The notes beneath the pieces were generated by a model. It saw only the letters and a program-made list of their open reading frames with translations. It made no database searches and was not told where the DNA came from. This document shows, one piece after another, positions 1 to 64,000 of a stretch of DNA of 64,000 nucleotides (positions are counted from its first letter, which is position 1; each line of letters starts with the position of its first letter). Source of the stretch: Flavisolibacter sp. (GTDB lineage Bacteria > Bacteroidota > Bacteroidia > Chitinophagales > Chitinophagaceae); NCBI GenBank assembly GCA_028288675.1, contig JAQBNG010000130.1:1-64000 (forward strand). The letters are read 5' to 3'. A program made the translations under genes and the position numbers.

Positions 1-216
1 GATTTTTTATTGAATTGTCTTGAATATCTTACTAATAAATCAACCATCATAGAAACCAGGAATAAAGAAATTGTTCTTCGCTTGCTTGATACCAAAAAAG
101 TGGAGGCCGAAAAAGTAAAATGGCAAATCATCAACATTGCCCTGCCTATTTTGCTCATTATTCTTTTTGGAATTATCTATCAGCGGGTAAGGCGTTATCG
201 CTTTGCTTCTAATTAA
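1..216 (+). CDS. gldG: GldG C-terminus (gliding ABC transporter component), partial
   Basis: The reading frame is open from the first base (DFLLNCLEYL...) and runs to TAA at 214-216, so the start lies upstream of the window. The visible 71 residues match the end of GldG, the auxiliary substrate-binding-like component of the GldA-GldF-GldG ABC transporter needed for gliding and type IX secretion-related functions in Bacteroidota. Seen in the sequence are a DFLLN motif, a short charged stretch, then one hydrophobic helix (about residues 45-60, INIALPILLIILFGII) followed by a basic tail (RVRRYRF), the usual C-terminal membrane anchor of GldG. The ATPase partner GldA is encoded separately at 50002. 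The partner GldF would be expected just upstream, outside the window. Confidence 0.8.
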   Translation, partial: DFLLNCLEYLTNKSTIIETRNKEIVLRLLDTKKVEAEKVKWQIINIALPILLIILFGIIYQRVRRYRFASN

Positions 217-252
217 CTTCGCCGCTTTTAATACTATTTTTAAAGAAGCTGA

Positions 253-1209
253 ATGACAGATCAACAACTTACCTATTTAGTGTTCGGAATTGTTCTGACT
301 ATCTCCATTATTATTGACTTGGGTGTTTTCAGTAAAAAATCAGGAGACGTTAGCATTAAAAAGGCCTTGTATCAAAGCCTGTTCTGGATTGGCCTGGGAT
401 TATCCTTCTTTGCTTTTATTTGGGCCGTAGATGGTGAAAAGCCGGCACTTGAATACCTCAGCGCCTACCTGATGGAAAAAAGCCTGAGTATTGACAACAT
501 TTTTGTTTTCATACTGATTTTTTCTTTCTATAAAGTCCGCCACGATCATGTAGCTCGTGCCTTGATGATCGGTATTCTGCTTGCAATTGTTTTCCGGGTG
601 ATTTTTATAACGGTTGGCGTGGTGCTGGTAAGTCAGTTTAGTTGGATACTTTACATCTTTGGGGCTTTTCTGCTTTATACAGGAATTAAAATATTTGTTG
701 CCAAACACGAGGAAAATTACGACCCTTCCAAAAGCCCTGTATATAAATTTATCGATCGCTTCTTCCCGATTGTACATAAAGATGTGAGCGGAAAATTTTC
801 CGTTAAAATAAATGGTAAGCGGTTTTACACCAATATGTTCGTAGTGACTATTTTACTGGGCACAACCGATATTGTTTTTGCCTTGGATAGCATTCCTGCT
901 GTATTTGCCATTTCGCAGGATCCCATGATCATTTATACTTCTAACATTTTTGCCGTGCTTGGGCTCAGAGCCTTATTCTTTTTATTAAAAGGTGCAGTGG
1001 CGAAGTTTGAATACCTGCAGCAAGGCATTGCTATTGTTTTAATTTTCATTGGGGCTAAAATGCTGGCAGAGCATTGGCTGCACCAGTTTCTTACCCAAAG
1101 CCAATTGGTGCTTATTTCGCTGCTTGTAATTGTTATTTGCCTGGCTGGTTCTATGCTTTACTCGCTACAGGTAACCCGGCGTAGAAAGAATGAAAATGAT
1201 TTGATTTAA
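253..1209 (+). CDS. TerC/Alx family integral membrane protein
   Basis: 318-residue polytopic membrane protein of the TerC family (Alx-like branch), associated with tellurite resistance and, for Alx and related proteins, manganese export. About nine hydrophobic segments are visible. The hallmark acidic and polar stretches are present: an N-terminal DLGVF segment, SLSIDNIFVF near residues 78-87, and TTDIVFALDSIPAVFAI near 204-220, whose aspartates are the probable metal-coordinating residues of the family. A cytoplasmic loop lies between residues about 155 and 190. The ATG start at 253 lies 36 bases after the gldG stop, and murF-alr starts 10 bases after its stop, so cotranscription is likely. 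The substrate is inferred only from the family. Confidence 0.88.
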   Translation: MTDQQLTYLVFGIVLTISIIIDLGVFSKKSGDVSIKKALYQSLFWIGLGLSFFAFIWAVDGEKPALEYLSAYLMEKSLSIDNIFVFILIFSFYKVRHDHVARALMIGILLAIVFRVIFITVGVVLVSQFSWILYIFGAFLLYTGIKIFVAKHEENYDPSKSPVYKFIDRFFPIVHKDVSGKFSVKINGKRFYTNMFVVTILLGTTDIVFALDSIPAVFAISQDPMIIYTSNIFAVLGLRALFFLLKGAVAKFEYLQQGIAIVLIFIGAKMLAEHWLHQFLTQSQLVLISLLVIVICLAGSMLYSLQVTRRRKNENDLI

Positions 1210-1219
1210 TACTAAGCCT

Positions 1220-3655
1220 GTGTATTCTATTCAAACTATCACAGAAGTTATCAATGGGCGGCTTCTATCAAATGCTGATAGTAAAATTGAGCATTTGGTT
1301 TACGACAGCCGCCGGCTTCAGCATCCCGAAACCTCCCTGTTTTTTGCTATAAAAACTGTTCATGCTGACGGACATAAGTTTATCCGGGATGCTTATAAAA
1401 AAGGGGTACGTGCCTTTGTCGTCAGCGATAAAATCCTGCTTCAAGATGCGACTGTATTTTTAGTAGAAGATACGCTTGACGCCTTACAAAAGTTAGCCGC
1501 GCATCATCGTCAACAATTTAATTTACCTGTCATTGGCATCACCGGCAGCAATGGAAAAACGGTAGTGAAGGAATGGCTGAATACCTTGCTTGAAGAGGAT
1601 TATCAAATAATACGCAGCCCTAAAAGCTTTAACTCTCAAATTGGTGTTCCGTTAAGTGTTTGGGAAATCAACGAACAACATACGGTGGGCATTTTCGAAG
1701 CCGGCATTTCAAAGCCTGGTGAAATGGAACGGTTAGAAAAGATCATTCATCCTACGATTGGCATACTTACAAATATTGGTGAAGCGCACAGTGAAGGCTT
1801 TACATCCAACAATGAAAAGCTTCTGGAAAAACTAAGGTTGTTTACAGAAGCAGACCTGGTGATCGGCCAGCAAGAATTAATAGCTCATCTCCCCAATAAA
1901 AAATTTACCTGGAGTGAAAATGAGAAAGCAACATTAACCATTCAATCAACTCAAAAACAAAAAACATCAACCATTATTAATGCTGTTTTTAAGCAGGACG
2001 AAACATCGCTCCAAATTCCTTTTACCGATGATGCTTCTATACAAAACGCTATCACCTGTTGGTGCTTTCTATTATACGTGAACAAGCCGAAAGAGATTAT
2101 CCAAAAACGATTCTTACTTCTTCATCCTGTTGACATGCGGCTGCAACTGAATTATGGTATCAATGATTGTTTGATCATCAACGACAGTTACAGCGCCGAT
2201 CCCACTTCATTAAAAATTGCACTTGATTTTTTAGCACAGCAAAGCTCTGGTTTAAAGAGTACTGTTATTGTTTCCGATTTTTTTGAAAGTGGCAAAAGCG
2301 AAACTGTTTTATATACCGAAATAGCAGAACTGATCAACCAATACCGGGTTCAAAAGCTTATTGCCATTGGTGAAAAAATAGGCAGCAGGCTGCAAGGCAA
2401 GCTAAAGGAAACAGTTACTCTTCAAACTTACCCTACCACAGAAGATTTTATCCAAAATTTTAAAAGCTCGGATTTTAGTAAAGAGATTATCCTGGTAAAG
2501 GGAGCCCGCAGAGCCCATTTTGAAAGCATCGCTATTTTGTTTGAACAAAAGCTTCACGGCACTGTGCTTCAAATCAACTTAGCGGCACTTACTCATAACC
2601 TGAAGGAATATCAAAAACTGCTAAAGCCTTCTACCAAAATAATGGCGATGGTGAAGGCATTTTCTTATGGCAGCGGCGGCGCAGAGATAGCCTCGGTGCT
2701 TCAGTTTCATAACACGGCGTACCTGGGTGTGGCGTACGCCGATGAAGGCATTGACTTAGTAAGGTCAGGCATTACCATTCCTATCATGGTGATGAATGCG
2801 GAGGCTTCTTCTTTTGCAGCTATCGTTGAAAATAATTTACAGCCTGTAATTTACTCAACCGGCTTACTTCAAAGTTTCGAGGGCTTTATTAAAGAACAAG
2901 GAATAGCCGGCTATCCCATTCATTTGGAAATAGAAACAGGTATGAACCGCCTGGGTTTTGCAGGGGAGAAAATCGAAAATATCGCCAGGCATTTAGGCGC
3001 ACAATCTTTCTTATTTGTTCAATCTGTATTTAGTCATTTAGCAGGAAGCGAAGATGCGGCCGAAGATGATTTTACAAACTTGCAGGCAATGCGATTTAAT
3101 GAAGCGGTTGCCATTCTTGAACAACATATCAGCTACCCTTTTTTAAAACATATTTCCAACTCCGCTGCTATCGTTCGTCATCCGCATCTGCAAATGGATA
3201 TGGTGCGTCTTGGCATTGGTCTTTATGGTATTGAGCCGGATGCCGAAGACAGACTTCAGTTGCAGCCTGTAGCCACCTTACGTTCCACCATCGCACAAAT
3301 AAAGGAAGTAAAGAGTGGCGAGTCGGTGAGCTATAATAGGAGAGGTATCGTTCATCGTGATTCCCGTATTGCTACCGTTCGTATTGGTTATGCCGATGGC
3401 TACTCGCGCCAGTTTGGTAATGGCATAGGTAGAATGTTGGTGCATCAACAGTATGCACCTGTTATTGGTACCGTTTGCATGGATATGACGATGCTTGATG
3501 TAACAGATATCGCCGGCGTAAAAGAAGGTGATGATGTAATTGTTTTTGGAAGCGGGCTGCCTGTGCAAACCGTCGCCAAAATGATCAACACGATTCCGTA
3601 TGAAATTATGACCTCGGTTTCGGGCCGGGTGAAACGGGTTTATTATTATGAGTAA
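1220..3655 (+). CDS. murF-alr: Bifunctional MurF ligase / alanine racemase
   Basis: 811-residue fusion of two peptidoglycan precursor enzymes. The N-terminal part (about 1-445) is UDP-MurNAc-tripeptide:D-Ala-D-Ala ligase, with the ATP loop GITGSNGKT at 106-114 and the Mur-family GEAHSEGF segment near 190. The C-terminal part (about 450-811) is a PLP-dependent alanine racemase. K479 in VKAFSYGSGG is the Schiff-base lysine, and SYNRRG and the GTVCMDM segment near 750 carry the usual active-site region. One polypeptide thus makes D-alanine and uses D-Ala-D-Ala. The fusion is standard in Bacteroidota. Translation starts at GTG 1220, 10 bases after the upstream stop; the first residues YSIQTITEVINGRL are typical of MurF and support this start. 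Confidence 0.95.
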   Translation: MYSIQTITEVINGRLLSNADSKIEHLVYDSRRLQHPETSLFFAIKTVHADGHKFIRDAYKKGVRAFVVSDKILLQDATVFLVEDTLDALQKLAAHHRQQFNLPVIGITGSNGKTVVKEWLNTLLEEDYQIIRSPKSFNSQIGVPLSVWEINEQHTVGIFEAGISKPGEMERLEKIIHPTIGILTNIGEAHSEGFTSNNEKLLEKLRLFTEADLVIGQQELIAHLPNKKFTWSENEKATLTIQSTQKQKTSTIINAVFKQDETSLQIPFTDDASIQNAITCWCFLLYVNKPKEIIQKRFLLLHPVDMRLQLNYGINDCLIINDSYSADPTSLKIALDFLAQQSSGLKSTVIVSDFFESGKSETVLYTEIAELINQYRVQKLIAIGEKIGSRLQGKLKETVTLQTYPTTEDFIQNFKSSDFSKEIILVKGARRAHFESIAILFEQKLHGTVLQINLAALTHNLKEYQKLLKPSTKIMAMVKAFSYGSGGAEIASVLQFHNTAYLGVAYADEGIDLVRSGITIPIMVMNAEASSFAAIVENNLQPVIYSTGLLQSFEGFIKEQGIAGYPIHLEIETGMNRLGFAGEKIENIARHLGAQSFLFVQSVFSHLAGSEDAAEDDFTNLQAMRFNEAVAILEQHISYPFLKHISNSAAIVRHPHLQMDMVRLGIGLYGIEPDAEDRLQLQPVATLRSTIAQIKEVKSGESVSYNRRGIVHRDSRIATVRIGYADGYSRQFGNGIGRMLVHQQYAPVIGTVCMDMTMLDVTDIAGVKEGDDVIVFGSGLPVQTVAKMINTIPYEIMTSVSGRVKRVYYYE

Positions 3656-3690
3656 CCTCACTCCCGGCCCTCCCAACTTGTTGGAGAGGG
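3656..3690 (+). repeat. 3' UTR palindromic repeat, copy 1
   Basis: Immediately after the murF-alr stop codon is a 35-base stretch beginning cctcactcccggccctcc and ending ttggagaggg, able to fold into an imperfect hairpin. A copy matching at roughly four of five positions, by eye, lies in opposite orientation at 7771-7805, also right behind a stop codon. I read it as a dispersed short palindromic repeat that may act as a 3' end structure. Confidence 0.65.
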
Positions 3691-3697
3691 TTGATCC

Positions 3698-3966
3698 GCC
3701 TCACCTCCCAACCTCTCTCCTCACGGAGAGGAGGAGTATAACTCCGAAAATTTATGAATCGTTACGATAACGATCTTTCGTATTCCTCGTTCTATAGGAA
3801 CGTTTAGTCCCAAAGCGATTGCAAGAGTAAAATCATATACTTTTTCTACCGACTAAGTATTCCGCCAAAAGCATGAAAGATATAGCTGTTGAATTACATA
3901 AGGAAACTTCTATATACAGAGTCGTGCTCCTCCTCTCCGCAAGGAGAGGAGGCTGGGAGCTGAGGC
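3698..3966. mobile_element. MITE-like element with 39-bp inverted ends
   Basis: The gap between murF-alr and lspA is filled by a 269-bp non-coding segment bounded by long imperfect inverted repeats. The left arm (about 3698-3736) starts gcctcacctcccaacctc, and the reverse complement of the right arm (about 3927-3966) starts gcctcagctcccagcctc. About 34 of 39 positions match by eye. Each arm also folds on itself; the right one has a perfect 10-bp stem (3929-3938 with 3943-3952) and loop GCAA. TGAT occurs just outside each end and could be a 4-bp target duplication. No ORF of note lies between the arms. No transposase is visible in the window, so mobility is an inference. Confidence 0.55.
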
Positions 3967-4036
3967 TGATAAGGTAAGGTATTTAGGAAACCGTTATAGT
4001 GCCGTTCACTATATTTGCCCCTATTAATTTTTTGCC

Positions 4037-4714
4037 GTGAAGCTACGCTCAGCCTTTATTATTGTTGCAGTTGTTATCATTATAGACCAGGTACTCAAGT
4101 TCTGGATTAAGACCTCTTTCCCTTACGGACATGTAATGGATATAGCCGGACAAAAATGGGCGCAGCTTTACTTCATCGAAAACCCCGGGATGGCCTGGGG
4201 GATGGAACTTGGTGGCGATTGGGGTAAAATGATTTTAACCCTGTTTCGTTTAGCTGCCGTTACGTTTGGAAGCTGGTACCTGGTGCGTATTGTAAAACAC
4301 AAGTATTCAACAGGTTTTATTGTTTGCGCCGCGCTTATTTATGCCGGTGCCTTAGGTAACTTAATTGACAGTATGTTCTATGGGATGATCTTTGAAGAAA
4401 GTTCTTACGTACATATAGCAAAAGCTTTTCCGGCTGGCAGCAGCTATGGTGGTTTTTTGCATGGCAAAGTGGTTGACATGCTCTACTTCCCCATGATAAA
4501 ATCAACCTTCCCTAACTGGCTTCCTCTACTTGGTGGTAAAGACTTTGAATTTTTCTCTCCTATCTTCAACATAGCCGATGCTTCTATCTCTATCGGCGTA
4601 ATAACATTGCTTATTTTTCAGAAGCGTTTTCTTCATAAAAAAGAAGAAGTTATAGCGACAGATTATACCACTACAAGAGAAGTATCTACCGAAGAAGCGA
4701 AGCATATGATTTGA
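4037..4714 (+). CDS. lspA: Lipoprotein signal peptidase (signal peptidase II)
   Basis: 225-residue inner-membrane aspartyl protease that cleaves prolipoprotein signal peptides ahead of the lipidated cysteine. Four hydrophobic helices are visible. Catalytic aspartates are D111 in GALGNLIDS and D181 in FNIADASIS, both in the expected family motifs, and IDQVLKFWI near residues 16-24 is the conserved first-helix motif. It is longer than the E. coli enzyme (about 164 residues) because of an insert around residues 118-170 and a charged C-terminal tail, both common in Bacteroidota. The start is GTG 4037; the following MKLRSAF gives a normal N-terminus. Many predicted lipoproteins in this window (gldD, DUF4846, GH130-like and others) would be its substrates. 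Confidence 0.95.
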   Translation: MKLRSAFIIVAVVIIIDQVLKFWIKTSFPYGHVMDIAGQKWAQLYFIENPGMAWGMELGGDWGKMILTLFRLAAVTFGSWYLVRIVKHKYSTGFIVCAALIYAGALGNLIDSMFYGMIFEESSYVHIAKAFPAGSSYGGFLHGKVVDMLYFPMIKSTFPNWLPLLGGKDFEFFSPIFNIADASISIGVITLLIFQKRFLHKKEEVIATDYTTTREVSTEEAKHMI

Positions 4715-4915
4715 TTATTCATAGTTGCTAAACCATGATGCATCCCAATTGGCCGACTCATTGATGCTTGCATTTTTAATTAAGGAAAAACGTTGATTAC
4801 TCAAGGCTTCTTCTCCGTTTAATACTAGTAGCCAGGCTTTGTCTTTGCCGTCTTTCTCAATAATTTTTAAGGGGGATACATTATAGTGCAGCAATGCAGA
4901 AGTTTCTGTTTTCAA
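4715..4915 (-). CDS. Small hypothetical protein or gene remnant
   Basis: An open frame of 66 codons converges on lspA, with its stop directly adjoining the lspA stop. The product has protein-like composition (ETSALLHYNVSPL..., with K/E/D balance and aromatic residues) but no motif or signal peptide that I recognise. The only available start is TTG at 4915; there is no in-frame ATG or GTG before the upstream stop at 4946-4948. It may be a real small protein, or the end of a gene whose 5' part was lost. I would treat it as uncertain. Confidence 0.3.
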   Translation of the reverse strand: MKTETSALLHYNVSPLKIIEKDGKDKAWLLVLNGEEALSNQRFSLIKNASINESANWDASWFSNYE

Positions 4916-5080
4916 TGGAGTTAGATTTTGGTACGGATGAATTATTTATGAATGCCCTGGCAAAGTAGCAAATGGTTAGCAAAATTGCAAGTTGAATAGT
5001 TGGTTAAATGATCGGTTGCTTACTGGTTTCCTGCCTTGTCAGCCAAGCAATTAATCAACTATTCGGTATATTCGTTATCT

Positions 5081-7315
5081 ATGGAAACCCTTGCACAATT
5101 ACCGAAGTATAGTTTGAATGAGGAGCAGGAAAAAAAGTTGATTCTGCGAGAATACCGTGCCCTTTTACGCTCCTTAAAATCCCGCATAAAAACAGGCGAT
5201 AGAAAACTTATACGGCAGGCTTTTGAAATGGCTGCCGATGCCCATAAAACCACCCGCCGTAAAAGCGGCGAGCCTTATATTTTGCACCCACTTGCTGTTT
5301 CCCGAATTTGCACCGAAGAGATCGGGCTTGGCGTCCGCTCTTCTATTTGCGCCTTATTGCACGATACGGTGGAAGACACCGATGTTAGCCTTGAGGATAT
5401 ACAGAGGGAATTTGGTGGCGAGATTGCCAAGATTGTAGATGGCTTAACCAAGATTTCCAACGTAGTTGACGTTAATGCTTCGCAACAGGCAGAGAACTTT
5501 CGCAAGATATTATTGACGCTCACAGATGACCCCCGTGTTATTTTAATAAAGCTTGCCGACCGTCTGCATAACATGCGTACGATGGATAGCATGAGGCAGG
5601 AAAAACAATTGAAAATTTCTTCCGAAACCATTTATGTGTATGCGCCACTGGCCCACCGCATGGGGCTTTATACCATAAAAACAGAAATGGAAGATTTGGC
5701 GATGAAATACCTGGAGCCGCAAACGTATAAAGATATTGCCCGCAAGCTTTCGGAAACAAAAAGGGAACGCACAAAATTCATCAATGAGTTTATAAAGCCC
5801 CTGGATGATAAACTGGTTAAAGCCGGATTTGATTTTGAAATTTATGGCCGTCCAAAAAGCATACACTCCATCTGGAATAAGATGAAGAAAAAAGGCGTAA
5901 GCTTTGAAGAAGTTTATGATCTTTTTGCCATCCGCATTATTGTAGATGCAACTCCTGAAAAAGAAAAAGAAGAATGCTGGAAAGTATATTCCCTGATAAC
6001 AGATGAGTACTCGCCATCGCCGGAACGTTTGCGGGATTGGCTAAGTAACCCAAAGAGCAATGGCTATGAAGCACTGCATACGACCGTAATGGGGCCAATG
6101 GGCAAATGGGTAGAAGTGCAGATACGTACCAAGCGCATGAACGAGATAGCGGAAAAAGGTTTGGCAGCTCATTACAAATACAAGGAAGGTGCCTCTGATG
6201 AAAGCCGCTTTGACAAATGGTTCAATCAAATTCGTGAAGTGATAGGCAGCCAGGATGTTGACTCCGTGGATTTTTTACAGGACTTTAAAAGAAGCTTCCT
6301 GGCCGAAGAAATTTACATCTACACGCCAAAGGGCGATGTAAAAATGTTGCCGATCGGCGCTACTGCCTTAGACTTTGCTTTTGCCGTGCATAGCGTAGTT
6401 GGCAGCAAATGTATCGGCGCTAAAGTGAACCATAAACTGGTGCCCATTTCTCATAAATTACGGAGCGGCGACCAGGTGGAGATCATTACTTCCAACAAGC
6501 AAAAACCTTCGGAAGACTGGTTGAATTTTGTGGTTACCGCCAAGGCCAGAACAAAGATCAAAGATTCGCTGAAGGAAGAAAAAAGATCCGTGGCGGAAGA
6601 AGGCAAATACAGTTTGCAAAGGAAACTGGAAGGCATGGGCGCCGCTATGAATGCACACAATATTGATGAACTGGTAACCTACTATAAACTCGCCTCGCCA
6701 TTGGAATTGTATTATGGCATATCGGTAAAAAATATTGACCTTAAAGACCTTAAAGAATTCAAGACATTCGGTGACAGGTTAGAAGCGCCTAAGCCAGTAA
6801 AGCTCCAGGAAGTAAAGCCGGAGTACAACCCGCATTTAGATAAAAAAGATACGGAGCTTATCATCTTCGGCGAAAGCAGCGACCGGATTGTATACAACCT
6901 TGCTAATTGTTGCAAGCCCATCCCCGGCGATGATGTATTTGGTTTTGTAACTACAGGAAAGGGCCTGACCATACATCGTACCAACTGCCCAAATGCTACC
7001 AAGCTTTTATCTAACTATGGGCACCGCATTGTAAAAACAAAATGGGCTAAGAATAAAGAGATTTCCTTCCTTACCGGCTTGCGGATTATTGGTATGGATG
7101 ATGTAGGTGTAGTGAACAAGATCACCACCATTATCAGCGGCGATTTACGCATCAATATTTCGGCGATTACCATTGAATCCACAGAAGGAGTTTTTGAAGG
7201 AACTATTAAATTATTCGTGCATGACAAAGAGGAACTTGAGGAACTGGTGAGCCGATTAAAAAGTTTAAATGGTATTCAGTCGGTAGAACGGTTTGAGACG
7301 GAAACACCAATTTAA
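5081..7315 (+). CDS. Bifunctional (p)ppGpp synthetase/hydrolase (RelA/SpoT)
   Basis: About 744 residues from ATG 5081. It makes and degrades the stringent-response alarmone (p)ppGpp. In order: an HD hydrolase domain with HDTVEDT near residue 95 of this start and the LADRLHNMRT helix; a synthetase domain with GRPKSIHSIWNKM and the DLFAIRIIV and NGYEALHTTV strands; a TGS domain (IYIYTPKGDVKMLP...); and a C-terminal ACT domain after the CCKPIPGDD segment. Both catalytic motifs look intact, so both activities are expected. A TTG at 5036 would add 15 residues, but ATG 5081 (METLAQLPKYSL) gives a more usual N-terminus. It stands as a monocistronic unit, followed by a 490-bp repeat-filled gap. Confidence 0.94.
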   Translation: METLAQLPKYSLNEEQEKKLILREYRALLRSLKSRIKTGDRKLIRQAFEMAADAHKTTRRKSGEPYILHPLAVSRICTEEIGLGVRSSICALLHDTVEDTDVSLEDIQREFGGEIAKIVDGLTKISNVVDVNASQQAENFRKILLTLTDDPRVILIKLADRLHNMRTMDSMRQEKQLKISSETIYVYAPLAHRMGLYTIKTEMEDLAMKYLEPQTYKDIARKLSETKRERTKFINEFIKPLDDKLVKAGFDFEIYGRPKSIHSIWNKMKKKGVSFEEVYDLFAIRIIVDATPEKEKEECWKVYSLITDEYSPSPERLRDWLSNPKSNGYEALHTTVMGPMGKWVEVQIRTKRMNEIAEKGLAAHYKYKEGASDESRFDKWFNQIREVIGSQDVDSVDFLQDFKRSFLAEEIYIYTPKGDVKMLPIGATALDFAFAVHSVVGSKCIGAKVNHKLVPISHKLRSGDQVEIITSNKQKPSEDWLNFVVTAKARTKIKDSLKEEKRSVAEEGKYSLQRKLEGMGAAMNAHNIDELVTYYKLASPLELYYGISVKNIDLKDLKEFKTFGDRLEAPKPVKLQEVKPEYNPHLDKKDTELIIFGESSDRIVYNLANCCKPIPGDDVFGFVTTGKGLTIHRTNCPNATKLLSNYGHRIVKTKWAKNKEISFLTGLRIIGMDDVGVVNKITTIISGDLRINISAITIESTEGVFEGTIKLFVHDKEELEELVSRLKSLNGIQSVERFETETPI

Positions 7316-7380
7316 ATAGAGCTTTTTAGTGGTGTTTTATAAAAGATGATTTTTTGTACCCAGCTTTAGTAGTACTATGA

Positions 7381-7651
7381 AGCTTCTGTTGCGTCGCACT
7401 CTTGTACGCTTTGTAATTCTACTCAGCATTACAAAAACCATACTTCAAAATTCAACCTATCTGCTATCATAATGACTCTTGTCATCCCGAGGTACGAGGG
7501 ATCTTTGCATTATGCTTTGATGAATGCTGCCAACCGTTTTACTTTTTATTGAGGTCATTTAATATTCAGTTCAAAGGTCCCTCCTGCGTCGGGATGACAA
7601 ACAACCTTACTGCCAAATAGCAATTCTTATGTAGCGCAGCGGCAACGGAGC
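7381..7651. repeat. Dispersed ~270-bp repeat, copy A
   Basis: This lies in the 490-bp gap after relA/spoT. It begins agcttctgttgcgtcgcact and ends near gtagcgcagcggcaacggag. A second copy in the same orientation lies at 25546-25840. The first 35 and last 40 bases are nearly identical, while the middle is diverged. Inside is an imperfect inverted repeat: gtcatcccgaggtacgaggg near 7483 and its rough reverse complement near 7577 (ccctcctgcgtcgggatgac). No credible ORF is present. Shorter fragments containing gcgtcgcactctt recur near 16236 and, inverted, near 40385. The rest of the gap (7652-7770) shows nothing I can name. Confidence 0.75.
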
Positions 7652-7770
7652 GTCGCCACTATCGTTCAATTAAGAATATATTGCTGGTAAACAAAAGAAA
7701 AACCCAATCAACAAAAGCTGATTGAGTTTAGAAAGTATTGTTGAAAAGCGAAGGCTATGTTAAGGCATCC

Positions 7771-7805
7771 CTCTCCAACTTGCTGAAGAGTGCCGGGGTG
7801 AGGTT
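7771..7805 (-). repeat. 3' UTR palindromic repeat, copy 2
   Basis: Read on the minus strand, cctcaccccggcactcttca begins two bases after the stop codon of the M28 peptidase gene and ends ttggagaggg. It matches the repeat at 3656-3690 in sequence and in position behind a stop codon. Confidence 0.6.
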
Positions 7806-9167
7806 TTACAAACCATACTTATCTACCAGGTAAACCAGTGCCGCCATATTAATAGCACCTAATTGCAGCTCCCTTTTATTTACATTTTCAAATACATCAT
7901 TAGCGGCATGATGATAATCGAAATACCGTTGCGAGTCAGGAGATAAACCTGCTACCGGTGTTCCTTGCGTACGGGCCAGAGGACCAATATCAGCACCGCC
8001 GCCACCACGTCGTATTTCTGCCGGGCTATACGGTAGCAATAATGATTTCCAACTACTGATTTTTTCAAATTGGGTTTCTGATGCAGACACCCCAAAGCCA
8101 ATTGGAGTGAAGCCCCCGGCATCACTTTCCAAAGCAAAAATGTGTTTCTCACCTTTTGCTTTAGCTTCATCTGCATACTTATTGCCACCACGCAAACCGT
8201 TTTCTTCATTGGCAAAAAGCACAAAGCGAATGGTACGTTTAGGTTTGTAGCCAAGCGCTTTAAAAGCTCTCAATATTTCAATAGTTTGTACGCAGCCTGC
8301 ACCATCATCATGGGCGCCCTCGGCAGCGTCCCAGCTATCTAGGTGACCTCCGATAGTAATGTATTCGTTCGGAAATTCAGTTCCTTTTAATTCACCAATT
8401 ACATTATGGCCTATGGTATCGGGTAAGAATTTGCCATGTGTAGATAAGCCCACAGAAACAGTAGTGTTCTTTAGCTGGTTGCTCAGCCAGTCAGCATCCT
8501 GTAAGCCAATTGCCACTGCGGGGATTTTAGGAAAAGAATCATTGTAGGCTGTTGCCCCGGTGTGGGGATTGTTATCCGTACTATGGCTCATGCTTCTAAC
8601 AATAACCCCTGCGGCTCCGTATTTTGCAGCACGACTTGGCCCCTGGCTACGGTAAACACCTGCGTCGCGGTATGCTAAAAAAGTACTGATGAAAGCATTA
8701 TTAAAAGGATAGTTGTAAAAAACAATCTTGTCTTTTACTGCATTTTTCTTCGCTTCTAATTCTGCAAAGTTTTTTATCTCAATTACTTCTTTTGTAAGCA
8801 GTTTTCCGGAGCTATTGGAATTTCCAAGTGCCAAAACGTTGAGACTCTTTTTTGAGTTTTTATACAACGCAGTTACTTCATCCTTTCCACCTCTTACCCA
8901 ATGTGGCACCAGGCATTCCTGCAGCCAGGCATTATCGGCGCCTGCAGCCTGTAATGTTTTCAACCCCCATGTTTCTGCCTTGTACATTCCGGCGGAACCC
9001 GACAGCCGGGCTCCAACCTGTTTTGTCAGCACACGTAAGTCATCATACGATTTACCATTCACTAAAATATAATCTGATATACGCTTTAGAAAAATAGAAT
9101 CCTCGGCCTGTGAAAAACTGTCAACTGAAAAGCCCAGTACCAGTAAAGCAAAAAGTAATTTTTTCAT
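7806..9167 (-). CDS. Secreted M28 family zinc metallopeptidase
   Basis: About 453 residues from ATG 9167 (MKKLLFALLVLGFSVDSFSQ, a typical Sec signal peptide); the in-frame TTG three codons upstream is less likely. The M28 catalytic domain occupies roughly residues 240-450. Zinc ligands and catalytic residues are visible in the usual order: GGHLDSWD, GAHDDGAG, ANEENGLRG, ESDAGG and DYHHAANDVFE. A protease-associated-like insert lies between about 120 and 235 (YGAAGVIVRSM). M28 enzymes are aminopeptidases or carboxypeptidases, and the exported form probably digests extracellular peptides. The gene stands alone between repeat-containing gaps. The exact substrate cannot be read from the sequence. 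Confidence 0.9.
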   Translation of the reverse strand: MKKLLFALLVLGFSVDSFSQAEDSIFLKRISDYILVNGKSYDDLRVLTKQVGARLSGSAGMYKAETWGLKTLQAAGADNAWLQECLVPHWVRGGKDEVTALYKNSKKSLNVLALGNSNSSGKLLTKEVIEIKNFAELEAKKNAVKDKIVFYNYPFNNAFISTFLAYRDAGVYRSQGPSRAAKYGAAGVIVRSMSHSTDNNPHTGATAYNDSFPKIPAVAIGLQDADWLSNQLKNTTVSVGLSTHGKFLPDTIGHNVIGELKGTEFPNEYITIGGHLDSWDAAEGAHDDGAGCVQTIEILRAFKALGYKPKRTIRFVLFANEENGLRGGNKYADEAKAKGEKHIFALESDAGGFTPIGFGVSASETQFEKISSWKSLLLPYSPAEIRRGGGGADIGPLARTQGTPVAGLSPDSQRYFDYHHAANDVFENVNKRELQLGAINMAALVYLVDKYGL

Positions 9168-9456
9168 GTACTGCAATAATAAACAAACTTAAGAAGCGGT
9201 ATTTGTTGATGCTTTTAAATTTCTATTTAAGGCCTGTAGAAATTTAGAATATAAAATGAAATATAAAATCAGGAAGCAGTTTTTCTTCATAAGACGCTGG
9301 CTCAATTGCTTATGCAGGAAGGCATTTCTCTTATAGGAGGAACGGTTTTGTTTTTACGTTTTATACTCTGCGGTTTTATAGTTTCCAATGATGAAATGAT
9401 CCACGGTTACATTCCCAATGAACGGAATACCTACCTTAGTTGTTGAATACTATAGT

Positions 9457-10593
9457 ATGAGAATAGGCATTGTTTGTTACCCCACGTTTGGCGGTAGCGG
9501 TGTATTAGCTACAGAGTTAGGAAAGGCATTGGCACAAAAGGGCCACCAGGTACATTTTATTACCTACCAGCAGCCGGTGAGGCTCAATGGTTACATCCCC
9601 AATATTTTTTATCACGAGGTGCAGGTACCTACGTATCCCTTGTTTGATTACCCCCCTTACGAAACGGCTTTGGCAAGCACAATGGTAGATGTAATTAAGA
9701 ACAACAGTCTCCAGTTGCTTCATGTGCATTATGCTATTCCCCATGCGTCAGCAGCATATATGGCCAAGAAAATTTTAGAAGGAGAGGGCATTCATATACC
9801 GGTTATTACGACCCTTCATGGTACTGATATAACACTGGTAGGAAGAGATAAAACATACGCACCTGTGGTGGCCTTCTCCATCAACCAAAGCGATGCTATT
9901 ACAGCAGTCTCGCAAAACCTGCGTGATGAAACCTTCAAGTTTTTTAAGATAGAAAAGAACATCGAGGTCATTCACAATTTTGTAGATGTAGAACGCTTTA
10001 ACCGTAAGCCTATTGACGCTTTTAAAAAAGTAATTGCACCGGAGGGTGAACGCATTTTAATACACGCTTCCAACTTCAGAAAAATAAAAAGAGTGGAGGA
10101 TGTAGTAAAAATTTTTTACAGTGTGCGAAGAAAAATGCCGGCCAAGTTATTATTTGTGGGCGATGGCCCCGAAAGAGCAACGGCTGAACAGCTTTGCCGG
10201 GAGTTAAAAGTGTGCGATGATGTGCGCTTTGTAGGCAAGCAGGAACAGATGGAAGATATTTTGGCAATTGCTGATTTATTTTTATTGACCTCGGAGTATG
10301 AAAGTTTTGGCCTTGCAGCATTAGAAGCAATGGCGGCAGGCATGCCCGTTATATCTACAAATGCGGGAGGCTTACCGGAGATAATGGTGCAGGGTGTAGT
10401 TGGATATATGGGCAATGTAGGCGACGTGGAAACAATGAGTGAATACGCCGTTGATATATTGAAAGATGAAGAGCGGCTGCAAGGCTTTAAAAATGCCGCT
10501 GCCGCTCATGCACATACATTTGATATAAAAAATATTATACCGCTTTACGAGAAATTATATGAAGATGTTTTAATTGGGCAGTTGGTCCATTGA
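9457..10593 (+). CDS. bshA: N-acetyl-alpha-D-glucosaminyl L-malate synthase BshA
   Basis: About 378 residues from ATG 9457. It is a GT4-family glycosyltransferase that joins GlcNAc from UDP-GlcNAc to L-malate, the first step of bacillithiol synthesis. The N-terminus MRIGIVCYPTFGGSGVLATELG is diagnostic for BshA; an in-frame ATG at 9418 would add 13 residues with no family support, so 9457 is preferred. Further GT4 features are HGTDITLVG near residue 115, the sugar-nucleotide loop GDGPER near 232, and the EX7E-type segment ESFGLAALEAMAAGMP near 281. Other bacillithiol genes (bshB, bshC) are not in the window. The gene ends at a bidirectional terminator shared with the convergent envC-like gene. 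Confidence 0.93.
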   Translation: MRIGIVCYPTFGGSGVLATELGKALAQKGHQVHFITYQQPVRLNGYIPNIFYHEVQVPTYPLFDYPPYETALASTMVDVIKNNSLQLLHVHYAIPHASAAYMAKKILEGEGIHIPVITTLHGTDITLVGRDKTYAPVVAFSINQSDAITAVSQNLRDETFKFFKIEKNIEVIHNFVDVERFNRKPIDAFKKVIAPEGERILIHASNFRKIKRVEDVVKIFYSVRRKMPAKLLFVGDGPERATAEQLCRELKVCDDVRFVGKQEQMEDILAIADLFLLTSEYESFGLAALEAMAAGMPVISTNAGGLPEIMVQGVVGYMGNVGDVETMSEYAVDILKDEERLQGFKNAAAAHAHTFDIKNIIPLYEKLYEDVLIGQLVH

Positions 10594-10596
10594 GAA

Positions 10597-10742
10597 CAAT
10601 TGGCAATAAGCAATTGGCAACATGCAATGGGCAATAAAAAATCCTGACTCTAATTCGTCAGGATTTTTAAATTATTCACATCTGCAGCGGATATTGCTAT
10701 TATTAACTGCTTACTCTTTTGCTTATTGCCAATTGCTTATGT
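10597..10742. repeat. GGCAATAAGC-type inverted repeat arms around a terminator
   Basis: Behind bshA the sequence ttggcaataagcaattggca (about 10600-10620) is answered by ttgcttattgccaattgctt near 10720-10740, forming inverted arms around the terminator hairpin. The same word family (ggcaataagcaattggca) recurs at the gldE/gldD junction, at the end of the polysaccharide-deacetylase-like gene at 29365, and in part inside gldA. Confidence 0.6.
10636..10670. terminator. Bidirectional rho-independent terminator (bshA / envC-like)
   Basis: Stem atcctgac / gtcaggat with an 8-base loop, flanked by A-rich sequence on the left and T-rich on the right, so it can end transcripts from both directions. It lies between the convergent bshA and EnvC-like genes. 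Confidence 0.85.
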
Positions 10743-10743
10743 T

Positions 10744-12018
10744 TTATCGCAGCCACGGACGCGGGTTTACTTTCTTGTCTTCAATCATCAGGTAAAAATC
10801 AACCTGGCCTCCTGAGCCATCATCAGCACCAGCGGTACGCCCAATCGTTTGCCCGGTCTTAACCAAATCGCCTTTGTTAACTGAAGCTGTAGAAAGCGTA
10901 TAGCCTGTAAAATACTTGCCATGACGTATCAATACAAACATGCCTTCACCTGTATTGGTAACGCCTCTTACTTCTCCATCAAAAACAGCTTTTACACTGG
11001 CGCCCGCTGCAGGAGTAGAGATAGTGATACAAGGATTATCCATCGTCAATCCTTCAATATTATAAGAGCCATAAGGGATGCTTACATAGCCATTATCCAC
11101 CGGCCATGGTAGCTTACCCCGGTTCGTATTAAAGGAGGCGGCCAATCTTGTTTCGCCTTCGTTAAGCGGGATGGCTTCTCTTTTAGGAGCCGCTTTTTTT
11201 GTAGTCGGTGTAACTGTTCCGGTAGTTGTGTTTTTAGCAGCAGGCGCCTCGGCTTTTTTTATGGCAGCTAAGCGCCGTCTTTCCTCTTCTCTCGCTGCTT
11301 CAATCTCACGACGTATGATTGCATTTATCTGTGACCGTAACTGGGCATCGCGTTTCTTCTTCGTTGCCATTTGTTTTGATAGATCATTCGCCTGGGATTT
11401 CAGTTTTGATACCACCCGGTCTTTTTCTTTCTTCTGACTTTCCAGTTCATTTAACTGCACTTCCTGGTTTTGAAGAGCCGATTTTTTCTGATTGGTTTTA
11501 CCTAATAATTGTTGCTTGCGCTGCTCAATTAAAGTTTGTGTTTCCGTTATGGTTTCTACCTTCTTTTCATTGTAAGCCCTGTACGATTTTAAATAAGCAA
11601 TCCGGCGCAGCGCATCATTAAAGTTTGAAGAAGAGAAAATAAAATTCAGGTAGTCGTAACTATTGTTGTTTTTATAGGCATACACCACGCTGCGGCCATA
11701 CTCCGCTTTTAAAGTATCCAGTTGGCGTTGCAGGCGGGTAAGTTCTACATTGCTTAAATAAATATCATCGCTTAAGCCTTTTATCTCGTTGTTGATGTTA
11801 CTGATGTAGCGGCCCTGCACCTGCATTTTATTTTGCAGCATTGTTACCTGGCCGATGGTAGCTTTTTGCTGGCCTTTTACTTTATTGTAATTCTCCTGAA
11901 TTTCTCTTAATTCTTTTTGCAGTTCCTGGCGTTCCTTTTCTATTTGCGCTTTATCCTTTTGGGCAAAGCTTGCTTGTACAGTAAGGAAGCAGGTAAAAAG
12001 AATCAATAGTTTTTTCAT
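10744..12018 (-). CDS. EnvC-like murein hydrolase activator (coiled coil + degenerate LytM)
   Basis: 424 residues. A signal peptide (MKKLLILFTCFLTVQASFAQ) is followed by a long charged coiled coil (about 22-245), a Lys/Ala/Pro/Thr linker (about 255-290) and a C-terminal LytM/M23 fold (about 300-424). The architecture is that of EnvC, which activates septal amidases during cell separation. The LytM active site appears degenerate: where catalytic members have a His-x-His strand the sequence reads GQVDFYLMIE, and the usual YAHL-type strand is YFTGYTLSTASV. This fits a regulatory, non-hydrolytic role. It is last in a minus-strand run ispF-dut-DUF4292-envC-like, 51 bases after the DUF4292 stop. 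Confidence 0.85.
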   Translation of the reverse strand: MKKLLILFTCFLTVQASFAQKDKAQIEKERQELQKELREIQENYNKVKGQQKATIGQVTMLQNKMQVQGRYISNINNEIKGLSDDIYLSNVELTRLQRQLDTLKAEYGRSVVYAYKNNNSYDYLNFIFSSSNFNDALRRIAYLKSYRAYNEKKVETITETQTLIEQRKQQLLGKTNQKKSALQNQEVQLNELESQKKEKDRVVSKLKSQANDLSKQMATKKKRDAQLRSQINAIIRREIEAAREEERRRLAAIKKAEAPAAKNTTTGTVTPTTKKAAPKREAIPLNEGETRLAASFNTNRGKLPWPVDNGYVSIPYGSYNIEGLTMDNPCITISTPAAGASVKAVFDGEVRGVTNTGEGMFVLIRHGKYFTGYTLSTASVNKGDLVKTGQTIGRTAGADDGSGGQVDFYLMIEDKKVNPRPWLR

Positions 12019-12069
12019 GCTGAATACTTTGGGGCTGAAAGTTAGAAACGCTGTCAGGACAAATAAATT

Positions 12070-12885
12070 TTAATTACGCGTATAATTTTTGGGAATCGAA
12101 AACGGAAAGCTGACTTCTTCGTTAAATGTATAGTTCTTAAAATCCATTTTAATATCTAATCGTGTTTTTTCGGAAACAACAATTTGGCGCTTTTTTGAAA
12201 ACAAGAGACCTTTTTTTGTTTCGTATTCGCTATACGATAAATCGGCTGTACGGCTGCGGTTAAGATTAGTATCATCTAACTTACTGTGCAGAATTGTTTT
12301 ATTCGTTTCATTTAATGTAACCAGGTTCTTAAAAAATTGTCCCAGGCTTACCATGCTGATAACTCCGTTGCCTGTTGTATATCGAACAATATTAGAATCG
12401 AGATAAACCGGGTTGCCGATCAACAGGTCCTGCAGTGTATATAAATCAAGAGGCAGCGAAGTAACCTCCTGCAAATAGCCGATGCTTCTGGCCGTATACG
12501 TTTTCTGATCCAGCTTAACCAAAAGCTTAACCGAATCTTTTGTGATAAACAACCGCATAGCCTCTATGCCTAGTATTGCGTTAACCGAAATCCATATGGC
12601 GCTGTCTTTATACATTCTAAGGTTAGCGTTTACATCATAACTCTTGCCATCGCTGCCTTTATAATCTACGTTTATTTTAGCACTGAATGTTTTAAAATCA
12701 ATACGATTGGTTGCAAGCTGTTGTAAAGTGGCGCGAATGATTCGCTGTGTATCTGTTGTTTTGGTGATGAATGGGCTCACTTTAGCCGTTGAATCTTTTT
12801 TGGCTACCACCCTTCCTATAGGTCTTGATGAACGGCAGGAAGCAATCAAGGTAATGAGGATTAAAAAAAGTAAGCTGCTTCGCAT
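12070..12885 (-). CDS. DUF4292 family lipoprotein
   Basis: 271 residues with a lipoprotein signal (MRSSLLFLILITLIASC, lipobox IASC, lipidated Cys17). The mature part is rich in beta strand, with alternating strands carrying DGKSYDVNANLRMYKDSAIWISV and later NYTFNEEVSFPFSIPKNY. It fits DUF4292, a Bacteroidota outer-membrane-associated family. A LolA-like fold has been suggested for such beta-rich lipoproteins, but I cannot confirm it here. Its place between dut and the EnvC-like gene is typical of the phylum and suggests a cell-envelope function. The molecular role is unknown. Confidence 0.8.
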   Translation of the reverse strand: MRSSLLFLILITLIASCRSSRPIGRVVAKKDSTAKVSPFITKTTDTQRIIRATLQQLATNRIDFKTFSAKINVDYKGSDGKSYDVNANLRMYKDSAIWISVNAILGIEAMRLFITKDSVKLLVKLDQKTYTARSIGYLQEVTSLPLDLYTLQDLLIGNPVYLDSNIVRYTTGNGVISMVSLGQFFKNLVTLNETNKTILHSKLDDTNLNRSRTADLSYSEYETKKGLLFSKKRQIVVSEKTRLDIKMDFKNYTFNEEVSFPFSIPKNYTRN

Positions 12886-12890
12886 GTTTT

Positions 12891-13331
12891 TTATTGTTTT
12901 CCGGTTGAACCAAATCCACCGCTGTTACGGACTGTTTCTTCTATCACTGTTACCTGTTGCCAATGGGCTTTCTCAATCTTTTGTATTACCATTTGTGCTA
13001 CTCTCTCGCCTGGTTGTATGATTTGCTCCTCTCGGGAAAGGTTTACTAAAACCACCATAATTTCTCCGCGGTAATCGCTGTCAATGGTACCAGGTGAATT
13101 TAAGCAAGTGATGCCTTGTTTGATCGCCAAACCACTGCGGGGGCGGATCTGCGCTTCGTAACCCGGTGGCAGTTGTATAAATAAACCAGTGGGTATAAGA
13201 TAGCGTTCCAGTGATTTTAATATAACAGGTTCTGCCAGGTGGGCCCGTATATCCATGCCCGATGCGCCTTCTGTGGCATATCCAGGCAATCCATAAGGTG
13301 ATTGATTGATGATTTTTATCTGCGGGCCCAT
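12891..13331 (-). CDS. dut: dUTP diphosphatase
   Basis: About 146 residues from ATG 13331 ([11 protein letters not shown]). It hydrolyses dUTP to dUMP, limiting uracil in DNA and feeding dTMP synthesis. The five trimeric dUTPase motifs are visible: GASGMDIRA (I), [10 protein letters not shown] (II), [13 protein letters not shown] (III), RVAQMVI (IV) and GGFGSTGKQ (V) at the C-terminus. A longer frame upstream to 13394 overlaps ispF and adds residues (MQLFYCKLF...) with no family support, so the internal ATG is chosen. It lies 34 bases after the ispF stop, suggesting cotranscription. Confidence 0.93.
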
Positions 13332-13365
13332 CGGCCAAAGATAAAAGTGAGGTAGTAGAATGCTG

Positions 13366-13845
13366 TTAAAGAGTTTGCAATAAAATAGTTGCATAAGCTA
13401 CCAGGCCTTCTTCGCGGCCAACAAAACCCATACGTTCGGTAGTGGTAGCTTTAATGGAAACATCTTTAACTGTAAGCCCGCAAATGGCAGCAATGGTTTG
13501 CTGCATCTGTTGTACGTAAGGCTTAATCTTAGGCAGTTCAAGGCATAAAGTACTATCGATATTTACTATTTCATAACCTTCAGTTTTTACAAGGTCAACC
13601 GTTTTTTGTAATAAAATTTTGCTGTCAATATTTTTATAGGTTTGATCGGTATCCGGAAAGTGAAAGCCAATATCGCCCAGACAGGCTGCACCAAGCAAGG
13701 CATCGCAAATGGCATGTAACAAAACATCCGCATCGCTATGGCCAAGAGCGCCTTTTGTGTGTTCTATTTTTACACCGCCCAGCCATAGTTCCCTGCCTTC
13801 TGTTAATTGATGAAAGTCTACACCCTGACCGATTCTAAAGCCCAT
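13366..13845 (-). CDS. ispF: 2-C-methyl-D-erythritol 2,4-cyclodiphosphate synthase
   Basis: 159 residues, the normal family length. It catalyses the cyclodiphosphate-forming step of the non-mevalonate (MEP) isoprenoid pathway. Visible motifs are the metal-binding DFH at residues 10-12, [19 protein letters not shown] with the third metal ligand, [11 protein letters not shown], and the C-terminal [16 protein letters not shown] signature. It heads the minus-strand run ispF-dut-DUF4292-envC-like. Confidence 0.95.
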
Positions 13846-14194
13846 GATTTTGATTTGTGCAAATATAGATGAGAGAAAAGTTTGGGGTTTGGAGTTTGGG
13901 GTTATTATGATTTGCGACGATTGTTTATTACAGGCTATAAGTTGCTATTGAATGTTTTTTGCTTTATGGCAGCACGGCATCCGGGTAAAATCGTCTATGG
14001 CTTACATGTGTTTTCCGCATTGCTTCGTTAACCTTTTCAAAAAGGTGTCAAAAATTTTATTGTTTATCAACGCTTTACAAAGCTCCCTTAAAAAATAACC
14101 ATCTAATTCTTTGGCTTGTATAGCCATCAGCCCTTACTTTCGCGCCTCATTAAAAAAGCGTTACGAGGATGGTCGTAACAATAAATTAAACATC
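13846..14194. other. Divergent intergenic region between ispF and rplM
   Basis: 349 bases with no gene. It must hold the divergent promoters for ispF (minus) and rplM (plus), though I cannot assign boxes confidently. Near 13877 a G/T-rich word (gtttggggtttggagtttgg) occurs whose reverse complement is repeated near 21632 behind mutY, another dispersed repeat family. Confidence 0.5.
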
Positions 14195-14638
14195 ATGAGC
14201 AAATTACATTTTACAACAAAGCATGCGAATGCGGCTACCGTAGTACACAACTGGCATGTTGTGGACGGTACCAATCAAACCGTGGGACGTATGTGTGCTC
14301 GTATTGCTGCGGTATTACGCGGTAAAAACAAGGCATACTACACCCCTCACGTCGACTGTGGCGATTACATAATCGTTACGAACGCTGAAAAAATTAAATT
14401 CACCGGTAACAAACTGGTAGAAAAAGAGTACGACCACTACACCGGTTACCCCGGCGGACGTAAAGTGGAAATTGCAAAAGACCTTTTAAAGCGCCGCCCG
14501 GAAGTGATTATTGAAAGAGGTGTAAAAGGTATGTTGCCAAAAAACCGGTTAGGCCGCCAGATGTACAAAAAATTATTCGTGTACGTTGGAGACCAGCATC
14601 CACATACGGCACAACAACCAAAGGAATTAAAGTTCTAA
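14195..14638 (+). CDS. rplM: 50S ribosomal protein L13
   Basis: 147 residues from ATG 14195 (MSKLHFTTKHANAATVVHNW). Family signatures are WHVVDGTNQTVGRMCARIA, KIKFTGNKLVEKEYDHYTGYPGG split over residues about 65-90, and the C-terminal MLPKNRLGRQM and HPHTAQQP segments. An in-frame extension to 14111 exists but has no L13 homology. It is first in rplM-rpsI-rpsB-tsf, the standard Bacteroidota order. Confidence 0.96.
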   Translation: MSKLHFTTKHANAATVVHNWHVVDGTNQTVGRMCARIAAVLRGKNKAYYTPHVDCGDYIIVTNAEKIKFTGNKLVEKEYDHYTGYPGGRKVEIAKDLLKRRPEVIIERGVKGMLPKNRLGRQMYKKLFVYVGDQHPHTAQQPKELKF

Positions 14639-14705
14639 ACCTAAGCAATCCGTTGTCAGCCATCAGCTGATTTCTGACAACTGAATGCTCAAAGCTTAAT
14701 AAAAA

Positions 14706-15095
14706 ATGGAAAAGCAAAAAAATAGTGTTGGTCGCCGTAAAGAAGCCGTTACACGTGTGTTCCTTAATAGAGGCACCGGCACCATCACTGTAAACGATAA
14801 AGATTATAAGAAATATTTCCCATTGGTTTATTTACAGAACCAAGTGGAAAGACCTTTGAAAACCGTAGAAGCTGTCGATAAGTTTGATATAAAGATCAAC
14901 GCAACCGGTGGTGGTGTTAAAGGCCAGGCAGAAGCTGCTATGCTGGGCATTGCCCGTATTTTGGTAGAAGTAAATCCTGAGTTTCGTCCTATTTTAAAAG
15001 CAGCCGGCTTATTAAAACGCGACCCACGTTCTGTAGAGCGTAAGAAATTCGGTCATAAGAAAGCCCGTAAGAGCTTCCAGTTCTCTAAGAGATAA
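14706..15095 (+). CDS. rpsI: 30S ribosomal protein S9
   Basis: 129 residues. It starts at MEKQKNSVGRRKEAVTRVFL and ends in the invariant basic tail KARKSFQFSKR, which reaches the P-site tRNA. The GGGVKGQAEAAMLGIARIL and RDPRSVERKKFGHKKAR segments are typical. The gaps before and after it (14639-14705 and 15096-15194) contain related palindromic words around gctgatttctga, another short repeat family placed between ribosomal protein genes. Confidence 0.96.
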   Translation: MEKQKNSVGRRKEAVTRVFLNRGTGTITVNDKDYKKYFPLVYLQNQVERPLKTVEAVDKFDIKINATGGGVKGQAEAAMLGIARILVEVNPEFRPILKAAGLLKRDPRSVERKKFGHKKARKSFQFSKR

Positions 15096-15194
15096 CAATA
15101 ACTACCAGTTATCAGAAGTCAGCGATCAATTTGATTGGCTGATTTCTGAAAGCTGGCAGCCCATACAATTAAATACATTTCAACACAAACAAAA

Positions 15195-16139
15195 ATGGAA
15201 CAAAACACTTCCTTACAACAGCAGCTTCTGGAGGCCGGCGTACACTTTGGTCACCTGAAAAAGAAGTGGAACCCAAAGATGTTGCCTTACATCTTCGCCG
15301 AGAAGAAAGGGATTCACATCATTGATCTGAATAAAACAACTGAGTCGTTGCAGGAAACGGCGGCGGCCTTAAAGCAAATTGCCCGCAGCGGTAAAAAAAT
15401 ACTTTTCGTTGGCACTAAAAAGCAGGCGAAAGATATCGTTAGCGAATGTGCACAGCGTGTAAATATGCCCTTCGTTACCGAACGTTGGTTAGGTGGTATG
15501 CTTACCAACTTCAATACTGTTCGCAAGAGCGTAAAAAAGATGCAAAGCATTGACAAAATGCTTGGCGATGGCTCATTCGACTCTATCACCAAAAAAGAGC
15601 GTTTGACACTTACCCGTGATAAGGAAAAGATGGAAAAAGTATTAGGTGGTATTGCTCAACTGGGACGTGTACCTGCTGCTTTATTCATTGTTGATATTGG
15701 CCATGAGCATATTGCTTTGGCCGAAGCAAAACGTTTGAACATAACAACATTTGGTGTGGTTGATACCAACTGCGATCCAAATAAAGTTGACTATGCCATT
15801 CCCGCAAACGATGATGCTACAAAGTCTATCGCTATCATAACTAACTACATCGTTGCAGCTATAGCAGAAGGTTTACAAGAACGTTTGGCTGCTAAAGATG
15901 AAGAAGGCGATGAAGGGCAAAGCGATGCGGATAACGACAGAAGAGCAGCCCGTTTGGAAGCTGAAGCACAAGCTGAAGGCGGTCGTGGACGTGGTGGCCG
16001 TGGTGCCGGACAAGGCGGTGGCGCCGGTCGTGGTCCTGGAGCAGGTGGCCCCGGTGCAGCTGGTGGTCAACGTCGTCGTACCCCAGGTGGTGGCGGTGGT
16101 ACTGGTGCTGGTCGTGGCCCTGGTGGTGGAAGGAGATAA
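15195..16139 (+). CDS. rpsB: 30S ribosomal protein S2 with Arg/Gly-rich C-terminal tail
   Basis: 314 residues. The first 230 or so are canonical S2: LLEAGVHFGHLKKKWNPKM, RWLGGMLTNFNTVRKSV, and IVDIGHEHIALAEAKRLNI. S2 binds S1 or its equivalent and the small-subunit head-body junction. After about residue 235 comes an acidic linker (EEGDEGQSDADND), then from about residue 262 a low-complexity tail of Gly, Arg, Ala and Pro with several RGG and RGxGG units, to the end. The codons for this tail keep the genome's normal wobble mix, so it is not a frameshift product. Such a tail could bind RNA. It is third in the rplM-rpsI-rpsB-tsf cluster. Confidence 0.95.
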   Translation: MEQNTSLQQQLLEAGVHFGHLKKKWNPKMLPYIFAEKKGIHIIDLNKTTESLQETAAALKQIARSGKKILFVGTKKQAKDIVSECAQRVNMPFVTERWLGGMLTNFNTVRKSVKKMQSIDKMLGDGSFDSITKKERLTLTRDKEKMEKVLGGIAQLGRVPAALFIVDIGHEHIALAEAKRLNITTFGVVDTNCDPNKVDYAIPANDDATKSIAIITNYIVAAIAEGLQERLAAKDEEGDEGQSDADNDRRAARLEAEAQAEGGRGRGGRGAGQGGGAGRGPGAGGPGAAGGQRRRTPGGGGGTGAGRGPGGGRR

Positions 16140-16360
16140 TTAGCTAATAATAAGTTCATTATTCTTCTCACGTAGAAAAAGTTCTTTCTATTAATGTTGC
16201 TGATTATGTTACCATCAGAAGTGCTAATGGCATCGTCTGTTGCGTCGCACTCTTCAACGTTCAGAATATAATTAGGCAAAAAGATTTCAATTAGTAATTA
16301 GCACATCAGCTAATCAGCTAATTGTTCTTGCTGATTTTAAAATTTTCAAATTGAATACTT

Positions 16361-17197
16361 ATGTCAACTGCAACAATAACAGCGCAGGATATAAATAAGC
16401 TACGCCAGGCAACAGGAGCCGGAATGATGGATTGCCGCAAAGCCCTTACCGAAATGAACGGTGACTTTGAAGGAGCCATTGACTGGTTGCGCAAGCAAGG
16501 CCAGAAGGTTGCCGCAAAGCGTAGCGACCGCGAAGCGAAAGAAGGTGTAGTAATTGCTAAAACAACTCCCGATAATAAAACCGGTATCGTACTTACTATT
16601 TCTTCCGAAACAGACTTTGTTTCTAAGAATGCTGACTTCATAGCTTTTGCACAAAGCATAGCAGATGCAGCAATAGCTAATAATGTAAAGACTGTTGAGG
16701 AGTTAAACGACGTAACTGTCAATGGTGCTAAGGTATCTGAGTTGATCAATGATAAATTGGCTTCTATCGGTGAAAAGATTGGTGTTGCCCGTTTTGAAAG
16801 AGTAGAAGCACCTTATGTGGCTTCTTATATACACGGTTCTTATCGTATGGGTGTGTTAGTAGGCTTTGATAAAGAAGCAACTGAAGCTGGTAAAGATGTG
16901 GCGATGCAGATTGCTGCTATGAACCCTTTAGCAGTAGATGCTGATTCGGTTCCTGCAGATACGGTAGCCCGTGAAAGAGCAATTGTGATTGACCAGATGA
17001 AATTAGATCCCAAGATGGCCGGTAAGCCCGATGAAATGATAGCGAAAATTGCTGAAGGCAAGTTGAATGCGTTCTTTAAGGAGAACACATTAACTGCACA
17101 GCCTTTTGTAAAAGACAATGCTAAGTCAGTTGGAGATTATTTAAAAAGCGCAGGCGATTTAAAAGTAACAGAGTTTAAAAGAGTAGCATTAGGATAA
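16361..17197 (+). CDS. tsf: Elongation factor Ts
   Basis: 278 residues. It is the guanine nucleotide exchange factor for EF-Tu. The UBA-like N-terminus (LRQATGAGMMDCRKALTEM) is followed by the TDF-type EF-Tu contact motif SETDFVSKNADFIAFA near residues 82-97 and the dimer-type core. It follows rpsB after a 221-base gap that includes a fragment of the gcgtcgcactctt repeat near 16240 and no gene. A strong hairpin ends the cluster at 17214. Confidence 0.95.
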   Translation: MSTATITAQDINKLRQATGAGMMDCRKALTEMNGDFEGAIDWLRKQGQKVAAKRSDREAKEGVVIAKTTPDNKTGIVLTISSETDFVSKNADFIAFAQSIADAAIANNVKTVEELNDVTVNGAKVSELINDKLASIGEKIGVARFERVEAPYVASYIHGSYRMGVLVGFDKEATEAGKDVAMQIAAMNPLAVDADSVPADTVARERAIVIDQMKLDPKMAGKPDEMIAKIAEGKLNAFFKENTLTAQPFVKDNAKSVGDYLKSAGDLKVTEFKRVALG

Positions 17198-17213
17198 AAC
17201 GTATCAAATTAAT

Positions 17214-17250
17214 AACAAAAAAACCTATCATTTCGATAGGTTTTTTTGTT
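17214..17250. terminator. Strong terminator after tsf
   Basis: The hairpin aaaaacctatc / gataggttttt with loop atttc has long A and T tracts on either side. It can act in both directions and ends the ribosomal protein cluster 17 bases after the tsf stop. Confidence 0.9.
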
Positions 17251-17271
17251 GGCGTTTACCAACAGCGCCAA

Positions 17272-17303
17272 TTTAAAAGTCCCGCAATTGCGGGACTTTT
17301 AAA
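17272..17303. terminator. Perfect 32-bp palindrome, terminator for rng
   Basis: The sequence is a perfect palindrome centred on cccgcaattgcggg with flanking aaaagt/actttt. It lies 11 bases downstream of the minus-strand rng stop, where it gives a GC-rich stem followed by T-rich sequence. It pairs with the tsf terminator in the convergent gap. Confidence 0.85.
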
Positions 17304-17313
17304 TCTAGTAATG

Positions 17314-18867
17314 TCAAAGCTTTATCGCTTCTCCATTACTATCAAAAAATTTAAACTCTGTCAGGTGATAACCGGTATCTGCGGTGACAGTTATCTTCTG
17401 TCCAAACTTGCGTTTCCACTTTGCTACTTTGCTGCTCCAGAAGAAACCTTTAGTTAAAAAGGCATGTAAAATAGGATGCGTAACAATGGTAAGGTTGCCG
17501 TGCTTATGAGTAAATAAATAGGTAAGGTTTTTTTCAATTTCATCTTCCAGTAAAAGCGCAGAAGATATTTTTCCAGTACCGTTACAAGTGGGGCAAACCT
17601 CCTGCGTAATAATATTCATTTCCGGTTTCATGCGCTGGCGGGTAACCTGCATCAAACCAAACTTTGAAAGGGGCAATACGGCATGCTTTGCCCTGTCGGA
17701 TTGCATGTAGCCGTCCATAGCCTCCATTAATCTGCGCTTATTTTCAGGAAGCTTCATATCAATAAAGTCAACTACTATAATGCCGCCAATATCGCGTAAA
17801 CGAAGCTGGCGTGCAATTTCTTCAGCCGCCTCTAAGTTTGTTTCCAGTGCATTTTGCTCCTGGTTATTGCTTACACTTTTGTAACCGCTGTTTACATCAA
17901 TTACATGCAATGCTTCGGTATGCTCAATAATTATATAAGCGCCGCTGTTCAAATTCACCGTTTTTCCAAACGACGATTTAATTTGCTTGGTAACACCAAA
18001 CGTATCAAAAATGGGAGAGCCGTTTTGATGAAACAAAACGATGTCGGCTTTCTCCGGTGCTACTTTTTGAATGTAGGTTTTTGAATCGTTGTAGATATCT
18101 TTATCGTTAGTGATGATCTTATTAAAATCTTCATTCAGTAGATCACGAAGGATTGAAGCGGTCTTGGTTTGTTCACTTAAAATTTTTGCAGGTGCAACAG
18201 CACCTACGAGACTCTTCTGAATACCTTTCCACATGGCCGTTAGCTCAGATAAGTCTTCATGCAGTTCAGCAGTGTTCTTTCCTTCAGCCGCTGTGCGTAC
18301 AATCACTCCAAAGTTTTTGCTTTTAATGGATTCAACAATACGCTGTAACCGCTTTCTTTCTTCGGAGGAGTGGATTTTTCGGGAAACGGCAACGATATCA
18401 TTAAAAGGAGTAAGTACAACAAAGCGTCCAGGCAAAGAAAGTTCACAACTTAAACGTGGGCCTTTAGCGGCAATAGGCTCTTTTAAAATCTGAACAAGTA
18501 TGTTCGGCTTACCGTTTAGCACTTCGTTTATCTTACCGGTTTTGATAATTTCCGGTTCTACTTCAAACGTGCTGAAGTCAGTTCCGCCGGGCGTTTTATC
18601 ATTGATGGCAAACTGGGTAAATTTCAAAAGCGATTTTGCATAAGGGCTTAAATCAGTATAATGCAGAAAGGCGTCTTTTTCAAAACCAACGTCGACAAAA
18701 GCTGCATTTAATCCGGGAATGAGTTTTTTTACCTTACCAAGATATAAATCACCAACAGCAAAACGGGCATCTGTTTTTTCACTGTGGAGTTCCACTAATT
18801 TCTTGTCCTCTAATAGGGCAATTTCTACACCCGTGGGCGTAGAATTGATGATCAATTCCTTATTCAC
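17314..18867 (-). CDS. rng: Ribonuclease E/G family protein
   Basis: 517 residues, RNase G-like length with no long RNase E scaffold tail. It is an endoribonuclease for rRNA maturation and mRNA decay. The N-terminal S1 RNA-binding domain (about 35-125: DLYLGKVKKLIPGLNAAFVD) is followed by the catalytic region with LHVIDVNSGYKS and GGIIVVDFIDMKLPEN, holding the two magnesium-binding aspartates, and the zinc-link CPTCNGTGKI near residue 427. It is last in the minus-strand run HU-TPR-small basic protein-rng. An upstream gap of 173 bases (18868-19040) shows no gene. Confidence 0.93.
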   Translation of the reverse strand: MNKELIINSTPTGVEIALLEDKKLVELHSEKTDARFAVGDLYLGKVKKLIPGLNAAFVDVGFEKDAFLHYTDLSPYAKSLLKFTQFAINDKTPGGTDFSTFEVEPEIIKTGKINEVLNGKPNILVQILKEPIAAKGPRLSCELSLPGRFVVLTPFNDIVAVSRKIHSSEERKRLQRIVESIKSKNFGVIVRTAAEGKNTAELHEDLSELTAMWKGIQKSLVGAVAPAKILSEQTKTASILRDLLNEDFNKIITNDKDIYNDSKTYIQKVAPEKADIVLFHQNGSPIFDTFGVTKQIKSSFGKTVNLNSGAYIIIEHTEALHVIDVNSGYKSVSNNQEQNALETNLEAAEEIARQLRLRDIGGIIVVDFIDMKLPENKRRLMEAMDGYMQSDRAKHAVLPLSKFGLMQVTRQRMKPEMNIITQEVCPTCNGTGKISSALLLEDEIEKNLTYLFTHKHGNLTIVTHPILHAFLTKGFFWSSKVAKWKRKFGQKITVTADTGYHLTEFKFFDSNGEAIKL

Positions 18868-19040
18868 ATTATAATGTCTTTAAAAGATATGAGGCTTACT
18901 TGCTGGTACCGGCTGCGGGAATTGAGGTTGTGCAAATGAGAGAAGCAGGTTGATGGGAACTGCAAGCGGTAGGTGAACAATCAGCCATAAAAAGGATGAC
19001 CGGAAGCATCGTAAAGTGCTTCCGGTCTATCTAAAGAACC

Positions 19041-19133
19041 TTACTTACGTTTTTTATGACGGTTCTTTCTTAATCTTTTCTTTCTCTTGTGCGTCGCAAT
19101 TTTATGACGCTTTCTTTTTTTACCACATGGCAT
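19041..19133 (-). CDS. 30-residue basic protein, AURKAIP1/COX24 (mS38-like)
   Basis: A short gene of 31 codons including the stop encodes MPCGKKRKRHKIATHKRKKR followed by LRKNRHKKRK: 30 residues, about two-thirds Lys, Arg or His. I recognise it as the tiny AURKAIP1/COX24-domain protein found in Bacteroidota, related to the mitochondrial small-subunit protein mS38 and therefore probably a ribosomal or ribosome-associated peptide. ATG 19133 and TAA 19041 are clear. It lies 21 bases after the TPR gene stop and upstream of rng, inside a run with RNA-related and nucleoid genes. It is easily missed by gene finders with a length cutoff. Confidence 0.85.
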   Translation of the reverse strand: MPCGKKRKRHKIATHKRKKRLRKNRHKKRK

Positions 19134-19154
19134 AATTCTAAAATGTTTTATTAG

Positions 19155-20024
19155 TTATTTAGTTTTTAACTGTTTTATGCGGCCTTCAACCTCGGTTTTC
19201 ATCTCCGCATTATTAATAAAGGGAAGCGAAGCTTTATATGATTGTATTGCCTCCTCCTTTTTATTCATTTTCTCGTACGTATCGGCTAATAACAAGGCCG
19301 CTTTTAAATTATCCGGCTGCAGGCTGAGGACTTTTTTAAAACGTTCTACTGCTTTATCTAATTGCCCTGATAATAAACTGGCTTCCCCTAAGGTGATTTG
19401 CGCAAAAACATTCGTTGAATCTTTTTCCACTACTTCCCGTATCATACCAATTCCAGCCATCGGTGCCTCTAACCCTCCATATAAAATGGTGGCACCTAAA
19501 CCTACTTTCGCTGAATCGTTTATTGGATTCAGTTTCAAAGAACGTTCGAACAAATCTTTGGCTTGCTCAGCATCCCAGTGTTTAACCTGGTGCGTTTCTT
19601 CATTGGTCAAAGCTCCCAAAAACAAATGGGCAGCAAAGGAAAGGGAATTTTCCGAATTTTCCAACCGGGCCGCTTCGGCTGTATAATACGCATAAGGATA
19701 CCAGGCCATAGGTGTAAAAGCTCTTGCACTATCGGCCCAATAAGCTGCCAGTTGGTGCATCAGGTGCAGCTTTTGATCGGCCACATCACCACGGGTGATA
19801 CTGTTTTCTAATTGAGCTAAACGGGCAACCTGCGCCTGCGGGAGATTTTGTTTCGCATAGTATAAAATGCTGTCAGTGGTAAAGCCGTCAGTATGCTGGG
19901 CAGCTGCTGTTGGTGGCGTTGCCTTCCCTTTTCTATCTCCAAATAAACTGCCTTGTGTAGTAGCAAATAAAGCAATTACTGAAAAAATAACGATGCAAAG
20001 CATAATCCACTGCGGTCTCTTCAT
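19155..20024 (-). CDS. Membrane-anchored TPR protein
   Basis: 289 residues. One N-terminal hydrophobic segment (WIMLCIVIFSVIALFA, about residues 5-20) acts as signal anchor, followed by tetratricopeptide repeats over roughly residues 130-285 (AKDLFERSLKLNPINDSAKVGLG; AQITLGEASLLSGQLDKAVERFKKVLSLQPDN; AALLLADTYEKMNKKEEAIQSY). TPRs mediate protein contacts. The gene sits 34 bases after the HU gene and before the mS38-like peptide. No enzymatic motif is visible and its partner is unknown. Confidence 0.85.
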   Translation of the reverse strand: MKRPQWIMLCIVIFSVIALFATTQGSLFGDRKGKATPPTAAAQHTDGFTTDSILYYAKQNLPQAQVARLAQLENSITRGDVADQKLHLMHQLAAYWADSARAFTPMAWYPYAYYTAEAARLENSENSLSFAAHLFLGALTNEETHQVKHWDAEQAKDLFERSLKLNPINDSAKVGLGATILYGGLEAPMAGIGMIREVVEKDSTNVFAQITLGEASLLSGQLDKAVERFKKVLSLQPDNLKAALLLADTYEKMNKKEEAIQSYKASLPFINNAEMKTEVEGRIKQLKTK

Positions 20025-20058
20025 TTGTGTTGCCCTTAATTTAATAAGAGCGGCGAAG

Positions 20059-20349
20059 TTAACCTACGACAGCGGTCTTTTTCACATCGGCTACAAACTC
20101 TTTGGCTGGTTTAAAAGCCGGGATAAAGTGTTCGGGGATTTGAACAGCAATATTCTTTTTGATGTTACGGCCAATTTTAGCAGCCCGTTTTTTAGTGATG
20201 AAAGAACCAAAGCCGCGAATATAAATGTTCTCGCCTTTGGATAATGATTCTTTAATTTCCCGAAAGGCGGTTTCCAATGTCATTAGTACATCAACCTTGG
20301 GAATACCGGTTTTTTCAGAAATCTGGTTGACTAAATCTGCCTTTCTCAT
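20059..20349 (-). CDS. HU family DNA-binding protein
   Basis: 96 residues with the HU/IHF signature: MRKADLVNQISEKTGIPKVDV at the N-terminus, the GFGSFITKKRAAKIGRNIKK arm region and the PAFKPAKEF end. It bends DNA and organises the nucleoid as a dimer. It is first in a minus-strand run with TPR, mS38-like and rng genes, and is divergent from mutY over 100 bases (20350-20449), which must contain both promoters. Confidence 0.94.
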   Translation of the reverse strand: MRKADLVNQISEKTGIPKVDVLMTLETAFREIKESLSKGENIYIRGFGSFITKKRAAKIGRNIKKNIAVQIPEHFIPAFKPAKEFVADVKKTAVVG

Positions 20350-20449
20350 AGCAATATTTTAGATGTTAATTTAAGCCAATATATAACAATAATGAATGAA
20401 TGTCAATAGGATAGAATAGTTCAGGTGCTAAATTTACGGTTCGGCATTT

Positions 20450-21550
20450 ATGAAAAAAGAAATGATTTTAAAAAATGATGAAGCTGAGATTATGCGGGGG
20501 GCTGCTTTCACAAAAAAAATATTGAACTGGAACCGGTACGAAAATAACCGGCAAATGCCTTGGAAGGGCGAAAAAGATCCGTATAAAATCTGGCTTAGCG
20601 AAGTGATTTTACAGCAGACCAGAGTGGAGCAGGGGCTGAAATATTACCAAAACTTTATAGCCGCCTATCCAAATATTGATGCTCTTGCAGCCGCACCTGA
20701 AGAAAAAATTTTTAAGCTGTGGGAAGGTTTAGGATATTATTCCCGTTGCCGCAATTTAATTCAAACAGCTAAATTTATTTCTAAGGAAATGGAAGGCGTT
20801 TTTCCACAGGCTTACGAAACAATTCTTTCCTTGAAAGGTGTAGGGAGTTATACAGCCGCAGCCATTGCTTCTTTTGCCTATAATTTGCCTTATGCGGTTT
20901 TAGACGGTAACGTCTTCCGGGTGCTGTCCCGCATTTTTGCTATGGAAATCGCAATTGATTCTACTAAGGGCAGGAAAGATTTTTCATTAGTGGCGCAACG
21001 GCTACTGCCACCAAAAAAAGCGGGCGAATACAACCAGGCTATTATGGATTTCGGTGCTGTGATTTGTAAGCCGGTTCCCCTTTGTGATGACTGTTTTTTC
21101 AATAAACAATGTTTGGCTTATTTGTCTGGCAAACAGGATTTGCTTCCGGTAAAAGCGAAAACAATAAGAATTAAAAAGCGGTGGCTAAACTATTTTATCG
21201 TGCAATGCAACGATGAGGTTTTAATTCAGCAGCGCACCGAAAAGGATATTTGGCAAAACCTGTTTCAATTTGTTTTGATTGAAACGCCAAACGGTCTAAA
21301 GCCGAAAACATTATTGCCTTTATTGGACAAACAGTTGGGTATTAACTCATTTTCTATTTTAAATGAATGGAGCCAAGAACAAAAGCTATCGCATCAAACC
21401 ATCTGTTTTCATTTCCTTCAAATCAAAATAGAAAAGAGGCTACCTGTTCAAAATCATACCTGGATGAAGTTTTCCCATCTTCAAAACCTTGCCTTCCCAA
21501 CAACCCTGCTGCAGGCAATGCAAAAGATAAGAGTGGGCAGTTTGCAGTAA
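20450..21550 (+). CDS. mutY: A/G-specific adenine glycosylase
   Basis: 366 residues. It removes adenine mispaired with 8-oxoguanine. It has the MutY catalytic Glu in WLSEVILQQTRV near residue 47, the helix-hairpin-helix LKGVGSYTAAAIASF, the catalytic Asp in AVLDGNVFRVLSR, the [4Fe-4S] cluster cysteines CKPVPLCDDCFFNKQC, and a C-terminal NUDIX-like domain (about 235-366) that reads 8-oxoG. It begins the mutY-ssb-gldE-gldD cluster common in Bacteroidota. The last codons (GSLQ, stop) coincide with a ggcagtttgcag word belonging to a dispersed repeat family. The gap to ssb (21551-21758) holds another repeat word, the reverse complement of the one near 13877. Confidence 0.94.
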   Translation: MKKEMILKNDEAEIMRGAAFTKKILNWNRYENNRQMPWKGEKDPYKIWLSEVILQQTRVEQGLKYYQNFIAAYPNIDALAAAPEEKIFKLWEGLGYYSRCRNLIQTAKFISKEMEGVFPQAYETILSLKGVGSYTAAAIASFAYNLPYAVLDGNVFRVLSRIFAMEIAIDSTKGRKDFSLVAQRLLPPKKAGEYNQAIMDFGAVICKPVPLCDDCFFNKQCLAYLSGKQDLLPVKAKTIRIKKRWLNYFIVQCNDEVLIQQRTEKDIWQNLFQFVLIETPNGLKPKTLLPLLDKQLGINSFSILNEWSQEQKLSHQTICFHFLQIKIEKRLPVQNHTWMKFSHLQNLAFPTTLLQAMQKIRVGSLQ

Positions 21551-21758
21551 AGGCTATATCCCAAATAAGCATTATTCCCTTCTTAAAAAGCAACTGTGAA
21601 ACTTATAAAAGAACCATTATTACATCACAACAACCCCAAACCCCAAACCTCAAACTCCGAACTCCAGCCAATTTGCTGGCCGAAAATTTGATTATATTTT
21701 TTAGATTTACTGGAAGCCATAGTTAGACGAATTTATTATCACGATAAATAGTAATTGT

Positions 21759-22217
21759 ATGAGAGGAGTAAACCGGGTAACGCTCATTGGCAATTTGGGA
21801 AAAGACCCTGATATACAGCATTTGGAAGGGAACATTGGCGTAGCAAAGTTTCCGCTGGCCACTACAGAAACATTTAAAGACAGAACAGGCAAATTAATCT
21901 CGCAAACCGAGTGGCACACTGTGGTTCTTTGGCGGGGCCTGGCTGAGTTAGCCCAAAAATATTTACACAAAGGAAGCTTAGTTTATATTGAAGGCCGCCT
22001 GCGCACCCGTAGCTGGGATGATAAGGAAGGCTCCAGAAAGTTTGCCACTGAAGTGGTGGGCGACAATTTAATTATGCTGGATAAGCGAACCGATGGTGGC
22101 GGTGGAAGCCATGCTCACCAGCCTGGTTCCGATGCAAATGCTGAAGGTGGAACAGAGGGCTTTACCAGTCATAGCACTGAAACGCCTATTGGAGATCCTG
22201 GCGATTTACCTTATTGA
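21759..22217 (+). CDS. ssb: Single-stranded DNA-binding protein
   Basis: 152 residues. The OB-fold (1-110) begins MRGVNRVTLIGNLGKDPDIQ and includes EWHTVVLWRGLAELAQKYL and GSLVYIEGRLRTRSW. A Gly/His/Ser-rich linker follows, then the acidic tip GDPGDLPY, which recruits replication and repair proteins. The usual last residue is Phe; here it is Tyr. Its place before gldE-gldD is conserved in Bacteroidota. Confidence 0.95.
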   Translation: MRGVNRVTLIGNLGKDPDIQHLEGNIGVAKFPLATTETFKDRTGKLISQTEWHTVVLWRGLAELAQKYLHKGSLVYIEGRLRTRSWDDKEGSRKFATEVVGDNLIMLDKRTDGGGGSHAHQPGSDANAEGGTEGFTSHSTETPIGDPGDLPY

Positions 22218-22360
22218 AATTAGCTTGTTCTATCGAGCCTGCCAGAGCGCAGTTTTCACGGCGGCAGCTTACGAGTACCCAATGGCTTGTTACTCTGGAC
22301 ACGGCCAGGAGATAGGAACAAATGTTCAACACAGTTACTCTCGTAAATACAAAATAGAAT

Positions 22361-22381
22361 AGGCAGGCTCATAACCTGCCT
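22361..22381 (+). terminator. Hairpin after ssb
   Basis: Perfect 7-bp stem aggcagg / cctgcct with a 7-base loop, followed by tttatctttattttt. It lies 144 bases after the ssb stop and 32 bases before the gldE start, so it may partly separate the two transcripts. Confidence 0.6.
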
Positions 22382-22412
22382 TTATCTTTATTTTTGAACC
22401 AAAACCTTTCCT

Positions 22413-23756
22413 TTGGATTATCATCCGGTTAATAAGTTACTCTCTATATTTCTGCAAATTCCCCTGGCCTCACAAACCACGCTTTTGCTGGTTGTGCTGC
22501 TTTTAGTTTTACTCTTTTTAAGCTTCCTTGTTTCTGGTGCCGAAGTGGCCCTTTTCTCGTTGCAAACAAGGGATGTAAACATGTTGAAAACAAAACAGCA
22601 TGAAGCCGCCCGTCGCATTACTTCTTTGCTTGATAACCGCAAAGAAGTTTATACCTCTCTATTAATAGCAGATGGCCTTTTTAATATCTCCATTATATTT
22701 CTCGCCTATCTTTTAATGGCCCCGTTAAAAATTCCAATGCTTTACACCTTTATTGATATCAACGTGGAGATGTTGGTTAAAATCATCATCATCGCCTTTG
22801 TGCTGGTTTTCTTTTGCAAAGTGCTGCCAAAGGTTTGGGCCACGCAAAACACCTTGCGCTTTGCTTACGCTTCATCGGCTTTGGTAGAGGGTATTCATCT
22901 TTTATTAGGAAGCATTAGTGCCCGCATGGTAGACATTGCCGATAGCATCTCTAAAACAAGCGGCGCTGATGAGTCGGAAGCGCTTAGTATGAGGGAATTG
23001 GATGTTGCAATAGATGTAAACAACGTACAGACATCGGTGGAAGAAAAAAATATTTTAAAAGGTGTTATCAAGTTTGGCAACATTACCGTACGGCAAATTA
23101 TGCGTTCAAGGCTTGATGTAAACGGGGTGGAATATGATGCGTCTTTCGGCGATGTAGTTAAGAAAGTTGAGGACCTTCATTATTCACGATTGCCGGTTTA
23201 TAAAACAAGCCTTGATGAGATTGTTGGTGTGCTGAATACAAAAGATTTATTGCCTTACCTGCATGAAAATGATTTTGACTGGCACACTGTTATCCGGCCA
23301 AGCCTGTTTGTACCGGAATCGAAACTGATAAAGGATTTGCTGGCCGTTTTCAAAACAAAGCGTATTCATTTTGCAATTGTAGTAGATGAATTTGGGGGTA
23401 CCAGTGGCATTGTAACAATGGAAGATATTTTAGAAGAAATTATTGGCGATATACGGGATGAGTTTGATGAAGAAGAGACGTCAATAAAAAAAATTGATGA
23501 ACACACTTATATTGCCGATGCTAAAATAATGTTAGCTGACTTATGCCGTGCAATGCGCCTGCCTATTGATACGTTTGATGCCGTGAAAGGCGAAAGCGAA
23601 TCGCTGGGCGGATTGGTATTGGAGATAGCAGGCGAATTTCCGCAGGCGAATGCAACCGTTACCAGCGGCGACTTTAGCCTCACGGTGTTAGAAACCGAAA
23701 AGAACCGTATTAAATCGGTAAAGATTTTTATTAACCATAAAGCAGATGAAGCATAA
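22413..23756 (+). CDS. gldE: GldE, gliding-associated CNNM/CorC-like membrane protein
   Basis: 447 residues. The N-terminal transmembrane domain (about 20-150, DUF21/CNNM type, with LVSGAEVALFSL) is followed by two CBS domains (about 210-340: ITVRQIMRSRLDVNGV, VGVLNTKDLLPYL, AIVVDEFGGTSGIVTMEDILEEIIG) and a C-terminal CorC/HlyC domain. In Flavobacterium the homolog GldE supports gliding together with the lipoprotein GldD. The gldD start overlaps the end of this gene by 11 bases, so the two are translationally coupled. The start chosen is TTG 22413; no in-frame ATG or GTG precedes the first membrane helix. Confidence 0.9.
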   Translation: MDYHPVNKLLSIFLQIPLASQTTLLLVVLLLVLLFLSFLVSGAEVALFSLQTRDVNMLKTKQHEAARRITSLLDNRKEVYTSLLIADGLFNISIIFLAYLLMAPLKIPMLYTFIDINVEMLVKIIIIAFVLVFFCKVLPKVWATQNTLRFAYASSALVEGIHLLLGSISARMVDIADSISKTSGADESEALSMRELDVAIDVNNVQTSVEEKNILKGVIKFGNITVRQIMRSRLDVNGVEYDASFGDVVKKVEDLHYSRLPVYKTSLDEIVGVLNTKDLLPYLHENDFDWHTVIRPSLFVPESKLIKDLLAVFKTKRIHFAIVVDEFGGTSGIVTMEDILEEIIGDIRDEFDEEETSIKKIDEHTYIADAKIMLADLCRAMRLPIDTFDAVKGESESLGGLVLEIAGEFPQANATVTSGDFSLTVLETEKNRIKSVKIFINHKADEA

Positions 23757-24432
23757 AATAATAAGCAATAAGCGATTGGCAATAGGCAATAAAAAGCCAG
23801 TTGGCAGTTGGCGGTTTGCGGTTGGCAGTAAAGCTGCAAATTGCAAATTGGTTATTGCCTATTGCCTATTGCTTATTACCTGTTTTTTTACCTCCTGCAG
23901 CACCGATTTTGTACAAAAAGAACGGGGCTATTTTAAGATAGAACTGCCGCAAAAAAAGTATCAGCAATTTAACCGCCCTGGTTTTCCTTACTCTTTTGAA
24001 TATCCTGTTTATGGAGAAATTATCCAGGATTCTCTCTTCTTTGATGAGCAGGCAGAAAATCCTTACTGGATCAATATTGACTTCCCGCAGTTTGAAGGCC
24101 GCATTCATTTAAGCTATAAAGAAATTGGCAAAAATAAGTTTGACACCCTGGTGAACGATGCCTTTACCATGTCGTATAAACAACATACGGCGAGAGCATC
24201 AGCTATTCAGTCGCAGCCCTTTCAAACACCAAATGGTGTTGGTGGTATTTATTTTATTTTAAAAGGAAATGCGGCAACGGCCAACCAGTTTTTTGCCACC
24301 GATTCTACCAAACATTTTTTACGGGGCGCCCTGTATTTTAATGCGGCCCCAAACGAAGATTCTCTACGGCCGGTAAATGCCTTTTTACGGGAAGATATGC
24401 AGCACATGATTAGTACATTGAGATGGAAATGA
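23746..24432 (+). CDS. gldD: GldD, gliding motility lipoprotein
   Basis: 228 residues. The mature domain from about residue 60 has the GldD hallmarks: GYFKIELPQKKYQQF, FPYSFEYPVYGEI, NPYWINIDFPQFEGRIHLSYK and the C-terminal FLREDMQHMISTLRWK. It is an outer-envelope lipoprotein required for gliding and type IX secretion in Flavobacterium. The lipobox ends at Cys51, giving an unusually long leader. The first 45 codons lie wholly inside a palindromic ggcaataagc-type repeat, whose inverted arms encode ISNKRLAIGNK and VIAYCLLLIT. No other ATG precedes the lipobox, so this repeat seems to supply the signal peptide. It overlaps gldE by 11 bases. Confidence 0.92.
   Translation: MKHKIISNKRLAIGNKKPVGSWRFAVGSKAANCKLVIAYCLLLITCFFTSCSTDFVQKERGYFKIELPQKKYQQFNRPGFPYSFEYPVYGEIIQDSLFFDEQAENPYWINIDFPQFEGRIHLSYKEIGKNKFDTLVNDAFTMSYKQHTARASAIQSQPFQTPNGVGGIYFILKGNAATANQFFATDSTKHFLRGALYFNAAPNEDSLRPVNAFLREDMQHMISTLRWK
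23758..23878. repeat. Inverted repeat inside the gldD signal-peptide codons
   Basis: The left arm ataagcaataagcgattggc continues to about 23791, and the right arm gttattgcctattgcctatt continues to about 23878. The right arm is close to the reverse complement of the left. Between them are ttggcagttggcggtttgcg-type words, also part of the dispersed family. The whole block is coding in the gldD frame. Confidence 0.75.
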
Positions 24433-24925
24433 ATTACGTCTAATCCAACTTGGCACTTGAAGCCGTGTTGATGATAAACTGTAATAAACTCTCTTGGCTT
24501 GTATTTGGCGCTTCACCCAATTACAAAATAGTAAGGTGATTATTACTTACAGTACTTTTCAATCAAACGAAAACTCAAATGGACTTTGCACTTTTCATCT
24601 CCCATCATTCACTGATTCTTTCTATTTTACCTTCTTAAACCACCGATTATGAAGCGCTGGGTGCTAACCACTGCACTGCCATTTTTACTATTGCTGTAAA
24701 TGCACAGCAAAATCCTGCGATAGTTGATTCTTAAGATAAAAGTTGCCAAAGCAAAAACACCTGAAGACAAAACAGAGCATTTGGGCAGCCTCTCTATGAT
24801 GCTGATGAGTACTAATATCGGAAGCTGATAAGTACGGAGAGTTGATGGTAAGGGAAGCAGAAATATCCTGCAAGCGGCCGTTGATGGTAAAAGCCTTACT
24901 ATATAACGGCAGCCGGTATTCTATC

Positions 24926-24972
24926 CTGTAATAAGAAAGTGATTTTTGAATAAAATCACTTTCTTATTACAG
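24926..24972. repeat. Perfect 21-bp inverted repeat with 5-base loop
   Basis: The arms 24926-24946 (ctgtaataagaaagtgattt plus one t) and 24952-24972 are exact reverse complements around tgaat. It lies within the decayed TPR gene. It could be a terminator-like structure or a small inserted palindrome that helped break the gene. Confidence 0.85.
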
Positions 24973-25066
24973 GCAGGCACTTGACATGGCTAAGCAAAAC
25001 AAACTGGAAAAAGCTTTAGAGTTTTTTAATAACCGGCCCGATTTAAAAATTTGCATTACCAGTTTT

Positions 25067-25094
25067 GGCCTTGGTCATGTAATAGACCAAGGCC
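25067..25094. repeat. Perfect 10-bp inverted repeat
   Basis: ggccttggtc and gaccaaggcc are exact reverse complements separated by atgtaata. It is the second clean palindrome within the TPR gene remnant, just before its last open fragment. Confidence 0.8.
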
Positions 25095-25545
25095 TACGGA
25101 GTGATTTATACCAGGCTGGAAAAGTTTGACTCTGCCAGGTACTTTTTTGTAAAAGCTACACCTGGTTTTGAAACTAAAACGACGCCTGCTTCCCAAATTG
25201 CTTTTTATAGCCAGTATGCCGATTTGTACAGCAAACCAGGCGATATGCCAAAGGCTATAGAATATTATACAAAAGCCAAAATACTAGCCGATGGTATGAT
25301 GAGTTTGGAATGGCAGGAAGGAGTAGCAAAGGAGTTGGACAGTCTTTACGCAAAAGCCGGGGATTATAAACAATTACACCTGTACGGAAACCTTTACCAT
25401 ACCTATAAAGACAGCCTGCAAAAGTTGGGTGAGCAAAAAGTTTTAATTATTTGGCAAAGTATTCCGGCAAGAAAGAAAGTACATTAACAAAATGTTCATT
25501 AATAAAATGGAAATAACAGGGTACTAAGCAGCAATGCTACTAGTA

Positions 25546-25840
25546 AGCTTCTGTTGCGTCGCACTCTTGTGCGTTCTGTAATTCTATTCAGCATTAAATA
25601 ACCCCTCTTCAAACATTCAACCTTTCTGCTATCATAAAGTCTCTTCTTTGTCATCCGGATGCTTCCTTCGTCAGCACAGGCTGTGGAGGGATCTGTGATC
25701 CTAGATTGATGATTGCTGCCGTCAGTTTTACTTTGTACACCTGCCGTTTACATAGCAGTTCAAAGATCCCTCGTACCCCGGGATGACAAGGGCACAAACT
25801 GCCAAATAGCAATTCTGTAGTAGCGTAGCGGCAATGGAGC
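25546..25840. repeat. Dispersed ~290-bp repeat, copy B
   Basis: Second copy of the repeat at 7381-7651, same orientation. It shares agcttctgttgcgtcgcact, the attctattcagcatt word, tctgctatcata, the inverted pair around tcatcc...gggatgac, and the closing actgccaaatagcaattct and gtagcggcaa words. It fills the gap between the TPR remnant and the DUF3109 gene. No gene is seen in 25841-25978. Confidence 0.75.
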
Positions 25841-25978
25841 CCTTCGATTCCTCAGGACAAACTCTGTCACTGTTGCTTCGTGGCAGTACAAAAGCGGGTT
25901 ACAAAAAAATTTTAAAAGCGCCATTAAGAATGCCAGCAAATCCTATCCCTATAGCTGAAAATTAAAACCCATCTATCT

Positions 25979-26581
25979 TTGTCTCAAACAGAACCTGTGA
26001 TAGCAATTGAAAAAATTTTAGTGAGTGATGACGTGGTGGAAGCCAAATTTGTTTGCGACCTGCACAAATGCAAAGGGGGCTGTTGCGAAGATGGCGATGC
26101 CGGTGCACCACTGGAAAAAGGTGAGAAAAAAATTCTTGATGAAAATTTTGCAGCCGTAAAACCTTACCTCACCCCCGAAGGTTTAGCCGAAATAGAGCGC
26201 AAAGGAAAGTATGTGTATGATACAGAGTTTGGCTGGGTAACGCCAACGGTGGAAAGCAAAATTTGCGCTTATGGTTTTCGTGATAACAAAGGCATCATAA
26301 AATGCGCTATTGAACAAGCATATTACGATGGAAAAGTGGAGTGGAAAAAACCAATTTCCTGCCACCTTTACCCGATACGTATTGTAGAGGCAAAACATTA
26401 CACCTACGTAAATTACGAGCCCCGGGAAACACTTTGTAATCCCGCTTGTGCCTTAGGGAAAAAATTAAAAATGCCGGTTTACCAATTTTTAAAAGAACCA
26501 ATTATTCGTAAGTTCGGCGAAGAGTTTTACGAAACATTAGAGCAAGTAGCAATAGAGCATTTTGACAAAAAGAAAAAGTAA
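25979..26581 (+). CDS. DUF3109 family cysteine-rich protein
   Basis: 200 residues. It matches DUF3109, a family common in Bacteroidota with conserved cysteines: CDLHKCKGGCCEDGDAG near residues 25-41, SKICAYGF, IIKCAIEQAYYDG, ISCHLYPIRI and ETLCNPACALG. The cysteine pattern suggests a metal or iron-sulfur centre, comparable to the YkgJ-type CxnC families, but no biochemical role is established that I know of. The start is TTG 25979; no ATG is available before the first conserved cysteines. lutB starts 5 bases after its stop, so the two are cotranscribed. Confidence 0.85.
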   Translation: MSQTEPVIAIEKILVSDDVVEAKFVCDLHKCKGGCCEDGDAGAPLEKGEKKILDENFAAVKPYLTPEGLAEIERKGKYVYDTEFGWVTPTVESKICAYGFRDNKGIIKCAIEQAYYDGKVEWKKPISCHLYPIRIVEAKHYTYVNYEPRETLCNPACALGKKLKMPVYQFLKEPIIRKFGEEFYETLEQVAIEHFDKKKK

Positions 26582-26586
26582 ACTGC

Positions 26587-27969
26587 ATGTCCGAACAATC
26601 AACCACCTTCTCAGCCAAAAGCACGATAAAATCATCTGACAAAGAGCACCGCCGTAAGATCAATTTTAATATTGCCCGCTACAATGCAGTTGTGCCCACC
26701 GGCAAAAGCCAGTTCACAAATACTGACCTTGCCAGGGAAAAAGCAAAGAACATTAAGTGGAAGGCTATTGAAACCTTAGACCAGCAATTAGAAACGTTTG
26801 AAGCGCAAATAACAAAGAGGGGCGCAAAGGTTTTATGGGCGGAAACTGCGGAAGAAGCCCTTGCAGAAGTATTAAAAATATGCGAAGCTAAGAACTGCTC
26901 TACTGTTGTAAAGAGTAAGAGCATGGTAACAGAAGAATTACATCTAAATAAATTTTTAGAAAAACATAATATAGAAAGTGTAGAAACCGATTTAGGTGAA
27001 TACATTCAGCAGTTAGATGATGAGCCGCCCTATCACATTGTTACACCGGCCATGCACAAAAGCAAGGAGGATGTGGCAAAATTATTTGCAGAAAAATTAG
27101 GTACATCACCGGATCTGAACCCAAGCCAGTTAACGCTTGTTGCCCGGGATATTCTTCGCGAAAAATATATGCAGGCACAGGTTGGAATAACCGGTGCTAA
27201 TTTTATTATTGCCGATGCTGGTGCTATCGCCATCACAGAGAATGAAGGAAACGGACGGTTAAGTTGCGCCTGGCCTAAAACGCATATTGTAATCGTTGGC
27301 ATTGAAAAAGTAATTCCTTCACTTACCGACTTAGCGCTCTTCTGGCCATTGCTGGCTACTTATGGTACCGGTCAAAGAATTACATCATATAATTCGATAG
27401 TTACCGGTCCCCGGCAAGTAACGGAAAATGATGGTCCAGAAGAAATGTATGTGATCTTATTAGACAATGGCCGTACTAATATTTTGGCTAATGCAAAGAG
27501 TCGGGAGTCCTTGTATTGCATTCGTTGCGGTGCTTGTTTAAATGCCTGTCCTGTATATAAAAATATTGGTGGCCACAGTTACGAAACAACATACAGTGGA
27601 CCCATCGGCGCTGTTATCACACCACATTTAAAAAAGATGGATGACTGGAAGCATCTAAGCTATGCTTCATCGCTTTGTGGTAATTGCACAGAGGTATGTG
27701 CCGTAAAAATTAACCTGCACGAATTGTTATTGGAAAACCGCCATGAGTCGGTAGAAGAAGGAGGTGCAGGCTTTGCTGAAAAAATGATATGGAAGGGTTG
27801 GCAAACTGCTATGTTGAACCGGTCGTTGATGAACATAGGTAATGGTAAAATGAAAGGCTGGTTTATTAATGCGGTTGCAAAAAATACATGGGTAAAGCAT
27901 CGCTCGGCTCTTCAGTTTCCTGCCAAATCTTTTAATGAGCAATGGAAGGAAAAACGAAAAGTCAAATAA
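26587..27969 (+). CDS. lutB: LutB/LldF-type lactate-oxidation iron-sulfur protein
   Basis: 460 residues. It has an N-terminal LUD domain (about 70-300) and a C-terminal ferredoxin-like pair of [4Fe-4S] motifs: CIRCGACLNACP near residue 312 and CGNCTEVCAV near 362. LutB works with LutA (Cys-rich) and LutC to oxidise L-lactate to pyruvate. Neither lutA nor lutC is in the window, so they must be elsewhere, or this copy acts alone. Coupling to the cysteine-rich DUF3109 gene may suggest shared iron-sulfur chemistry, which is an inference from neighbourhood only. Confidence 0.9.
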   Translation: MSEQSTTFSAKSTIKSSDKEHRRKINFNIARYNAVVPTGKSQFTNTDLAREKAKNIKWKAIETLDQQLETFEAQITKRGAKVLWAETAEEALAEVLKICEAKNCSTVVKSKSMVTEELHLNKFLEKHNIESVETDLGEYIQQLDDEPPYHIVTPAMHKSKEDVAKLFAEKLGTSPDLNPSQLTLVARDILREKYMQAQVGITGANFIIADAGAIAITENEGNGRLSCAWPKTHIVIVGIEKVIPSLTDLALFWPLLATYGTGQRITSYNSIVTGPRQVTENDGPEEMYVILLDNGRTNILANAKSRESLYCIRCGACLNACPVYKNIGGHSYETTYSGPIGAVITPHLKKMDDWKHLSYASSLCGNCTEVCAVKINLHELLLENRHESVEEGGAGFAEKMIWKGWQTAMLNRSLMNIGNGKMKGWFINAVAKNTWVKHRSALQFPAKSFNEQWKEKRKVK

Positions 27970-28066
27970 CAAATTCCAAACCTCAATATTTTCTCTTAAA
28001 TACTCCCGGTTTGGTACTTGTAAATTGATATTTGTTTTTTACCGCCTTGTGGTTTTAAATTAGCGG

Positions 28067-29380
28067 GTGATTATTTACAGCCATACGCTAACCCCACGCC
28101 TTCAATATGCGGTAGATTTTTTATCGCAGTATTACAATGAGCCTATCAAACTTATTTGCGATGAAGAGAAATATCTAGCCCACGCAGACCCACATAAAAT
28201 CAATTACAGCTATCACCGTTTGTTGCCGGATGAAGTTTGGATTCACTCCCATGTATTGTTATTTGAGTCCACTATTCGCCCGGTGAAAATTGAATGTTTT
28301 AAGCTACGTGGCTACAAGGTTTTTTTTAAAGCAGAAGGCGAAACGGGCTTTGATTTATTTGCCGCTTTATTTTATTTACTTACCCGTTATGAAGAATACC
28401 TGCCGCATCAAAAAGATATGTATGGCCGTTATGCGCATCAGAATTCTTTAGCTTTTAAGGAAGGCTTTCTGCATCTTCCCTTGATCAATATTTGGCTGGA
28501 GGATTTTCGAAAATTGCTGAAAGAAAAATTTATTAACTGCGGCCTGCCAACCGCCAACGGCCAACTATTATTCACTTACGACATTGACATTGCCTGGAGC
28601 TTTCGAAACAAAGGCTTTAAGCGCAATGCAGGTTCTTTATTAAAATTATTCTTTGCTGGTAAGTGGGGGATGATGGGCCATCGTATAAAAGTTATCCGGG
28701 GTAAGCAACAAGATCCTTTTGATGCATATCAACGGATGGATAACCTTCATCAGCAATATAGCATGCAACCTATTTACTTTTTTTTAGTAGCTGCACAAGC
28801 AGGAAAGTTTGATAAGAACATCGACATTAAAAATGAACCCTTTCAAAACCTGGTAAAAGATATTTCTAAAAAGTATAAAGTTGGCTTGCATCCTTCCTGG
28901 GCAAGCGGCGATGTCCCTGCATTACTTTCAGGAGAAAAGACATGGCTGGAAAAAATTTCTGAACAAAATATCAGCACTTCGCGACAACATTATATTCGGT
29001 TTGATTTACCAATTACATACCGCAGGCTTTTAGCAGCAGGCATTTCAGACGATTATTCTATGGGCTATGGCAGCATCAATGGCTTTCGGGCATCAGTAGC
29101 AACGTCTTTTTTTTGGTATGATTTAAAAGAAGAAATCAAAACTTCCTTGCGCATTCATCCCTTTTGTTTTATGGATGCAAACAGTTATTATGAAGAGAAA
29201 AAAACACCTGCGGAAGCACTGCATGAATTGTATCAATATCGCGATGTTATCCGCTCAGTCAACGGTACGATGATCACTATCTGGCATAACAGTTTCCTGG
29301 GAACAGATGCCGAATTTGAAGGATGGAGAGAAGTGTATGAAGAGTTTCTACGGCAATCAGCAGGGAGCAATAAGCAATAA
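28067..29380 (+). CDS. Polysaccharide deacetylase-like protein (DUF7033 type)
   Basis: 437 residues. It resembles Bacteroidota proteins with an N-terminal DUF7033-like region (about 1-150) and a C-terminal NodB-like polysaccharide deacetylase barrel (about 180-430). The barrel start LLFTYDIDIAWSF carries the motif-1 aspartates, KVGLHPSWAS holds a metal-type His, and the end IWHNSFLG is another conserved segment. Family members act in cell-surface polysaccharide pathways. The start is GTG 28067. The stretch GLPTANGQL (from about 28543) and the last residues SAGSNKQ are encoded by words of the dispersed repeat family (gccaaccgccaacggccaac; gcaataagcaataagcaa), so repeats appear to have been absorbed into the coding frame. 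Confidence 0.75.
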   Translation: MIIYSHTLTPRLQYAVDFLSQYYNEPIKLICDEEKYLAHADPHKINYSYHRLLPDEVWIHSHVLLFESTIRPVKIECFKLRGYKVFFKAEGETGFDLFAALFYLLTRYEEYLPHQKDMYGRYAHQNSLAFKEGFLHLPLINIWLEDFRKLLKEKFINCGLPTANGQLLFTYDIDIAWSFRNKGFKRNAGSLLKLFFAGKWGMMGHRIKVIRGKQQDPFDAYQRMDNLHQQYSMQPIYFFLVAAQAGKFDKNIDIKNEPFQNLVKDISKKYKVGLHPSWASGDVPALLSGEKTWLEKISEQNISTSRQHYIRFDLPITYRRLLAAGISDDYSMGYGSINGFRASVATSFFWYDLKEEIKTSLRIHPFCFMDANSYYEEKKTPAEALHELYQYRDVIRSVNGTMITIWHNSFLGTDAEFEGWREVYEEFLRQSAGSNKQ

Positions 29381-29458
29381 GCAATTTAGGGCCTGTTGGC
29401 GCATAGTAGTTAGCTTTATTCATAACCAGGTGCTACTATTTTCTGTGCCTATTATCTC

Positions 29459-30448
29459 TTAAGATTTCGCTGCTTTATTCACCAGTCGCACTCCATATAA
29501 AGTAATACACACGCCTGCTGCAATAGCAATAGTCAGCTTCTCGTTAAAAAGTATAGCCCCTGTTAATAAAGCGACAACAGGATTTATGTAAGCGTAAATA
29601 GAAACCTGCTCAGTAGGCAAGTTTTGTAAGGCATATAAGTAAGCCACAAATGAAATAACAGAACCAAACAACACCAAATATCCAATAGCAGCCCATGATT
29701 GCCAGGGTATTTCTATAAAAGGAATTGCATTGTTGGTTACGTTTGAAATAAGATAAACAAGTGGTCCTGATATAATCATTTGCAGGCCCAGGGCAAAGTA
29801 AGGATTGAACCTGGCCGCATGTTTTTTTGTGTATAAAGTGGCAAAGGCCCATGACCAGGTAGATACCAAAGAAATAAAGATCCCAAACCTGAAATCAGCA
29901 TTAAAAAAGTCCTGCAGGTATTGATAGAAAATAACACAAATACCGGTAAAGCCCAAGGCAAGTCCGATAACAGCTTTACGTTTCATTTCTGTTTTTGCAC
30001 CAAATAAAGCGATAGCAACCAGCCATAAGGGGAAAATAGCCCCGATGATAGAACCTAACCCTGCCGAAATATATTTCAGTCCCCAGGTGCTTAATCCATT
30101 GCTCAACACAAAATTTAAAAAGCTTAGCACCATCACAGGCCACCATTCCTTTCCTTTAGGCCATGCCGTTTTTTTGGCCAAAAAGTAAATAACATACACC
30201 GCTCCGGCAATGGTTTGCCGCAAACCGGCCATTTGTAAAGCAGGCATGTATTCCACTCCCTGCTTTGAAGCGATCCATGTAGTGCCCCAAAAAAAACAAA
30301 CAATACTCAAAGCAAAAAGGGCTTTGCCATTAGTATTCCGGTTTCTAAAATTTGACGGATGTATGGAGGCTGCATGGCGCTTTGCGGCTGTTATGCCGTT
30401 TAGCGCATCACTTACTTTAGGCAGCGTAAATTGAAATCGTTTGTTCAT
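29459..30448 (-). CDS. EamA/DMT family transporter
   Basis: 329 residues with ten hydrophobic helices in two EamA repeats (about 45-175 and 190-325). Visible signatures are FWGTTWIASKQGVEYMP in helix 1 and QNLPTEQVSIYAYINPVVA near residue 277. The family exports metabolites or imports small organics; the substrate is not predictable. There is an unusual hydrophilic N-terminal extension of about 40 residues (MNKRFQFTLPKVSDAL...), although an in-frame later start is not obvious. The neighbouring HD-PycTM gene is on the same strand, 77 bases upstream. Confidence 0.85.
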   Translation of the reverse strand: MNKRFQFTLPKVSDALNGITAAKRHAASIHPSNFRNRNTNGKALFALSIVCFFWGTTWIASKQGVEYMPALQMAGLRQTIAGAVYVIYFLAKKTAWPKGKEWWPVMVLSFLNFVLSNGLSTWGLKYISAGLGSIIGAIFPLWLVAIALFGAKTEMKRKAVIGLALGFTGICVIFYQYLQDFFNADFRFGIFISLVSTWSWAFATLYTKKHAARFNPYFALGLQMIISGPLVYLISNVTNNAIPFIEIPWQSWAAIGYLVLFGSVISFVAYLYALQNLPTEQVSIYAYINPVVALLTGAILFNEKLTIAIAAGVCITLYGVRLVNKAAKS

Positions 30449-30525
30449 GAAGAGCGTTCCTCAATATAACAACAGCAGCACCGGGTATCGCCTTTGAAAT
30501 ACAGTTAAGGGAAAAATAAATGCGT

Positions 30526-31782
30526 TTAAGGGTAATCTATTACTTCGGTAGAAGCCGGCACTGTGGTATCATCGGGCACAAGAGCCGCAATACCAAAGGC
30601 GATAACCGATAAAATCAACCCTACCATAAACACCGTGTAAGAAATGCGCAGGTACCTGTACTTCTTTGCCAGTACTACACCGAGGTAATAAATATCCATC
30701 ATCATAGTGTTGTATAAATATTCCTTATCCTTAATCATTTCGCGCATTCCCCATTGATAATCTGTTAGCTGCATCTCGTGAAAGTTTCCAAAGAAGAGAA
30801 GGTTTGTTTTTTTATTGCGAATGTCTTCTTCGGTAAACTTGCCACTTTTAATTGAAGGCCGGGTAGCCAGTATTGAGAAGGTAACTGATATTAAACAGGT
30901 GAGAATCAGGATACCGGTCGCTATCATAAAAATGGGGTAAAAAGCCACACGGGCCAGCAGGTACGAAATGGCTACCGAAAGAATAATAGAATTAACCGTG
31001 ATCATAATGCTTGCCTTATTGTCGGCCATACCACTCAATTCAATATGATTGTTAGAGGTGGTGCGAAACATGGTTTGTACGCCACGTTCAATATTCTTTT
31101 GTGCGCTTATTTCTTTTTTATCAGCGGCAACGGAAATATAAGGATAGGCGTGTTCCTTTTTTTCTAACTGTTTTTTTTCTACCACACCTTTCTTTTGCAA
31201 CAGGGCAAGGTTCTCGGCCTTTTTAGGTTCTAAAATGTCATGTCCATAATCAGTGAAGTAAGTATGCTGCCTTAAAAATTGCAGGTTGCTTTTGCGCCAT
31301 TCCTTCTTATCTATTTTATGGCCCAGTAAATTTTCTCTTTCCTGTTTAAGCAAGCTATTACGGGCTTTAAAATCTATGGTAGATAAATGATAGAGATCCG
31401 CATCGCATAAAATTTTCTCAATCAGGTTAACCGGCGACTGCGGCATCCGGGTGGCTTGTATGCACAAAGCAACACGTTGCACAAGCGTTTCAGCTGTATG
31501 ATGTGTATGTAAAAACTGTGTGGCTATATTTGCACTTGCCTCTTCGTGACCTTCATTTGTTCCAGACGAGTAACCGGTATCATGAAACCAGGCAGCCAGC
31601 ATAAGCGGCAGGCGGTCATCTTCTGGTAACTGGTAAAAATCGGCAATGTGGCTACAGGCCTCTACAACATCCTCGGTATGTTCTAAATTATGGAAAACAA
31701 ATTCAGGTTTTACACGATGGTGAATAAAGTCTGTTACATAAGTTCTGGTTGCTGCAAGTAGTTGTTCATTTATTTCGGTCAT
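30526..31782 (-). CDS. HD phosphohydrolase fused to Pycsar-type membrane effector (PycTM)
   Basis: 418 residues. The N-terminal HD domain (about 25-135) has the metal ligands HNLEH at 31-35, HD at 67-68 and CDAD at 126-129. A charged linker (150-235) follows. The C-terminal part (about 240-405) has the hallmark ADNKAS at 253-258 and three hydrophobic helices (about 260-280, 283-303, 380-402), matching the PycTM/DUF5706 Pycsar effector family. In defence systems, PycTM proteins respond to cCMP or cUMP made by a PycC cyclase and damage the membrane. No cyclase gene lies nearby, and HD-PycTM fusions seem widespread in Bacteroidota, so a defence role is open. It is divergent, over 36 bases, from the SdiA-regulated-like lipoprotein. 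Confidence 0.82.
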   Translation of the reverse strand: MTEINEQLLAATRTYVTDFIHHRVKPEFVFHNLEHTEDVVEACSHIADFYQLPEDDRLPLMLAAWFHDTGYSSGTNEGHEEASANIATQFLHTHHTAETLVQRVALCIQATRMPQSPVNLIEKILCDADLYHLSTIDFKARNSLLKQERENLLGHKIDKKEWRKSNLQFLRQHTYFTDYGHDILEPKKAENLALLQKKGVVEKKQLEKKEHAYPYISVAADKKEISAQKNIERGVQTMFRTTSNNHIELSGMADNKASIMITVNSIILSVAISYLLARVAFYPIFMIATGILILTCLISVTFSILATRPSIKSGKFTEEDIRNKKTNLLFFGNFHEMQLTDYQWGMREMIKDKEYLYNTMMMDIYYLGVVLAKKYRYLRISYTVFMVGLILSVIAFGIAALVPDDTTVPASTEVIDYP

Positions 31783-31818
31783 GTTGTTGGTGCATTGTTT
31801 GATAAGTAAATGTAGTAA

Positions 31819-32700
31819 ATGCGTAAAATGTTATTTCAAAAGGAGTGCCCGCCTCTTACACCATTGATCTTACTGGTTGCTTTATTGCTGAATGGCTGCA
31901 AAAGTATAGATTCTCAATCTCCCCAGGATTATACTATGGACAAGCCACAACGCATGGAACTGGGGAAAGCGTTAAACGAGATTTCGGGCATTTGTTATAA
32001 TAGTAATGACAGCGGCCTGCTTGCGATAGCAGACAGCAAGGAAAAGATTTTTCAATTATCCTTAAAGACGAAAAAGCTAAAAGATTATACGGAGAAAATA
32101 GTAGAATCGAATAGCGATCTGGAAGATATTGTAAAAGTGGATACGGCAATATTCCTGCTTATGAGCAAAGGTATTTTGGTGGAAGTGCCGGATAAAGCAA
32201 CCGATACATCGGGCATAAAAATGTATGACGCAGGACTTTCCGGTTCCAACGATTTTGAAACACTTTATTACGATCCTTCCGCTAATGGCCTGGTAATGCT
32301 TTGCAAAACCTGTGGCCGTGAAAAAGGCACCGGTGTACGTACTGCCTTCCGCTTCGATCTTCGTACCCGCACCTTCGACAGCAATGCCTTTTTCACCATC
32401 AGCAGGGGCGAAATTAAAACCCTGTTAAAGAACGCCGATGCTAAGTTTGAGCCCTCTGCAGCTGCTATACACCCGTTAAATAAAAGGCTCTATATTCTTT
32501 CTTCTGCAGGGCATTTGCTCGTGATAGCAGATACAAGAGGGCAGGTGTCGGAGGCCTATGATTTAAACCCCGATATATTCCCGCAGGCGGAAGGCATTGC
32601 TTTTGCACCTAATGGGGACATGTATATATCTAACGAGGGCAAGTATGGTAAACCTACTCTCTTGCTTTTTCGTTATCAACAAAAGGGAAAGAAAAGATAA
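31819..32700 (+). CDS. SdiA-regulated-like beta-propeller lipoprotein
   Basis: 293 residues with a lipoprotein signal (LVALLLNGC, lipidated Cys27). The mature part resembles the SdiA-regulated / YjiK family, a beta-propeller: ELGKALNEISGICYNSNDSGLLAIADS, VESNSDLEDIVKV, FEPSAAAIHPLNKRLYILS and QAEGIAFAPNGDMYISNEG are the repeated blade signatures. Proteins of this type are exported and often act on, or bind, phosphate- or nucleotide-containing ligands, but no reaction is proven. The next gene begins one base after its stop codon, so cotranslation with the phosphoesterase fusion is likely. Confidence 0.8.
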   Translation: MRKMLFQKECPPLTPLILLVALLLNGCKSIDSQSPQDYTMDKPQRMELGKALNEISGICYNSNDSGLLAIADSKEKIFQLSLKTKKLKDYTEKIVESNSDLEDIVKVDTAIFLLMSKGILVEVPDKATDTSGIKMYDAGLSGSNDFETLYYDPSANGLVMLCKTCGREKGTGVRTAFRFDLRTRTFDSNAFFTISRGEIKTLLKNADAKFEPSAAAIHPLNKRLYILSSAGHLLVIADTRGQVSEAYDLNPDIFPQAEGIAFAPNGDMYISNEGKYGKPTLLLFRYQQKGKKR

Positions 32701-32701
32701 T

Positions 32702-35700
32702 ATGATGATGAAACAAAGACTGCTGGCAACCTTAATGGTTTTTTTTGTGCTGATATCAAAGGCGCAAACAGATACGATTACCCAACGCATTTTTTTAATT
32801 GGCGATGCAGGAGAGTTAGTTAACGATACACACCCGGTAATGAACTGGCTGCAGAAGCATGTTGATTGGAATGATGCCCGCAATGCCGCTATTTTTTTGG
32901 GTGATAATATTTATCCTCTTGGCCTGCCAATGGAGGGAGAACCTTCGTACCATGAAGCAAAAAAAATTCTTGACTACCAGTTAAAGCCTTTTATAAACCA
33001 TAAAGCAAAAGCCTTTTTTATCCCCGGTAATCATGATTGGAAAAATGGCAAGCTGGGTGGCTGGCAACAGGTTCGCAACCAGCATAATTATATCAACGGA
33101 TTAGCGCAGCCTAACATTCAATCGTTACCGGTTGATGGTTGTCCTGGACCAATAGCAATTGATATAAGCCCACAGGTGGTAGGAATATTTATAGACAGCC
33201 AGTGGTTCTTATACATTCATGAAAAGCCCGGTCCGGGTTCGTCGTGCAATGGCCGTACACTTGATGAATTTCAAACAGAGCTAAGAGAGATCATAGCTGC
33301 ACATCCTAACCAGTTAGTGGTATTGTTAACCCATCATCCATTGTATTCTTTTGGCGTGCATGGCGGCGATTACAGATTGAAGGAACTCCTGTTTCCATTT
33401 ACTGCAATAAATAAAAACTTATGGATTCCTGCGCCGCCGCTCGGGCTTGTTTATGTACTTGCCCGTGGTGTATTTGGCAGCCTGCAGGATGTTAACCATC
33501 CGCTTTATAAAACCATGGTGCGTACTATTGAAACGGAACTTAAAAAACATCCTAACGCAATTGCAGCCGCAGGCCACGACCATAGCTTGCAGTTAATTAT
33601 GCATGATAGCATTCCTTATATTGTCAGTGGGTCGGGAAGCCTTTTAAGCCGTGTAAAAGAAAACCGTAAAGGCGATCTTTTATTCCAGGATTTGAGCTAT
33701 GGCTTTTCAATGATTGAAGTAACAAAGAGCGGCAAGGTAAGTACCAAGTTTTATAACATCAACGACAAAGATCTATCTGCGCCCAACTTTACAAAAGAGA
33801 TGAAGCCTATAGTTACTTTACCGGCTATCATATCAAAAGACAGTATTCCTATTCTGCCCGATTCTGTTCTGTTTGCCGCTAATCTGAAGCTTAAGGAAAC
33901 AGGCTTGCGCAATTTATTTATCGGTAAAAATTACCGTAAGGAATGGTCAACACCAATAAAAGTGGAAGTGTTGAATTTGGGAAAAGAACAAGGTGGTTTA
34001 ACACCAGAAAAACAAGGCGGCGGAAAGCAAACAAGGTCGTTACGGGTTACAGATACAACGGGTAAAGAATGGGCCTTGCGTTCTGTAGCAAAATATCCTG
34101 CTGCTGCAATACCAGCCGATTTACGGCAAACGTTTTTAAAAGATATTGTATCCGATGGCATCTCGGCGTCTTACCCTTACGGCAGCTTATCTATTGAACC
34201 TATGGCCAAAGCTGCTGGTGTACCGGTTTTAAAAAAGAAGCTGGTATTTATTCCCGATGACCCACGGCTTGGAAGGTTTAGAGAGGAATTTAAAAATACG
34301 TTGGCTACTATGGAGGAGCGGGAACCGGCCGGTGTAAAGAAAGATTATAATACGGATGAAGTTATCCTGCGTTTGGCAAAGGATAACGATGATCATATAG
34401 ACCAGGTAAGTGTGCTGAAAGCCCGGCTACTTGATAATTTTTATATGGACTTTGACCGTCATGAAGGGCAATGGAACTGGGCAACGAGAGATACCGGTAA
34501 AGGGAAAATTTATTATGCTATTCCTAAAGATCAGGACCAGGCTTTTTTTACTAACCAGGGCCTCATTCCTCATTTTGCAAAGAGGCCATGGCTGGTACCG
34601 GAGTTCCAGGGCTTTAAAGCAAAAGCTGATAATATTAAAACATTCAATCGCCCTGCCCGCAACTTCGACCGCTTCTTTTTAAACGAGCTTTCAAAAGAAA
34701 CCTGGAGTAATTACATTGATAGTTTTTTATTACGAATGACGGATAAGGTGATACAGGATGCGATGATGCAGCAACCAAAGGAAACCAGGGACTTTCATTA
34801 CAACAGCATAGTGACTACGTTAAAGAAAAAGCGGGATCATTATAAAGATGATATGATGGAATACTACCGCTTTCTTTCTAAAGAAGTAAGCATTGTAGGC
34901 ACCAACCAACGGGAGCTTTTTACCATTGATAAACTGCCTGAAAACAAGGTGCAGGTAACCGTACATAAAATTGATAAGGATAATGCGGTAAGCTCAAAAA
35001 TATACGACCGTATTTTTGATAAGGAAGACACAAAAGAGTTGATGATATATGGCCTGGAAGACCGCGATAGTTTTATAGTGCGTGGCGGGCATACCGGAAT
35101 AAAAATCCGTGTTATAGGCGGTTCCGGCAACGATCATTTTAGTAATGAAAGTACCGAAGGCAAACCGGTAAGGGTGTATGATGTAAAATTTGAAGAGAAT
35201 ACATTCAGTGGTACAGACAACGGTTTTGTAAAACGTATTTCATCCGACCCACGCAATAACGAATACAACAGGCTTTCTTATAAATACGGGTATTTTAATC
35301 CAAGCATTCAATATGCGTATAATGTAGATGATGGCTTATTCCTTGGGGTAAGAGGGGAAATAATAACGCATGGTTTTAGAAAAGACCCTTTTAGCACCCG
35401 TCATATATTCAGGGCCGCTCATGCTTTGCGTACTTCCTCTTACTTCTTTCAATATAGTGGCGATTTTACAAAAGCTGTGGGTACAAATGACCTGGTGATA
35501 CGGGGCGATTTAAGAGCGCCTGTTAATATCACCAATTTCTTTGGCATTGGTAACAACACTACTATCGATAAAGCTGCACCGGGCGGTATTGATTATTACC
35601 GTTCCCGTTATAACATTGGAAATTTATCGGTAATGCTGCGCAAGCAATTGCAATCGTGGATGCGGGTAAACTATGGTGCTGCCCTTCAGTATTTTGATAT

Positions 35701-36349
35701 AAGCCGCGGAGGAAATAAGGATAGGTTTTTGGGCAATGGCCCTCTGAACGGTGTTGACCTAACTACTTTGTATGATACGAAGCTATATGCAGGTGGCCAG
35801 GTGTTATTAGATATCAACTCAAAGAACAATGTAAATGTTCCTACCCGCGGTTTTATATTGGATGCCGGCGCACGAAGTTTATTTGGCCTGAATAATAAAA
35901 GCAATAATCTCTCACAACTTCATTGGGATATGGCCGTATTTGCTTCCTTTGAGCCAACCGCAAGAGCCGTGTATGCGGTGCGTCTTGGCGTAGGTCATAA
36001 CATTGGCAAGTTCGAAATTCCGCAGGCGCAATATTTAAGCGGCACCGAAAATTTAAGAGGCTATCGCCGTAACCGCTTTGCTGGCCGTACAATGTTGTTT
36101 AACAATGCGGAGATACGGATAAGAGTGGCTGACTTTACTACTTTTTTATTCCCCGGCTCAATTGGTATCATTGCCTTTCATGATATAGGAAGGGTGTGGG
36201 TTGATGAAGAAAAATCGGGCAGATGGCATACCGGCTACGGGGGTGGAATTTATATTTCACCAATACGGCGCTGGGTGGTTACAGCATCTTTAGCACATTC
36301 AAAAGAAGAGAATATTTTGCCTTATGTGAGTTTGGGGTTCAGGTTTTAA
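32702..36349 (+). CDS. Metallophosphoesterase + kinase-like middle + outer-membrane barrel fusion
   Basis: 1215 residues from ATG 32702 (MMMKQRLLATLMVFFVLISKAQ, a Sec signal peptide; the longer open frame to 32597 overlaps the upstream gene). Residues about 28-300 are a calcineurin-like phosphoesterase: GDAG at 34-37, GDN 67-69, GNHD 109-112, HH 211-212 and GHDH 291-294, a complete two-metal site. Residues about 440-720 resemble an atypical kinase fold: ALRSVAKYP with K464, DFDRHEGQW at 583-591 and AIPKDQDQAF with D610/D612. The last 350 or so residues form a beta-barrel with an Omp85-type LRGYRRNRFAG near residue 1118 and terminal Phe. Outer membrane location with a periplasmic or surface enzyme is inferred. 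Confidence 0.85.
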   Translation: MMMKQRLLATLMVFFVLISKAQTDTITQRIFLIGDAGELVNDTHPVMNWLQKHVDWNDARNAAIFLGDNIYPLGLPMEGEPSYHEAKKILDYQLKPFINHKAKAFFIPGNHDWKNGKLGGWQQVRNQHNYINGLAQPNIQSLPVDGCPGPIAIDISPQVVGIFIDSQWFLYIHEKPGPGSSCNGRTLDEFQTELREIIAAHPNQLVVLLTHHPLYSFGVHGGDYRLKELLFPFTAINKNLWIPAPPLGLVYVLARGVFGSLQDVNHPLYKTMVRTIETELKKHPNAIAAAGHDHSLQLIMHDSIPYIVSGSGSLLSRVKENRKGDLLFQDLSYGFSMIEVTKSGKVSTKFYNINDKDLSAPNFTKEMKPIVTLPAIISKDSIPILPDSVLFAANLKLKETGLRNLFIGKNYRKEWSTPIKVEVLNLGKEQGGLTPEKQGGGKQTRSLRVTDTTGKEWALRSVAKYPAAAIPADLRQTFLKDIVSDGISASYPYGSLSIEPMAKAAGVPVLKKKLVFIPDDPRLGRFREEFKNTLATMEEREPAGVKKDYNTDEVILRLAKDNDDHIDQVSVLKARLLDNFYMDFDRHEGQWNWATRDTGKGKIYYAIPKDQDQAFFTNQGLIPHFAKRPWLVPEFQGFKAKADNIKTFNRPARNFDRFFLNELSKETWSNYIDSFLLRMTDKVIQDAMMQQPKETRDFHYNSIVTTLKKKRDHYKDDMMEYYRFLSKEVSIVGTNQRELFTIDKLPENKVQVTVHKIDKDNAVSSKIYDRIFDKEDTKELMIYGLEDRDSFIVRGGHTGIKIRVIGGSGNDHFSNESTEGKPVRVYDVKFEENTFSGTDNGFVKRISSDPRNNEYNRLSYKYGYFNPSIQYAYNVDDGLFLGVRGEIITHGFRKDPFSTRHIFRAAHALRTSSYFFQYSGDFTKAVGTNDLVIRGDLRAPVNITNFFGIGNNTTIDKAAPGGIDYYRSRYNIGNLSVMLRKQLQSWMRVNYGAALQYFDISRGGNKDRFLGNGPLNGVDLTTLYDTKLYAGGQVLLDINSKNNVNVPTRGFILDAGARSLFGLNNKSNNLSQLHWDMAVFASFEPTARAVYAVRLGVGHNIGKFEIPQAQYLSGTENLRGYRRNRFAGRTMLFNNAEIRIRVADFTTFLFPGSIGIIAFHDIGRVWVDEEKSGRWHTGYGGGIYISPIRRWVVTASLAHSKEENILPYVSLGFRF

Positions 36350-36398
36350 AGTTTGATAATTATATTATTGGATGATATAGTTTCCCATCTCACATTTT

Positions 36399-38324
36399 TC
36401 ACAGCTTACCCTTTGCTATTTCTTCCACCACGGCCGGATCAAGCAAGGTGGAAATATCGCCAAGGTTTCCTGTTTCGCCTTCAGCTATTTTACGAAGGAT
36501 GCGGCGCATAATTTTACCGCTCCGGGTTTTAGGTAGGCCTGATACAAACTGAATTTTATCTGGTTTGGCAATTGCTCCTATAATTCGTGTAACGGTTTGA
36601 AGAATATTTTTTCTTGTGCCTTCATCATCGCCGCGGTCATGGCCCAAAATCACATATGCATAAATGCCCTGCCCTTTTATATCATGAGGATAACCCACTA
36701 CTGCACTTTCAACCACATCGCTATACATGTTAATGGCGTTTTCCACTTCCGCCGTGCCAATACGATGGCCGCTTACATTTAATACATCATCCACTCTTCC
36801 CGTAATTCTATAGTTCCCTTCTTCGTCACGTAAAGCTCCATCACCCGTAAAGTATAAACCGGGGTAAGTTGAAAAATAGGTTTGCCGGCAGCGCTCATGA
36901 TCGCCATAGGTTGTTCTTAAAATAGAAGGCCATGGTGCCTTGATACATAAATTACCTGAAGCGGGATTGCCTTCAATCTCTTTTCCTGTCTCGTCAACTA
37001 AAATTGGTTGAATTCCCGGCATAGGTAAAGTAGCCCAGGAAGGTTTAGCCGGTGTTACTCCTGCCAGGTTGGTAATTAAAATTCCGCCTGTTTCGGTTTG
37101 CCACCAGGTATCAACAATTGGACATTTACCCTTACCGATATGTTCATCATACCAATGCCACGCTTCTTCGTTGATTGGTTCACCAACAGTGCCTAAAATT
37201 TTTAAGGAAGACAAGTCTTTTCCTTCCAACGGCTTTAACCCAAAGCCCATTAAAGAACGAATCGCAGTTGGTGCAGTATAAATAATATTGACCTTGTGCT
37301 TATCAACAATGTCCCAAAATCTGCCGGCATCGGGCCACGTTGGAATGCCTTCAAACATAAGCCCTGTTGCCCCCGCACTCAATGGACCATAAACTATATA
37401 GCTATGGCCTGTGATCCAGCCAATATCTGCGGTGCAGAAAAAAACATCACCCTGTTGATATTGAAAAGTGTTTACAAATGTATAAGCCGTCCAAACCATA
37501 TAGCCTGCCGAACTATGTACCACGCCTTTTGGCTTGCCGGTACTGCCCGAAGTATATAAAATAAAGAGCGGGTCTTCCGCCTCCATTTCTTCGGCAGGAA
37601 AAGAAACCACACCTTCTTTTTCCACTTGCGATTCCGCATACTCCATTTCATCTTCCCACCAAATATCCCGGCCCTTGATCATTGAAACAGGAGTTCTTGT
37701 TCTTGTGTACACAATCACTTTCTTTACTGTTCTGTTTCCTATCAATGCATCATCAATTACATTCTTTAATGGAATTACTTTTTCTCCGCGATAGGCACCA
37801 TCAGCCGTAATAATATATTCTGCTCCAGCGTCTTCTAATCTATCCGCAATACTTTGTGCAGAGAAGCCGCCAAATACCACACTATGAATAGCACCGATTC
37901 TTGCACAACCTAAAACGGCATACGCCAGTTCGGGCACCATTCCCATATAAATAATAACCCGGTCGCCTTTTTTTACGCCGTTGTTTTTTAGCATTTGCGC
38001 TACCTGGCAAACACGTTTATGCAAACGATTATAGGTAACGGTTCTAACTCTTTCTTCGGGGTTATTGGGTTCCCAGATAATGGCTGGTTTATCGCCTAAA
38101 GTTGGCAGATGCCGGTCAATACAGTTTTCTGTAATGTTTAGTTTAGCGCCTTTAAACCATTCTATTTTTGGGTCGGTGAAATTCCATTCTAAAACTTTAT
38201 CCCACTTCTTGCGCCACACAAAATTGTTAGCTATTTCAGCCCAAAACTCTTCAGGTGATTCGATACTTTTTTTATAAGCTGCTTTGTATTCGTCAAAAGA
38301 TTTGATTTGATAAGGATAAGTCAT
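36399..38324 (-). CDS. acs: Acetyl-CoA synthetase
   Basis: About 641 residues from ATG 38324 (MTYPYQIKSFDEYK); the longer frame to 38411 runs into repeat sequence. It activates acetate to acetyl-CoA through acetyl-AMP. Visible family motifs are the AMP-binding YTSGSTGKPKGVVHSS near residue 260, WWQTETGG near 412, YFTGDGA, RVDDVLNVSGHRIGTAE and the lysine-acetylation motif PKTRSGKIMRRI near 605. It lies downstream of dabB on the same strand, 145 bases away, with an inverted repeat in between, so cotranscription with the carbon-uptake genes is possible but not certain. Confidence 0.95.
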   Translation of the reverse strand: MTYPYQIKSFDEYKAAYKKSIESPEEFWAEIANNFVWRKKWDKVLEWNFTDPKIEWFKGAKLNITENCIDRHLPTLGDKPAIIWEPNNPEERVRTVTYNRLHKRVCQVAQMLKNNGVKKGDRVIIYMGMVPELAYAVLGCARIGAIHSVVFGGFSAQSIADRLEDAGAEYIITADGAYRGEKVIPLKNVIDDALIGNRTVKKVIVYTRTRTPVSMIKGRDIWWEDEMEYAESQVEKEGVVSFPAEEMEAEDPLFILYTSGSTGKPKGVVHSSAGYMVWTAYTFVNTFQYQQGDVFFCTADIGWITGHSYIVYGPLSAGATGLMFEGIPTWPDAGRFWDIVDKHKVNIIYTAPTAIRSLMGFGLKPLEGKDLSSLKILGTVGEPINEEAWHWYDEHIGKGKCPIVDTWWQTETGGILITNLAGVTPAKPSWATLPMPGIQPILVDETGKEIEGNPASGNLCIKAPWPSILRTTYGDHERCRQTYFSTYPGLYFTGDGALRDEEGNYRITGRVDDVLNVSGHRIGTAEVENAINMYSDVVESAVVGYPHDIKGQGIYAYVILGHDRGDDEGTRKNILQTVTRIIGAIAKPDKIQFVSGLPKTRSGKIMRRILRKIAEGETGNLGDISTLLDPAVVEEIAKGKL

Positions 38325-38385
38325 AGGTGCTAAAGTTATATACCTCTTTGCACTTACAAAAACTTTGAATTGATTACTATACGTT

Positions 38386-38453
38386 CTCACAGATAGCACA
38401 GAAAGACACAATTAAATATATTAGTTATCTGTGCTCATCCGCGATATCTGTGA
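38386..38453. repeat. CACAGAT-type inverted repeat between dabB and acs
   Basis: The arm ctcacagatagcacag is answered by ttatctgtgctcatccgcga followed by tatctgtgag. The words belong to the cacagat/atctgtg repeat type often seen between Bacteroidota genes. It could act as a 3' end or a processing structure between the two minus-strand genes. Confidence 0.6.
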
Positions 38454-38469
38454 GCAAAATAATGTGAGC

Positions 38470-40347
38470 TTACGACGACCTGAAAGCAATTGGGTGATTT
38501 AGCTTTTTATGCTGCCCTAAAAAGATGCGCAGGTAAATGCGGATAGCAGCCAGCTCAATAAAAATAAAGCAAAGAGCCAGCAGGGAAATCAAAACAGCCT
38601 CGTTACTATCTACATACGTAAACAGCACATCTATACCGATAAAAGCAGTAGTAATGGGGAAGCCGAGTATGCCGATAGCCGCCAGTAAAAATAATAATGC
38701 AGTGCTCTTTTCTTCATACACATAGCCGTGATAGTTGTTTAATGAAATATCATTATCAATCGCCTTTATTCTATTTAAACAATAAAACCCAATTGCAAAT
38801 GCAGCCGCCACTCCAGCGGTGTAAAAGACAATCTCGATGGTATTGATATGTGTAGCAATAGTTCCAATGCCTGCTATAATAAACAGGTGAGCCAGTAACA
38901 GGTACAACCATGCTTTTAACGCTGAGCCACGATAGGAAAAGGCAAAGAGGATAATAATAAAAGAGGTAGTTAATAATACTATTGAAACTGTAGTCTCAGC
39001 AGATGATAGAAACCCTGGTTTGTAAATGGAAATGAGAAAGGCAGTAACCCCTGCCAATGCAAGCACAATAGCTGCAATGGGCGAACGCAAAAATTGCGCT
39101 TGCCTGCCAAGCCATTTAAAAGGAGCCCATAAAATGTTATGCATGGCACCATCAAGGTTCCACTCTTTTATACCTAATACATACAAGCCTGCCTGTAGTG
39201 GCGTAATAGCTTTTTGCTTTGGCGCATGGTAATGAAAATACTGGTGATGTACCAGGTAGTTTAATACCGATGGCGAAACCAGTAATTGATAGGTGCGCAA
39301 GAAGGCATTGCCAGCAAAATGTATAAGAGCTAAGACATGCCAGCCCAAAGCTACTTCAATGAATATGATCCCGATTTGTGCGGCTGATGAATAAGCAATT
39401 TGTGTTTTTACTGTTGGCTGCACCCTTGCGATAAGCGAAGCAACAATGCCTGTGGCTGCGCCAATAACAATAATTGTGATTTTAGCCCAAAGCATATCCT
39501 GCCAGAAGGGTGCGGTACGTAATAATAGAAACACTCCAATATGAACACTTAGTGAACCGTAAAATATAGCAGACGACGTGGTAGGTCCTTCCATGGCACG
39601 TGGAAGCCAGAACGTAAATGGAAACTGTGCCGATTTAATCATTGCGGCCAGTATAATCATGATGACAATGAAGACGGCCATACCCGAATGATCGTTTTGT
39701 AAGGCGATGTTTTTCGCTTCTTCCAATTGGCTAAAGCTGATGTTCTGGTGGGTAAGGTGGTGCATCATCCACATGGCAAGAATCAAGGCCAGGTCACTTA
39801 ACCGGTAATTAGAGAGAGTTTTAAATGCATTTTTTACCGGCAGGTAACGGTTGCGGTAAAAGGCAATTAATAAAAAGGAGGATAGGCCAATTACTTCCCA
39901 GCCAATGAAAAAGGTTTCAAAGTTGCCGGAAAAAATAATGAGGTTATAGCCTAAGGCAAAGAATAGAATGGTGTTGAAAAAACGTTTGTACCCCTCATCG
40001 CGGTGCATGTAATAACGGCTGAAGGTTGCTACAAGAAAAAATAAGACAGCACCAACGATGCTGTAAACAACCGTTATCAAATCATAATAAAACTGGATAG
40101 CAAAAACAAAGTGGTCTGTTTGGTAAACGGTAAACAGTCTTTGATTGACAGGGACGCTTCCATTTATAGCCCACAGCACCGCATAAGCCACGGCTGCAAT
40201 AACGTAGAAACCTTTTGTGAACTGTACGATACGAATGATTGGCTTTTCCTGCTTGTTTTGCCAGAATAAGGAAGCAACAAAAGCTACCAGCGGTATCAGT
40301 ATAAATAAGAAGATAGATTGGTTGAGTAGATAATCGAAGTCGTTCAC
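38470..40347 (-). CDS. dabB: DabB, NuoL-like proton-conducting partner of DabA
   Basis: 625 residues, a polytopic membrane protein of the Complex I antiporter-like (NuoL/MrpA) family. Key proton-path residues are visible: E151 in FIGWEVIGLSSF and K238 in AAMIKSAQFPFTFWLPRAMEGPT. It lies directly downstream of the DUF2309 (DabA) gene, which identifies it as DabB rather than a respiratory subunit, since no other nuo genes are present. In characterised DAB systems, DabB carries ion flow that drives CO2 hydration by DabA. It begins 91 bases after the dabA stop; the gap holds a fragment of the gcgtcgcactctt repeat. Confidence 0.92.
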   Translation of the reverse strand: MNDFDYLLNQSIFLFILIPLVAFVASLFWQNKQEKPIIRIVQFTKGFYVIAAVAYAVLWAINGSVPVNQRLFTVYQTDHFVFAIQFYYDLITVVYSIVGAVLFFLVATFSRYYMHRDEGYKRFFNTILFFALGYNLIIFSGNFETFFIGWEVIGLSSFLLIAFYRNRYLPVKNAFKTLSNYRLSDLALILAMWMMHHLTHQNISFSQLEEAKNIALQNDHSGMAVFIVIMIILAAMIKSAQFPFTFWLPRAMEGPTTSSAIFYGSLSVHIGVFLLLRTAPFWQDMLWAKITIIVIGAATGIVASLIARVQPTVKTQIAYSSAAQIGIIFIEVALGWHVLALIHFAGNAFLRTYQLLVSPSVLNYLVHHQYFHYHAPKQKAITPLQAGLYVLGIKEWNLDGAMHNILWAPFKWLGRQAQFLRSPIAAIVLALAGVTAFLISIYKPGFLSSAETTVSIVLLTTSFIIILFAFSYRGSALKAWLYLLLAHLFIIAGIGTIATHINTIEIVFYTAGVAAAFAIGFYCLNRIKAIDNDISLNNYHGYVYEEKSTALLFLLAAIGILGFPITTAFIGIDVLFTYVDSNEAVLISLLALCFIFIELAAIRIYLRIFLGQHKKLNHPIAFRSS

Positions 40348-40377
40348 TATATATTTTTTAATTGCTCAATAACGATA

Positions 40378-40425
40378 GGCAGTACAAGAGTGCGACGCCA
40401 CTGAAGATGATAGTAATACTTCTGC
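40378..40425 (-). repeat. Fragment of the GCGTCGCACTCTTGTAC repeat
   Basis: In the 91-base gap between dabA and dabB, read on the minus strand, the words actatcatcttcagtggcgt and cgcactcttgtac match the start of the dispersed repeat copies at 7381 and 25546. It sits inside an otherwise compact operon. Confidence 0.55.
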
Positions 40426-40438
40426 TGGGCTAAAAAAA

Positions 40439-43054
40439 TCAATCTAATAAATACACAGGCAAATTTTCTTCGGTAGCATGTACTATATGGTTGGTTTCCA
40501 TTTCTCTTGCTCCCTCAATAAATTTCTCCATGTTCTTTATTGACTTGATCTGGTCCGCAGCAGTAATGGGCTGATACTTTGTAAACCCGCCATTACGGAA
40601 ATAGTAAAACTGTTGTTCCTGGGGATGCAACGCTATAATATGCACCCACTCATTTTTATACCATTCAAATACTTCGTCCGATGATTGAATAGCCTTTAAA
40701 ACAATGTCAGGTTGTTGCTCCACTATCACAAGCAATCGTACGGGGTCGTGCACTTCAATCATCTGCCACGGGAGGCCCGGCCGCAGATCGCCATCGCTAC
40801 TGTTGGCTACACCAAAAAGTCCCATAACATTATGCGGCAGTTTAGTGCCGGCGCCCATTTTAATATTATCTACTCTTGAAAAATAATATTCCAGGTTAAT
40901 GCCACCGCAAACCAGTCCAATGGGTTTCATCACGTTGGTAAGAATGGTTCCATCAGGGTCTGTTGTATAATCGTAACTATTAAGAAATGCACGTCTGTCC
41001 AGGAACAATCCTTTGGTTACATCGCGCCGGCCAATGATGGCTAATGTATTTGTACCATGACCTAACTCCGGTCTCGGTTCAAACAGGGAAACCGACCGGT
41101 TGTGTATGGCTTTACGCACCTGTTCCAGTTCCTGTTTAGTATTGATAGAAGCGAATCTCCTGCTTCTTTCTTTGGCATTCAGGTTAAGGGCCGTTTCAAA
41201 AGTTTGTTTATTTATAAGATGTTCTGCCGCGTTTTCTTTACTCAGTATTTCTTCATCATAGTAGCCTATTACATCAGCAGCGGTGTCGTGCATGGTGCCG
41301 ATAAATTGCGTTGTATCGGGAATGACAATTCCTTTTGTTTTTAAAGCCGCTCTCACTCCTTTGTGATTTAAAATAAAGGACTGAACACGGGCATTGGTAG
41401 CACCGGGCCGTCCGCTACAGGCGCCACAATCATGTGCGCCGTGGTGCGGATTGTTGGCACTGCTGCTGCCATGTGCAACGAAGTAAACAATAGGAGCAAA
41501 ATTTTTGACGAGCCCGATGCCGCGCAAAAAACCTTCGGCTCTTGTGATCATTTCATCCGGTGTATAACCAATCTGCAAATCATTCTCTCTATCATCAGGA
41601 GTTTTATTTTCTATGGTGAGGATTGATTGCCTATCCATGTGAGCATAGGCATTGGAGATAGCTGCACTCATTTTTGGTTTGAACAAATGGAGCACTGTTT
41701 TTATAGCCGCCCAAAAGCCAAAGGTGATGCTTAAGGCAAAACCGGTAAAAAATCCATGTGTGTGGCGGGTATAAAGCGGTTCATCTTTTCTTATCGTGTT
41801 GGCTTCTGATTCTTTAATTAAATATTTTGGTGTAACCGGTGCCGGACAAAGCTTATCATAAAACTTGCTATCCTGCTGCTGAAAATAAAACTCTACACCA
41901 AAGAAACCCGGAGCGCCCAATGTTTCGCTTTTTCTATCCACAGCTTCTATGTGGCGACGAATAGAATCTTCACGTTCATCAATACAAAAAATGGCCTGGA
42001 AACTTGATTCATTCTCATTAGAATAAATCTTTGGCTTGCCATTGTTTGATAGATCTCTCTTCTTATTCGACATAATGATGCCTTTCAACACCGAGTCATA
42101 ATAGCTCCATTCAAAAGCATCCTGCCATAACTCAATTACTTCAGAGAATTCTGTCCTTTCTTCGTCAGCAAATAAATCTATCGGTGGCGCCATTGCATGA
42201 AAGGCCAATGGCTGCCACTTGGTTTTCAAACTTGCATTGAGTGCATCGAGTTCCATTAGCAACTCAAACTCAATCAGCTCTTTTAGCGTAATGTTTTTTC
42301 TATCTAATAAAGTTTGCGGGTTGTCTTCTACCGCACTGGCAAACCCGCTCCAGCCGTGATGCGAAAATTGCTGGTCAAATAAATACTGTTCAAAATATTC
42401 TTCTTTGCCTACAATGGTTTTTAAAAGTTCCGTAATAGAATAATCACCTGAAATAAATTTTTGCCTGATTGCTTTTGTTTTGAAAAAACTAATAGGACTT
42501 TTTCTTTCCAACTCTTTCATGCTTTCAATGAAACCCTTGTTGACAATTGGAAAACTTTGAATAGCGATGCCCTGGTCTAAAAAAGCACAAAGAATACGGA
42601 ATAAAAACGGGTGTACTTTATTATCTAAATCCAAATGATAAACTTCCTTCCATAGTTTACGCAGGTCTCCAATTCGGGGGCGATTAATGGTATCGTATGT
42701 GCCGTTTAGCAGCTTCGACTTCCATTCTGTTACGTTTGCCTTTTTAGCAGAAATAACCATCTGCAATACGTCCTCTCTTATCCTTCCTGTTTTGTACATC
42801 TCCCTGTACTCGGGCAATTGCAAGTGAACCTGGAAGCCGAAGATTTTGGATGCTTTAAAAATGGCATCATAAAACTTCATCTGCTGGAAGCCATGAAGTG
42901 TATTATGATGAATGAAATCTTTTAGCGCCTGTTGCGATGGCAGGAAATGCTTTAACTGATGTATGGCATGGTTCTCATCAAAATGAGAAGCGGCGTTCGG
43001 TACTGCATCTTTTTGATGCGTTCCTATATTGTGCTGCTTTGCGGTTGTATTCAT
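40439..43054 (-). CDS. dabA: DabA (DUF2309), CO2-hydrating subunit of the DAB complex
   Basis: 871 residues, matching the large cytoplasmic subunit of the DAB inorganic-carbon accumulation complex, which uses a beta-carbonic-anhydrase-like zinc site to turn CO2 into bicarbonate unidirectionally. The zinc site looks complete: C357 and D359 in FCIDERED, H528 in VAHGSSS and C543 in HDCGACSG. The spacing H-15-C equals that of the Halothiobacillus enzyme (C351, D353, H524, C539). The N-terminus has HFLPSQQALKDFIHHNTLHGF, typical of DUF2309. The start ATG shares one base with the SulP stop (TAATG), giving translational coupling. dabB follows. Confidence 0.95.
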   Translation of the reverse strand: MNTTAKQHNIGTHQKDAVPNAASHFDENHAIHQLKHFLPSQQALKDFIHHNTLHGFQQMKFYDAIFKASKIFGFQVHLQLPEYREMYKTGRIREDVLQMVISAKKANVTEWKSKLLNGTYDTINRPRIGDLRKLWKEVYHLDLDNKVHPFLFRILCAFLDQGIAIQSFPIVNKGFIESMKELERKSPISFFKTKAIRQKFISGDYSITELLKTIVGKEEYFEQYLFDQQFSHHGWSGFASAVEDNPQTLLDRKNITLKELIEFELLMELDALNASLKTKWQPLAFHAMAPPIDLFADEERTEFSEVIELWQDAFEWSYYDSVLKGIIMSNKKRDLSNNGKPKIYSNENESSFQAIFCIDEREDSIRRHIEAVDRKSETLGAPGFFGVEFYFQQQDSKFYDKLCPAPVTPKYLIKESEANTIRKDEPLYTRHTHGFFTGFALSITFGFWAAIKTVLHLFKPKMSAAISNAYAHMDRQSILTIENKTPDDRENDLQIGYTPDEMITRAEGFLRGIGLVKNFAPIVYFVAHGSSSANNPHHGAHDCGACSGRPGATNARVQSFILNHKGVRAALKTKGIVIPDTTQFIGTMHDTAADVIGYYDEEILSKENAAEHLINKQTFETALNLNAKERSRRFASINTKQELEQVRKAIHNRSVSLFEPRPELGHGTNTLAIIGRRDVTKGLFLDRRAFLNSYDYTTDPDGTILTNVMKPIGLVCGGINLEYYFSRVDNIKMGAGTKLPHNVMGLFGVANSSDGDLRPGLPWQMIEVHDPVRLLVIVEQQPDIVLKAIQSSDEVFEWYKNEWVHIIALHPQEQQFYYFRNGGFTKYQPITAADQIKSIKNMEKFIEGAREMETNHIVHATEENLPVYLLD

Positions 43055-44670
43055 TAATTAGTTTGGGCTTCTAAAACTTGCGGTTTCTTCCTCAACGTCT
43101 CATCTTCGGAATGTACATGCACTGCATCCTGCATTAGGTAAGCATCCTTAAAGTTGCGCAGGCTTACTGTAATATTTTTGTCCTTTGAGCCAAAGGCTAC
43201 AAAATCTCTTATAAGTGCCAGTACATCATAGTCTATATAAACCGTGTGGGCGGCGTCAATAACAACTTTGCTATTTTCTGGCAGATGCCCTAAGGTTTGT
43301 TTGATGGCCGCTTTGTTTAAGAACGATACCTCCTGTGCCAGGTCAATATAAATCGTTTCACCTTCGTGATGCTTCTCTTTTTTAAAGAAGTAAGCCAGCT
43401 TCATGTTTCCTTTCAAAATAAAAATAATGCTTACGGCTAAACCAATTCCTACGCCTTTTAACAGATCGGTAAATACAACTGCCAGCACCGTTGCAACAAA
43501 AGGCACAAACTGGTATTTACCCGCATGCCACATGTGCTTAAATATTTTAACGCTTGCCAGTCGTAAACCAATCATAATTAATATGGCGGCCAGGCAGGCC
43601 ATTGGTATTTTATTTAATAAAAAGGGAATAGTGACCACTGCCAGTAAAAGAAAAACGCCATGCGCCATTGCAGATATTTTTGTTTTGGCACCGGCATTTA
43701 TATTTGCTGTTGTCCGTACAATTACAGAGGTCATAGGCAAACCACCGATTAAGCCTGACAAAATATTGCCAATGCCCTGTGCCTTCAATTCGGTGTTAGC
43801 ACTTGAGTAACGTTTCAAGTGGTCCATTTTATCACCTGCCTCCAGGCATAGCAGCGTTTCTATGCTTGCTACTATAGCAATGGTGGCGCCCACTATCCAT
43901 ACTTTTGAATTTGTAAACCCGGAAAAATTAGGAGTAGTAAACTGACCAAAAAACTCGCTGAAAGATGAAGCTGTTGGCAGTGTTACCAAGTGCGCCTGTG
44001 AGATAGCCAGAGATGAACCGGCGGACTTGAATATTTCGTTTATAATAATGCCAACTACAACAACAACCAGGGCACCGGGGATAGCTTTAATTTTCTTTAA
44101 AAAAGCAATTTTATTAAATGCAATCAGGATGCCTATTGATACTACTGTAATAATGATTGCTCCAAGATGAGCATAATTAATTGAGTTGATTATTTCTGTA
44201 AAAAATCCTGTTTCGGACCCTTTTTCCAGTGCAAACCAATCGCCCTCATGCGCTTTATCGTAACCAATAGCATGTGGCAATTCCTTTTTTATAATGATGA
44301 TGCCTATAGCCACCAGCATTCCTTCAATAACACAGGTGGGGAAATAGGTGGAAATAGTGCCAGCTTTTGCAAAACCCAGGGTCAATTGAATTGCTCCGGC
44401 AATAATTACAGCCACTAAAAAAGTTTCATAACCTAAATCTGTAACAGCCACCAGGATGATAGCAATTAATCCGGCTGCCGGCCCCGACACGCTTACATTT
44501 GATCCGCTTAAATAACCGACAACTATACCAGCGATTACGCCGCAAATAATACCGGCAAAAGGCGGTGCGCCACTGGCAACGGCAATGCCCAAACAGAGCG
44601 GCAAAGCCACCAAAAACACCACCATGCCCGAAAGCAAATCGGACTTTAAATACTTTGTAGTTAGTTTCAT
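43054..44670 (-). CDS. SulP family anion (probably bicarbonate) transporter
   Basis: 538 residues. The SulP transmembrane domain (about 1-420) begins with LLSGMVVFLVALPLCLGIAVASGAPPFAGI and includes the NVSVSGPAAGLIAI ion-site loop. A short C-terminal STAS domain (about 435-520) is visible (VSFLNKAAIKQTLGHLPENSKVVIDAAHTVYIDYDVL). The cyanobacterial homolog BicA carries bicarbonate with sodium; other members carry sulfate. The dabA overlap and the neighbouring carbonic anhydrase favour bicarbonate. It begins 119 bases after the carbonic anhydrase stop, beyond a terminator-like hairpin. Confidence 0.9.
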   Translation of the reverse strand: MKLTTKYLKSDLLSGMVVFLVALPLCLGIAVASGAPPFAGIICGVIAGIVVGYLSGSNVSVSGPAAGLIAIILVAVTDLGYETFLVAVIIAGAIQLTLGFAKAGTISTYFPTCVIEGMLVAIGIIIIKKELPHAIGYDKAHEGDWFALEKGSETGFFTEIINSINYAHLGAIIITVVSIGILIAFNKIAFLKKIKAIPGALVVVVVGIIINEIFKSAGSSLAISQAHLVTLPTASSFSEFFGQFTTPNFSGFTNSKVWIVGATIAIVASIETLLCLEAGDKMDHLKRYSSANTELKAQGIGNILSGLIGGLPMTSVIVRTTANINAGAKTKISAMAHGVFLLLAVVTIPFLLNKIPMACLAAILIMIGLRLASVKIFKHMWHAGKYQFVPFVATVLAVVFTDLLKGVGIGLAVSIIFILKGNMKLAYFFKKEKHHEGETIYIDLAQEVSFLNKAAIKQTLGHLPENSKVVIDAAHTVYIDYDVLALIRDFVAFGSKDKNITVSLRNFKDAYLMQDAVHVHSEDETLRKKPQVLEAQTN

Positions 44671-44736
44671 CTTTTCAATTCTTTATGTTCTTAAAATAGA
44701 TTTTCGGTGCTGGAAGCAGTTTTTATTTAATTGCTA

Positions 44737-44773
44737 AAAAGCCGTTGTCCCAGTTGCTACCGGAACAACGGCT
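44737..44773 (-). terminator. Terminator/attenuator between carbonic anhydrase and sulP
   Basis: On the minus strand agccgttgt pairs with acaacggct, the stem extends by a G-T and two G-C pairs, and a TTTTT run follows. It lies 17 bases after the carbonic anhydrase stop and upstream of sulP. It may end the carbonic anhydrase message or reduce read-through into sulP-dabA-dabB. Confidence 0.8.
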
Positions 44774-44789
44774 GTAATCACGTTCTGTA

Positions 44790-45446
44790 TTAAACAGAGG
44801 CTAACTGTCTTTCTTCCTTTTTCTTTTTAGTAATGTTTTTAAAGAAATCAACCTGGCCGTTATCAATATTATATACCCCGCCTACAATACCTATCTCGCC
44901 GTTTTCAAACATCTCTTTTACAATCTCGCTTCCGTGCAGGATTTCTTCCAGGCTGTTTTCCACATTGGCGTAGGCTACTTTATCATGAAACATATAATTA
45001 TCATTATCACTCAGCATAGCCTTGTTAATAGAGGGTTGTATACGCTTCAGCAAGCCTGTGATATGTCCATCTTCCACACCTTGCTTTGCACTTTTTATAG
45101 CGCCGCATTCTGTGTGGCCTAATACCATCAGTACTTTAGATCCAATGTATTTTACTGCGTATTCAATACTGGCCAGTATATCAGTGTTTACTATGTTGCC
45201 TGCCACACGTATACTGAATAGGTCGCCCAAACCCTGGTCAAAAACCAGTTCGGCGGAGGCCCGGGAATCCATGCAGCTTAATATTACAGCAAAAGGATAT
45301 TGCCCGTCCCGTGTTTGGTTGATTAGTTCTAAATGGTCGTGATCTCTTTTAAGATTATTGATAAACCTTTCGTTTCCTTCTACCAGCAGTTCGTAGCCCT
45401 GGTATGGCGTAAGGTTTTGTAAGAATTCTTTTGAATGCTTTCTCAT
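44790..45446 (-). CDS. Beta-class carbonic anhydrase (first copy)
   Basis: 218 residues. Zinc ligands are C58, H111 and C114 (CMDSR at 58-62 and HTEC at 111-114), with the D60-R62 dyad, the full beta-class set. It interconverts CO2 and bicarbonate in the cytoplasm, as no signal peptide is present. The neighbourhood (sulP, dabA and dabB downstream, a second carbonic anhydrase upstream on the other strand) ties it to inorganic-carbon supply. It differs clearly from the second copy at 46210 in length and motif context, so it is not a recent duplicate. Confidence 0.93.
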   Translation of the reverse strand: MRKHSKEFLQNLTPYQGYELLVEGNERFINNLKRDHDHLELINQTRDGQYPFAVILSCMDSRASAELVFDQGLGDLFSIRVAGNIVNTDILASIEYAVKYIGSKVLMVLGHTECGAIKSAKQGVEDGHITGLLKRIQPSINKAMLSDNDNYMFHDKVAYANVENSLEEILHGSEIVKEMFENGEIGIVGGVYNIDNGQVDFFKNITKKKKEERQLASV

Positions 45447-45571
45447 TGTAATAAATGATTTAGAGTTGCTGCCATTGTAATGACAACATCAGGTGTAATA
45501 AATTGAGGGGGTTAGTATAGCAATGCAAGCATTAAAAAGACTTATGAAAAGCCTTTATATAGGAGATAAAA

Positions 45572-45946
45572 TCAAGCTGCATTGGGGGGCGGTACCTGTA
45601 CTTCGCCGTGGAAAGCAATGTAAGTGTCTGCATTCTCGCATTTATCATACTGCGAGGAAATAGAAGAAGAGTATTCTTCCGGATGATGATGCTGATGTAA
45701 GTATTCTTCGGAAAGTGAACTGCTGCCTGAAGCTTTTTCTTCGGTAGAATTGCCAAAAGGGTTAGGCGATTCTTCTTCGTTGCAGTTAGGAGGAGCTTTA
45801 GTATGTGATACCTTTTCTAGTTTAGCCTGCTCCTGTTGGCTGGCATATACAAAAGGGGTGCTTACTGTCAGCCATAGCAGCGCCAGTATCATAAACATGG
45901 CAGAGGCCAGTTGAAGTATGCTGTATGTTTTTTTAACACTTTTCAT
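45572..45946 (-). CDS. Small exported His/Glu/Ser-rich protein of unknown function
   Basis: About 124 residues from ATG 45946 (MKSVKKTYSILQLAS...); the frame extends upstream to 45991 but the later ATG gives a better N-terminus. One strong hydrophobic helix (about residues 13-34) acts as signal peptide or anchor. The exported part is acidic and serine-rich, with NPFGNSTEEKASGSSSLSEE, the cluster YLHQHHH, and an end EVQVPPPNAA; Cys appears in PPNCNEE and YDKCENAD. I do not know a characterised homolog. It lies 125 bases upstream of the first carbonic anhydrase on the same strand and is divergent from the second. The histidine cluster could bind zinc, which is an inference. Confidence 0.65.
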   Translation of the reverse strand: MKSVKKTYSILQLASAMFMILALLWLTVSTPFVYASQQEQAKLEKVSHTKAPPNCNEEESPNPFGNSTEEKASGSSSLSEEYLHQHHHPEEYSSSISSQYDKCENADTYIAFHGEVQVPPPNAA

Positions 45947-46209
45947 GAAAGTGCTGCAACTTACTGCATTACAATTTTTAAACCAAACCATTTAAGGAAA
46001 CACAGCAAAATATTATGCTTCCTTCCTGCACAGGTTCGTTGGTTACTGCTTAACAACAAGCTGGTTTGGTTATTCATTAAGAAATCATTAAATAATTGAG
46101 AGGAGTAAAAAGCTTTCAACATATTACCTTCAAACTGAAAAAATGAGAGCTGTTAAGCAGTAAAACAGGATAGCAGGAAATTTGATTGTTTTATTAAAAT
46201 TGTGCAACT

Positions 46210-46845
46210 ATGTATTCATACGAAAGACTTTTGCAGGAGAATAAAATTTGGGCCGCCGAAAAAGTTGCAGCGAACCCAGAATACTTTCAACATCTGGCGC
46301 ACTTACAATCGCCTGAGTTTTTATGGATTGGATGTAGCGACAGTAGGGTACCTGCCAACGAAATCACCGGCACACAGCCGGGAGAAATTTTCGTACATCG
46401 CAACGTTGCCAACCTGGTTATTAATACAGATGTAAACCTGCTTGCCGTATTGGATTATGCCGTTACGCATTTAAAAGTAAAACATGTAATTGTATGCGGC
46501 CATTACGGATGCGGGGGGATAAAAGCCGCAGATACAAAAACCGATTACAGGCCTGTATTAAATATGTGGCTTCGGAACATTAAAGATGTTATCCGCCACC
46601 ACCGCGAAGAACTCGATGCCATCACCGACGAAGAAGGCCGCACTGATCGTTTAGTAGAATTGAACGTGCAGGAGCAGGTATATAACCTGGCCAAAACAAC
46701 CATTATTCAGCGTTGCTGGAAACAGGAACAGCGGCCTGATTTACACGGTTGGGTGTATGGGTTAAAAGATGGTATAATTAAGCCGGTGTTCGAAATGAAA
46801 GCTGGTACTCAAATTGACGATCTATATGAATATGACAACCTGTAA
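46210..46845 (+). CDS. can: Beta-class carbonic anhydrase, Can type (second copy)
   Basis: 211 residues. Zinc ligands are C42, H98 and C101 (CSDSR at 42-46 and HYGCGG from 98), with D44 and R46. N-terminal SPEFLWIGCSDSRVPANEI and IFVHRNVANLV are the usual E. coli Can-type sequences. It is cytoplasmic. It is divergent from the His-rich protein gene; the 263-base gap between the two starts should contain both promoters, but I see no clear boxes. It probably provides bicarbonate for biosynthetic carboxylations in air-level CO2. Confidence 0.94.
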   Translation: MYSYERLLQENKIWAAEKVAANPEYFQHLAHLQSPEFLWIGCSDSRVPANEITGTQPGEIFVHRNVANLVINTDVNLLAVLDYAVTHLKVKHVIVCGHYGCGGIKAADTKTDYRPVLNMWLRNIKDVIRHHREELDAITDEEGRTDRLVELNVQEQVYNLAKTTIIQRCWKQEQRPDLHGWVYGLKDGIIKPVFEMKAGTQIDDLYEYDNL

Positions 46846-46902
46846 ATAATAAACTGCGCTGATAAGCTTCGCGTTGGTATTTTAGAGATTCAATTCCAAC
46901 TG

Positions 46903-48060
46903 ATGCGAATTTTTTATTTCATTTTCTCACTGCTTGCTTTCGCTTCCTGCAGCAACAATCCATCTACTCCAAAAGAGTTGGTAACAGGTACAGATACAAC
47001 CTGGCAACTCGGGCCATTTATAAAAGCCGATGCTGCTAACCCTATCCTCCTTCCCGATTCATCGCAAACTTTTTTTTGTCCTATACGCAAGCAAATAACC
47101 AGGTGGGAGGAAAAAGATGTATTTAACCCGGCCTCTGTTATACGGAATGATACGGTATTTCTTTTGTACCGTGCACAGGATGGAATTGGCAAACCCGATG
47201 GCACCTCACGCATTGGCCTGGCATATAGTATAGATGGAATTCATTTTACAAAACATTCTACCCCTGTTTTATATCCCGATAAAGATGCCTACCAAAAATG
47301 GGAATGGGAAGGCGGCTGCGAAGACCCAAGAATTGTTGAAGATGCGGCTGGTAACTACTACATGACCTATACTTCCTATGATGGAACCGTTGCCCGGTTG
47401 ATGGTAGCCACTTCAAAAGACTTATACCATTGGACCAAATATGGCGCGGCCTTTACTAAAGCATTCAATGGTAAGTACGCTAACTTCTGGAGCAAGTCGG
47501 GTTCTATTGTTTCTACATATATAAACGGAAAAATTGTCGCCACCAAAATCAACGGCAAGTATTGGATGTATTGGGGCGATCAGAATATTTGGGCCGCTAC
47601 ATCAGATGATTTAATTAACTGGGAGCCGGTTATTGACAGCACTGTAAAAGGGGATGAAATGTTGGCCAGGGGTATTGCAGCAAAAGCCCCTGAACTCAAA
47701 GTTGTTTTTGGGCCACGCAGGAAAAAGTTTGATAGTGATTTAGTAGAACCCGGTCCACCGGCCATGCTTACTGATAAAGGAATTTTATTGTTTTACAATA
47801 GCCGCAACATTCCATCAATCGGTGATACAACTTTAGCTGAAGGAACGTACTGTCCTGCACAAATTTTATTAGATAAAGCCGATCCATCTAAGGTGCTACA
47901 TCGTTCCGAAAATTATTTTATGAAGCCAGACAAGGCCTATGAAATTACAGGGCAGGTTGGTCGTGTATGTTTTATAGAAGGCCTGGCACAATATAAAAGC
48001 AAGTGGTATTTATATTATGGTACCGCCGATTCAAAAATTGCAGTAGCGGTTAAAGAGTAG
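46903..48060 (+). CDS. GH130-like glycosidase/phosphorylase lipoprotein
   Basis: 385 residues with a lipoprotein signal (MRIFYFIFSLLAFASC, lipidated Cys16). The fold is a five-bladed propeller of the GH43/GH130/GH32 type: FNPASVIRNDTVFLLYRAQDG (blade 1), GGCEDPRIVEDAAGNYYMTY with the catalytic-type EDPR motif, KYWMYWGDQNIWAATS, and AQYKSKWYLYYGTADSKIAVA at the end. GH130 enzymes phosphorolyse or hydrolyse beta-mannosides. The lipoprotein signal places it in the periplasm or at the surface. No sus or PUL partners lie nearby. Confidence 0.82.
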   Translation: MRIFYFIFSLLAFASCSNNPSTPKELVTGTDTTWQLGPFIKADAANPILLPDSSQTFFCPIRKQITRWEEKDVFNPASVIRNDTVFLLYRAQDGIGKPDGTSRIGLAYSIDGIHFTKHSTPVLYPDKDAYQKWEWEGGCEDPRIVEDAAGNYYMTYTSYDGTVARLMVATSKDLYHWTKYGAAFTKAFNGKYANFWSKSGSIVSTYINGKIVATKINGKYWMYWGDQNIWAATSDDLINWEPVIDSTVKGDEMLARGIAAKAPELKVVFGPRRKKFDSDLVEPGPPAMLTDKGILLFYNSRNIPSIGDTTLAEGTYCPAQILLDKADPSKVLHRSENYFMKPDKAYEITGQVGRVCFIEGLAQYKSKWYLYYGTADSKIAVAVKE

Positions 48061-48064
48061 AAGC

Positions 48065-48158
48065 CAAATCACAAATTCCAAAAAACAAAAGACAAAAGTG
48101 AAAACGACCTATATACAAATTGCGTTTAGCCTTTTTGTGATTTGGAAATCGTGATTTG
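48065..48158. repeat. CAAATCACAAATTCCAAA inverted repeat
   Basis: caaatcacaaattccaaa at 48065-48082 is answered by tttggaaatcgtgatttg at 48141-48158, matching at about 16 of 18 positions. A related word (acaaattccaaacctc) follows lutB at 27967. It is another dispersed palindromic family and fills the gap before the MFS gene. Confidence 0.7.
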
Positions 48159-48215
48159 CTATCTGACATTACTATTTGACATTTATTTTTTGATATTTGA
48201 TATTTAATCTTCAGT

Positions 48216-49688
48216 ATGGCATCACCTAAAGGAATCTGGAAAGTAATCGCCGCCTCATCGGCAGGTACATTAATTGAGTGGTATGATTTCTATATTTTCG
48301 GCTCCTTATCTACCATTATCGCAGCCAAGTTCTTTCCAAGCGAAAACCCAACCGCCGCTTTACTATCAACATTAGCCACCTTTGCGGCAGGCTTTATCGT
48401 GCGGCCTTTTGGTGCTCTGGTATTTGGCCGCTTAGGCGATTTGATCGGAAGGAAATCAACCTTTCTTTTAACGCTGGTGCTGATGGGGTTTTCTACTTTT
48501 TTAATAGGTTGTATACCATCTTATGAAACCATTGGTGCATGGGCCCCCATCCTTGTTTTGCTGCTTCGTTTATTGCAAGGGCTTGCGTTAGGCGGAGAAT
48601 ATGGCGGCGCTGCAACATATGTAGCTGAACATGCTCCGGCTAACCGTCGTGGCTTTTATACAAGCTGGATACAAACCACCGCTACTCTGGGTTTGTTTCT
48701 TTCGCTGGGAGTTATTTTATCAATACGCAGGCTTGTTGGCGTAGATGAATTCACCAATGGTAACGGCTGGCGGTATCCTTTTTTAGCTTCTATTTTATTG
48801 GTGATCGTTTCCATCTTCATCCGGCTGCGCATGAACGAATCGCCGCTGTTCGCTAAATTAAAAAGCGAAGGGAAAACCGCTAAGAATCCATTGAAAGAAA
48901 GCTTCGGCAATAAGGCCAATTTTAAAATGGTGTTGCTTGCTTTGTTTGGCGCTACTATGGGGCAGGGCGTTATTTGGTACACAGGGCAATTTTATGCACA
49001 GGCTTTTATTCTTACCAAATGCAATGTTGAATACGAGCAGGCGAATACCATCATCTTAATATCACTTGTTTTTGCTACGCCTTTTTTTGTTTTATTTGGA
49101 TGGCTTAGTGACAGAATTGGAAGAAAAAATATTATGATGACGGGAATGCTTTTGGGAGTGCTGTTATATCGCCCAATATTTCAGGAGCTTTACCAAACTG
49201 CCGATGCATCGCACAAAAACATTGCCTCCACTTCCTCTTCCACAAGTGTCAATGATGATAAGAAGCAAACAACTATTGCAGTTTATAAAACCTTTGATGA
49301 TAGCAGCCGTTTAAAAACAACAGTTGTACAATCGGCCTCTGGCTCCATAACAAAAGACGAAGTAACATTGAATGAAAGTGGTAAATGGAAAATGATTGCA
49401 CTGGTTGCTGTGATGGTATTATTTGTTACGATGGTTTATGGCCCGATAGCTGCATTCCTGGTAGAGCTTTTTCCTACCAAAATCCGCTACACTTCCATGT
49501 CGTTGCCTTACCATATTGGCAATGGCGTATTTGGGGGGTTAGTACCTTTTATAGCAACATTGATCACTACCATTAAAGGCACTGATTATTTGTCAGGACT
49601 ATGGTACCCTATTGGTATTGCAGCATTAAGCTTTATCATTGGTTGCCTGTACTTGTCTAATAAATCAGCTAAAGAAGTAACCAATTAA
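48216..49688 (+). CDS. MFS transporter, metabolite:H+ symporter (MHS) type
   Basis: 490 residues, twelve predicted helices, with the MHS/ProP-type start GTLIEWYDFYIFGSL, the GRLGDLIGRK loop-2 motif, GGEYGGAATYVAEHAP and GWLSDRIGRKN. The family imports osmolytes, dicarboxylates or aromatic acids with protons. A soluble insert of about 65 residues (roughly 326-392, ASTSSSTSVNDDKKQTT...) separates helices in the C-terminal half. A small membrane protein gene starts 9 bases after its stop and is probably cotranscribed. Confidence 0.9.
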   Translation: MASPKGIWKVIAASSAGTLIEWYDFYIFGSLSTIIAAKFFPSENPTAALLSTLATFAAGFIVRPFGALVFGRLGDLIGRKSTFLLTLVLMGFSTFLIGCIPSYETIGAWAPILVLLLRLLQGLALGGEYGGAATYVAEHAPANRRGFYTSWIQTTATLGLFLSLGVILSIRRLVGVDEFTNGNGWRYPFLASILLVIVSIFIRLRMNESPLFAKLKSEGKTAKNPLKESFGNKANFKMVLLALFGATMGQGVIWYTGQFYAQAFILTKCNVEYEQANTIILISLVFATPFFVLFGWLSDRIGRKNIMMTGMLLGVLLYRPIFQELYQTADASHKNIASTSSSTSVNDDKKQTTIAVYKTFDDSSRLKTTVVQSASGSITKDEVTLNESGKWKMIALVAVMVLFVTMVYGPIAAFLVELFPTKIRYTSMSLPYHIGNGVFGGLVPFIATLITTIKGTDYLSGLWYPIGIAALSFIIGCLYLSNKSAKEVTN

Positions 49689-49697
49689 ATTAGTTGT

Positions 49698-49931
49698 ATG
49701 AATCAACTCAAAAAATATTTAGGACTTATTTGGATGCTACTTGGGCCCGTTGCCATTGCTATTTTAGTTTGGGGCGCCGCTACTAACATAGATGTTGCCG
49801 GTAAAAGCGATATTAATAAGCCGCTGCCCTGGATCATCATTATTGCCATCTTTACGCCAATTGCTATTGGGCTTACTATTTTTGGATGGTATGCGTGGAA
49901 AGAAGAGTATAAGCGATATGCGGATGAGTAA
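49698..49931 (+). CDS. Small two-helix membrane protein beside the MFS gene
   Basis: 77 residues with two hydrophobic helices (about 9-29 and 43-65) and a charged tail (WKEEYKRYADE). I believe it belongs to the group labelled DUF6814 in Bacteroidota, which is typically found next to MHS-type transporters, but I could not check. It could be a small subunit or stabiliser of that transporter. The gap after it (49932-50001) holds an inverted repeat of the atatgcgaatcggg / cccattcgcatat type. Confidence 0.75.
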   Translation: MNQLKKYLGLIWMLLGPVAIAILVWGAATNIDVAGKSDINKPLPWIIIIAIFTPIAIGLTIFGWYAWKEEYKRYADE

Positions 49932-50001
49932 ATATGCGGATATGCGAATCGGGTAGTCTTTTCATCTGCACATCTTCCCATTCGCATATTACCTTTGGCT
50001 C

Positions 50002-50913
50002 ATGTCAATCATAGTTTCGAATCTTACAAAAATCTACGGGGAACAACGTGCTGTTGACAATATTTCTTTCACGGTTAATAAAGGTGAAATCGTAGGCTTT
50101 CTTGGCCCGAATGGAGCTGGTAAAAGTACCACCATGAAAATGATCACCGGTTACCTGTCACCCGATAGTGGCAATGTTTCAGTAAGTGGCATTGATGTAA
50201 CCCAACAACCCCTGGAAGCCAAAAAGAAGGTAGGTTACCTGCCCGAGTCCAATGCGCTTTACTACGATATGTATGTGAAAGAGTATTTGGATTTTATAGC
50301 GGATGTACATAAAATAAACAATAAGCAATCAGCAATTAACAAGGTAATTGAGCAGGTAGGTTTGACAAAAGAAAAAGCAAAAAAAGTAGGACAGCTATCA
50401 AAAGGTTATAAACAGCGTGTAGGACTTGCGGCTGCACTATTGCACAACCCCGAAGTACTAATTTTAGATGAACCTACAAGCGGTCTGGACCCAAATCAAA
50501 TCATCGAAATAAGAAATGTTATTAAAGAGCAGGGTAGGGACAAGCTGGTGCTTTTTTCATCACATATTTTACAGGAAGTGGAAGCTATCTGCGACAGGGT
50601 TATCATCATCAATAAAGGGAAACTGGTGGCAGATGATAAGTTAAGCACTCTTCAAAAAGCTTCATCAACAAATATTGTACGGGTAGGTTTTAAAGAGGCA
50701 CTGGAGCAGGAATGGCTCAACCGTTTACATGAGGTAAAATCGATAGATAAAGTGGACACACACAACTGGACGATCCAAACAGAAGATGCGGAAACAGTTC
50801 GAAAACAGTTACTGCAATTAGCTGTAGAACATAACCTGAATATTGTTTCGCTTCAAAGTGAGAGTAAGAGTTTAGAGGAAGTCTTCAGGAGCTTAACCTC
50901 TGCCAATAACTGA
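50002..50913 (+). CDS. gldA: GldA, gliding-motility ABC transporter ATPase
   Basis: 303 residues. Walker A GPNGAGKST from 35, signature LSKGY at 132-136, Walker B VLILDEP at 152-158 with SGLDP following, and the H-loop FSSHILQEVEAICD. The sequence SIIVSNLTKIYGEQRAVDNIS and the GYLPESNALYYDMYV stretch are those of GldA rather than of a generic exporter. It should pair with GldF and GldG, and gldG lies 49 kb away at the start of this window, so the complex is encoded at two loci. Residues NKQSAINK at 107-114 fall on a caataagcaatcagcaatta word of the dispersed repeat type. Confidence 0.9.
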   Translation: MSIIVSNLTKIYGEQRAVDNISFTVNKGEIVGFLGPNGAGKSTTMKMITGYLSPDSGNVSVSGIDVTQQPLEAKKKVGYLPESNALYYDMYVKEYLDFIADVHKINNKQSAINKVIEQVGLTKEKAKKVGQLSKGYKQRVGLAAALLHNPEVLILDEPTSGLDPNQIIEIRNVIKEQGRDKLVLFSSHILQEVEAICDRVIIINKGKLVADDKLSTLQKASSTNIVRVGFKEALEQEWLNRLHEVKSIDKVDTHNWTIQTEDAETVRKQLLQLAVEHNLNIVSLQSESKSLEEVFRSLTSANN

Positions 50914-50953
50914 TTTTATTTTTTAGCCGTATTTTTAAAAAAAATATTAATCT

Positions 50954-51165
50954 ATGCCTGTTATAGGTAAATCCAGAATAATTGAAGCCATCCAGCATAC
51001 AGAAGATGAACGGATACTCTTTGCCATTAACCGCTTATTACAAATAGAGCAAGATGAAATACCGGGATGGCATAAAGAAGTTTTGGATGAACGTCTGAAA
51101 AGCATTGAAGAAGGTACTGCCGTTTTTCATAACTGGAATGCCATAAAAGACTCACTGTTCAAAAG

Positions 51166-51169
<4 letters not shown>
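50954..51169 (+). CDS. Probable antitoxin of a RelE/ParE-type pair
   Basis: 71 residues (MPVIGKSRIIEAIQHTEDE...). The N-terminal half is helical and the C-terminal part (GWHKEVLDERLKSIEEGTAV) resembles addiction-module antitoxins of the PHD/RHH-independent short type commonly paired with ParE toxins. The assignment rests mainly on context: its stop overlaps the start of the toxin-like gene by four bases (ATGA), the usual antitoxin-first arrangement. Confidence 0.75.
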
Positions 51170-52780
<1,611 letters not shown>

Positions 52781-52787
52781 AAACAGG

Positions 52788-52812
52788 AAGCCATCTTAAC
52801 AGGTGGCTTTTT
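52788..52812 (+). terminator. Terminator after eno
   Basis: Stem aagccatc / ggtggctt (one G-T pair) with loop ttaaca, followed by a T tract. It lies 8 bases downstream of the eno stop. Confidence 0.85.
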
Positions 52813-52835
52813 ATTTCTTTTCTTTATTTTAATAT

Positions 52836-53450
52836 ATGCAGATCAACATTTCAAAACTTAGGGGACAATTTATTTACCTGGAATTATTGCAACCTGAAGA
52901 TGTTCCGCAGTTAAAAACCCTCGCCTTCGATGCCCGCCTTTGGGAGTACACAAAAACATTATTGATAAATGAAACGTTCGATGCACAATTTGACAAGTAT
53001 ATAGCCACGGCATTTGACCCGCGAAATACCGGTATGCAAATAAGCTTTGTCATGCGTGATGCTGTTACAAATAACCTCATAGGCATGACCCGTTACTATA
53101 AAATTGAGCCTTCGCAAAAGCGGTTATCCGTCGGCTATACCTGGTACACGCCTGCCTACTGGGGTAAAGTGCATAACAAAGAATGTAAATTGCTGTTGCT
53201 GCAATATGCTTTTGATGAACTCCATTTTCAGCGGGTGGAGTTTGAAGTGGAGCATCAGAATATCCGGTCGCAAAAAGCAGTGGAAAAAATTGGTGGTGTA
53301 AGAGAAGCGGTGCTTCGCAAGCATGGTTTACATGCCGATGGAACCATTCGGGATACCGTGGTTTTTAGTGTTATTGATGATGAATGGCCAGCAACAAAGT
53401 CACGGCTTCAGGAAATGATAGAACAGCAAAAAAATTTACCTACAGAATAA
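52836..53450 (+). CDS. GNAT family N-acetyltransferase
   Basis: 204 residues. It resembles RimJ/RimL-type GNAT acetyltransferases: LRGQFIYLELLQPEDVPQLK at the start, GYTWYTPAYWGKVHNKECK (acetyl-CoA binding region), and VEFEVEHQNIRSQKAVEKIGGVREAVLRKH near the C-terminus, the strongest family signature. The substrate amine is not predictable; N-terminal residues of ribosomal proteins or small molecules are possible. It lies between eno and the divIC-like gene on the same strand. Confidence 0.88.
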   Translation: MQINISKLRGQFIYLELLQPEDVPQLKTLAFDARLWEYTKTLLINETFDAQFDKYIATAFDPRNTGMQISFVMRDAVTNNLIGMTRYYKIEPSQKRLSVGYTWYTPAYWGKVHNKECKLLLLQYAFDELHFQRVEFEVEHQNIRSQKAVEKIGGVREAVLRKHGLHADGTIRDTVVFSVIDDEWPATKSRLQEMIEQQKNLPTE

Positions 53451-53501
53451 AAGGTTTTTATCTTCGTTACTATCATCTGTCAACTATTCGTTATCTAACT
53501 C

Positions 53502-53807
53502 ATGAAGTTTATACGTCACATTCCGCCTTTCATCTATAATAAATATTTCCTTGCGTCCTCATTATTTATTGTGTGGATGTTATTTTTCGACCGCAATGAT
53601 TTTTTCACGCAACTCGAGCGAAAAGCTGACTTAGAACAAATTGAAGAAAGTAAAGATTACTTCTCCCATAAGATCGCCGAAGGCAAAAAATTTTCGCTCG
53701 ACATGCGTTCCAATGCAGAAGCCGTTGAAAAATTCGTTCGGGAAAAATACCTGATGAAACGGGATAATGAAGACCTGTTTTTAATTCAAAAGCCCGAAAA
53801 GGAATAA
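53502..53807 (+). CDS. DivIC/FtsB-like septum formation initiator
   Basis: 101 residues. Short cytoplasmic N-terminus, one transmembrane helix (about 14-30, KYFLASSLFIVWMLFF), then a coiled coil (about 40-80) ending in EAVEKFVREKYLMKRDNEDLFLI, the DivIC/FtsB-family signature. Such proteins join the divisome with FtsL and FtsQ. The position just after eno is conserved in many bacteria and supports the call. Confidence 0.88.
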   Translation: MKFIRHIPPFIYNKYFLASSLFIVWMLFFDRNDFFTQLERKADLEQIEESKDYFSHKIAEGKKFSLDMRSNAEAVEKFVREKYLMKRDNEDLFLIQKPEKE

Positions 53808-53899
53808 ATTCAAAGGCCACACAATAAGGCGTAGGTGACGGCGTTTATTACTCCATACAAGCCAAACGGCGCTTTTTTATAAACAACTTATCTGGACTT

Positions 53900-54130
53900 A
53901 TGCCAAATTTTACTCCCGAAGATCTGCTTCTGTATTTATACAAAGAAACTTCTACTGAACAACTGACTGAAATGGAAGAAGAGCTGAAAAATAACTGGCC
54001 GCTGCGTGAAAAGCTGGCCGTGATGAAAACAGCGATGGAACGTTTAAACAATATTACTGTTGCACCCCGTACCGAAGTTGTTCTTAACGTTTTGCGCTAT
54101 GCTAACCGTTCCAAAGTGACTACCTCTTAA
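53900..54130 (+). CDS. Small helical protein of anti-sigma-like type, unknown role
   Basis: 76 residues (MPNFTPEDLLLYLYKETS...). No signal peptide and no cysteines. The pattern LLLYLYKETSTEQLTEMEEELKNNWPLREKLAVM resembles the short helical module that occurs twice in the anti-sigma-like protein at 60827 (LLLYVDDE..., ILYMDNE...), so it may be a stand-alone version of that module. It is placed between divIC and nth with normal spacing. Function unknown. Confidence 0.65.
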   Translation: MPNFTPEDLLLYLYKETSTEQLTEMEEELKNNWPLREKLAVMKTAMERLNNITVAPRTEVVLNVLRYANRSKVTTS

Positions 54131-54185
54131 TCTTTGCTGCTGCGTCTCCTGATTCTTAATCTGTTCTCTCTTTATCTTAGCGGCC

Positions 54186-54845
54186 ATGACCCGCAATCAA
54201 AGATTTGAGGCCTGCATTTCCTATTTTCAAAAAGCGTTACCCGAGGCGGAAACCGAACTTACATTCGGCAGTACTTACGAACTTTTGGTCGCTGTAATTT
54301 TATCGGCCCAATGCACTGACAAGCGGGTGAATATGACCACGCCGGCACTGTTTCAAAAATACCCCGACATGCCATTTTTAGCCGGGGCTGATTATGATGA
54401 TTTGTTCGCCCTGATTAAAAGCATCTCTTTCCCCGGCAATAAAAGCCGCCATTTAATTGGAATGGCTAAAATGGTAATGGAAAAGTTTGGCGGTCAAATA
54501 CCTATGACTGTTGAAGAGTTAATGCAACTGCCGGGTGTAGGCAGGAAAACAGCCAATGTAATTACCTCTGTAGTTGACAAGCAACCCAATATGGCGGTTG
54601 ATACGCATGTGTTCAGGGTTTCGGCCCGCATAGGGTTAACCGTTGGTGCTAAAAACCCTTTGCAAACCGAATTGCAATTGATTAAATACATCCCCCAAGA
54701 ACTTATTTATATTTTTCATCACTGGCTTATTTTGCATGGACGTTATATCTGCGTAGCCAGAAATCCGAAATGCGGAGAGTGTGGTTTACGGCCTGTGTGT
54801 AAGTATTACCTCAACACAATTTTAAAATCTAAAATGCCCTTATAA
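54186..54845 (+). CDS. nth: Endonuclease III
   Basis: 219 residues. DNA glycosylase/AP lyase for oxidised pyrimidines. Helix-hairpin-helix LMQLPGVGRKTANVITSVV with the catalytic Lys (residue about 121), catalytic Asp in VDTHVFRVSARIG, and the [4Fe-4S] cysteines in CVARNPKCGECGLRPVC. Together with mutY it gives two iron-sulfur repair glycosylases in the window. Confidence 0.95.
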   Translation: MTRNQRFEACISYFQKALPEAETELTFGSTYELLVAVILSAQCTDKRVNMTTPALFQKYPDMPFLAGADYDDLFALIKSISFPGNKSRHLIGMAKMVMEKFGGQIPMTVEELMQLPGVGRKTANVITSVVDKQPNMAVDTHVFRVSARIGLTVGAKNPLQTELQLIKYIPQELIYIFHHWLILHGRYICVARNPKCGECGLRPVCKYYLNTILKSKMPL

Positions 54846-54948
54846 GTTTCTTGTTTTGCTCAATGTTTTCTACTTTGGCCCGTTATTGCAATACGCTACT
54901 ATTTTTGGCGTAGAGGTTGTTCATTACTAATTTAATTGAATCAAATAC

Positions 54949-57330
54949 ATGACATCCGTCTCATCAACTTATGCAGGCTTTAACAGCATTCTTTCCTTGC
55001 AGCCATTAATTGTGGTTTTAAAACGCATGATGGCTGAAGAAAAACCCGGAGCAAAAAAATTATATCAGCATATTTTAAAGGAAATTGAAGCTGTACCGGA
55101 GCTTTTACAATCGGTGCAGGATACAGCCTTACTGCAACAGCATGGGGAATTAGTTGAGGCATTACTGGCTTGTATCTTTCCTCCTTCCACTTCGTCCAAC
55201 CAGGGCTTGTATGCTATCACCTATCCGTTCAGTTCCGAAACAATTTATGCATCACCGGGCTTTAAGAAAATATTTTTGAAAGATGGCCCCAACATAAATG
55301 TACCTGACCGCAGAACGACGGAAGATATTAGCGAGGCCAGCTTATCATTAGCTTATAATGTTATTTTAAAAAAATTATACGGTTTACAAGTGCCTGTTAC
55401 TGCAACGTCTGTACATCCTTTTACTGAAGAAGAAAGCAGCCTGACAAAGTACTACGAGTTAAAATTGAATGCTGAATTTGTAGATGTAAAAAGTATTGGT
55501 GATACATATTCTTTGCCTGTCGGTTTCTCGCCTCAGCACAACCTGGAAATAGAAGAATTAAAAGCGCTTTTCCCCCTTGAACATTTTCAGTTTACGGGCC
55601 TTGTTGTAATTGATGTGACCGATGTAACCCGTGAACAGATAACGGTTGAAATTAAAAATGCGCTGCTGAATATTAATGCCTTTTCCGAGGCTGAGGTTTA
55701 CGATGAACTACAACAGCATGTGCAAAGTTTAATTGGGTTAAAAGGCGTAACAATTGGCATTACCCCATTTTTTAAAAAGAATAATTACTACCTCTATACC
55801 GAAACGCACTATCGCAACAGCCTTCTTTTTAAAAATAGCGATGTCAGCGCTCACAAAGATGAGATCAGCAATTTATGCCAGCGGGTCTTCAGGAATACTA
55901 TGCACCCCGTGCTTTATAACACCACTGAAAACAGCGATGGTCAATTGGCTGAGTTACTGAACTATTACAAAGAAACAGGCGCTAAAAGCTTGCTACTTTG
56001 TCCGCTCAATTTCGATGACGGGCACCTTTTGGGCTTGCTTGAAATTATGAGTGAAGAAGAAAATAAATTTCAATACACACATCTTTCTCATATTAAACCC
56101 GCTATTGAATTATTCAGGCTGGCCCTTGAAAAAACAAGTGAGAGTTTAGAGGCACAGATTGATAAAACCATTAAAGAACATTTTACAGCCATACAACCTG
56201 CTGTGGAATGGAAGTTTACGGAAGCGGCTTTTCATTACCTGCAGCACAGGCAATCGTCGGATACGGTAAAGATGCCGCAAATTGCTTTTGAAGAAGTATA
56301 TCCTTTGTATGGATCCATTGATGTTCGCAATTCATCAGTGGAAAGAAGTAATTCCATTCAGCTTGATTTACTGGAGCAGTTAACGTTAGCCAACGATGTA
56401 TTAAACAAGGCTAATAAAATTATTGATTTTCCACTGTTGAAAGAAACGCAGTACCGCATAGAAAAATATACCGCTTCCGCTTCCGATACGCTTCTGTCGG
56501 ACGATGAAATGCAGATCTATGATTTTTTACAGGTTCATCTGGAATCTATATTTCAAAACCTCCTTCATTTACGGCCGGAACTCAAAAAAATCATAGGTGC
56601 CTATTTCGCTGCTATCGACCCGCAGCGAAACGTAGTTTATCATCACCGTAAAGAATATGAAGACAGCATTACCCGCATTAATGATGTATTGGACCGTTTT
56701 ACCGATGTAGAGCAAAAAGCGGTGCAGGATGTATATCCGCATTATTTTGAACGCTATATAACCGATGGAGTAGAATTTAATATTTACATAGGCCAATCGT
56801 TATGTCCGCATAAGCCGTTTAATGAAATGTATGTGCGCAATTTAAAATTGTGGCAGCTTACCTTTTTAGCGAAGGCGGCCAGGCTTACGGCTTCGCTTGA
56901 AAAACGCTTGCCGCTGTACTTACAAACCACGCAACTGATACTGGCGCATGCTATTCCGCTCTCTATTTCCTTTCGTAGAAAAGAACGCAAGTTTGATGTT
57001 GACGGCGCTTACAATATCCGCTACGAGATCATTAAAAAACGTATTGACAAAGTGCATCTTCGCGACTCGGATGAGCGCTTAACCCAACCTGGTAAGATCG
57101 CCATTGTTTACTCGCAGCACAAAGAGCAAAGCGAGTATTTAGAATACATTGAGTTTTTACAGGGCGAAGGTTTATTGGGCGAAAACGTAGAGCATCTTGA
57201 CCTGGAGGATACGCAAGGTATCAGTGGGCTAAGAGCCATCAGGGTAGATGTGAATTATACTGCTGAATCTACTATAACAGCGAAAGAAGCTGTTACAAGA
57301 GTTGGCAAAGATGGCTTGATAAGGAAGTGA
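54949..57330 (+). CDS. Large cytoplasmic GAF-type protein
   Basis: 793 residues without signal peptide or membrane helices. Bacteroidota homologs are labelled as GAF domain proteins. A GAF-like region spans about residues 220-400, with CPLNFDDGHLLGLLEIMSEEE as its best match. The flanking parts (about 1-210 and 430-793) are mostly helical and show no enzyme motif that I can name; FHYLQHRQSSD and AYFAAIDPQRNVVYHHRKEYEDSI are distinctive. It is a monocistronic gene ending in a clear terminator. A sensory or scaffolding role is possible, but nothing in the context shows the partner. Confidence 0.7.
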   Translation: MTSVSSTYAGFNSILSLQPLIVVLKRMMAEEKPGAKKLYQHILKEIEAVPELLQSVQDTALLQQHGELVEALLACIFPPSTSSNQGLYAITYPFSSETIYASPGFKKIFLKDGPNINVPDRRTTEDISEASLSLAYNVILKKLYGLQVPVTATSVHPFTEEESSLTKYYELKLNAEFVDVKSIGDTYSLPVGFSPQHNLEIEELKALFPLEHFQFTGLVVIDVTDVTREQITVEIKNALLNINAFSEAEVYDELQQHVQSLIGLKGVTIGITPFFKKNNYYLYTETHYRNSLLFKNSDVSAHKDEISNLCQRVFRNTMHPVLYNTTENSDGQLAELLNYYKETGAKSLLLCPLNFDDGHLLGLLEIMSEEENKFQYTHLSHIKPAIELFRLALEKTSESLEAQIDKTIKEHFTAIQPAVEWKFTEAAFHYLQHRQSSDTVKMPQIAFEEVYPLYGSIDVRNSSVERSNSIQLDLLEQLTLANDVLNKANKIIDFPLLKETQYRIEKYTASASDTLLSDDEMQIYDFLQVHLESIFQNLLHLRPELKKIIGAYFAAIDPQRNVVYHHRKEYEDSITRINDVLDRFTDVEQKAVQDVYPHYFERYITDGVEFNIYIGQSLCPHKPFNEMYVRNLKLWQLTFLAKAARLTASLEKRLPLYLQTTQLILAHAIPLSISFRRKERKFDVDGAYNIRYEIIKKRIDKVHLRDSDERLTQPGKIAIVYSQHKEQSEYLEYIEFLQGEGLLGENVEHLDLEDTQGISGLRAIRVDVNYTAESTITAKEAVTRVGKDGLIRK

Positions 57331-57361
57331 TATGCAGATGTGTGATCCAAAAGAATTTTTG

Positions 57362-57388
57362 AAAGCCACTTTTTTAGTGGCTTTTTTT
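57362..57388 (+). terminator. Terminator after the GAF-type gene
   Basis: Stem aaagccac / gtggcttt with T-rich loop and a following T tract, 31 bases downstream of the stop. Confidence 0.88.
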
Positions 57389-57430
57389 ATGGAAAGAACC
57401 TGATGCCGTGTCATAAAGCAAACCCTTTGC

Positions 57431-58216
57431 ATGAATTATTTTATTCTGCTGTTGCCGCTGTTTTATTGTTGTAATACAAAATCAGACGCCGGCTATTCTA
57501 ATTCTGAAGAATCCATACAACTGCAATCGCATCTTTCAAAAACTACAATAACCGATACAACAAGCTGGGCCTATTTTTTACAGCATTTGCCCGAAAGAGA
57601 AGGGACGATATTGGATTATAAAGGCGATAAAATAAGCAACCAGGAAAAACATTTTTCTATTATAAATTATGATGTCGGTAACCGTGATCTGCAGCAATGC
57701 GCCGATGCATTAATGCGATTAAGAGCTGAATATCTTTTTGCCCGCAAACGCTTTGATGAAATAGGCTTTCATTTTGTAAGCGGTCAATACTATCGTTTTA
57801 CAGATTACTGCAAAGGGCTGAAACCTGTTGCCAATGGAAATGCTGTCCGCTTTATTACCGGTGTTGCCAGCGAAAGAACACATCAGAATTTACGGCGCTA
57901 TTTAAATCTTGTTTATATGTATGCAAGCACTATTTCTCTGGCCAAAGAATTAAAGCCCACCGAAACTTTTCAAATCGGAACTGTTGTTATCTATCCCGGT
58001 AGTCCGGGGCACTGCTTTATTATTGTTGATGAAGCGAAGGCGGACAATGGAGAAAAACTATTTAAGCTGGTAGAAGGCTATACACCTGCACAATCAATTT
58101 ACGTGTTACGCAATGACATTGAACCATCATTAGGCTATTGGCATAAACTAAAAAAAGGTACGATAGAAACAGCCAGTTATGTGTTTCAATCGTACCAGTT
58201 AAAAGCATTTGAGTAA
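57431..58216 (+). CDS. DUF4846 family lipoprotein
   Basis: 261 residues. A short signal with lipobox (LLPLFYCC, lipidated Cys13 or Cys14) leads to a conserved domain: YFLQHLPEREGTILDYKGDKI, ADALMRLRAEYLFARKRFDEIGFHF, SGQYYRFTDYCKGLKP, GTVVIYPGSPGHCFIIVDEA and ESLGYWHKL-like end. This matches DUF4846, whose GHCxxxVD segment resembles a Cys/His hydrolase-like core, though no activity is proven. It is likely in the periplasm or the outer membrane. Confidence 0.83.
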   Translation: MNYFILLLPLFYCCNTKSDAGYSNSEESIQLQSHLSKTTITDTTSWAYFLQHLPEREGTILDYKGDKISNQEKHFSIINYDVGNRDLQQCADALMRLRAEYLFARKRFDEIGFHFVSGQYYRFTDYCKGLKPVANGNAVRFITGVASERTHQNLRRYLNLVYMYASTISLAKELKPTETFQIGTVVIYPGSPGHCFIIVDEAKADNGEKLFKLVEGYTPAQSIYVLRNDIEPSLGYWHKLKKGTIETASYVFQSYQLKAFE

Positions 58217-58281
58217 TGGCCTGCAAGGGATCAATCTAAAGATTGGATAAATCAGTTACTCTCTTTATTTCACCTTTAGCC

Positions 58282-58737
58282 TTATCTCCTTTGAAACGTA
58301 TAAGTGACATTGAAATTATTACCCTCTAAATACACCGGGTCTGTACCACGGATTGTATAATCATCAAACTGTGATACAGACAAGTTCAGTTCATCACCGG
58401 GCAAGGAAATGTTGAGTGTTCGGTTATTGTTGGTAAACCGCCAGCTTATATTTTGCCAGGATGCATTACAACCCTGGCGAATTTGTCCGCCGCCATTTGC
58501 ATTAAATACGACCACAATATCCTGCTGGCAATAAGAGTACGTTCCATAGATATTTGTTTCGGTGCGGCCATCACCATTAAAGTCATAAGACCTGTCGGAA
58601 CTTATACCGGTGATAGCCCATGTGCCCTCAAGGTTTTGCTGGTTAGAAATAATGTCGTTGCTGTTTTTTTGGCAACTGCTGAAAACGATCATGATAGCCG
58701 GAAGAGCAAAAGCCCAGGAGTAAAATTGTTTGCGCAT
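58282..58737 (-). CDS. Lipocalin-like lipoprotein
   Basis: 151 residues with lipoprotein signal (FALPAIMIVFSSC, lipidated Cys22). The mature domain has LEGTWAITGISS as its first strand and alternating beta strands with GNNFNVTYTFQRR at the end, as in the small lipocalin-like families common in Bacteroidota. The DFNGDGRTETNIYG stretch could bind calcium. No ligand is predictable. Confidence 0.75.
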   Translation of the reverse strand: MRKQFYSWAFALPAIMIVFSSCQKNSNDIISNQQNLEGTWAITGISSDRSYDFNGDGRTETNIYGTYSYCQQDIVVVFNANGGGQIRQGCNASWQNISWRFTNNNRTLNISLPGDELNLSVSQFDDYTIRGTDPVYLEGNNFNVTYTFQRR

Positions 58738-58854
58738 ACGTTTGCTTTTAAGAGGTAAGAAATTTTATTACTTCATTAGAAGCTGATTTTACGCCAGTAG
58801 TTTAAAAGTAAAATGCAAAACAGGCATTTTAGTATTTGGTTATGTTATAGAAAT

Positions 58855-58876
58855 AAAAAAAAGGGTATTGTACCCT
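58855..58876 (-). terminator. Terminator after the L,D-transpeptidase gene
   Basis: On the minus strand agggta / taccct with a 3-base loop is followed by eight T residues. It lies about 110 bases downstream of the L,D-transpeptidase stop and upstream of the lipocalin-like gene. The rest of the 252-base gap shows nothing else. Confidence 0.75.
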
Positions 58877-58989
58877 CCTTATATCTATCCCTCTTATTAT
58901 AACGATCTTACTTTAAAGTTTTCCATTCTGTGTAAACGTCAGACAGTAGCTGTGTAAAAACTGTCTTTAGTTTGAGTTTTGCGTCTTGG

Positions 58990-59580
58990 TTATTTACGTA
59001 TTGTTACCGGGGTTCCAATAGGCAGGTAGCTATACAGATCTTCAACATCAGCCCTTTTTAGTGAGATACAACCGTTAGTCCAGTTGGTAAAGCGGTCTAT
59101 TACAATATCTTCCCCAGGCCAGGTGCCATGAATACCAATACCACCACCTGGTTTAGCCCAGCCGGGCACTTCGCCGCGGCGCTTACGGGCAGCAAATTTT
59201 TCCAGGCTTTCTTTGGTAGGATAATCAATACCCATATAGCGATCCCATTTTTGATGTACATTCTTTTGAACGATCTTAAACGCTCCTTCCGGTGTGTTGC
59301 GGTCGCCTTCCATTTTTTTATCATCTAAAGAAGGATTGCCAAATACCACCGGGTAGGTAGCAAACCAGCCTTGCGCATCGTACACACTTAGTTCATACTT
59401 TCTTTTATCTATAAGAATGTACATGGGCGCCTGAGGCTTGGACGAAAATCGTTTTTTTGCGCTTGTGGTATTAAAGGAAGAGAATGTGGTGGTGATAGCC
59501 TTTTTATCAGTTGCATCGTTTTTCAACATCATGCCACCGGCAGCAAAGAGGCAGGTTGTTAAGAGGAGGGTGGTTTTCAT
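58990..59580 (-). CDS. L,D-transpeptidase (YkuD domain)
   Basis: 196 residues with N-terminal signal peptide (MKTTLLLTTCLFAAGGMML). The YkuD domain runs from about 53 to 196: MYILIDKRKYELSVYD, GDRNTPEGAFKI, the catalytic pair H151 in GIHGTW and C171 in TNGCISLK. The usual motif is SHGCIRM; here TNGCISL retains the catalytic Cys. It forms 3-3 crosslinks in peptidoglycan or attaches proteins to it. Confidence 0.9.
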   Translation of the reverse strand: MKTTLLLTTCLFAAGGMMLKNDATDKKAITTTFSSFNTTSAKKRFSSKPQAPMYILIDKRKYELSVYDAQGWFATYPVVFGNPSLDDKKMEGDRNTPEGAFKIVQKNVHQKWDRYMGIDYPTKESLEKFAARKRRGEVPGWAKPGGGIGIHGTWPGEDIVIDRFTNWTNGCISLKRADVEDLYSYLPIGTPVTIRK

Positions 59581-59930
59581 TTTCCTGTAAGTGCTTTATA
59601 GGTTATCTGCTTAGAAAACGGAAGGATACCGGATTTATTTTTTGAGTGAATAAATTTTTAACATCACTCTTAAAGCCTTGCGGGCCCTTTGTTTCAGCAG
59701 GTGTTAATAACGATACCGATGTACTAAAAACATTGCCACTCTTTTACAAGGTTATCTAATTATCGGCGAAAAGGGAAGTAATCTCGCCGGGAGTTTTTTA
59801 AATTGAGTAGATGTGACCAGCATGCATAAGAAGACTACGTAGGGTTTACCCCAAGAGGGAAGTATGGTAGAAGTTTTCCGGGGCATCGAATAAAAGGAAT
59901 GGTAATGAAACGCCCATTCATCAAACAATA
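59581..59930. other. Gap without a gene
   Basis: 350 bases between the L,D-transpeptidase start and the terminator at 59931. I see no credible ORF, repeat or RNA in it. It should contain the transpeptidase promoter, but no box is convincing. Confidence 0.5.
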
Positions 59931-59965
59931 AAAAATCCTGTCCGCATAAACCGGACAGGATTTTT
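59931..59965 (-). terminator. Terminator after the barrel-protein gene
   Basis: aaaaatcctgtccg / cggacaggattttt with a 7-base loop, symmetric A and T tracts. It lies 19 bases downstream of the minus-strand outer membrane protein stop. Confidence 0.9.
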
Positions 59966-59984
59966 ACACTATAAGAGATAGCCC

Positions 59985-60809
59985 TTAAAAGTTGCTGAAA
60001 CGGATTCCAATATTGTAAGGAGTTTGATCCAGGCTTTTTTCCCACATGCTTTTCGTTGCCATGGAACCATACAAACGTACCGGCCCCAGGTTTAATTCAG
60101 CGATGTACGATAGCTTCCATTTGTCAAGATTGAAGTCATCATGCAGTTTGGTTTTATCGCCATCGTCTTTTATTTTCTGGCGGGCACTGTACAAATAACC
60201 AGCACTAATACCTGCACTCAAACCAAAACCGCGTTTACCGCCTGGTGTAAAGTTGAAGTTTAGCATAACAGGAACTGTAACATAATCCGCAGCCAGTTTA
60301 TTTTTATCCACGTTGGCCAGGGCCGGATCAATGCTTATGGTTGTAGGGTTTTTGCTGAACCGTACCCGCTCATCATCAAAACGGTAATTGTTTAGCTCAA
60401 CTCCTAAACCATATTTCAGGTTTACTACATGTTTTATCACGTTTAGCTTCTGCATAAAGGCCCAGATGTTGACGTTTACAGATTTACCGGTACGTAGTTT
60501 TAGGTTGTCTTTACTGCCAAAGGCTGGTGATACAAATCCGCTTTGTTGCGCAGCGGTATAATTCGTTTTGTCGGTGTAGTTGGCAAAGCCTAAATCCACT
60601 ATCCACCAGTTGGTGCTTACGTTACCTGATTTATTTCGTCGGCGGTTCGAGAAGGTGATGTTCCTGTTTTTTCCATCTTTCCCATCTTTCTTAATGATGA
60701 TCATACCACCAATTTTTATGGTATCTACTTTCCCGCTGGTGGTATCATCCTGGGCAATTGAAGTCATAGCGAGGCATACGGCCGAAGCCAGGAGTACAAA
60801 AAGTTTCAT
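59985..60809 (-). CDS. Outer membrane beta-barrel protein (PorT-like size)
   Basis: 274 residues. Signal peptide MKLFVLLASAVCLAMTSIAQ, then a beta-strand-rich protein with alternating hydrophobic residues (NWWIVDLGFANYTDKTNYTAAQ, LKYGLGVELNNYRFDDE, FGLSAGISAGYLYSARQK, VRLYGSMATKSMW) ending in the aromatic residue of IGIRFSNF, typical of outer membrane barrels. The DDTTSGKVDTIKIGGMIII segment precedes the first strands. It is third in the sigma/anti-sigma operon and is a plausible target of that sigma factor. Confidence 0.85.
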   Translation of the reverse strand: MKLFVLLASAVCLAMTSIAQDDTTSGKVDTIKIGGMIIIKKDGKDGKNRNITFSNRRRNKSGNVSTNWWIVDLGFANYTDKTNYTAAQQSGFVSPAFGSKDNLKLRTGKSVNVNIWAFMQKLNVIKHVVNLKYGLGVELNNYRFDDERVRFSKNPTTISIDPALANVDKNKLAADYVTVPVMLNFNFTPGGKRGFGLSAGISAGYLYSARQKIKDDGDKTKLHDDFNLDKWKLSYIAELNLGPVRLYGSMATKSMWEKSLDQTPYNIGIRFSNF

Positions 60810-60826
60810 ACAAAAGTTTTAATAGA

Positions 60827-61879
60827 TTATTTAAGTTTTAAAGCTACTGCACCTATCAGCAATTCATTGTCTGCGTTAACAGTGCCAATTCCGGTGTTGC
60901 GTTGAATAAAGCGGGAGACTTTTCTAAAAAAGCCTTTGCCCTTTGTTGTCTTTTCTATTTCAAAATCACCATCGGTTACTGCAGGTTCCAGTGGGTCATT
61001 CTGTTTGATGTACGAAGTAGTTACAGGAGATGTTACAGAGGTATGTGCAATTGTTTTGTTAATGGCTACATCATTGATATTTGTTTCAGTAAAGCGGTTT
61101 ACATCAAGCTTGTATATCTCTCTTTTCTGTGGCGCTGCATCGTTATCCTTTTGCAGGGCCACATTGTTAGTTATATCCTTTACCATCTTATCCTTAACCG
61201 GGGAACCTTTCAAAATAGGAGCCTCATTCTTTTGTACCTGTGGTGCTTTCACTAAAACAGGTTCTTCTTTTTGCTGAGGAATTAAAATTGTCTTTTGTTC
61301 AGGAATGCTATTCTTTTTCATTGGTGGATTTAAAGGCTTGGTAGCTACAGAATGATTATCGACAGGCCGTTTATTGGAATTAATAAAAAAGAAAAATGAG
61401 GTGAATAAAAGAATAATAACTGCAACTGCTACCCGCATCCACACAGGGAAATAAATAACTCTTTCAGCATGCCGGTACAGTTCTTTTTTATTTGGATGAG
61501 AAATGATTTCGGCTGCATCAACCTTGGTTTGCATCAGCAAAGAGTATTGTGAAGCATAGTCTTTATCAGTGCTGATCTTTTCTTCTACCGAAGCTCTTTG
61601 TGTACTGCTTACTTCATCATCTACATACAACAAAAGTTCTTCCTCAAAGGCGTTTAATTTCATAGAAGGCGAAAGCAGATCTTCCCTATTGTAAAATGAA
61701 ACATCATCTACCGGGAGCTTGGTGCTCATGAACATATCAAGTTCTTCGGCTAAATGCGGATGCAGTAAAACAAAGGCTTCCACCATCTGCCTGCCGCGGG
61801 CATCCAGTTCATTATCCATGTACAGGATAAAGTACTCCTCGTAGTTGCTTAAATTAATATCGTTTGGATTAGATGACAT
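60827..61879 (-). CDS. Anti-sigma-type membrane protein with two tandem modules
   Basis: 350 residues. Two copies of a short helical module occur in the cytoplasmic N-terminus: YEEYFILYMDNELDARGRQ (about 12-30) and FEEELLLYVDDEVSSTQRA (about 78-96). Then come a transmembrane helix (about 151-171, VWMRVAVAVIILLFTSFFFF) and a long extracytoplasmic Lys/Pro/Asn-rich region with no known domain. This layout and the 11-base overlap with the ECF sigma gene make it the likely anti-sigma regulator. The usual zinc-finger cysteines of this class are absent. The barrel-protein gene follows. Confidence 0.8.
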   Translation of the reverse strand: MSSNPNDINLSNYEEYFILYMDNELDARGRQMVEAFVLLHPHLAEELDMFMSTKLPVDDVSFYNREDLLSPSMKLNAFEEELLLYVDDEVSSTQRASVEEKISTDKDYASQYSLLMQTKVDAAEIISHPNKKELYRHAERVIYFPVWMRVAVAVIILLFTSFFFFINSNKRPVDNHSVATKPLNPPMKKNSIPEQKTILIPQQKEEPVLVKAPQVQKNEAPILKGSPVKDKMVKDITNNVALQKDNDAAPQKREIYKLDVNRFTETNINDVAINKTIAHTSVTSPVTTSYIKQNDPLEPAVTDGDFEIEKTTKGKGFFRKVSRFIQRNTGIGTVNADNELLIGAVALKLK

Positions 61880-62354
61880 TTTCCACTTTTACTAAGTAAT
61901 CTTTTAGTTGCAAACGGGCTCGGTGTAAGTAAACTTTTACCTGGCTTTCGCTCAGGTTCATAATCTGGCCAATCTCCTCATAACTATAGCCTTCATAATC
62001 TTTTAATAAAACAAGCGAACGCTGAGTTTCGCTCAGCCTGCTCAAGGCCCTTTCTAAAATTTGCTTTGTGTTATTTATTTGTCTGTGCTGTATCCTCACA
62101 TCATCCTTAAATTCTTCTTTTAAATAAACCCTTTTTACCTTTCGCAGGTGGTCAATCATGGAGTTGTATGCCACGGTGAAAAGATAGGATTTGCATTTGC
62201 TATTATCCACATCCTCTCTATTGCGCCAGAGCTTTTCAAAAGCTGTTTGCACCACGTCCCGTGCATCTTCCTCGTGACGAAGGTTTTTTACAATAAACCG
62301 GTACACGCCATCCGCGTACAGGTTTACACATTCATTGTATTCTTTTTCGGTCAT
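61869..62354 (-). CDS. ECF (sigma-70 family) RNA polymerase sigma factor
   Basis: 161 residues. Region 2 near 24-80 (EEDARDVVQTAFEKLWRNRED, KSYLFTVAYNSMIDHLRK) and region 4 near 110-155 (LSETQRSLVLLKDYEGYSYEEIGQIMNLSESQVKVYLHRARLQLK) form the standard ECF pattern. It directs transcription of envelope genes in response to signals through the neighbouring anti-sigma. It overlaps that gene by 11 bases. The promoter target is not visible. Confidence 0.93.
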   Translation of the reverse strand: MTEKEYNECVNLYADGVYRFIVKNLRHEEDARDVVQTAFEKLWRNREDVDNSKCKSYLFTVAYNSMIDHLRKVKRVYLKEEFKDDVRIQHRQINNTKQILERALSRLSETQRSLVLLKDYEGYSYEEIGQIMNLSESQVKVYLHRARLQLKDYLVKVENVI

Positions 62355-62433
62355 AAAACAGTTGGCAGATAAGCATTGTGCTACCGTAATACGAAGTAAG
62401 AGAGGGAAAGTTACAGGAAAAAGAAAAATATTT

Positions 62434-62646
62434 TCAACGGTAAGAAACGAGGGAAATTATTCCATGAGAGAAGACGTCCCAGATCATTTGGCCATTGTTG
62501 GTTAATGGCTTTACCCGGCTGCACTTTTTTACCTCGATGCAAACCGCTTCCGTTTTTTGAAAACTTGCAAACGAAATAGCCGCAATAGCAATAAAAAACA
62601 GTGTAAATAGTATAAAAGCTTTGTTGGTGGTAGTAGCCTTTTTCAT
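62434..62646 (-). CDS. Small membrane/exported protein of unknown function
   Basis: 70 residues (MKKATTTNKAFILFTLFFIA...). A lysine-rich start and one hydrophobic helix (about 10-28) suggest a signal peptide or an anchor; the rest (EAVCIEVKKCSRVKPLTNNGQM) has two cysteines. No homolog that I recognise. The ATG start and a codon pattern like the neighbours make it a credible gene. It lies 79 bases upstream of the sigma gene on the same strand. Confidence 0.6.
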   Translation of the reverse strand: MKKATTTNKAFILFTLFFIAIAAISFASFQKTEAVCIEVKKCSRVKPLTNNGQMIWDVFSHGIISLVSYR

Positions 62647-62841
62647 GGCTTAGGTTTAAACAGTGAGACGAAGGTAATTGCAGTTATGTTACAGCTATTT
62701 TAAAATAAGTAAGATTTAATATCTGGATGCTGAAGTTGGCAGTTACCAGTTCGCATTGGCAATAGAGGTGCAACTGGCAACTGCAAATTGCTAACCTGTA
62801 TTTAGCCGATAACCCTTTATTTTGTACCAAAGCACACTACT
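62647..62841. repeat. TTGGCAGTT-type repeat words before the DUF3127 gene
   Basis: The 195-base gap contains ttggcagttaccagttcgca, ttggcaatagaggtgcaact and ggcaactgcaaattgctaac near 62736-62793, relatives of the ggcagttggcggtttgcggt words at 23810. No ORF is seen. It also includes the promoter region of the DUF3127 gene. Confidence 0.6.
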
Positions 62842-63183
62842 ATGCAGCTCAGCGGAAAATTATTACAGCTTCTTCCGGTTCAAACCGGGCAAGGAAAAAA
62901 CGGCACGTGGAAAAAACAGGAAGTTATTTTAGAAACGGAAGGCCAGTACCCAAAAAAAGTGTGCGTTGCTATTTGGGGCGACAAAGCTGATGAGAAAACC
63001 TTGCAGGTAGGCAATACTTTAAAAATAGATTTTGATGTGGAAAGCCGTGAGTATAATGGAAGATGGTACACCGATGTAAAGGCCTGGAAAGTAGAGGTTG
63101 CTGGTGCTGCCACATTTAGTGAATCGGAACCGTTTCCGCCCGGCGAGATGAATGATAATATGGAAAATGATTTGCCGTTTTAG
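62842..63183 (+). CDS. DUF3127 OB-fold-like protein with SSB-type acidic tip
   Basis: 113 residues. DUF3127 is a small Bacteroidota family with predicted OB-like fold: SGKLLQLLPVQTGQGKNGTW, KKQEVILETEGQYPKKVCVAIWGDKAD, TLKIDFDVESREYNGRWYTDVKAWKVEV. The C-terminus is acidic and ends MNDNMENDLPF, the same kind of tail as bacterial single-stranded DNA-binding proteins (the SSB in this window ends GDLPY). A role in DNA or RNA binding is inferred from fold and tail. Its stop overlaps the convergent mazF stop by four bases. Confidence 0.82.
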   Translation: MQLSGKLLQLLPVQTGQGKNGTWKKQEVILETEGQYPKKVCVAIWGDKADEKTLQVGNTLKIDFDVESREYNGRWYTDVKAWKVEVAGAATFSESEPFPPGEMNDNMENDLPF

Positions 63184-63494
63184 CAAAACATAGTTTGCAA
63201 CACCAGCTTGATATCTGAGGCGGTTGCTGCATCAATTACTCCTTGTTTTTTTATCAAGCGCTGTTTATCTACAGATCGTAGCTGGTCAAGAATCACCTGG
63301 CCGTTTTGATTTTTAAACAGTGTAAAAACCCTGGATGGATAGTTTTTGGTTTTGTGCGTCAACGGAGCGACAATAATTGTTTGCAGATTTTTATTCATAT
63401 CATCCGGAGAAACAATAACTCCAGGTCTTGTCTTTTTTATTTCGGCGCCGATTGTAGGATCAAAATTGATTAGGTAAACATCGAATTGTTTCAT
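63180..63494 (-). CDS. mazF: MazF/PemK family endoribonuclease toxin
   Basis: About 104 residues from ATG 63494 (MKQFDVYLINFDPTIGAEIKK). The segments TRPGVIVSPDDMNKNLQTIIVAPLTHKTKNYPSRV and ILDQLRSVDKQRL are the MazF/PemK signatures, with the catalytic Arg in KKTRPG and the Thr in PLTHKT. The open frame extends to 63590 but upstream residues overlap mazE. Starts one base after the mazE stop. Cleaves RNA when MazE is lost. Confidence 0.9.
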   Translation of the reverse strand: MKQFDVYLINFDPTIGAEIKKTRPGVIVSPDDMNKNLQTIIVAPLTHKTKNYPSRVFTLFKNQNGQVILDQLRSVDKQRLIKKQGVIDAATASDIKLVLQTMFC

Positions 63495-63495
63495 A

Positions 63496-63834
63496 TTACC
63501 ATTCTGTTTTATCAAACTCATTTGCCAATCCTTCAAATAAATCGCCTTCAGGTTTTTCACCTGCTTTAATAGCCTTTTTAAATTGGGCATCCCAGGTTTT
63601 TAAATCAGTATTCACTTTTGGTCTCGCCTGGGCAATTGTAATTATACCTTCACTGGCTTCAATCATAATATCAGCATCCAAGTTCAGACCTGCGATTTTA
63701 ATCAAACTATTATTCAAGATCACACCTTTTGAATTTCCAACAGATCTTATGCGTGACGTAAACATGGATTTTGCAGTTGATTTTATGGAATCCTGCTTCC
63801 TGTTTTTTGCACTGGTTTTTTTTTGCGTTGACAT
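63496..63834 (-). CDS. mazE: MazE-like antitoxin (AbrB/MazE domain)
   Basis: 112 residues. An unusually long Lys/Ser-rich N-terminus (about 1-23) precedes the AbrB-type DNA-binding domain: RIRSVGNSKGVILNNSLIKIAGLN, with the C-terminal toxin-binding tail (EGDLFEGLANEFDKTEW). An internal ATG at residue 24 would start just before the AbrB domain. The product neutralises the MazF toxin and represses its own promoter, with a palindrome just upstream (63844-63863). Confidence 0.87.
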   Translation of the reverse strand: MSTQKKTSAKNRKQDSIKSTAKSMFTSRIRSVGNSKGVILNNSLIKIAGLNLDADIMIEASEGIITIAQARPKVNTDLKTWDAQFKKAIKAGEKPEGDLFEGLANEFDKTEW

Positions 63835-63843
63835 AGATTAAAG

Positions 63844-63863
63844 TTATAACAATTGTTATAACA
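63844..63863. promoter_or_regulatory. 20-bp perfect palindrome, candidate MazE operator
   Basis: gttataacaattgttataac is a perfect 20-bp palindrome 10 bases upstream of the mazE start codon. MazE-type antitoxins bind palindromes at this position to autoregulate, so it is a good operator candidate. Confidence 0.7.
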
Positions 63864-63873
63864 ATTAACGGTT

Positions 63874-64000
63874 TACACCTCCTCCTGGTAATAAATCTTA
63901 TAAAACTTTCGACCGCTATCATCCACACCTTTTTCAATCAGATCTGTTCGTCCATGAATGTAGATGTGAAAGTTTTTATCCAGCTTTACCACGCTTTTAA
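63874..64000 (-). CDS. Nucleoid-associated protein (NdpA/YejK-like), C-terminus, partial
   Basis: The stop codon is at 63874-63876 and the frame is open through the window end. The visible 41 residues read VVKLDKNFHIYIHGRTDLIE and then KGVDDSGRKFYKIYYQEEV. The KLDKNFHIYIHG and KFYKIYY segments match the end of the 37-kDa nucleoid-associated protein family (NdpA/YejK). It ends 39 bases upstream of mazE on the same strand. Confidence 0.75.

Follow-up and report, generated by a model that had tools for sequence, protein, structure and literature searches.

The isocitrate dehydrogenase kinase/phosphatase AceK is a cytoplasmic enzyme that unites both functions in one polypeptide with one active site, and PlpD-type patatin-barrel proteins are Omp85 proteins with an N-terminal enzyme. 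In the parts of the literature consulted here, CotH is described as a kinase of an extracellular structure with a protein-kinase-like (PKL) fold and the residues D228 and D251, and HipT as having the catalytic Asp D210, the His H212 and a second essential Asp at 233. The Pycsar effector PycTM is described, in the part consulted of PMC11224242, as a pore in phage defence. We found a protein that joins a phosphoesterase, a kinase-like middle domain (termed K in the following) and an outer membrane barrel in a window of 64,000 nucleotides, the whole stretch analysed here, from a contig of Flavisolibacter sp. New here is a link between K and a membrane protein with a PycTM domain, which in the window is an HD-PycTM protein.

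The open reading frame lies on the plus strand, as do all of its features given below; it starts with ATG at 32702, its stop codon ends at 36349, and it encodes 1215 amino acids in the order signal peptide, purple-acid-phosphatase-like phosphoesterase, K, beta-rich stretch and Omp85 barrel. The Sec signal peptide-like N-terminus (residues 1-22, ending in ISKAQ; 32702..32767) was judged by eye, and a crude hydropathy scan of the 39 phosphatase-less relatives found similar hydrophobic N-termini in 35 of them. The calcineurin-like phosphoesterase of purple-acid-phosphatase type (residues 28-300; 32783..33601) matches Metallophos PF00149 at residues 40-232 (4e-8, 34.4 bits, cut-off 21.5) and contains the motifs GDxG (34), GDNxY (67), GNHD (109), HH (211-212) and GHxH (291-294); the residues named in the five metal-binding motifs (GDxG, GDNxY, GNHD, H and GHxH) are kept in 27-30 of the 30 full-length proteins. 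Of seven weak PDB matches (E of at least 0.09), six are to purple acid phosphatases. The Omp85-type outer membrane barrel (residues ~870-1215; 35309..36346) matches PF01103 at residues 983-1183 (1e-8, 35.5 bits, cut-off 24), while NF047779 scored 78.3, under its cut-off of 200. Pfam and NCBIfam scans revealed no POTRA family in the protein; the phosphoesterase and K occupy that N-terminal place. Between K and the barrel lies a beta-rich stretch (residues ~740-845; 34919..35236; strands predicted in the model), which is present in 14 stand-alone K proteins and absent from five short ones.

The kinase-like core of K was placed at residues ~400-735 (33899..34906) by conservation, profile search and fold searches, and five relatives with a length of 426-433 codons, which end at this point, also indicate its C-terminal limit. 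The core shows the PKL order of Gly-rich loop, strand-3 Lys, catalytic Asp and metal Asp: the conserved GGG (439-441) of GGGKQTRSL (residues 439-447; 34016..34042) is followed by K464 (34091..34093), the predicted nucleotide-binding lysine in a modelled strand 3, and by D585 and D610. SVAKYP (461-466), DFDRHEGQW (583-591; 34448..34474), the putative catalytic loop, and KDQDQAF (609-615; 34526..34546), with the probable metal-binding D610 and then D612, lie where the original prediction had put them. D585 is most likely the catalytic Asp, because it stands two residues before a His, as does D210 before H212 in HipT, and D610 is most likely the second Asp; their spacing is 25 residues, versus 23 in both HipT (210-233) and CotH (228-251). 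We compared 69 distinct sequences, the window's included, a set from which five ORFs not covering the middle domain (in L013, L027, L037, L046 and L060) had been left out, as had L006, a second copy of the window's sequence. K464, D583 and R586 are each kept in 68 of these, D610 and D612 in 67, H587 in 66 and D585 in 58, the 11 sequences without D585 including no full-length protein. All 30 full-length proteins have K464, D585, H587 and D610, and with this degree of conservation the motifs cannot be put down to chance.

Family scans with Pfam and NCBIfam gave no match to K, neither for the window protein nor for eight K sequences scanned over their full length, nor among the families listed for 61 members. 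The window protein and the eight sequences have no Pfam match to CotH PF08757 (E up to 1), HipA_C PF07804 or Fam20C PF06702, and neither PF08757 nor PF07804 is among the 25 of 30 families listed for the 61 members. A 61-row profile of K, run against 177,635 distinct PDB sequences with E up to 10, found a single match, CtkA, at a non-significant E of 0.33, in which DRHxxQW is aligned with DRHNGNW of CtkA; with a smaller K profile, a TetR regulator ranks above CtkA. Since the viral contigs that we searched for K relatives yielded none that was confirmed, the alignments for structure prediction stayed at seven sequences, and the two AlphaFold models, of the whole domain and of the core, reached a pLDDT of 54-56. 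At this confidence, and with Z at most 6.3, the order of strands and helices in the core model fits a two-lobe kinase fold. The best rows for the whole-domain model in the VIA fold search are CtkA, PI4KII-alpha, PI3K-delta, VPS34 and HipA, and nine of its 50 rows belong to proteins of other kinds (lymphostatin, casposase, PAN2-PAN3, ribosomal). The list of 50 rows for the core model, in which four titles name only an inhibitor, consists of CtkA, PI4K, PI3K/VPS34 and HipS-HipT chains plus Legionella LepB, a family that is listed as PKL-fold in the part consulted of PMC9758233. In each of the two VIA searches CtkA holds one of the top two ranks; the absence of a family from these lists is uninformative, and the viral library was not part of the fold searches. 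Foldseek placed CtkA in the top three positions for the core model (probability 0.99, 0.89 and 0.92) and a Ty3 reverse transcriptase on top for the whole domain, with no match under E 0.001 for either model and only low probability for the Golgi casein kinase 4kqa.

The original prediction had likened the middle domain to HipA, Fam20 and CotH kinases. Fold ranking and site pattern agree with this idea, CtkA is the solved structure that comes closest in both sequence and fold, and the Fam20 part found no Pfam counterpart. Profile-profile comparison (HHalign) further separates the named relatives: K against CotH scored 25.0 over 159 columns (P 0.019), above 12 decoy templates (at most 18.9; 19.9 for the best decoy pair when its run was mirrored), with CotH against HipA at 28.9 as reference and HHalign's own probability for K and CotH at 2.4%, whereas K against HipA, at 17.1, stayed inside the decoy range. 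The VIA fold searches, which returned atypical kinases first with both models, and the conservation of K464 and D585 leave the kinase reading unrefuted. Because Z is at most 6.3, with a TM of about 0.3, and the pLDDT is 54-56, the fold result is consistent rather than conclusive; the kinase idea is supported for fold and active-site pattern, and catalysis is a prediction from sequence and model.

A coupling to an SdiA-regulated-like propeller lipoprotein had also been proposed. Such a gene is indeed located upstream in the same direction (31819..32700, plus strand; PF06977 3e-12), a single base separating its stop from the start at 32702, and it is found in 14 of 26 loci. The most constant neighbour, in 22 of the 26, went unmentioned in that prediction: the gene of the HD-PycTM membrane protein (30526..31782, minus strand; PF01966 1.9e-5, PF18967 2.4e-35), with HD at residues 33-132, PycTM at 283-388 and, by hydropathy, hydrophobic segments at ~259-302 and 384-402. 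The scanned neighbours of K loci included no pyrimidine cyclase, the cyclase families themselves being outside that search. A cyclase-like protein (cluster 10), recognized by eye, stands beside three loci of the taxonomic family f42.

Among 296 genomes of the phylum Bacteroidota, K occurs in 115, a strong PycTM match, by a threshold set after the list had been inspected, in 96, and both in 93 (table 93/22/3/178; Fisher 4e-51); in 80 of these 93 the two lie at most 20 kb apart. Stratified by taxonomic family, in the 291 genomes with a family label, the association persists (3.5e-21), versus 0.26 for CotH as a control. The link extends to the state of the active site. Four of the 115 K genomes, which by their rows should be G069, G089, G214 and G262, were left out of site scoring because no match there reaches the catalytic loop. 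At least one intact K site is present in all 93 genomes that have both K and strong PycTM, and strong PycTM is found in none of the 11 genomes with only degenerate K; three of the 11 have any PycTM match, all of them weak and on another contig or more than 100 kb away. Within the four families that contain both states, the link between intact site and PycTM has a p of 0.0024, genomes within a family being related. Exceptions are seven genomes in which K is intact and PycTM is missing, and three in which PycTM is strong and K is missing.

Beyond the computed domain order, conservation, fold ranking and PycTM coupling, we infer phosphotransfer, a location of the enzymes in the periplasm, an opposing action of the two and a role of PycTM. 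We consider it rather probable that the protein is an outer-membrane-anchored, periplasm-facing kinase-phosphatase that works with the inner-membrane PycTM protein. K would add a new family to the protein-kinase-like superfamily, in the neighbourhood of CtkA, HipA, PI4K and CotH; the Gly-rich loop and K464 would hold the nucleotide, D585 would act as catalytic Asp, and Q590, D610 and D612 would bind metal. K may then move phosphate onto an envelope substrate, from which, or from another, the purple-acid-phosphatase-like domain could strip it, with the Omp85 barrel as putative anchor. The PycTM protein, often an HD phosphohydrolase fusion, might supply the donor of K or relay its signal. No ATP supply is known in the periplasm, which counts against a periplasmic kinase. 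A broader and quite unlikely scenario would be a housekeeping trans-envelope phosphorylation system of Bacteroidota, in which the PycTM protein (often with HD) lets the nucleotide donor into the periplasm, or meters its entry, for a kinase tethered beneath the outer membrane, the effect of which is undone by the phosphatase of the same chain; serving an envelope kinase would be the older job of PycTM, and the Pycsar phage-defence pore a derived use.

Other readings share parts of this evidence. K could have a kinase fold and use the same pocket for other chemistry, as an AMPylator, a glutamylase or a ligand-binding pseudoenzyme. Kinases usually have Asn where K has Q590, and SidJ and SelO have non-kinase activities. 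Both are named among PKL-fold proteins in the part consulted of PMC9758233. Seven barrel-linked relatives, moreover, have Gly in place of D585 and keep K464, D583, H587, D610 and D612. We nevertheless hold this reading to be unlikely, given the four site residues invariant in the full-length proteins and the joint decay in all 11 degenerate genomes, where H587 is lost together with at least one more of K464, D585, H587 and D610 (D585 itself still being there in five). It seems very doubtful that the middle domain is a non-catalytic linker whose kinase likeness is convergent: the models are of low confidence and phosphatase and barrel need a connector, but K also occurs without the phosphatase in 24 rows and alone in 14 complete rows (L036, which ends at a contig edge with its barrel part probably on another contig, is counted as stand-alone), the five short relatives consist of the core, and polar site residues rank among the most conserved positions of K.

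Two further alternatives concern the substrate. A lipid kinase-phosphatase pair acting on outer-membrane inositol lipids would suit the fold search, which PI3K, PI4K and VPS34 dominate, and some Bacteroidota make inositol lipids; the list is full of PI3K, however, because the PDB contains a great many PI3K entries. Inositol-phosphate synthase PF07994 is found somewhat more often in genomes with K (26 of 115, versus 22 of 181 without K; Fisher p 0.023, relatedness ignored), but 89 of the 115, including all 27 of family f24, are devoid of it, so that despite this slight enrichment inositol lipids are not favoured and appear highly improbable. A part in polyphosphate metabolism of the envelope, where polyphosphate would be the donor or the substrate, is a weak lead from gene neighbourhood and on the whole improbable. 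By eye, a PPK1-like gene was recognized in five of the 26 loci, from five taxonomic families, and a SixA-like phosphatase in three; in locus L195, HD-PycTM, PPK1, the SdiA-regulated gene and the K gene follow each other in that order on one strand. Among the PPK (PF02503) matches listed, which cover 123 genomes, 44 genomes have K as well, and in 13 of these the two lie at most 20 kb apart. All 13, however, belong to family f42 (twelve at 12.7-15.9 kb), nearly every genome has PPK (267 of 296), and 21 of the 26 loci are without a PPK1-like gene.

Among the open-licence papers listed by the literature searches, none deals with such a protein, as judged by title or abstract opening. Niu et al. 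reportedly described in 2021 a Riemerella metallophosphoesterase with phosphatase activity; since it is counted as a type IX secretion effector in the part consulted of a review, it probably differs from the protein described here. The plasmid records consulted annotate proteins of the present kind as hypothetical. If our preferred reading of an envelope kinase-phosphatase is true, these would gain a working name and K would be an undescribed envelope kinase family in a large phylum (more than a third of the sampled genomes). The match of intact K sites to PycTM makes two questions testable in common laboratory bacteria, namely where extracytoplasmic kinases obtain their phosphate donor, to which the trans-envelope scenario, if true, would give the answer, and what PycTM does outside phage defence.

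Compared with known systems, K is most like the Helicobacter pylori kinase CtkA (PDB 3akj/3akk/3akl) in its catalytic loop and fold ranks, with the Asn of CtkA at the place of Q590; the solved CtkA chains, at 275-325 residues, are too short to include a phosphatase or a barrel, unlike the window protein. The spore-coat kinase CotH resembles K in profile score and Asp-Asp spacing, but its family model is not matched by K and its distribution shows no link to K once stratified. HipA and HipT share with K the Asp, the His two residues later and a second Asp at similar distance, yet they are cytoplasmic toxin-antitoxin kinases. Like PlpD-type proteins, the window protein places a secreted enzyme before an Omp85 barrel, but it has two enzyme-like domains, neither of them patatin; a term search of the Omp85 survey PMC4104836 for phosphatase, phosphoesterase, calcineurin and kinase found none of these words in its main text. 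As in AceK, kinase and phosphatase would share a chain, here as two domains behind a signal peptide, with the opposing phosphatase present beside K in 30 of the 69 sequences. With the Pycsar effector, finally, the partner gene has the PycTM domain (PF18967) in common, which here shares conserved loci with K and is often joined by HD.

We found that the open reading frame proposed at 32702-36349 is real and encodes a 1215-residue protein, in which the residues named by the original prediction lie at their given positions. The N-terminus is a signal-peptide-like stretch by eye, and Pfam places a calcineurin-like phosphoesterase at residues 40-232 and an Omp85 barrel at residues 983-1183. The phosphoesterase is of the purple-acid-phosphatase type with all five motifs, whose named residues are conserved in 27 to 30 of the 30 full-length proteins, i.e., those that join phosphoesterase, middle domain and barrel. 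This middle domain, here called K (residues about 400-735, then a beta-rich stretch to about 845), has no family match in Pfam or NCBIfam. The gene of an SdiA-regulated propeller lipoprotein precedes the window protein, with its stop codon 1 base before the start codon.

The K domain is both mobile and conserved. Of 69 distinct sequences that span the middle region, 30 are phosphoesterase-K-barrel proteins, 24 are K-barrel proteins and 15 hold K alone (one cut by a contig end); the boundary of the K core is set by five more relatives, of 426-433 codons, which terminate there. The window protein was matched in 38 of 58 genomes (the window genome and its nearest kin) and in six plasmid records, one by its barrel only, where annotated proteins are termed hypothetical protein or DUF5982 domain-containing protein. 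K occurs in 115 of 296 genomes across the phylum Bacteroidota, five of which (G069, G089, G214, G262, G294) hold weak, partial matches only; that in G214, inside a long repeat-like protein, may be a chance match. Stand-alone K genes of about 530-590 codons adjoin on both strands, three in locus L184 and two in L185. A barrel protein of about 740 codons in L168 (genome G294) carries a strongly eroded K, with DWSRTPAHISW at the expected catalytic loop.

A kinase-like fold of K is very probable, as four lines of evidence concur, each modest alone. The conserved positions (GGG 439-441, K464, E538, D578, D583, D585-R-H, W591, D610 and D612) follow one another as in a nucleotide-binding kinase site. 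A 61-row K profile searched against 177,635 distinct PDB sequences (E up to 10) gave a single match, the kinase CtkA (E 0.33), with the alignment falling at DRHNGNW; with a 7-row profile, CtkA was the second of two matches (E 0.64), behind a TetR regulator. Two AlphaFold models from 7 sequences each were poor (pLDDT 56 and 54, pTM 0.57 and 0.56). Atypical kinases nevertheless head both lists of the proposed fold search, with a top Z of 6.3 and Z 8 reached by neither of these poor models (pLDDT 54-56). The best rows for the whole-domain model were CtkA, PI4KII-alpha, PI3K-delta, VPS34 and HipA (top Z 5.7), and 9 of its 50 rows are other proteins, among them lymphostatin at rank 11. The core model reached the top Z of 6.3, and 73 chains had a Z of at least 5; the matches listed are CtkA, PI4K, PI3K/VPS34 and HipS-HipT chains, four of these with titles naming an inhibitor only, and Legionella LepB, which is given as having the protein-kinase-like fold (PMC9758233). 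Foldseek put CtkA in places 1-3 for the core model (probability 0.99, 0.89 and 0.92; E 4e-3 to 2.8e-2), but a Ty3 reverse transcriptase came first when the whole-domain model was searched, with YeaZ chains interspersed. In profile-profile comparison, the K core scored 25.0 against CotH over 159 columns (P 0.019, probability 2.4%) and 17.1 against HipA, compared with at most 18.9 for 12 decoy templates and 28.9 for CotH against HipA.

Clustering of neighbour genes around 26 full-length loci revealed a recurrent partner, the membrane protein HD-PycTM (window 30526-31782, minus strand) or one of its parts, at 22 loci. Its phosphohydrolase (HD) and PycTM (PF18967) domains are fused in 14 of these, separate neighbours in L198 (204 and 212 aa), and represented by the PycTM part only in the other seven. 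The window holds a Pycsar effector membrane domain fused to HD in an apparently housekeeping locus. The SdiA-regulated propeller was found at 14 of the 26 loci, and a PPK1-like polyphosphate kinase and a SixA-like phosphatase, both recognised by eye, at 5 and 3. L195 encodes HD-PycTM, PPK1, propeller and phosphoesterase-K-barrel protein in this order on a single strand, which hints at a possible polyphosphate link. A protein of about 650 residues adjoins the full-length gene in L197, L198 and L203 (all family f42), by eye with a nucleotide-cyclase-like start followed by repeats; this is noteworthy because Pycsar PycTM effectors respond to a cyclase product. Another neighbour, a conserved protein of about 790 residues in L001, lies near 12 of the 26 loci, has no Pfam match and appears GAF-like by eye. 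At window 38470-44670 (minus strand), a proton-antiporter-like protein adjoins DabA, an inorganic carbon uptake pair, alongside a sulfate-permease-family protein.

Across the 296 genomes, a strong PycTM match (E up to 2.5e-26, a threshold fixed after viewing the list) was present in 96, of which 93 contain K (table 93/22/3/178, Fisher 4e-51); any match at E up to 0.001 gave 97/18/15/166. Distances between K and PycTM in the 93 genomes were within 5 kb in 64, 10 kb in 75 and 20 kb in 80. Stratifying 291 labelled genomes by taxonomic family to allow for relatedness retained the link (odds ratio about 386, p 3.5e-21), which in the window's own family is 4/4 vs 0/7; the control CotH family, of similar frequency, gave p 0.26. 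We scored the four residues K464, D585, H587 and D610 in 137 K sequences, which come from 111 of the 115 K genomes. At least one intact site accompanies strong PycTM in 93 genomes, seven have an intact site without it (five from a single f36 genus and one each from f24 and f42), 11 from six families have only degenerate K and no strong PycTM, and none combines degenerate K with strong PycTM (Fisher 7e-11; p 0.0024 inside the four families holding both states). Admitting weak PycTM hits, 3 of the 11 degenerate genomes match (G070, G238, G292), either on a different contig from K or at a distance of over 100 kb. All 11 lack H587 plus one or more of the other three scored residues: D585 is missing from six of them (five retain it) and D610 from eight. 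R575 persists in all, and D578 and W591 in 10. These sequence patterns support the view that the K motif is a catalytic site and that predicted catalysis, beyond the mere protein, is coupled to PycTM.

Of 39 phosphatase-less relatives, 35 have a signal-peptide-like N-terminus by a crude scan, and 3 of the other 4 start at the edge of a contig or locus. Together with the Omp85 barrel, this puts K outside the inner membrane. As the N-termini of Omp85 proteins point into the periplasm, phosphoesterase and K most likely lie beneath the outer membrane, facing the inner one. In the probable mechanism, K phosphorylates an envelope substrate, and the phosphatase either undoes this transfer or acts downstream. 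The sequence of HD-PycTM shows an HD-type site (HNLEH, FHD, DAD) together with about three hydrophobic segments. PycTM is described as membrane pore-forming in phage defence (PMC11224242); here, the protein might serve in donor supply or signal relay. That the pair instead acts on inositol lipids is disfavoured, since the inositol-phosphate synthase family PF07994 is absent from 89 of the 115 genomes with K, although it is slightly commoner with K (26/115 vs 22/181, p 0.023).

The main texts of an Omp85 survey (PMC4104836) and a Bacteroidota BAM paper (PMC12611786) contain no mention of phosphatase, phosphoesterase, calcineurin or kinase, and no paper on the phosphoesterase-K-barrel combination was among the matches listed from open-licence, non-subscription literature. 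We rate K as a new family within an established superfamily, whose arrangement and partner are without a report found in open-licence literature. In HipT, the catalytic Asp210 lies two before His212 and D233Q is inactive (PMC10627512), as are D228Q and D251A in CotH (PMC7821199). By this analogy, D585, before H587, is the probable catalytic Asp of K and D610 the second Asp. D585 is conserved in all 30 full-length proteins and in 14 of the 15 stand-alone K rows (the remaining one is truncated at a contig end), but only 14 of the 24 K-barrel proteins keep it. In seven K-barrel proteins, Gly replaces it, with K464, D583, H587, D610 and D612 still present. Some phosphatase-less proteins have thus lost the probable catalytic Asp, among them the second K copy that the window's own genome holds (L036). 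L077 and L037 (contigs C80 and C141 of this genome) hold the second K copy, truncated at a contig end and with Gly at that position, and a piece with the K tail and the barrel that opens another contig. Q590, present in 61 of 69 K rows, occupies the usual kinase Asn place, and the two Asp residues of K are 25 positions apart (D585-D610), compared with 23 in HipT and CotH.
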